A stretch of 24,401 nt of DNA, taken from IMG/VR virus record IMGVR_UViG_3300048768_000191, positions 1 to 24,401 of that record, one strand, 5' to 3'. The position numbers and the translations under genes were made by a program. This DNA comes from a virus. The notes beneath the pieces were generated by a model. That model saw only the letters and a list, made by a program, of their open reading frames with translations. It made no database searches and was not told where the DNA came from. Below, piece after piece: positions 1 to 24,401 of the stretch; position 1 is the first letter of the stretch, and the number at the start of each line of letters is the position of its first letter.

Positions 1-2
1 GA

Positions 3-1577
3 AAAATATGGTCTAAAAATTTAGAATATTTAAGGGATTGTTTAATTAATGTTCCTGATCTTAATTTTGTTATATCAAAAGAAGATTTACATCAATGTAT
101 TCTGGGGTGGTTGGCAGGAGATGGTAGCATAGATTTAAATGGAAGATTTGTAATAAATCATAGTTTAGTTCAATTGTCTTATTTATACTTAAAAAGAAAG
201 ATTTTATATAGTTATTTGTCTAATGTGGTAACTGTCCCAGCTCAACATTTTTCCATGTCTAATGATAAAATATATATCGGTGGAAAAGAACAATTGGGTA
301 TATCTTGTTCCGGCCTAAAAGAATATACAGTTTATTTAAAAAAAGATGGTTCTAAGGATTATGAAAAAATTTTTTCAGAATTAACGGATTTGGGGTGGGC
401 ATGCTATTTTATGGATGACGGATCTTTTTTTAGTGGAAAAACTGTTATATCAATGAGCTCCAGTAATGCTTCATATTTTGAAAATAAATATAATTTTGGT
501 TTAAAGTCATTTTTAGATGATCATTCATTGGAAGTTAAAAAGATAGATCCAAAGTATATTATACCTTGCATGTATGATAAAGTAAGGTTATGCTCTGAAG
601 TTGGTTCTTTTTGGAAAGAATATCTTCCTGAGTTGTTTGAAGTATCTATAAATAATGATTTTGATCTTTGTTTTATAAATAGATATGTGTTAGCAAAAAA
701 TGAGAGCTTATTAAATAGGGCTACAGAATATTATATAAAAAGAGGTTTTCCATATTTTAATGTAAATGAGGACTATTTAAAAAAAGAATATACTAAGTTA
801 TCAGAACTTAGTACACAGTATATCTGGAAGGACAAAAGCACTATTAAATACATAGATGTCGGCAATAAAATATTTAAAAATTTTATGCCACATATGGTAG
901 AATCAAGCTATAGAGGAGTTTCCCCGTATGAAACATTTAATAACTTTTCTTCTTTAAGATCAGCCCTCGTGTATACACTTAAGTCTAATAAAACAATTTT
1001 GCCAGATTATTTGTTTAATAATCTTGTGTATTTTAATGGGGGAGTTTCTGGATTCCCTTGCGGTATAGCAAAAGCTATTGTAGAGAAATATACTGCTCCA
1101 GGAAATATGGTTGTAGACCCTTGTGCTGGATGGGGTGGCCGTTTATTAGGCACTGTATCATCTGATAGAAGATATTTTGGATTTGAGCCGTGGGATAAAA
1201 CAGCTATTTGTTTAAATAAAATTATTGATTATTATGGTTTAAACGATAAGGCAGAGGTTATTTGTTCTGATTTTGATATAAAAAAAGCGCCTAAATCCTG
1301 CGATTTAATATTGACATCACCACCTTATATAGATCTAGAAGTTTATGGGAAACCTATGAATAAAGAAGCGTGGATCAATCTTATAAATAGTATTTTTGTT
1401 TATGCAGAGAAGTCTTTAAATTTTAATGGTTTTTTTCTTTTAAATATCCCGAGATATTTAAAAGAATACCTACCAAAAACTTCACTTCTTGAAAAAGAGA
1501 CTATTTTTTGGTTTACTTCTTCAAGAAAAAAAGATGTTTCAAGTGCAGAAATCCTCATAGTGTTTCAGAAGCCATAA
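3..1577 (+). CDS. LAGLIDADG homing endonuclease fused to DNA methyltransferase (5' partial)
   Basis: The reading frame is open from the left edge, so the true start lies outside the window; 524 residues are visible. The first LAGLIDADG-type motif is GWLAGDGSIDLNG (bases 105-143) and the second is LGWACYFMDDGSF (around 391-429), about 95 residues apart, as in two-motif homing endonucleases. The last ~200 residues form a SAM-dependent DNA methyltransferase: motif X/I is PGNMVVDPCAGWGGRLLG (about 1099-1152), a motif II-like FGFEPWDKT follows, and the catalytic motif IV is LTSPPY (about 1312-1329). The TSPPY tetrad fits N4-cytosine or N6-adenine enzymes. I see no intein C-terminal His-Asn plus Cys/Ser/Thr junction between the halves, so this reads as a fusion rather than an intein host. 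It precedes the structural operon and is probably a mobile intruder. Confidence is high in both domains and lower in how they cooperate. Confidence 0.8.
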   Translation, partial: KIWSKNLEYLRDCLINVPDLNFVISKEDLHQCILGWLAGDGSIDLNGRFVINHSLVQLSYLYLKRKILYSYLSNVVTVPAQHFSMSNDKIYIGGKEQLGISCSGLKEYTVYLKKDGSKDYEKIFSELTDLGWACYFMDDGSFFSGKTVISMSSSNASYFENKYNFGLKSFLDDHSLEVKKIDPKYIIPCMYDKVRLCSEVGSFWKEYLPELFEVSINNDFDLCFINRYVLAKNESLLNRATEYYIKRGFPYFNVNEDYLKKEYTKLSELSTQYIWKDKSTIKYIDVGNKIFKNFMPHMVESSYRGVSPYETFNNFSSLRSALVYTLKSNKTILPDYLFNNLVYFNGGVSGFPCGIAKAIVEKYTAPGNMVVDPCAGWGGRLLGTVSSDRRYFGFEPWDKTAICLNKIIDYYGLNDKAEVICSDFDIKKAPKSCDLILTSPPYIDLEVYGKPMNKEAWINLINSIFVYAEKSLNFNGFFLLNIPRYLKEYLPKTSLLEKETIFWFTSSRKKDVSSAEILIVFQKP

Positions 1578-1639
1578 CCTTTTAATAAATATCCTCTATT
1601 ATATGCTCCTTCTTCGGTAACTAGGAGGGTTGTTTTGTT

Positions 1640-1939
1640 ATGGCCATAGAATTAGAATTTTTTATAGTAACAGGGCCTATTACAGGGCCTGTTTCAGATA
1701 TAGTTTTGAAGCACCCACCATCAACAGGTCCCAACAGTACTTTTGATATAGCTGTTGATCCTATAGGTGGGCCAGCTCAGGTTTTAGGTATAGACTATGG
1801 CATTACTGGATCTCTCCTAACAGGTATCCTTACGTGTAATTTGGAAGATTCAGATATTCCATCTATTCATCATATATACCAAGGATTGGGTGAAACGGGT
1901 CCTATTTTAAGAGTACTTTATAATTACGATACCCCCTAA
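1640..1939 (+). CDS. Small Thr-Gly-rich virion protein
   Basis: A 99-residue protein with a clear AGGAGG ribosome site at 1623-1628. It is rich in Thr-Gly turns (VTGPITGP, STGP, GITG, LTGI, GETGP) and ends in a beta pattern, VLGIDYGITG followed by ILRVLYNYDTP. A similar pattern occurs in a domain inserted in the next protein (GTDYTVNNGG followed by GDILRIMYSD). It contains no signal peptide or membrane segment. Its stop codon is one base from the start of the beta-helix gene, which suggests translational coupling and a shared complex. I infer a small tail-fibre or baseplate-associated beta-sandwich protein; no specific family is recognised. Confidence 0.6.
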   Translation: MAIELEFFIVTGPITGPVSDIVLKHPPSTGPNSTFDIAVDPIGGPAQVLGIDYGITGSLLTGILTCNLEDSDIPSIHHIYQGLGETGPILRVLYNYDTP

Positions 1940-1940
1940 T

Positions 1941-4358
1941 ATGTCTGAAAACAAATATTTAATCTATGTTGATGGGATTAGCGGTAATGATACTAATTCT
2001 GGGGAGGTATTGTCCCCAGTTAAGACATTACAGCACGCTTATGATATTGCTACTAATGGCTCTCTTATAGTCCTTCAAGCAAATGCATCCTCATACGGTG
2101 ATCTAATAATAACAAAAAATATTTCTTTAATGAGCGCCCATGGGATACGAGCAGAAGTTGGTCAACTTACTGTCCAGAATGCACAGGTTTTTACTTCATT
2201 TTTGGATTGTGTAAGTACGACAGGTACAGGAATATCCATAAATAATTCTGGAATAGATAAGACAGGTTGCCTGCAAGTTAATAACTGTAATTTTGGTAAC
2301 ATAAATTTTCCTATAATATTAAATAATTGCAATTATGCCAGTATACATAGAAATAAGTTTCAGACGTATTCTCAAGCCGTTCAGATAAATGGTTGCTCTG
2401 AGATTACAGCCAGCGCTAATACTTTCTATGATGGACCACAAGCTTTTGTTGTCCTCAATACAGGTTATTTGGATATTTATAATAATACACTTTTTGGTAA
2501 ATTATCAATACCTCCAGTAGGTGAAACGAATATTAATCTTAGAGTTATTTATGTAACTATTAGTAATAGTATACTTTCTTCAAAATATATAGATCTTCCA
2601 TCATATGCAGCGGCTAATGAATCAGGTTATAATGTTGCTGTAAATACTGTGAACGGAACTTCATTTGATTATGGGACCGACTATACAGTTAATAATGGCG
2701 GAAGGACAGTATCTTGGAACGGTTTAAACTTAGTACAGGAATTACATGCTGGTGATATACTAAGGATAATGTATAGTGATGCAGAAACTACAAATACTGG
2801 TGAAATTATATATGCTATTGCAGGTAACCCAAAGAGCAGGATAGATTCTAACAATATTAATGATGGATTAATAGGGGTCCATTTTATAGGTGATTTGAGG
2901 ATACGGTATAATAACTTTTTTGGTACATATACCGGTATCATAGGAGTTTCATCTGATTACACGGGTAATATTAACATAGACCCAAACTACGTTAATAAAC
3001 CTTTACAAAATTTTGAATTAAATCCTAATTCTCCTGATATATACGCTGCTGATCCTTATAGAAGTGGCCAAATTTTACAAGAGTTGGGGGTAGGTATTAC
3101 TGGTGGCGGGTTTACTGGTATCTTTGCTGTAGAAAGAGAAGGGGTAGCTCCTTTTGATAGGAATATTGATAAAGACGGAAGACATCGATTTACTTTAAAA
3201 AATCGTGATGATATCGGAGCCTACGAGTATCCTGATACTGGTATTAACGCTGACCCTTACACTTATATTTTTGAAGATGGTTATGATATAAATGTGCCAG
3301 GCTCTTATACAGGCCCCTATGGGACTCTTGATAGAGGTTTTCAGGACCCTAAGGATATAATAGTCAATACAAATATCTTGATGTATGAAGGGTATACGGG
3401 GCCTTTAGATCAAGGAGCTACTGGTATCCAGTATGGAAGATATTCTTCCGATGATTTAAATTTAAGCAGTGATCAGCTGCTAATAGGAAAAGAAAATAAA
3501 AGCAGTGTAATTTATATATATCCATCTTATCCGAGTTGTGGTATTACAGGTTTATTTGTAGGACCAACACCGCCAGCTGATGAGATGTCAGGAGATACTG
3601 GCAGTATTACAAATCCTTTTTCAGACATAAAAGATGCCATTAATGCATACGGATCAAGTACGGGGGTCATTTTTGTTTATCCCTCATTTTATTCTTCTTT
3701 CAAGGGATCTCCAGGGATAGAGATAGTCGGGTTGCCGAAGATTAATAATATCAATTTAGATAAAATGATTTATAACACGTATGCTGCTGTAGGTTGGACC
3801 GGTGCTAATTTTGCTGTGTTTGATGACGAATATATATCCTTTAATGGATCAGACGATATTGCGTCTCTTTTCCAGATGCTTAATAGTTTTAGTATACGGT
3901 TTGATATGCAAGTAATAATGGACAAATTAGAGACTAAAGTCTTTAATGATTCAAATTTTGTTTCTGTTTCAAAATCAGGTTCTACTTTAACTTTTAAGTA
4001 TTATACAGGTGGTATGACTTACACCGCTAATGCAGTAAGCACAGATAATTCATACAGACTTTTTATAGATGTTAAAGATGATAAGGCCGTTGTGAGAGTA
4101 AAAGGATTTTCAACGGATATAGAAAGAGATATTAATTTTGTTTCTGGATACACAGGCCCATGGTCTATGGATTATATCTATACGTATAATTCTTTACCAG
4201 GATGGACTGGTATCGTAACAAATTTTTTAATAGAGTCTGATAAAATATACATGCCTGATTTGAGTATAATTGGATATACAGGTACTGCTACCGAAAGAAA
4301 AGTTTATGGTATAGTTGGAGAGACTGGGTTAAATGATTGGTATGAGGCGAACATATAA
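1941..4358 (+). CDS. Right-handed beta-helix tail spike/fibre-like structural protein
   Basis: An 805-residue protein. Residues 8-45 match the DUF1565-type opening of parallel beta-helix proteins (YVDGISGNDTNSG, then SPVKTLQHAYDIA). Residues ~60-200 and ~286-370 are Asn-rich short rungs (NNCNFGN, LNNCNYASIHRNKF). Residues 411-430 give the usual closing motif of such helices, with DIGAYEY at 424-430. A beta-sandwich-like module (~215-280) interrupts the rungs. A second DUF1565-like opening is at ~537-580 (ITNPFSDIKDAINAYG). The last ~190 residues look like a jelly-roll, lectin-like fold (SFSIRFDMQV, SYRLFIDVKDD). About twenty Thr-Gly turns are scattered along it. It has no Shine-Dalgarno site of its own and starts one base after the previous stop; its own stop overlaps the next ATG. 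It is probably a fibre, spike or baseplate-decorating protein; an enzymatic (lyase) role is possible but no catalytic residues are recognised. Confidence 0.65.
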   Translation: MSENKYLIYVDGISGNDTNSGEVLSPVKTLQHAYDIATNGSLIVLQANASSYGDLIITKNISLMSAHGIRAEVGQLTVQNAQVFTSFLDCVSTTGTGISINNSGIDKTGCLQVNNCNFGNINFPIILNNCNYASIHRNKFQTYSQAVQINGCSEITASANTFYDGPQAFVVLNTGYLDIYNNTLFGKLSIPPVGETNINLRVIYVTISNSILSSKYIDLPSYAAANESGYNVAVNTVNGTSFDYGTDYTVNNGGRTVSWNGLNLVQELHAGDILRIMYSDAETTNTGEIIYAIAGNPKSRIDSNNINDGLIGVHFIGDLRIRYNNFFGTYTGIIGVSSDYTGNINIDPNYVNKPLQNFELNPNSPDIYAADPYRSGQILQELGVGITGGGFTGIFAVEREGVAPFDRNIDKDGRHRFTLKNRDDIGAYEYPDTGINADPYTYIFEDGYDINVPGSYTGPYGTLDRGFQDPKDIIVNTNILMYEGYTGPLDQGATGIQYGRYSSDDLNLSSDQLLIGKENKSSVIYIYPSYPSCGITGLFVGPTPPADEMSGDTGSITNPFSDIKDAINAYGSSTGVIFVYPSFYSSFKGSPGIEIVGLPKINNINLDKMIYNTYAAVGWTGANFAVFDDEYISFNGSDDIASLFQMLNSFSIRFDMQVIMDKLETKVFNDSNFVSVSKSGSTLTFKYYTGGMTYTANAVSTDNSYRLFIDVKDDKAVVRVKGFSTDIERDINFVSGYTGPWSMDYIYTYNSLPGWTGIVTNFLIESDKIYMPDLSIIGYTGTATERKVYGIVGETGLNDWYEANI

Positions 4359-7075
4359 TGGAATACAATTTTAATAGACCTGATTTTCCTTTAAAATATA
4401 GGTCAGGAAACGATACTCCACCATCGTTACCTCTTGCTCCTCGTAATGTTAATGTTACGAGTCCTTTTTTAATTGGGATCATCGATATACGCTGGGATAA
4501 TCCGGCTATTTATGCTGAGAATAGTGGACTGCAAATATTAGGGGTTAATGTTTATAAGTCATATAACTCTCCCGAAGGTCCTTATACACAAATAAACACG
4601 ACTCCTATAGGAGCTCTATACTGTAGGGATCAAACCCAAGAGATACAAATAACTGAAGATCCTATGCAAGGTGGGAGATTTATAGCAGGGACTACAGCCA
4701 GAGGAGAATGGGTAGCTAAAACTTTTCATAGACCTATTATTATTCCAGGGACTAATGGTCAGATAGCTAACAATTGGGCCCATGTAAGAGTAGAGGTTAA
4801 AGAAACAGCCTTGGATGATTTTGTTACTGTACCAGCTTTTAAAGTTATTGGAGAACAAGGGCAGATTTACTTAATAAATTCTAAAGTTTATAATCACGAT
4901 ACTAATAGGTTGGATGATCCTGTGCTGCCTCAGATTGATAAAGGTGGGGAAGTTAGGATCACCTATACGTATATAAACAACTGGAACCAGACAGATTTAT
5001 TCAGGAAAATTTATTATAAAGTTACAACAGTTGCTTTTGATAATACTTGTACTGGTGGTACAAAAGAGACCCCGCTTAATCAAGTAGAAGCTTTCAGTCT
5101 TTATGACATGGAGAAGATAGATTGGATGTGGGCTGAAGCTATTAGAAGGAATAAATGGATTTTGGAGCAGGGTGGGGAAAGAGTAAAGTTGTTTATACGT
5201 AAGTGGTCCGGTTATTTGTGTCCATGTTGGGATGATCAATACAGGCAGGCTAAGGCTGATCATGAGCTCTGTTTTGCCCCCGGAACACCCGTACGTACTA
5301 TTAAAGGTTGGGTAGATATAGATAAAATTAAAGTAGGCGATTTTGTGTTATCTTCAGACGGTTTATATCATAAAGTCTTAAAAACATTTGAAAGGGATTT
5401 TAAAGGGGATTTAATATCTATATACCCCTCTGTTTCAACACGGCCTATATTATCTACGCCAAAACACCCTTATTTAGTTTTAAGGGGTAGTCATAATAGA
5501 AAAATAGGTTGTGGGCCTAAGTGTAATAGCTTTATACAAGATGGTGATGGGTTCCCAACTGGCAATCCAGATGTTAAGTTATTGCCAAGCGGTAAATGGT
5601 GGGCTCGTGCTCAAGTGGGAGAAAAGAGAGGCCAGGGTCGTAAAGCATTGGGTACTTTTAAAACTAAAGAAGAAGCTATTAATGCTATATATGAGTATAG
5701 AATTAAAACATATAAACCTGCACATGCCTTGCAATGGGACAGTGCTGAAAATATTAATAAAAAAGATTGGGTTACTACACAATGGTTTAAAGAAACACAA
5801 GATATTTCAGAAATTAACGTTCCTAATAAATATTTTAAAAATATTAATTACGGACCTAAAAGAATAGGTCCAACAAAATATATAGTAGATGAAGATTTTC
5901 TATGGATGATAGGTATGTATCTAGCTGAAGGTAGCCCTGGAAGTAGAAGTATTATTTTTTCTTTGCATGTAAATGAAATAGAGTATCAAAATAAGTTAAT
6001 TAATATATTTAAAAAATACGGATTTAAAGCATATGTTTTTAAAAGGAATGGATTGGGAGTTGTTGTATCAGTTACAAGTACAATACTTTCAGAATGGTTC
6101 CCTGAATGGTTAGGTTCTAAATGTGATAAAAAGCACATACCAGAAGAATTTATGTATTTACCTAAACATAAATTGTGGGCTCTTATACAAGGTATTTATG
6201 ATGGAGACGGTTCTAAGACAGATCACGAAATAGGACAAACATCAGAATATTTATCTTTACAACTTGTTGAACTTTTACATCGTGTAGGTGAACAACCTTT
6301 AGTTAGGCAGCAAATTTCTAAAGTATTAACACCCAAGGGTAATGTCAGAAAAATATGCTATTGTATTAACTGGGCTGAAGATAATTTTTATCATGTTAAT
6401 CGTAAAGGAAGATGGGTTTTTAAAAGTAATGTGCTATCTAAAATTAAAAAAGTTTCTAAGGTGTCTTATTCTGGAAAAGTACATAATTTAGAAGTTGAAG
6501 GGGATCCTACATATATTGTTAATGGAGTTACAACCCATAATTGTATGGGCACTGGGTACATAGGTGGCTATGAAGGGCCTTACGACATAATTGTTGCTCC
6601 TCCGGAGGCCGAGAAGACTGTCAATTTGTTTGATGTTGGATTACACGTCAATTACAATTGGAGTACTTGGACGGGCCCTTATCCGCTTCTTACAGACCGT
6701 GATTTTGTTGTTCGAGGGAATAATGATAGATTCTCTATAGCTCATATTAATGCACAAGGTCAGAGAGGGGCTATATTCCAGCAGCATTTTGAGTTGGCCC
6801 AGTTGGATCAGCAGGATATACGATATAAAGTTCCTATTACTGGAGGAGAGGTTAGTGTGCCTCCAAGCTATAATCCGTATCATACTTCAAAGCCTACTGA
6901 TGCAAGTCCTGTAATTGATGACAAACCGACAAGACCTGAGCAGTATCAATATAAAGGGCGTACAGTTACGTTCGAGAACATCGTTATGGTTTTGTTATTT
7001 TCTTTAATAGGTATTAATGGTTTGTTTAGTGTTGTAGAAAATGTAATCAAATCTGTTGGTCAGAATATAATATGA
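4358..7075 (+). CDS. FnIII-type virion structural protein interrupted by an intein
   Basis: A 905-residue precursor; removing intein residues 305-728 leaves a 481-residue mature protein. The start overlaps the previous stop (TAATG), implying coupling. Residues ~24-90 resemble a fibronectin III domain (RWDNPAIY, GVNVYKSYNSPEGPYTQIN). Residues ~121-209 match the beta module also seen in the sheath and the 14284 gene (RPIIIPGTNG ... EVRITYTYINN). The mature junction joins ADHEL to CMGTGYIGGYEGPYD, rebuilding a Cys-rich segment (CPC ... CMGTG) that resembles a small metal-binding or disulfide knuckle. Downstream is WTGPYPLLTDRDFVVRGNNDRF, split here only by my reading. The C-terminus has a hydrophobic stretch (IVMVLLFSLIGINGLFSVV). 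It is likely a neck, baseplate or fibre-attachment protein; the exact role is not determined. Confidence 0.6.
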   Translation: MEYNFNRPDFPLKYRSGNDTPPSLPLAPRNVNVTSPFLIGIIDIRWDNPAIYAENSGLQILGVNVYKSYNSPEGPYTQINTTPIGALYCRDQTQEIQITEDPMQGGRFIAGTTARGEWVAKTFHRPIIIPGTNGQIANNWAHVRVEVKETALDDFVTVPAFKVIGEQGQIYLINSKVYNHDTNRLDDPVLPQIDKGGEVRITYTYINNWNQTDLFRKIYYKVTTVAFDNTCTGGTKETPLNQVEAFSLYDMEKIDWMWAEAIRRNKWILEQGGERVKLFIRKWSGYLCPCWDDQYRQAKADHELCFAPGTPVRTIKGWVDIDKIKVGDFVLSSDGLYHKVLKTFERDFKGDLISIYPSVSTRPILSTPKHPYLVLRGSHNRKIGCGPKCNSFIQDGDGFPTGNPDVKLLPSGKWWARAQVGEKRGQGRKALGTFKTKEEAINAIYEYRIKTYKPAHALQWDSAENINKKDWVTTQWFKETQDISEINVPNKYFKNINYGPKRIGPTKYIVDEDFLWMIGMYLAEGSPGSRSIIFSLHVNEIEYQNKLINIFKKYGFKAYVFKRNGLGVVVSVTSTILSEWFPEWLGSKCDKKHIPEEFMYLPKHKLWALIQGIYDGDGSKTDHEIGQTSEYLSLQLVELLHRVGEQPLVRQQISKVLTPKGNVRKICYCINWAEDNFYHVNRKGRWVFKSNVLSKIKKVSKVSYSGKVHNLEVEGDPTYIVNGVTTHNCMGTGYIGGYEGPYDIIVAPPEAEKTVNLFDVGLHVNYNWSTWTGPYPLLTDRDFVVRGNNDRFSIAHINAQGQRGAIFQQHFELAQLDQQDIRYKVPITGGEVSVPPSYNPYHTSKPTDASPVIDDKPTRPEQYQYKGRTVTFENIVMVLLFSLIGINGLFSVVENVIKSVGQNII
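5270..6541 (+). mobile_element. Intein with AP2-like domain and LAGLIDADG endonuclease
   Basis: In-frame 424-residue intein (host residues 305-728). Block A starts at Cys305 (CFAPGTPVRTIKGWVDIDKI). Block B is STPKHPYLVL, with the usual T-x-x-H. Block F/G is HNLEVEGDPTYIVNG followed by VTTHN, and the +1 residue is Cys. The two endonuclease helices are WMIGMYLAEGS (~517-527) and LIQGIYDGDGS (~610-620), each with an acidic residue, so nuclease activity is plausible. Between block B and the first helix lies an AP2-like DNA-binding segment at residues ~409-448 (GKWWARAQV ... KALGTFKTKEEAINAIYEYR). All splicing residues needed for class 1 splicing (Cys1, block B His, penultimate His, terminal Asn, Cys+1) are visible. 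The insertion lies directly in the Cys-x-Gly-Thr-Gly motif of the host protein, a typical conserved-site choice. Confidence 0.9.
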
Positions 7076-7109
7076 TTAAATCACAACATCAGGGGAAATG
7101 AGTGAATAA

Positions 7110-8150
7110 ATGGGTGTCTTACCAAAAGTTTTGTTTATCTGCAAGGAGCGTACAAATTTTTATTCCTATGGGTATGGGAATTCCGTAGGGTTAATGAACT
7201 CCTCAAGATTTGTTATTAATTATTTAGAAGAAATAGATATAGAAAGCAAGTTATCTGTAGTTAAGGATGCCAATGGGATAGATAAAGAAGTTTTTGATTA
7301 TAACCCAACGCATGTAATTTTAGAAGCCCTATGGGTAACGCCTAAAAAGATCCAAGAGCTTCTGTCTATAAAGAGGTACAAGAAAATTACTTGGATAATA
7401 AGACTCCATAGTAAAATAAGTTTTATATCATCTGAAGGTATAGCTTTTACTTGGATTACAGGATATGTTAAATTAATGAAGGATTTTAAAAATTTGTTTG
7501 TTTCTGTTAATAGTTTTGAATTTACAGAGGATTTAGAAAAAATATTTTTCATTAAAAGTCTATATCTGCCTAATATATATCTACCAAAAGAAGATATTCC
7601 TGTAAAGGTTCCGGTTGTTAAAGATTATATAGACATAGGGTGCTTTGGGGCGATTAGGCCTTTTAAAAATATTCTTACACAAGCGATAGCAGCCATTGAA
7701 TACGGCGAAGAACTGGAGAAGGTGATCCATTTTCACGTAAATTCCGATAGGCAGGAGCAATCTGGTGATAATGTCTATAAGAATCTCAAAGCTCTTTTTG
7801 CAGGGACAAAACACAAACTTATAGATCATTCATGGCTGAGTCATAAAGATTTTGTAAAAGTTGTAGTCCAAATGGATGTTGGTCTTCAAGTTAGTTTGAG
7901 TGAGACATTTAATATTGTAGCTGCTGATTTTATTTTTAACGGAGTCCCCCTTATCGGATCAAAGGATATTACGTGGTTGCCTGAGATGTTTCAAGCTGAC
8001 CCAAATTCATCAGAAGATATCTTAGAAAAGATTAGATTTATTATCGATACGAAGGATTTTGATGTTTATAAGTTAAATAATATTTATTTAGATTGGTACA
8101 ATAGAAAAGCAAAAAAAGTTTGGAGAGATTATTTATTGTATAACGTTTAG
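7110..8150 (+). CDS. GT-B fold glycosyltransferase
   Basis: A 346-residue protein. The C-terminal Rossmann half begins at ~174 with DIGCFGAIRPFKN, the usual start of the nucleotide-sugar domain in GT4-like enzymes. It continues to SLSETFNIVAADFIFNGVP (262-280), the donor-binding E-x-x-x-x-x-x-A pattern typical of GT-B enzymes, followed by LIGSKDITWLP. The N-terminal half is a weaker Rossmann-like acceptor domain (VLFICKERTNFYSYGYGN). There is no signal peptide or membrane segment, so it is probably cytoplasmic. A purine-rich stretch (AGGGGAAA) precedes the ATG; an ATG 12 bases upstream stops after three codons. It sits between virion genes, so it may glycosylate a virion protein, phage DNA or a host surface glycan; the acceptor cannot be read from sequence. 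Confidence 0.75.
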   Translation: MGVLPKVLFICKERTNFYSYGYGNSVGLMNSSRFVINYLEEIDIESKLSVVKDANGIDKEVFDYNPTHVILEALWVTPKKIQELLSIKRYKKITWIIRLHSKISFISSEGIAFTWITGYVKLMKDFKNLFVSVNSFEFTEDLEKIFFIKSLYLPNIYLPKEDIPVKVPVVKDYIDIGCFGAIRPFKNILTQAIAAIEYGEELEKVIHFHVNSDRQEQSGDNVYKNLKALFAGTKHKLIDHSWLSHKDFVKVVVQMDVGLQVSLSETFNIVAADFIFNGVPLIGSKDITWLPEMFQADPNSSEDILEKIRFIIDTKDFDVYKLNNIYLDWYNRKAKKVWRDYLLYNV

Positions 8151-8180
8151 AAGTTTAAACCTTAATTTAATGGAGGTGTT

Positions 8181-8372
8181 ATGAGAACTCTTATAATTTT
8201 TGTTGTTGCTTGTGGGGTTATGCTTAGTTGCTGTAATAAGGTTAAGAAAGTAGCTCCTTTAACGACAAAGCCTGCGGTAGTTGCAGTAGCTAAAGATACG
8301 ACAAAAGCCATGGTTAAAGATACGACAAAAGCCATTACAAAGGAAACTGCAAAAGAACCAGCCAAGAAATAA
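8181..8372 (+). CDS. Small lipoprotein-like protein with KDTTKA repeats
   Basis: A 63-residue protein preceded by a good GGAGGT ribosome site (8171-8176). It starts with a short positively charged and hydrophobic stretch ending in VMLSCCNK (14-21 region), which resembles a lipoprotein signal with a Cys for lipid attachment. The residue at -3 is not the usual Leu for the first Cys, so the lipobox is imperfect. The rest is Lys/Ala/Thr-rich and contains two copies of KDTTKA plus a diverged copy (ITKETAKE). Such small phage lipoproteins are often outer-membrane spanin subunits or exclusion factors, but neither function is shown here. It is followed 30 bases later by another small exported protein. 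Confidence 0.55.
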   Translation: MRTLIIFVVACGVMLSCCNKVKKVAPLTTKPAVVAVAKDTTKAMVKDTTKAITKETAKEPAKK

Positions 8373-8402
8373 TTTTTATTAAAAGTTGTTTTAGGTTGAA
8401 TT

Positions 8403-8606
8403 ATGCGATTATTATTGATATTCGTAGTTTTATTTATTTTCTGTGCGACTATTGGAGGATCACACACAAGTGTTTATGTGGATAGTAAGAAAGAATTGGG
8501 CAATGTTACTGATGATCTACAAAAAAAGAACATAAAATATAAGATCATACCGTATGATATAGGCATCTATGAGATACAGTATCAAGAGCCTAAAAATAAA
8601 AGGTAA
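8403..8606 (+). CDS. Small membrane-anchored or secreted protein, function unknown
   Basis: A 67-residue protein. The first ~18 residues (MRLLLIFVVLFIFCATIGG) form a strongly hydrophobic signal peptide or anchor. The remaining ~48 residues are soluble and could form a small alpha/beta domain (KELGNVTDDLQKKNIKYKI, then GIYEIQYQEP). The ribosome site is weak (AGGTTG, 8392-8397). It forms a pair with the preceding lipoprotein-like gene, so the two may act together in the envelope, for example in lysis or superinfection exclusion; this is inference from adjacency only. Confidence 0.5.
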   Translation: MRLLLIFVVLFIFCATIGGSHTSVYVDSKKELGNVTDDLQKKNIKYKIIPYDIGIYEIQYQEPKNKR

Positions 8607-8626
8607 TAAACTGTTAATATTTTTAT

Positions 8627-8635
8627 CATATAAAA
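8627..8635 (+). promoter_or_regulatory. CATATAAAA motif, candidate late promoter element
   Basis: Exact copy of the nonamer CATATAAAA, 46 bases (first base to start codon) upstream of the 8673 gene. It resembles the T4 late promoter core TATAAATA, which works without a -35 box. The function is inferred from recurrence only. Confidence 0.4.
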
Positions 8636-8672
8636 GATGTTCTGTTTAATCAGATAATAAAGGAGCGTTAAC

Positions 8673-9473
8673 ATGGATCTTCAGAAGCATGCTGAAAAAC
8701 TTTTGAAATTAGCTGAACAAATAGAAAAAGAAGCCTCTGATAATACTTTTTTTATTTGTTCTCACTGTAATCATACGGCTTCTTTAGCTGAGATTAATGA
8801 TAGACGTGTTAAGTGTGCTGCTCAAGAAGATCCTGAGCTTACAGTTAAGGCAGTTACTATCAATGATGCTGTAGCATGTCCTGTTCCTGGATGCGAAGGT
8901 AAGATGGCATATGTGTCTACAGATACTAGTGAAAAATTCTATACTGAAGAAAAAGAATCAGCTGAAGACCCTATGTTAGAAGATACCGTTAAAGAGGATA
9001 AGGGGGAGCCCGCTGAGAAACCAGCCGAAGAGCCTGCTGCTAAAGATAAAAAAGATGATGATTTAGATTCTGAAATTGATAAGCTTTTTGAAGATGTTGA
9101 GACACAGAATGCAAAAGCCAAGCAGGAAAAAGTTGATAATGTTGATACGATTCAAAAAGCTAGAAAAGAAAAGAAAGTAAAAGAGCAGGAAACTGATCTA
9201 TTGGGTGATCCTAATAAAGAGAAAAGTGAAACTCCAAAAGATGAAGACCCGTTATCAGAACCTTCTCCTAAAACTGAGCCAGATCCTTCTGCGGTAAAAG
9301 GTGATAATTCAGAAAAGATGGATACGGAACCAGCAGAACCAGAAACTAAAAAAGAGGAAAAGCCGAAGAAGAAAAAAGAGCCCATAGATCTTGAAAAGAA
9401 GGATATTCCTAAATTCAAGTCTAAGCAAGCAACCGAGAGGTATGAGAACTCTCGTGCTCGTTATACTGTTTAA
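8673..9473 (+). CDS. Zinc-ribbon protein with long acidic low-complexity tail
   Basis: A 266-residue protein with a clear AGGAG site before the ATG. Residues 1-22 form an amphipathic helix (LQKHAEKLLKLAEQIEKEAS). Residues ~28-75 hold a probable zinc ribbon: CSHC at 29-32, then a Cys in VKCAA, then CPVPGC. From ~95 onward the protein is dominated by Glu, Lys, Asp and Pro (KPAEEPAAKDKKDDDLD), with no predicted fold, and it ends in a basic segment (FKSKQATERYENSRARYTV). Charged, disordered proteins of this kind in late phage operons are often scaffolding, prohead-core or internal head proteins, which is the best guess here. A hairpin follows the stop codon. Confidence 0.55.
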   Translation: MDLQKHAEKLLKLAEQIEKEASDNTFFICSHCNHTASLAEINDRRVKCAAQEDPELTVKAVTINDAVACPVPGCEGKMAYVSTDTSEKFYTEEKESAEDPMLEDTVKEDKGEPAEKPAEEPAAKDKKDDDLDSEIDKLFEDVETQNAKAKQEKVDNVDTIQKARKEKKVKEQETDLLGDPNKEKSETPKDEDPLSEPSPKTEPDPSAVKGDNSEKMDTEPAEPETKKEEKPKKKKEPIDLEKKDIPKFKSKQATERYENSRARYTV

Positions 9474-9486
9474 GTTATGCTTTTAA

Positions 9487-9515
9487 TAAGGGAAAGCGTT
9501 AAATGCTTTCCCTTA
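9487..9515 (+). terminator. Perfect-stem hairpin, candidate terminator
   Basis: Eleven-base stem (TAAGGGAAAGC pairing with GCTTTCCCTTA) around a 7-base loop, 13 bases after the 8673 gene. The run of T that would make a classical intrinsic terminator is missing (AAATACAT follows), so it may instead be a weak terminator or an mRNA-end stabiliser. Confidence 0.5.
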
Positions 9516-9519
9516 AATA

Positions 9520-9528
9520 CATATAAAA
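9520..9528 (+). promoter_or_regulatory. CATATAAAA motif, candidate late promoter element
   Basis: Exact copy of the recurring nonamer. It lies immediately after the hairpin at 9487-9515 and 26 bases before the start of the 9546 gene. The terminator-then-promoter order supports a transcription-unit boundary. Confidence 0.45.
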
Positions 9529-9545
9529 TGAAATTGAGATAACAC

Positions 9546-10220
9546 ATGATTACAGTCAGGGGAGAGAATCCTGAAACAGTCCCTCTGCCGGAACTCCAAG
9601 ATTTTATATATTACAAACAGGTAAAGACTTTTTCAGAAGAGGAGTATAAAAAATCTAATAGCTTAAAGATAGCTATAAGTAAAGGTAGCGTCATTGTACT
9701 TAAAAGGGTAAATGAAAAATTTTCAAATTTTGAAGTACCCGAAGGTTTAAAAGATAATACAATAGATAAGAACTCCTCTGATTTAAATCCTCTTTTTGAT
9801 TTATTAAAGAATCTTGAATCTAAAATAGAGCAATCTAATACTTCTAATAGTAACAATATAACAATAGACCTTTTAGTACAGAAGATAGACGCTTTGGAGA
9901 AGAAATTACAAGGTCCAGTTCCGTCAGATAATAGTGCTCTTTTAGATACTATCCATAAATTGGAAGAAAAAGTTAATCAGACTACTAATAATCCAGCATT
10001 TCAAAAGTTAGAGGAAGTTTTATTAAAGTTGTCAGGGATATCTTCTAAGATGTCTCCTGATAAAAAAGTTGATGCTGAAGCACCTGAAGAAGTATATGTC
10101 CCGAATATTAAAGTTGAGGATGGTAATTCTCATATAAATCTTAAGGTACGTACGATAGAGAGAAGTGACGATATAAACAGTGCGGCAGCGGCACTTAAAA
10201 AGATAAAAAAATCTACTTAA
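9546..10220 (+). CDS. Coiled-coil virion-associated protein, function unknown
   Basis: A 224-residue protein. Residues 1-60 are a mixed alpha/beta region (ITVRGENPETVPLPELQDF, later KIAISKGSVIVLKRV). Residues ~78-170 carry heptad-like segments typical of coiled coils (LLKNLESKIEQ, LVQKIDALEKKLQ, TIHKLEEKVNQ) separated by Ser/Asn-rich linkers. The last ~40 residues form a distinct conserved-looking tail (EEVYVPNIKVEDGNSHINLK, then ALKKIKKST). There is no clear ribosome site and the gene starts 30 bases after a hairpin. It is followed 13 bases later by the next gene, which has its own AGGAG site, so they are probably co-transcribed. A structural or assembly role is inferred from context. Confidence 0.5.
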   Translation: MITVRGENPETVPLPELQDFIYYKQVKTFSEEEYKKSNSLKIAISKGSVIVLKRVNEKFSNFEVPEGLKDNTIDKNSSDLNPLFDLLKNLESKIEQSNTSNSNNITIDLLVQKIDALEKKLQGPVPSDNSALLDTIHKLEEKVNQTTNNPAFQKLEEVLLKLSGISSKMSPDKKVDAEAPEEVYVPNIKVEDGNSHINLKVRTIERSDDINSAAAALKKIKKST

Positions 10221-10233
10221 AAAGGAGTATAAC

Positions 10234-11148
10234 ATGGAACAGAATCAGGACAAGTCTAAGGACAAGGCTAAGTTTGAGGAACAGCGTAAGGATTTGGATC
10301 AGGACTCAGAAAAAGAAGGAGCTATTAGCTATAAAATGAAAAATGTAGAAGGTGAGCCAAGAAAAAGTATAAGGGAAGCAATAGCAGAGCAAAGTAATGA
10401 TCCAAGTCTTAATAAAACTGCTGATCAGTCGCAAGATAAAAAGTTTTTGGACAAAGAAAAAGCTTCATATCTTTTTGATGATGATGAAATATCGGTGTTA
10501 GAGAAAGATTTGAATGAAATGAATAAGAATCCGTACGGTTATGGTGAAGATGGCGAGTTAGACAAAGATTATCTTAAATCTTTAGAGGACAATCAGGAAA
10601 CACTTGAAAAAATACTTGAAGAGGGATATGATAATGAAAAGTTGGTTTCTTCATCTATAATTTTTGAAAATGTTATAGATAGTTCAGTTAGAAAACTTAA
10701 AATTGTTGAAAATACTGATAATGCTATAAAAGATAAAATAGCTAATCAGATAACTGGAATAGCTACAGGATTAGCCAATCAAAAAGGCCTTTCTAAGATA
10801 TGGGCTATTAAGGAAAAATTTGGTGTCGAAGAAGATAAAGATATGACGGAAGAAAAGGCTTTTCAAAAGGAATCTCAAAAAGTAGATGATAAATTTTATA
10901 AAGATTTTAGAATCTTTAAGGAAGGGTATAAGTATACCATACCGGTAATCTGCCCGACATGCAAAAGTAATAAATTAATTAAAATATTATTTTTTAAGAT
11001 TAAATGCCCTACATGCAAAGGTACTGGGAGTATCCAGGTAAATGCAGAAGAATATGTTAGTAAATTAAGGAGTACTCAAAAAACAGAAGTACCAGAAAAA
11101 AGGACTAGGACATTAATTTTTGATGATCAAAAAATTGTAAATTTTTAA
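10234..11148 (+). CDS. Charged protein with C-terminal DnaJ-like zinc knuckles
   Basis: A 304-residue protein with an AAAAAGGAG ribosome site. The N-terminal ~100 residues are hydrophilic and probably disordered. Residues ~115-215 are helical (LEKILEEGYDNEKLVSSSII). The C-terminal part holds two Cys pairs, CPTCKSN (~251-254) and CPTCKGTGSIQ (~267-274). The CxxCxGxG form is that of half a DnaJ-type zinc finger. The J domain itself is absent, so this is not a DnaJ co-chaperone. In large phages such knuckles occur in structural or assembly proteins. It lies next to the actin/Hsp70-fold gene, which makes a partnership with that protein conceivable but unproven. Confidence 0.5.
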   Translation: MEQNQDKSKDKAKFEEQRKDLDQDSEKEGAISYKMKNVEGEPRKSIREAIAEQSNDPSLNKTADQSQDKKFLDKEKASYLFDDDEISVLEKDLNEMNKNPYGYGEDGELDKDYLKSLEDNQETLEKILEEGYDNEKLVSSSIIFENVIDSSVRKLKIVENTDNAIKDKIANQITGIATGLANQKGLSKIWAIKEKFGVEEDKDMTEEKAFQKESQKVDDKFYKDFRIFKEGYKYTIPVICPTCKSNKLIKILFFKIKCPTCKGTGSIQVNAEEYVSKLRSTQKTEVPEKRTRTLIFDDQKIVNF

Positions 11149-11151
11149 ATC

Positions 11152-11160
11152 CATATAAAA
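11152..11160 (+). promoter_or_regulatory. CATATAAAA motif, candidate late promoter element
   Basis: Exact copy of the recurring nonamer, 3 bases after the previous stop codon and 33 bases before the start of the actin-like gene. Confidence 0.4.
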
Positions 11161-11184
11161 TAAACTTTAAAAAGGAGTTTACAA

Positions 11185-12198
11185 ATGGCTAAAGGATTGG
11201 ATATCGGGACATGCTGGCTTGCATGTGCATCTAAAGATCCAAAGAACCCTCAGTCAGAAGTGCAGATTAATTCTGTGAGAGATGCATTTTTGGATATTGA
11301 AGCAGACCCTACTGTTTTAAATATGCTTAAAATGTCTAATGTTTCCTATATACAAGAAAAGGACAGTGTATATGTTATAGGGGAAAGTGCGTTATCTTTA
11401 GCAAACATGTTTAAAAGAGAGGCTCGTAGACCTTTGAGCAAAGGTATCATATCTCCTGGAGAGTTGGATGCTGAAAAGGTACTCTCTATTTTAATTAAAA
11501 GTATTTTGAAAGAGCCACAAGTAGAAAACGAAATAGTCTATTATAGTGTACCGGCTAAAGCCCTGGACAATAACGTTGATATAGTTTATCATGAGGCTAT
11601 TTTTAAAAAAGTGATAGAAAATTGTGGTAGCTATAGGGCTGTGTCTATGAATGAGGCAGCTGCTATAGTTTATTCCAACTGTGAGGAGAGTGGATTTACT
11701 GCTTTGGCAAGTTCTTTCGGAGCAGGTTTAGTTAATACATCCTTGCTGTACAGAACGCTTATTGGTATGTCTTTTTCAACCATGAATTCAGGCGATTGGA
11801 TTGATTTTTCAGCAGCCAAGGCTACTGGTAGTACCGCAACGAAGATAATGATGGTAAAAGAACGTGGGGTAAATCTTTTAAATCCAGAAGAAGGGGATCC
11901 TAAACAAATACGTGAGAGAGAAGCAATTACAGTTTATTATAAAAATTTGATAAGAAATGCTATAGACAGTATTAAAAAGGAGTTTAAAAAAGATCAAAGT
12001 ACTATAGAATTACCAGATAAAATACCTTGGATTATTTCAGGTGGGACCAGTTTAGCTAAGAATTTTCTTCCACTTTTTCAACAAGAGTTCAATAAAATTA
12101 AAGACAATTTTCCTATTAGCGTGTCTGAGATTCGTATGGCCGCAGACCCTCTTAATGGGGTCGCAAAAGGATTATTAATTGCAGCAATGAATGATTAG
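11185..12198 (+). CDS. Actin/Hsp70-superfamily protein (ParM/MreB/FtsA-like fold)
   Basis: A 337-residue protein with an AAAAAGGAG ribosome site. Phosphate-1 loop is GLDIGTCWLAC (4-14). Connect-1 resembles MNEAAAIVYS (155-164), where the family usually has E-P-x-A-A-A. Phosphate-2 is SSFGAGLVNTS (176-186). SGDWIDFSAAKATG (202-215) matches the GGxxID segment of MreB/FtsA/Hsp70 proteins. The adenosine motif is WIISGGTSLAKNF (282-294). Order and spacing fit the superfamily, and the length is like that of ParM or MreB. The family's usual acidic residues of phosphate-2 are replaced by Ser177 and Asn184, so ATP hydrolysis may be altered. Filament formation for DNA or capsid positioning is possible; because the gene sits among virion genes, an assembly chaperone role is also possible. 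Confidence 0.75.
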   Translation: MAKGLDIGTCWLACASKDPKNPQSEVQINSVRDAFLDIEADPTVLNMLKMSNVSYIQEKDSVYVIGESALSLANMFKREARRPLSKGIISPGELDAEKVLSILIKSILKEPQVENEIVYYSVPAKALDNNVDIVYHEAIFKKVIENCGSYRAVSMNEAAAIVYSNCEESGFTALASSFGAGLVNTSLLYRTLIGMSFSTMNSGDWIDFSAAKATGSTATKIMMVKERGVNLLNPEEGDPKQIREREAITVYYKNLIRNAIDSIKKEFKKDQSTIELPDKIPWIISGGTSLAKNFLPLFQQEFNKIKDNFPISVSEIRMAADPLNGVAKGLLIAAMND

Positions 12199-12233
12199 GT
12201 ATAATTTTACTTATTATAGTATTCTATTCATAA

Positions 12234-12382
12234 ATTTTCCTATAATATACGGGTAAGGAAAATACCTGTATCAAACCTATAGCTTGTGGAATAATAAGAA
12301 TATGATTTAGAGCCAAGAGTCAAAGATAGTAATACCACAAGCTTACTATTTTTGTAGGTGTTTCCTCACCGTCTTGGCTTTA
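12234..12382 (+). ncRNA. Candidate structured RNA leader with two interleaved stem pairs
   Basis: The 202-base gap before the zinc-repeat endonuclease is full of complementary segments. ATTTTCCT (12234-12241) pairs with AGGAAAAT (12256-12263), and this interleaves with 12247-12255 pairing to 12263-12271 (nine pairs, one G-U). AGCTTGTGG (12281-12289) pairs perfectly with CCACAAGCT (12335-12343). This interleaves with AGCCAAGA (12311-12318, extendable to 12308) pairing with TCTTGGCT (12372-12379, extendable to 12382). ATAGTAA (12326-12332) can pair with TTACTAT (12343-12349), and GGTG with CACC (12357-12370). Interleaved order means pseudoknots. A TATAAT box at 12241-12246 overlaps it. No known RNA class was matched. 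It may be a stand-alone RNA or a 5' leader controlling the endonuclease. Confidence 0.4.
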
Positions 12383-12400
12383 TTTTTAAGAAAAGATTGT

Positions 12401-14170
12401 ATGAAAAAACTTACACAGGATGAATTTATAGAAAAAGCCACGTCTGTTCACGGGGATAAATATGATTATTCTACAGTTAGGTACACTAATGCTATTACTA
12501 AAGTTTTGATTATATGTAAAATTCATGGTGAATTTTTTCAGAGCCCTAATAGTCATTTAAGTGGATGTGGGTGCTTTTTATGTAATAAAATTAAACAATC
12601 AATGAATATATATGAATTTATTAAAAAAGCTGTAAAAATTCATGGAAACAAATATGATTATTCAGGAGTTCAATATGTAAATGTTGCTACAAAAATATAC
12701 GTTGTGTGTAGAATTCATGGGGGATTTTATCAGACTCCTTCAAGTCATTTGTGTGGCCATGGCTGTCCTGAATGTGGTAGGTTGCAAAATATAAGTAAAC
12801 AAATGCATGGAAATAAAGAAAATTTTATAAAAAAATCCATATTCATGCACGGAGAAAGGTATGATTATTCTAAAGTTAACTATGTTAATATTAAAACAAA
12901 GGTATGTATTATTTGTAAGATCCATGGGGAATTTTTGCAGGATTTTAATAATCATTTAAAAGGTAGGGGTTGCCCAGTGTGTGGTAAATTGTCAAGGAGT
13001 ATTAAAAATACTTTAGATAAAAATGAATTCATAACGAAAGCAGTATTGATTCATGGTTATAAATATGATTATTCAAAAGTTGAATATATTAGTACTAAAG
13101 ATAAAATATGTGTTATCTGTAAGATTCATGGGGATTTTTTGCAGGCTCCTTGTCAGCATTTAAGAGGCTCAGGATGTCCTGCATGTAGTAAATTAAATGC
13201 TAGCTCTATAATTAGATTAACTAAAGAAGAGTTTATTATGAAGTCTAAAATTTCACATGGGATAAATATGTATGATTATTCAAAAGTAGAATATAAAGAT
13301 TTAAAAACAAAAATTTATATTATATGTAAAATTCATGGAAGTTTTTATCAGAGACCATCCGATCATTTATTAGGATGTGGTTGTCCTAAATGTGCTTTGG
13401 ACAAAAAAAGATTGTCTACCGAAGAGTTTATTAAGCGAGCTATAGCAATTCATGGAAAAGATAAATATGATTATTCAAATATTAAATATGTTGATAGTTC
13501 TACTAAAATATGTTTTACTTGTAAATTACATGGAAATTTTTACCAAAAACCTATTAATCACTTAAAGGGATATGGATGCCCTACTTGTACAAAAATAAGT
13601 ATAACGGAAAGAAGTACCTCAACTAAACAGAAGTTTATAGAAAGAGCTATTAAGATACATGGTGAAGGAAAATATGATTATTCAAAAGTAAAATATATTA
13701 ATAATCATGTAAAAATATGTATTATATGTAAAATACACGGTGAATTCTACCAAAAGCCAAATAATCATTTATCAGGGCATGGGTGTGAAAATTGCACGAT
13801 TATTTCTTCTGGAGAAAAGTTTATAAAAAAGTGGTTAGTGTCCAACAATGTAGAGTATAAACAACAACAGACATATTCAAATTTAAGGGGATTTAATAAT
13901 AAAAAACTTTTAAAGTTTGATTTTTATGTCCCTATTAAAAATTTGCTCGTAGAGTTTGATGGGGAGCAGCATTATAGACCAGTACAATTTAAAGGTATGT
14001 CTAAAGAAAAAGCTATTAATCAGTTTAAAAGAACGCAATATAATGATGTTATTAAAAATAAGTATTGTTTAGACAATAATATACCCTTATTAAGAATATC
14101 CTATAAAGATTTTAAACGTCTACCTGAAATATTGTCTGAAAGTATTCTTAAAGTAAAATTAGCAGCATAA
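12401..14170 (+). CDS. Seven-repeat zinc-finger (DUF723-type) PD-(D/E)XK-like endonuclease
   Basis: The ATG at 12401 (MKKLTQDEFIEKATSVHG) is chosen over an in-frame TTG at 12374 because the first repeat begins right after it; the protein is then 589 residues. Seven tandem units of ~62-66 residues follow the pattern F-x-x-K-A-x-x-x-HG-x-KYDYS, then C-K-x-HG-x-F-x-Q, then HL-x-G-x-GC-x-x-C, each supplying Cys and His ligands. This matches DUF723-type repeats. The last ~120 residues form a Vsr-like or PD-(D/E)XK nuclease: GEKFIKKWL, LKFDFYVP, LLVEFDGEQHY, NDVIKNKYCLDNNIPLLRIS. These proteins are thought to be free-standing homing endonucleases. It is flanked by a folded leader and a strong terminator, forming a self-contained mobile cassette. 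Its codons look more A/T-rich than those of the neighbouring tail genes. Confidence 0.75.
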   Translation: MKKLTQDEFIEKATSVHGDKYDYSTVRYTNAITKVLIICKIHGEFFQSPNSHLSGCGCFLCNKIKQSMNIYEFIKKAVKIHGNKYDYSGVQYVNVATKIYVVCRIHGGFYQTPSSHLCGHGCPECGRLQNISKQMHGNKENFIKKSIFMHGERYDYSKVNYVNIKTKVCIICKIHGEFLQDFNNHLKGRGCPVCGKLSRSIKNTLDKNEFITKAVLIHGYKYDYSKVEYISTKDKICVICKIHGDFLQAPCQHLRGSGCPACSKLNASSIIRLTKEEFIMKSKISHGINMYDYSKVEYKDLKTKIYIICKIHGSFYQRPSDHLLGCGCPKCALDKKRLSTEEFIKRAIAIHGKDKYDYSNIKYVDSSTKICFTCKLHGNFYQKPINHLKGYGCPTCTKISITERSTSTKQKFIERAIKIHGEGKYDYSKVKYINNHVKICIICKIHGEFYQKPNNHLSGHGCENCTIISSGEKFIKKWLVSNNVEYKQQQTYSNLRGFNNKKLLKFDFYVPIKNLLVEFDGEQHYRPVQFKGMSKEKAINQFKRTQYNDVIKNKYCLDNNIPLLRISYKDFKRLPEILSESILKVKLAA

Positions 14171-14192
14171 TCTGTAAGTAATAGTATTTTAT

Positions 14193-14230
14193 AAAAAAAA
14201 GGATATTCCTTAGCAGGAGTATCCTTTTTT
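14193..14230 (+). terminator. Rho-independent terminator
   Basis: Stem GGATA/TATCC plus CCT/AGG with a small TT/AG bulge and a TAGC loop, flanked by eight A upstream and six T downstream, so the A/T runs extend the stem. It ends transcription of the endonuclease cassette before the neck-like gene. Confidence 0.85.
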
Positions 14231-14252
14231 AATTATCTATTCATGTTATCCC

Positions 14253-14261
14253 CCTATAAAA
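14253..14261 (+). promoter_or_regulatory. CCTATAAAA variant of the late motif
   Basis: One-base variant of CATATAAAA, 31 bases before the start of the 14284 gene and just after the strong terminator; an identical variant occurs before the sheath gene (16371-16379). An ATAGGAG ribosome site follows at 14268-14274. Confidence 0.4.
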
Positions 14262-14283
14262 GGATCTATAGGAGATAATCATA

Positions 14284-15747
14284 ATGGACTACATGGATAG
14301 CAGGCTTCTCAGAACAATTAAAAGAAGGGTTTTTGACGAGCTTACCGATAGTTTGCAACAAAACTCAAATTTTCGTGATAGAGTAAAAGCTTATCATAAA
14401 TTTCCATATTCTGAACGACCCCAAATGGGAATTGTTCTGCGTAACAGCTCGTCCACGAGGCAAAGACTGTCCCCAGACGATTATGCTGCAGAGCTTAGTA
14501 GCCACGTAGCTTTAGCCAGTGCAAAAGATAAAGAAGGCAGAATTTTAAAATGGGTTTGGGAAGATCAAACTAACCTAACCAAATTTCAGCTTAATGAGGA
14601 TGTCTCCTCCCAATTAAGTGGTGATACTAACTTTGGGACAAATAGAGTTTTTACAGTACAGCATAAACCGATAGTAGCAGGTACTTTTAATTCCAAGACA
14701 GCACATAATTTTGCTCAGGTATCTGTAACTGTAAACGGGAATGTTACTTTTCCTGAATACGTAAATGGTACAAAGGGTATAATTATACTCCAACAAGCAC
14801 CCTCAGTAGGGTCTGTAGTTTTAATCTCCTACGAGTATCTCAATCTTACTCCACCCGGTAGATACTATATCGAAATAATCAATGACGATCAATTTGTTAT
14901 AGATCCGTTGTATGTTGTAACAAAAGAGGAATTAATAAACAGGACTACAGGAACGGAACTTACCGCACAGACTGAAAATCATAGTTTACTTCCTAATTTT
15001 GATGTCTTATATACTCTTAAAAATAAATATTTAAGATGTAAAAATGATTACGAATATAGGATAAATCTTGTTAGAGGTACAGACTATACTATCGATACCT
15101 ATGGAACTATAACTTTTTTACACCCTTTACCAGTTGATACCTCTTTGTATGCTAATTATCGTTGGATCGGGGATGAGTTAGGTCCTTTTGAATTATCTAA
15201 AAAGGAATATATATACAATAATACTGTTCTTCCTGGAGTTATCCTTGGTTTCAGTAATGAAAGAATAGTAGGCGATAAAAATGTTATAATTGTTTATCCT
15301 AAAAGGGAGCAAGCAGCACGAGTTTATAGTGGTCACTGGATGATGAATTTTGATATAGAAGTTATATGTAGAGATCCTGTACAACTTCCTGATCTTACTG
15401 ATTGGATAGTAAATGATATGTGGAGTAGGAAAAGAGTAAGGCTCATTATGGAAGGTCTTACTATGGAGTCCCTTGAGCCAGGTGGTGAAATAGAAGATGT
15501 GTATGATGAGAATACTGGAGATCAATATTATAGAAATTCAGTTTCTTTAACATTAATAAGCGAATGGAAGAGATTTGAGCCATACCTTACTGAGATAATG
15601 GATTATGATATGATGCTGTATCCATTTGTTAAGACTGTAGACTATGTTGTTAATAATCAAGGAAAAATATTAGAGATGTCTGTTGTCCCTAATTCAAAGC
15701 CCTTTGAAGTTAAATATCCTGAAGTAGGATATGTTCGTTACTACTAA
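14284..15747 (+). CDS. Neck/tail-completion-like virion structural protein
   Basis: A 487-residue protein with an AGGAG site. The N-terminal ~60 residues are helical and basic (LLRTIKRRVFDELTDSL). Residues 120-187 are the recurring beta module (KPIVAG ... VLISYEYLN). A second related piece is at ~262-295 (GTDYTIDTYGTITFLHPLP ... LYANYRW). Residues ~340-450 form a compact alpha/beta domain (WMMNFDIEVICRDP, LTDWIVNDMW, EGGE-like turn, SVSLTLISEWKRFEPYL) of the kind found in tail terminator and connector proteins. It is placed upstream of sheath, tube and tape measure, where myoviruses encode neck or tail-completion proteins. The role is inferred from position and general architecture; no family is certain. 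Confidence 0.55.
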   Translation: MDYMDSRLLRTIKRRVFDELTDSLQQNSNFRDRVKAYHKFPYSERPQMGIVLRNSSSTRQRLSPDDYAAELSSHVALASAKDKEGRILKWVWEDQTNLTKFQLNEDVSSQLSGDTNFGTNRVFTVQHKPIVAGTFNSKTAHNFAQVSVTVNGNVTFPEYVNGTKGIIILQQAPSVGSVVLISYEYLNLTPPGRYYIEIINDDQFVIDPLYVVTKEELINRTTGTELTAQTENHSLLPNFDVLYTLKNKYLRCKNDYEYRINLVRGTDYTIDTYGTITFLHPLPVDTSLYANYRWIGDELGPFELSKKEYIYNNTVLPGVILGFSNERIVGDKNVIIVYPKREQAARVYSGHWMMNFDIEVICRDPVQLPDLTDWIVNDMWSRKRVRLIMEGLTMESLEPGGEIEDVYDENTGDQYYRNSVSLTLISEWKRFEPYLTEIMDYDMMLYPFVKTVDYVVNNQGKILEMSVVPNSKPFEVKYPEVGYVRYY

Positions 15748-15806
15748 AGATTTAAGGCGAATACTCTATTAATATTTTTTCATTTTTACATATACATATT
15801 TTAAAT

Positions 15807-15815
15807 AATATAAAA
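15807..15815 (+). promoter_or_regulatory. AATATAAAA variant of the late motif
   Basis: One-base variant of CATATAAAA ending one base before the AGGAGG ribosome site (15817-15822) of the FmdB-like gene. If this were a -10 element, the transcript would start at or inside the ribosome site, so a promoter role here is doubtful. Confidence 0.25.
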
Positions 15816-15828
15816 TAGGAGGTTTCAA

Positions 15829-16302
15829 ATGCCTTTATATGAGTACCGGTGTGTTGATTGTGGGAGAGAGTTCGAAGAGTTGAGTTCTTTTGAAGATAAG
15901 GATAATAAAAGAGTTTGTCCTTCTTGTTCAAAAGATACTATAGAAAGAAAAGTATCATCCTTTGGAATAAGTACAACTATTAACCCAAGGGTAGATACGG
16001 TTTATAGCCCTAAAGAGATAGATAAAGCTGTAGGGGCTGCAGCAGAAAAAAGATGGGAAAGTTATGACGAAAAGTGGAAGAAGCACTATGATGAGAGAAG
16101 AAAACAGAGGCAAGAAGGTAAAGAGCTAAAAGAAGTACTTATAGATAATAAAGGTCCCGATGGAAAAGTTCATCCATTTGAGCACTTAGGAACAAAGAAA
16201 GAACAAAGTTTCAGAAAAAAATATACCCAGGAATATAAGAAGCAAATAACAGATACTGGTAAAGATGGAAACAAAACGCCAGTTGTTATGGAAATAAAAT
16301 AA
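15829..16302 (+). CDS. FmdB-type zinc-ribbon protein
   Basis: A 157-residue protein with a strong AGGAGG site. Residues 1-45 match the FmdB/CxxC_CxxC_SSSS family very closely: MPLYEYRCVDCGREFEELSS, then RVCPSCSK, then IERKVSSFG. Four Cys (two CxxC pairs) bind zinc. In the family this ribbon is usually a short putative regulatory protein of ~70-100 residues. Here it carries a ~110-residue charged extension (KRWESYDEKWKKHYDERRKQ ... FEHLGTKKEQSFRKKY) that is predicted helical. It sits between the neck-like gene and the sheath gene, so it could regulate late genes or be an accessory structural or assembly factor. Confidence 0.7.
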   Translation: MPLYEYRCVDCGREFEELSSFEDKDNKRVCPSCSKDTIERKVSSFGISTTINPRVDTVYSPKEIDKAVGAAAEKRWESYDEKWKKHYDERRKQRQEGKELKEVLIDNKGPDGKVHPFEHLGTKKEQSFRKKYTQEYKKQITDTGKDGNKTPVVMEIK

Positions 16303-16354
16303 AGGTAAAGTGTAATAAGCTATTAATAATTAAATCAAGATAAGATAACAGAAC

Positions 16355-16390
16355 CATATAAGATCCTTAGCCTATAAAATCCATATAAAA
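16355..16390 (+). promoter_or_regulatory. Cluster of three late-motif copies before the sheath gene
   Basis: CATATAAGA (16355-16363), CCTATAAAA (16371-16379) and exact CATATAAAA (16382-16390) lie in a row in the 134-base gap before the sheath gene, which should be one of the most strongly expressed late genes. No other feature is seen in that gap. Confidence 0.45.
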
Positions 16391-16436
16391 AAATAATTTG
16401 AAATATAATAAGTTTTGAAAATAAAGGAGAAATTAA

Positions 16437-19346
16437 ATGGCTATAGGACCTTTAGAAACCTTTGTATTTCCTGGCGTGTTCGCCCAGACATTTACAGAAT
16501 CAGCAGGAGCGTCAGCAGCCGGGGATATTAGATACCCTGGTATTATTGGAGTTGGGTACGAACAAGTAAGAGTTTCTAATTTTGGTATGATTAGAGGCTC
16601 ATCAGCTATTGCTGATAATCTTATTTTAGAAGAGCTTGTAACCGGTGTCGCAGTTTTAGATACAGATCCAGGTCCAGGTTGGATAGGTGGCGCACAGGGT
16701 ACCACGAATACATTTAGAGTAGCTAATTTCCCTATAGTAGTTGGTGACGGTAAAGGAACAGTAGCAACTCTCCCAGCAAATGTAATAGTTACCGTTGATG
16801 ATGTCCCCGTAGCCGTTAATGCTGTTAATGGTCTTACAGGTGTAGTCACTTTAGTGGATATACCTTTAGAGACTTCCGCTGTTTATGCAAATTATTATTT
16901 CAAAAGAAGAGATACCTATATTGAAAACGAGGATCTCTCTTTTCAGGCTGATGGTCTTACAAACATTTTTAAAGTACGTAATGCCAGAATTGTAAAAGGT
17001 AATAATAGGGGGCAGTCAGCCACAGATTCTGACATAGGTTCTTCAATTGAAATTCTTTATAATCCAAATCCATTAGTCCCCGGTAAAGAATATTTAAAGA
17101 CAGTACCAGTTATACAGGTTACTGTAGATAGTATCATTGCTACCATAGACCATCTTGATGGATCTCATGGAACTTTAATTTTAGATTCAATACCAGTAGG
17201 TGGAGCTAATGTAACAATTTCTTATTTTACGAATTTATGGCAAGATACATATGATATCCTTCCAGCTGCCCACGTCATTGATCTTATTAAAGTAGGTTTA
17301 AGTTCAGATACATCCGATTTTTCAATAGGTCAGGATTGTGTTCTAGCCGGAGAGAATAAATTACATTGGGGAACTTCTTATCAGCTCGCTCAAGGTATTT
17401 ATACTTCAGGGTCTACTCCTTTCGTAAGTAATGTTGTAGCATCCTTAACAGATACTCGAGTTTTTGGTGTACAAGCTACCCCTTCTGTGCTAGGGTCAGA
17501 TACGGACAAAAATTATATCTTATCATCTTACCCAGTTGATGGTACAGGTGTTGGCGAAGCCACTGAGGATCCCTCTAACATAATAGCTTATGTAGGTACG
17601 GATTGGCCAACAGCTTATACTAGCGGCCCTGTTGTTGTTACAGAGATAAATGGAAATGTTATTACTCTTGAGGTACCCCCAGTTCAGACCGCAGGTGAGC
17701 TCGTTTTTGTAACATATTATGAGAGTAATATTTTGGATGATACTTGGACTCTTACTAACGAAGTTCAAGGCGGACCTGGTGTTGGGAAATATTTAGTAAC
17801 TTCTCAACATAGTGGTACGGCATTAGATGTGACTCTTGCTGCTGGAGGAACAATAGCCCCAGTTTATGCAGGTTCAGGTATATCAAATTTTAACGGATTA
17901 ACCTCAACTGTTGAGGTTAATCCGTTAAAAGCAGTAGTTGAAACGGTTACTGTTACTTTTAATGGCACCGGTGGATTTACAGTTACATCCACTGGAAAAA
18001 CAGGTACGGGGCTTGTTAATACAGGTTATCAAGGGCAAACCTATATAGATAGTATTACCGGATTCAGAGTAACCTTTGCTAATATCGCTTTTGCCCCTGT
18101 TTTAGGTAACACTGTTATTTATGATGTTGGAAATCCTTTAAATCCTACAATAAGCAAAGCTTGGATCTCAGCAAGCGCTAGTATTGTAAAAGTAGTCCCT
18201 GGAATTAATCTTACGGTTGCATCAACTTCTGGTGGACTTTTTGATAGTACGGGTGATACTGTTATCCTTAATACTTTTAATAAGAGTGGAAATGAGCCCT
18301 CTGTTGGGGATAATTATTATGTCACATTTGATAAGGACAAGATTGATTATTCAACAAAGTATTATGTTGCAATGCGTGATGTTTATAGGGATTTCGGTCC
18401 TTTGGATATTACCAACAAAATTGTAGTAGGAGCTAATCTTGCTTTCTTAAATGGTGCTAGAGCAGTAGCTATCCAGCAGATCCTAAAAGAACCCGGTCTT
18501 CCGGATGCTTCAGTACAGTCTTATATCGATGGTATAGATGCTTTCGCTACTCCTCTTCCTAACGGAACAAGACCTTCGTTGATTCAGCCTATGACAACGA
18601 ATGCTGATGTAATAGCATACTTGAAATCAAGTAATGCTATTCAGAGTAGCATAACATACCGTAATGAAAGAACAAGTATCATTGGTTTTCCTTTTGGTAC
18701 TACTCCTGATGCTGCTATAGCTAAATGTAAAGGTCTTGCTACTGAAAAAGTGACCCCAGTTTATCCAGAAGCTGCTGTTATAAGTATTACAGATGCTTTT
18801 GGAGCAGAAGTACAATATCTTGTGGATGGGTCTTTCATAGCAGTTGCTATGGCGGGATTAGATGTTTCACCGGCGTACGATATAGCTACACCGCTTACTA
18901 ACAAAACTATTGTTGGTTTTGATAGGTTATATCGTAGGTTGGATGAAGTTACTGCGGCTCTAGTGGCAAATGCTGGATGCACAACATTAGATCAGGTAGG
19001 CAATTCAATTAGAATAAAGATGTATCTTACCTCTGATTTGAGCAATGCTTTTACAAGAGATCCTCGAATTGTTGAAGTAAAACATTTTGTTCAGCAGGGT
19101 ATTAGAAGTAATCTTAACCAATATATTGGTCAAAAGAATTTGCCAACGGTTATTCCTCAGATTACAAGTTCAGTTAATTCTTATTTTGCTACTCTTAAGA
19201 ATACTAAGGTTATTGTAGATTTTAAGGGTATCCATGTTTATCAGGATGCTAATGATCCTTCAACTGTTGATGTCGAAGCTTTCTATAGCCCAGTATTTCC
19301 GTTGAACTGGATTATAGTTACACTTAACTTAAGGCAGTCAGTATAA
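16437..19346 (+). CDS. Contractile tail sheath protein
   Basis: A 969-residue protein with an AAAGGAG site. The N-terminus (LETFVFPGVFAQTFTES, then RYPGIIGVG) and especially the C-terminal domain fit myovirus sheaths. The latter includes NERTSIIGFPFGTTPDAAI (~742-760), VDGSFIAVAMAGLDVSPAYD and FYSPVFPLNWIIVTLNLR near the end (Phe-Tyr-Ser-Pro-Val, then a beta strand). It is long compared with T4 gp18 (659 residues). The extra length comes from the middle, where the recurring beta module appears at ~92-157 and ~175-265 and probably again near ~385-430. These insertions likely decorate the outside of the sheath. The gene is followed by a hairpin, a 388-residue protein and the tail tube. A perfect palindrome (17888-17930) lies within the coding sequence. 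Confidence 0.75.
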   Translation: MAIGPLETFVFPGVFAQTFTESAGASAAGDIRYPGIIGVGYEQVRVSNFGMIRGSSAIADNLILEELVTGVAVLDTDPGPGWIGGAQGTTNTFRVANFPIVVGDGKGTVATLPANVIVTVDDVPVAVNAVNGLTGVVTLVDIPLETSAVYANYYFKRRDTYIENEDLSFQADGLTNIFKVRNARIVKGNNRGQSATDSDIGSSIEILYNPNPLVPGKEYLKTVPVIQVTVDSIIATIDHLDGSHGTLILDSIPVGGANVTISYFTNLWQDTYDILPAAHVIDLIKVGLSSDTSDFSIGQDCVLAGENKLHWGTSYQLAQGIYTSGSTPFVSNVVASLTDTRVFGVQATPSVLGSDTDKNYILSSYPVDGTGVGEATEDPSNIIAYVGTDWPTAYTSGPVVVTEINGNVITLEVPPVQTAGELVFVTYYESNILDDTWTLTNEVQGGPGVGKYLVTSQHSGTALDVTLAAGGTIAPVYAGSGISNFNGLTSTVEVNPLKAVVETVTVTFNGTGGFTVTSTGKTGTGLVNTGYQGQTYIDSITGFRVTFANIAFAPVLGNTVIYDVGNPLNPTISKAWISASASIVKVVPGINLTVASTSGGLFDSTGDTVILNTFNKSGNEPSVGDNYYVTFDKDKIDYSTKYYVAMRDVYRDFGPLDITNKIVVGANLAFLNGARAVAIQQILKEPGLPDASVQSYIDGIDAFATPLPNGTRPSLIQPMTTNADVIAYLKSSNAIQSSITYRNERTSIIGFPFGTTPDAAIAKCKGLATEKVTPVYPEAAVISITDAFGAEVQYLVDGSFIAVAMAGLDVSPAYDIATPLTNKTIVGFDRLYRRLDEVTAALVANAGCTTLDQVGNSIRIKMYLTSDLSNAFTRDPRIVEVKHFVQQGIRSNLNQYIGQKNLPTVIPQITSSVNSYFATLKNTKVIVDFKGIHVYQDANDPSTVDVEAFYSPVFPLNWIIVTLNLRQSV
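17888..17930 (+). repeat. Perfect 43-bp palindrome inside the sheath gene
   Basis: Twenty-one-base arms (17888-17908 and 17910-17930) are exact reverse complements around a single central T. The left arm begins TTTTAACGGATTAACC and the right arm ends GGTTAATCCGTTAAAA. It is read through as sheath residues 484-498 (NFNGLTSTVEVNPLK) without a frame break. The next bases outside (A and G) no longer match. Confidence 0.95.
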
Positions 19347-19351
19347 AAAAT

Positions 19352-19384
19352 ATCCCACTTTCTTTGAATAAGAGAAGGTGGGAT
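19352..19384 (+). terminator. Hairpin after the sheath gene, candidate terminator
   Basis: A thirteen-base stem (ATCCCACTTTCTT with GAGAAGGTGGGAT, two G-U pairs) around a 7-base loop, starting 6 bases after the sheath stop codon. No long T run follows (TACAAATTT), so termination may be partial, which would fit the need for more sheath than downstream products. Confidence 0.5.
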
Positions 19385-19452
19385 TACAAATTTGGAATAT
19401 AATTTTTTAACTATGAGTTCTCCGATTAAGGAGACAAACCGAGGAGTTAATA

Positions 19453-20619
19453 ATGAATAAGCTGGCTTTGGCAGACAGATTCGAAGGCTATTCTAAAATT
19501 TTCGCAAGTGATAGTAACATGGGGATAGATCTTAAGGCAATGGCGGATACTCTTAGAGAGATGCCTGAGGAAAAATTCGCCAAAGTTATCAATGCAAATT
19601 TTGATATTGGGATTGGAAAAGCTGCCCCAATGATGCATCAAAGAACTCCTTTAAGTGACAGACCTCATAATATTGGTGGTGGCCCAAAAGCAAAGATGAT
19701 TCCTGAACAGGGCCTTTCAGATATTGCTAAGAAGCATCAAATCCCTGCGGAAAAGATGAAGAGTATTTATCAGGATATTATGGAAGAAGCGTCTGAAGAA
19801 GTAGAAGCTTCAGAATCTGTTGATGCAAATTTTGACATTGGGATTGGGAAAGCTGCTCCAATGATGCATCAGAGAACTCCGCAGAGTGAAAGACCGTATA
19901 ATGTTGGTGGGCAACCAAAAGCGAAGATGATTCCTGAAAAGGGTCTTGCAGATATTGCTAAGAAGCATCAGATTCCTGCTGAAAAGATGAAAAGTATTTA
20001 TCAAGATATTATGGAAGAAGCATCTGAAGAAGTGGAAGCTTGTATGGATAAAAAAGAAGCAAATATAGAAGCTTGGACAAAGAGTGCTTCAGACCTTGTA
20101 GCTCAGAATTTAGTCCGTGATATCCTTGGTATGGAAAAGTCTATCTGCTGTGATACAAAGCGTCATCAGACTCCTAAACAGATGCCTGATGCTAAGAAGA
20201 AGCAAGAGACAAAAGGAGCTGTTAATAGAGAAGAAGACACTGGTGCTGCATTAAAGCCAGAGCAGGTTCCGAATCTTAGCGTTAAGCTTGATTCTGATAT
20301 GTTTAAGAAGTCAAAGGGTCCTGTAAGAAAAGAAGCTGGTGCAGCTGTAGAAGAGACGCCTGATGCAAAAGCTGCTGAGCCCCAGGAAGTTAAAGATGCT
20401 GGAAAAGTAAAGGATCCTGCAAAAGAAATAGCTAAAATGCAGGAAGATAAAAAGAAAGAAGAACTCAAAGAAAAGTCAAGACCTGAAGTAAAAAAAGAAG
20501 AGACTTCTGAAGTTGAAGCCAATACTCTTGTAGCTGAAGGTATCGAGTTTGATAATGTTATGCAGGAAGTAGATGCTAACGATGAGGATGTCAAGAAATT
20601 AAGTGCATTATTTGAATAA
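19453..20619 (+). CDS. Duplicated-repeat, charged protein between sheath and tube
   Basis: A 388-residue protein; two purine-rich sites precede the ATG (AAGGAGAC and GAGGAG). A 72-residue unit occurs twice (residues ~48-119 and ~125-196): ANFDIGIGKAAPMMHQRTP ... DIAKKHQIPAEKMKSIYQDI, then MEEASEEVEA. A possible worn third remnant follows (KRHQTPKQMPDAK). The rest is Lys/Glu-rich and disordered, ending with ANTLVAEGIEFDNVMQEVDA and a short acidic tail. EVEA recurs three times (both repeat ends and SEVEAN), which resembles the Glu-ending cleavage motifs of phage prohead proteases. Possible roles are an internal head or scaffold protein or a tail accessory factor; no family is recognised. Confidence 0.55.
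   Translation: MNKLALADRFEGYSKIFASDSNMGIDLKAMADTLREMPEEKFAKVINANFDIGIGKAAPMMHQRTPLSDRPHNIGGGPKAKMIPEQGLSDIAKKHQIPAEKMKSIYQDIMEEASEEVEASESVDANFDIGIGKAAPMMHQRTPQSERPYNVGGQPKAKMIPEKGLADIAKKHQIPAEKMKSIYQDIMEEASEEVEACMDKKEANIEAWTKSASDLVAQNLVRDILGMEKSICCDTKRHQTPKQMPDAKKKQETKGAVNREEDTGAALKPEQVPNLSVKLDSDMFKKSKGPVRKEAGAAVEETPDAKAAEPQEVKDAGKVKDPAKEIAKMQEDKKKEELKEKSRPEVKKEETSEVEANTLVAEGIEFDNVMQEVDANDEDVKKLSALFE
19594..19809 (+). repeat. Coding tandem repeat, unit 1 (216 bp)
   Basis: First copy of the 72-residue unit, separated by 15 bases (Ser-Glu-Ser-Val-Asp) from unit 2, giving a 231-base period. It differs from unit 2 mainly in the middle (DRPHNIGGGPKA versus ERPYNVGGQPKA). Confidence 0.9.
19825..20040 (+). 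repeat. Coding tandem repeat, unit 2 (216 bp)
   Basis: Second copy of the 72-residue unit. Many differences from unit 1 are silent third-base changes, so the duplication is old enough to have diverged under protein-level constraint. Confidence 0.9.
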
Positions 20620-20652
20620 TACGTTTTTTGTATAACGATAGGAGATATAACA

Positions 20653-21366
20653 ATGCCAGTATCATCTGAAAGTGTATACACCCAGACTCAGTATGGAGTT
20701 TCTCCAGAAACTCTATCGGTAGTAAGCGCCAGGAATAGGATATATGCTGTCCCTGCCTGGGGTGGAAACCAGAAGCAAATAGGTGTTGTTGCCAACTTCA
20801 ACCCTACTGAAGGTCGTACAATTGAACCTGTCAGAGGGATAGGATATGGCGATCGTGTTATGGAATTAGTCCCAGGTATGACTGATCCTATGACTATCGC
20901 TATTACAAGAACGGCACAATATTTGTCCATGATTATGCAGGTTTTTGGTTATAAAGGCGGTGTAGATGGTATATGTCGTTCCTTGAGACACCATAAGTAT
21001 CCTTTTGATATCAGACAAGAACTTATTATTGGTGCTCTTGCCAGATATTCTAATGGATCCGATTTCACAGGTTCAGGAGTTGCCACTCCTTATACCGATG
21101 AGAATAGTGTAAATGGTATCAGCTCGCTTCTTCCTGGCGGTACGACACCAACAGCCCTACAAGCCCTTATTACTCTTTATGAAGCTTGCTGGATGTCTGA
21201 TTGGAGTTCGACGTTCGCATCTGATACAGCTCTTGTTCAAGAAGATGTAACGGTTAATGTTACAGATATCGTCGCAGTAGAGCTTACACCTCCTACGGAT
21301 AGTTCAACGGATGTGTTCTCTTCTGATGCTATATCTAAGTTTGTACAGCAGGTTAAGGCTGTATAG
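20653..21366 (+). CDS. Probable tail tube protein
   Basis: A 237-residue protein with an AGGAGAT site. It lies downstream of the sheath gene and upstream of chaperone-like and tape-measure genes, the usual tube position. Residues ~48-120 (FNPTEGRTIEPVRGIGYGDR, LVPGMTDPMTIAITRTAQYL, DIRQEL) match the pattern of T4-gp19-like and other myovirus tube proteins: an N-terminal beta barrel loop, then a strand-helix segment. Asp/Thr/Val-rich strands follow (VQEDVTVNVTDIVAVELTPP). Its length fits within the usual 140-240 range. It has no motif of its own upstream and is probably transcribed with the 19453 gene. Tube identity is likely but rests on order plus pattern. Confidence 0.65.
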   Translation: MPVSSESVYTQTQYGVSPETLSVVSARNRIYAVPAWGGNQKQIGVVANFNPTEGRTIEPVRGIGYGDRVMELVPGMTDPMTIAITRTAQYLSMIMQVFGYKGGVDGICRSLRHHKYPFDIRQELIIGALARYSNGSDFTGSGVATPYTDENSVNGISSLLPGGTTPTALQALITLYEACWMSDWSSTFASDTALVQEDVTVNVTDIVAVELTPPTDSSTDVFSSDAISKFVQQVKAV

Positions 21367-21560
21367 GGTTGAGTTTGTTTTAGTATATGTATTGAGATAA
21401 TTGGGGATATTCCCATAAAGATTCATATAATATATTATATCCATATTCATTTTAAATAATAACAGATAAGATCCTCAATCTTTATTCTACGAATATTCCC
21501 CGCTTAATTTTTGTATCTTTAATAATCTTCTTATTTAAATATCATATAAAAGGAGTCTTT
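21367..21560. other. AT-rich gap between tube and chaperone genes
   Basis: A non-coding gap of 194 bases. It holds an imperfect long-range inverted pair (GGGGATATTC near 21403 and GAATATTCCCC near 21490), a CATATAATA variant (21424-21432) and the exact late motif at its right end. No ORF, tRNA or strong terminator is seen. Confidence 0.4.
21543..21551 (+). promoter_or_regulatory. CATATAAAA motif adjoining a ribosome site
   Basis: Exact copy of the nonamer, running directly into AGGAG (21551-21555) and only 18 bases before the ATG. A transcript started ~12 bases downstream would lack the ribosome site, so here the element may act at RNA level or the CATATAATA variant at 21424 may be the real promoter. 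Confidence 0.3.
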
Positions 21561-22136
21561 ATGTCTTCGAAGGATGTTTTTTCTTCAGTCAAGGAATCAT
21601 TTAAGTTCAAAAAATTTGCTACTATCAATGGTATTAAGTACGGGTTGGCCGTTCTTAGTATGGGTCAGGAGAAAAAAGTTAATGCTTATTTAGAGACTAT
21701 AACCAATAATGAGTCTATGGAATATCTTAATGAACTTAGAAGGGCAATTGTTTCAGAAGCTATGATATCCATTAACGACGAAGTTTTAGGAAAAACTGTA
21801 AAGATTCCTGGAGACAACGGAACTGAAGTCGAAAAAGACAAAGCTATAGCAGTAAAAGAATTATTGGGTGACTTACCTGCTCAAGTTACTACTGATCTTT
21901 TTGATGTCTACGTTGATATAAGGGAGCAGTCAGAGGAGGCACTTAAAAAAGAAATGAAATATGATTGGTTTAAGACTCCAGAACAAAGAGATAAAGATCT
22001 TGAAGAAAAGAATAAAAAGGAAGCTGAGCTTGAAAAGAATTTAGGGGCCACCCCAGAGAAGACTAAAGAGGATGAGATCCCTGATATAAAGTTAACTAAG
22101 GTAGTTGAAGCTAGTATTGATGAAGTGCCTAAATAA
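21561..22136 (+). CDS. Tail assembly chaperone-like protein (first of pair)
   Basis: A 191-residue protein with an AAAAGGAG site. The N-terminal domain (KKFATINGIKYGLAVLSMGQ, EKKVNAYLETITNN, ELRRAIVSEAMISINDEVLG) fits the pattern of tail assembly chaperones encoded between tube and tape measure. The C-terminal ~80 residues are charged and probably disordered (KNKKEAELEKNLGATPEKTK). In many phages this gene is joined to the next by a programmed frameshift; here I find no canonical slippery heptamer, and the next ATG lies two bases after this stop, so simple translational coupling is more likely. Confidence 0.6.
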   Translation: MSSKDVFSSVKESFKFKKFATINGIKYGLAVLSMGQEKKVNAYLETITNNESMEYLNELRRAIVSEAMISINDEVLGKTVKIPGDNGTEVEKDKAIAVKELLGDLPAQVTTDLFDVYVDIREQSEEALKKEMKYDWFKTPEQRDKDLEEKNKKEAELEKNLGATPEKTKEDEIPDIKLTKVVEASIDEVPK

Positions 22137-22138
22137 AC

Positions 22139-23188
22139 ATGGAGATAGAAAAAGCTTATAGTAACCTTGAAAATATTATAACATATGGTTTTTTATGTAG
22201 AGGCATATGTTACAAGGATAATACTATTATTCTTAAAACTATATCCGATAAAGAGTATAAATTGATATCTTTTTATACCCCAGATCAATCTGATCAGTTA
22301 TCATTATGTAGATTAGCTTTTTCTACTTTTATGGTTGATGGGAACAATTTTTTGATAGACAGAAATAAGAATATTCCGGAATTAATTGACTTTTATAAGG
22401 ACATACCTGTAACAGCCTTTTCTAAGATATTGACTGATACTAATGATTTGCATAAAGAATATATTGATTCTTTAGATTTCTTAGAGGGTTTTTGTTACAC
22501 GGATAGATCAAGAGTCTTATGGAATATTTATAGAGGAGTTAATAACCTTAACTTTTATGGTATTGAAGGTTCTGATAAAATAGGTATAAATAGTACTCAG
22601 GAAAGCTGGGTAGCCATAAATCAGCAGTTGGATTCAGAGGAGGGCTACAATAGGGATTTTAGGCTTTCTTTAATGGTAGCCTCCTCCATGAATAGCAAAG
22701 GCTGTAAAAGCATAGAGAATAAATATGAATTTCATAAGACTGAATTGGAAGAGCTAAGAAAAGACATAGCAAAATATGGATATGATAAAAGAAGGATACT
22801 TAAGAAGAAGGAAGAGAAGGATGGGTGGGCAGTTCCGTTAAAGACTCGAGAGGATATAGTAAGAGAGCTCAACAGAGAAATGTCCGGGAATATAGATAAG
22901 CATGATGCTTTTATCGATAACTGGATAAAAGAACAAAAAGAAAAGTCCGAGGAAGCAAAGAGATTACTATCAGAAAAGCAAAAAGCCTATAGAGAAAAAC
23001 TTAATAAAGATATTGATTTTACTAAAATGGAAGATTCCAGGATTGCTACCCCTGAGGAAGTTAAAAGATTGATGAGTAAAAAAGTTATTCCAGGGGTAGT
23101 AAGACCGTCTGATCCTTTGGAGAAGAAGTATAGTAATGAGGATGTCATTAAAAAAGTCAGTGGGACTGTTATTAAAAGTAATAAGTAG
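22139..23188 (+). CDS. Second tail-assembly gene, coupled to the first
   Basis: A 349-residue protein starting two bases after the previous stop codon with no ribosome site of its own, implying translational coupling. Residues 1-190 look globular (ENIITYGFLCRGICYKDNT, LAFSTFMVDGNNF, NPSY-free alpha-rich segment), and residues ~200-349 are long charged helices (HKTELEELRKDIAKYGYDK, IKEQKEKSEEAKRLLSEKQK). The tape-measure gene follows 8 bases later. Position and architecture suggest the second chaperone partner that coats the tape-measure protein during tail assembly. The specific family is not certain. Confidence 0.5.
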   Translation: MEIEKAYSNLENIITYGFLCRGICYKDNTIILKTISDKEYKLISFYTPDQSDQLSLCRLAFSTFMVDGNNFLIDRNKNIPELIDFYKDIPVTAFSKILTDTNDLHKEYIDSLDFLEGFCYTDRSRVLWNIYRGVNNLNFYGIEGSDKIGINSTQESWVAINQQLDSEEGYNRDFRLSLMVASSMNSKGCKSIENKYEFHKTELEELRKDIAKYGYDKRRILKKKEEKDGWAVPLKTREDIVRELNREMSGNIDKHDAFIDNWIKEQKEKSEEAKRLLSEKQKAYREKLNKDIDFTKMEDSRIATPEEVKRLMSKKVIPGVVRPSDPLEKKYSNEDVIKKVSGTVIKSNK

Positions 23189-23196
23189 GAATTATC

Positions 23197-24401
23197 ATGG
23201 CTAACGACGATCTAAAAAGTAGTGTTGAGAAACTTAAAAATGCTCGTTCTCAAGTTGAGCAGGAGCGTATACTCAATGACTTGTATAAGGCTAGAGAAAA
23301 AAGCATTGGGGATATAAATAAAGCTACTTCAAAATCCAGGTCTATATCTTCGGAACAATTACAGAATACTGAAGAAGAATTAAAGTCTTTAAGTAAAAAA
23401 ATAGATAGATATAAGGTTTTAAATTCTTTAGGGAAAACTGATGCAAAAACAAAAGAAAAGCAGCGGAAATATGTTCAATCTCATCGAGCATCAGAAGTAG
23501 CAGAATATGAAGACATAATCAAGTTAACTAAAAAGCAACAACTTGCAGATAAAGCACGTTTAAGAAATCAAATCAAATATGTTGAGAAGAGATTCGAAGC
23601 AGAGAAAAAAACTATAGCTGCTGAAACGGCATTGGAACAAAAACAGAATAAAAAGAGAGAAGAATACGAAAAGAAATTTGGTTTTGGTGCTCCACGTAGA
23701 ATAGAAGAAAAAAGAGAACATATAGGAAAAGGCGGTGGAAGAGTTACAGGTAATATAGCGGGAGACTTAGATGATGCTTTAAGTAGTGTTTTTAAGCCTT
23801 TTAAGAATAAATCATTAAACCCTTTAAAATGGCTTAAAGGGGGATCTGATGCTGCTGAGGATATAGAAAAATCTAGTCAAAGTATGGCTGAATGGGCTGA
23901 AGCTTTATCAGGGTCAAAAGGAGCAGCTGGGTTAGGAGATGAAAAAGATATTCAAAAAGGTGCAGCTGATATTTTAGGTAATGCTATGAAGGGTGCCGGT
24001 AAGAATAAATCTTTAACAAAAGGAAGAACAGGAAAAGAGATTCAAAAAGGTGGTGCTGATATTATAGGGGAAGGGATAAAAGGTTCAGGTAAAAATAAAT
24101 CTTTGGTAAAAGGTAAACTTGAAAAAGATATTCAAGAAGGTACTGTTGGCATTATAGGAAATGCTTCGAAAGGTGCTGGTTTAGGTAAAGGAAAAGGGAT
24201 ATTAGGAAAAGTTGGTGTTGGGGGTGATGTTGGGGATGCTGGCGCTTCTTTCACTAAAGCTACTAAGGGATTAGGGATGATGGTTACAGTTGTTAAAGCA
24301 CTTTCAACGGCTTTAGGTATGTTAAGTAAAATGAGCTGGATTTTTGCAGTAATAGGGGCTATTTCAGCTTTAGTTTCCGCTGGTATAGAATTAGACAAAT
24401 T
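23197..24401 (+). CDS. Tail tape-measure protein, N-terminal part (3' partial)
   Basis: The frame is open from the ATG at 23197 to the right edge (401 residues visible); a weak TAGGA site precedes it. Residues 1-160 are almost entirely charged helix (QVEQERILNDLYKAREKSI, EEELKSLSKKIDRYKVL), typical of tape-measure coiled coils. Residues ~170-330 are Gly/Lys-rich, including three near-identical 30-residue units. After that comes a hydrophobic segment (WIFAVIGAISALVSAGIEL, from ~380), as in tape-measure proteins that insert in the membrane during DNA entry. Gene order (tube, two chaperone-like genes, then this) supports the call. Full length, and hence tail length, cannot be judged from this window. 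Confidence 0.7.
   Translation, partial: MANDDLKSSVEKLKNARSQVEQERILNDLYKAREKSIGDINKATSKSRSISSEQLQNTEEELKSLSKKIDRYKVLNSLGKTDAKTKEKQRKYVQSHRASEVAEYEDIIKLTKKQQLADKARLRNQIKYVEKRFEAEKKTIAAETALEQKQNKKREEYEKKFGFGAPRRIEEKREHIGKGGGRVTGNIAGDLDDALSSVFKPFKNKSLNPLKWLKGGSDAAEDIEKSSQSMAEWAEALSGSKGAAGLGDEKDIQKGAADILGNAMKGAGKNKSLTKGRTGKEIQKGGADIIGEGIKGSGKNKSLVKGKLEKDIQEGTVGIIGNASKGAGLGKGKGILGKVGVGGDVGDAGASFTKATKGLGMMVTVVKALSTALGMLSKMSWIFAVIGAISALVSAGIELDK
23941..24210 (+). repeat. Three 90-bp coding repeats in the tape-measure gene
   Basis: Units begin at 23941, 24031 and 24121, exactly 90 bases (30 residues) apart. Each has the pattern K-x-I-Q-x-G-x-x-x-I-x-G-x-x-x-K-G-x-G. Units 1 and 2 also share GKNKSL; the third is diverged after its first 20 residues. 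Confidence 0.85.

Follow-up and report, generated by a model that had tools for sequence, protein, structure and literature searches.

The window analysed here, by which we mean the whole stretch of DNA under study, is a 24.4-kb viral contig whose left end falls inside a gene. The frame found at positions 3-1577 is open at its 5' end and encodes 524 amino acids, in which a LAGLIDADG nuclease domain is followed by an amino-DNA-methyltransferase. The features of this region, all of them on the plus strand, are as follows.

3..1577, plus strand: 3' part of the fusion gene, open frame; 524 of about 760 codons, judged from the relatives L005, L006, L007 and L099
81..662 (approximate limits), plus strand: LAGLIDADG_2 nuclease domain (Pfam PF03161, I-SceI profile match, phage LAGLIDADG folds)
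102-128, plus strand: LAGLIDADG motif 1, LGWLAGDGS (aa 34-42), with the catalytic-type Asp at residue 40
390-422, plus strand: LAGLIDADG motif 2, LGWACYFMDDG (aa 130-140), with Asp residues 138 and 139
720..1574, plus strand: amino-DNA-methyltransferase region, uninterrupted (Pfam PF01555; alignment to standalone phage methylases)
1116-1151, plus strand: methyltransferase motif I, DPCAGWGGRLLG (aa 372-383); D, G, G, R conserved in 59/59
1314-1328, plus strand: methyltransferase motif IV, TSPPY (aa 438-442); PPY core conserved in 56-58/58
1640..1939, plus strand: conserved small gene of 99 aa next to the fusion and not belonging to it; bounds the variable site on the right

Domains of the fusion protein and its full-length relatives

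In the window protein, Pfam returned LAGLIDADG_2 (PF03161) with E=4.6e-6 (27.1 bits versus a cut-off of 25) and N6_N4_Mtase (PF01555) with E=6.9e-6, at 26.6 bits just below its cut-off of 26.7; the latter model fared better, with 39.8 bits, in L005, a relative of full length. Both halves were also backed by matches in PHROGs, while in PADLOC the match was to the methyltransferase for the window protein and to both parts for its relative L021. When a profile of the family was compared with the PDB, I-SceI was found with E=3.6e-23 over about 190 positions, and the modification methylase 2zie with E=3.5e-9. The protein thus has the two motifs, the acidic catalytic-type residues and the matching fold of a LAGLIDADG nuclease, together with the motif I, the (S/D/N)PPY motif IV and the Rossmann methyltransferase fold of an N6/N4 amino-DNA-methyltransferase.

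Three IMG/VR contigs match residues 1-523 of the window protein at 73, 65 and 51% identity. A fourth full-length relative, L099, encoded on a contig that binning had assigned to an Altiarchaeales MAG, is 52% identical in the methyltransferase part. The full-length proteins (L005, L006, L007 and L099) are 758-762 aa long, each encoded by a single ORF, and in all of them about 235 aa of HTH repeats precede the LAGLIDADG domain, which is followed by the methyltransferase. Comparison with these relatives places the start of the window gene, and its HTH array, upstream of the window. With the complete protein present as a single ORF on four contigs independent of the window, the fusion is no product of chance or of a chimeric assembly.

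The structure of L005, modelled by AlphaFold with a mean pLDDT of 82, was compared by Foldseek with a viral library, in which it matched phage nucleases with a LAGLIDADG fold as well as viral methyltransferases of the N4-cytosine type. Among the top 50 matches listed from the PDB there were methyltransferases and similar folds only, and no nuclease; hence the nuclease assignment rests on the profile match and on the viral library.

The first-pass annotation of this DNA had described LAGLIDADG motifs followed in the same frame by methyltransferase motifs, and both the 3-1577 ORF and the four single-ORF relatives confirm it. It had also stated that no intein splice junction separates the two parts, and this statement holds as well, as neither Hint or intein Pfam matches nor splice blocks are present in the full-length relatives. 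The leftward extension of the sequence that it had proposed could be made through the relatives, and revealed HTH repeats and no N-terminal intein blocks. An intein-borne nuclease was rejected on the same absence of Hint or intein Pfam matches and splice blocks from the full-length proteins. Although a real intein does lie nearby, in the gene at 4358-7075, it is next to impossible that the nuclease is carried by an intein inside the methyltransferase, or that the fusion is an assembly chimera: the relatives have no splice blocks, and many independent contigs carry the identical fusion architecture.

The family and the origin of its parts

We found 72 LAGLIDADG-methyltransferase proteins encoded by single ORFs, 59 of which are non-redundant (near-copies removed), and most of which come from phage contigs. 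A scan with the methyltransferase profile covered the best 80 of 444 viral loci and 21 genome loci, the viral ones being mostly standalone methyltransferases. The fused forms include LAGLIDADG fusions in the huge phage LR745208 and in L021, L022, L057, L072, L094, L099 and L102, as well as fusions of a Vsr-like nuclease to a methyltransferase in L020, L037, L043, L059, L071 and LR756508. The label Vsr-like derives from the Pfam Vsr model for LR756508, from PHROG homing-endonuclease matches for L020 and from shared sequence for the others. Many more fusions were added by an extra scan with a second LAGLIDADG subfamily. In a phage collection of 50,697 records, LR745208 was the sole LAGLIDADG-methyltransferase record found, and it is unannotated; the family may therefore have been overlooked so far.

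Several unusual arrangements were observed, namely a tandem pair of LAGLIDADG-methyltransferase genes in L178, a protein with two methyltransferase domains in L166, and a second fusion, from another subfamily (L170), on the contig of L007. In L100 (2669-4915), the methyltransferase of the family stands behind an N-terminus that by eye is zinc-ribbon-like and possibly PD-(D/E)XK-like; the Pfam match of this gene is to the methyltransferase only.

Residues of both active sites are strongly conserved. The Asp of LAGLIDADG motif 1 and both Asp residues of motif 2 are present in 59/59 non-redundant fusions; motif 2 was itself one seed of the scan, so that its conservation is partly ascertained, whereas motif 1 was not a seed. 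The D, G, G and R of methyltransferase motif I are equally invariant (59/59), and motif IV keeps its PPY core in 56-58 of the 58 fusions that cover it. Purifying selection on both domains was indicated by dN/dS, with synonymous sites near saturation and so open to no finer reading. The nuclease and methyltransferase parts have correlated histories: the distances between LAGLIDADG domains correlate with those between methyltransferases at r=0.85, a value reached in 0 of 1000 permutations.

How the two parts came together can be judged from standalone enzymes, such as the 330-aa methylase of Vibrio phage 2.058.O, which aligns with the window protein from residue 242 onward. As the match to such standalone methyltransferases, which are about 330 aa long, lies after the LAGLIDADG domain, the HTH-nuclease unit is an N-terminal addition. 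Insertion of the nuclease within the methyltransferase was ruled out, the methyltransferase being continuous, and the alternative offered in the first-pass annotation, in which the nuclease entered a methyltransferase gene through a permissive linker, finds no support in this family. The search that it had recommended, for the methyltransferase without the LAGLIDADG part, showed standalone forms to be common in phages, but the fused forms are also natural. That separate genes are the sole natural form was rejected, as the standalone methyltransferases belong to other clades and the fused forms cluster.

Nuclease and modifier have each been swapped for an unrelated counterpart. In the methyltransferase tree, one clade (SH-aLRT 96, computed by a quick method) mixes the LAGLIDADG fusions L072, L094 and L102 with Vsr-type fusions. 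A Vsr-type nuclease with DUF7487 repeats is fused to Mom in L122-L124, L217 and L231, and a LAGLIDADG nuclease is fused to Mom in L222, with Mom above the Pfam cut-off in both kinds of protein. All four pairings, LAGLIDADG or Vsr-type with methyltransferase or Mom, were thus found as single polypeptides. An AlphaFold model of the Vsr-Mom protein L124 was poor (pLDDT 50, three sequences) and was set aside. On L222, a LAGLIDADG-methyltransferase gene (1-1785) and the LAGLIDADG-Mom gene (2714-4831) adjoin.

The connector locus and its HTH module

In the group to which the window belongs, the fusion gene lies between a head-tail connector gene, a homologue of Tunturi_5 gp319, and the small conserved gene; the window itself shows the right flank only, and the connector flank is known from relatives. 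Similar small genes are found in the matching place in L120, L121, L122-L124, L126 and L099. A scan with the connector gene revealed five contigs that lack the LAGLIDADG-methyltransferase fusion at this locus (L121, L122-L124 and L126). The place of the fusion gene is taken by a gene of the uracil-DNA-glycosylase superfamily in L121 (7943-8647) and by antisense Vsr-Mom genes in L122-L124, and L126 has an empty allele, with no gene between the flanks. Homology at the connector locus breaks close to the gene borders. Over much of the locus L122 and L123 are 95-97% identical, while their nuclease-Mom parts (L122:7892-9970 versus L123:7950-10085) are mostly about 55-70% identical, one edge of the divergent part lying at the connector stop codon. 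From this pattern we judge the nuclease-Mom part to have been recently exchanged between L122 and L123, which is a Vsr-Mom case. Occupancy of the locus thus varies, one allele being empty and the borders sharp, and the only exchange seen there concerns Vsr-Mom occupants. Comparison of empty with filled alleles, at their divergence, yielded no exact homing target. Most members of the wider family sit at sites other than the connector locus.

The connector gene looks split into two ORFs in L006 (1827-4209), L099 (687-2517) and L134 (LR745208; 2121-4495). The breaks look like the work of split-intein-like elements, are accompanied by a nuclease-like ORF or domain and occur at two different positions, and by them the region beside the fusion gene looks like a homing hotspot. 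Elsewhere in the window, the conserved structural gene at 4358-7075 contains an intein (Hint and intein-splicing Pfam matches), which is found at the same place in L007 and is absent from L005 and L006, and a further gene of the phage homing-endonuclease type (phrog_559, phrog_681, phrog_9084) lies at 12374-14170. A DUF7487-repeat gene directly after the fusion in L006 (6639-7349) looks like the remnant of a gene of the Vsr-Mom type. In L099 (5003-7028), genes judged by eye to be IS607-type-recombinase-like and TnpB-like lie between the fusion and its right-hand neighbour.

The HTH that stands first in the window family (GITADRK..PRWIKRQI) is found again C-terminally in the Vsr-Mom proteins L123 (E=7e-11) and L124 (E=2e-10). 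When 276 loci were searched with an HMM of this module, it was detected in 10 distinct contigs, in all of them at the connector locus; one weak match lay off this locus (L066, E=7e-5). Among 61 Mom loci, which had been fetched independently of the connector or the HTH, six carried the module, all at the connector, as against 0/54 elsewhere. Moreover, L217 and L007 have about 178 aa of the HTH array in common (E=2e-39). Simple inheritance in place fails to explain the shared HTH, since the two gene types are oppositely oriented. The simplest reading of these data suggests that the HTH array recognises the connector site, local recombination being another possible source of the shared module.

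Proposed function and comparison with known systems

A single protein is predicted, with some probability, to cut DNA at a chosen site and also to mark DNA chemically against such cutting. The reading that we prefer, and to which we would give about an even chance, is that a large tailed phage here encodes, in a free-standing gene, a nuclease that is site-specific and carries its own protection, and that would drive homing or marker exclusion in mixed infections. Under this mechanism, the N-terminal HTH array, known from the relatives, would direct the protein to the connector-gene locus, where the LAGLIDADG domain would cut the DNA of co-infecting phages if unmarked. With the resident genome as template, repair of the break would then copy the gene with its flanks across, resulting in homing and marker exclusion. 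The fused methyltransferase would mark the cleavage site, or one overlapping it, in the producer's DNA, which would be spared through methylation even where the target persists. That dozens of related viruses have such a fusion with exchangeable parts suggests a weapon for overwriting the genes of rivals while sparing one's own. We infer the cutting, the methylation, the blocking of cleavage by methylation, the recognised sequence and the spread by break repair. Marker exclusion in mixed infection is known to be caused by the homing endonucleases of phage T4 (PMC2988022). The proposal of the first-pass annotation that a nuclease with its own protective methylase forms a compact mobile unit is therefore the one we favour, at the level of predicted activities; it is backed by the widespread fusion, the conserved active sites, the correlated histories, the exchange of parts and the variable occupancy of the locus. 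What speaks against such a mechanism is that ordinary homing endonucleases need no methylase, as insertion or sequence divergence already removes their target. Further points against it are that the recent exchange concerns Vsr-Mom occupants, that local recombination could also account for the shared HTH, and that the wider family lies mostly outside the connector locus.

With rather less confidence, short of an even chance, a whole class of modular self-protecting homing genes of large phages may be proposed, in which a site-naming HTH array, an interchangeable homing-type nuclease and an interchangeable modifier are joined in one polypeptide. If this is true, modification would spare the nuclease the need to disrupt its target through its own insertion, and restriction-modification and homing would be united in one mechanism, with the first LAGLIDADG restriction-type enzyme included.

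The main rival explanation is a single-chain restriction-modification enzyme following the logic of Types IIC and IIG, carried as cargo and not as a homing element. Many short sites of the phage would be methylated, unmethylated DNA of the host or of a competitor would be degraded, and the locus would be a permissive cargo spot. A nuclease and a methyltransferase in one chain are indeed the Type IIC plan (PMC4081073), and restriction-modification was proposed for the jumbo-phage Mom-nuclease fusions (PMC7824862); furthermore, a uracil-DNA-glycosylase-like gene occurs at the connector locus too, as a cargo spot would hold, and in this set the nuclease is always retained together with the modifier. 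However, long sites are what LAGLIDADG enzymes are known for, and none has been described in a restriction-modification system (PMC9957025); the HTH module is linked to a single genomic site, and a distinct target-recognition domain such as Type I/IIG enzymes carry was not apparent. On balance we hold such an enzyme to be rather unlikely. It seems improbable that a selfish homing endonuclease was merely fused to a phage methyltransferase, with two independent activities and with the methylase countering host restriction. Cases in which a LAGLIDADG or an HNH element has entered a phage methylase gene are known (PMC9957025, PMC11855218), and standalone relatives of this methyltransferase are common in phages; yet the nuclease is here an N-terminal addition and no insertion, and both active sites are kept in 59/59 fusions, whereas hitchhiking nucleases decay (PMC13405050). 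In addition, the existence of parallel fusions, with a different nuclease or a different modifier, would have to be a coincidence. Some other protein families contain LAGLIDADG folds that no longer cleave, and one could also imagine a site-specific methyltransferase, regulatory or protective, whose inactive nuclease and HTH only bind DNA. Conservation of the motif-1 Asp and of both motif-2 Asp residues in 59/59 fusions, and the occurrence of Vsr-type nucleases in the equivalent place, make this highly improbable.

The self-protecting nuclease proposed here has several partial precedents. In jumbo phages, Mom domains are fused to REase-fold nucleases, for which self-protection was proposed (Iyer et al. 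2021, PMC7824862). The window gene is similar to them in encoding a single phage polypeptide with a nuclease and a DNA modifier, and the Vsr-Mom occupants of the connector site probably belong to that kind. It differs in having LAGLIDADG and methyltransferase domains, both unrelated to theirs; a Mom-family (GNAT) modifier is not found in the window gene, Mom being present in the occupants L122-L124, and the accessible part of PMC7824862 describes neither a site-linked HTH module nor homing for the Mom-nuclease fusions. In actinophages, a LAGLIDADG of 139 aa is inserted within cluster-F methylases such as Taj_79 (nine sequences; PMC9957025), and a restriction role was judged unlikely there, LAGLIDADG being unknown in restriction-modification systems. 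Taj_79 shares with our fusion a LAGLIDADG and a DNA methylase in one frame with no intein, but the window family, with its 59 non-redundant proteins, represents an N-terminal HTH-LAGLIDADG addition, and no match to the window protein was found among the actinophage records at E 1e-5.

Enzymes of Types IIC and IIG (PMC4081073) likewise combine an N-terminal nuclease with a methyltransferase in one chain; mostly, however, theirs are a PD-(D/E)XK nuclease and a gamma-class NPPY methyltransferase, in contrast to LAGLIDADG and TSPPY in the window gene. As these usual classes were tested for and other ones were found, Type IIC membership is not claimed. T4 SegF and SegG (PMC2988022) resemble the window gene in being intergenic in a phage structural region, variably present and members of a homing family of nucleases, but are without a modification domain. 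I-SceI (PF03161), the closest solved nuclease by profile, is intron-encoded according to its PDB name, and its solved chain of 235 aa is the nuclease alone. A search of the literature, REBASE and subscription papers excepted, turned up no family of LAGLIDADG-methyltransferases with a homing or restriction role other than these precedents. The LAGLIDADG-methyltransferase family, the LAGLIDADG-Mom fusion, the matrix of exchanges and the site-linked HTH module appear to be new, no description of them having come up in that search. LAGLIDADG nucleases have so far been seen as homing enzymes standing outside restriction-modification (PMC9957025). A broad phage family which joins them to modifiers, in which nuclease and modifier are both replaceable and a DNA-binding module is linked to a single genomic site, makes the evolutionary link between homing and restriction-modification directly testable, and points to natural site-specific nucleases with a predicted built-in protection.
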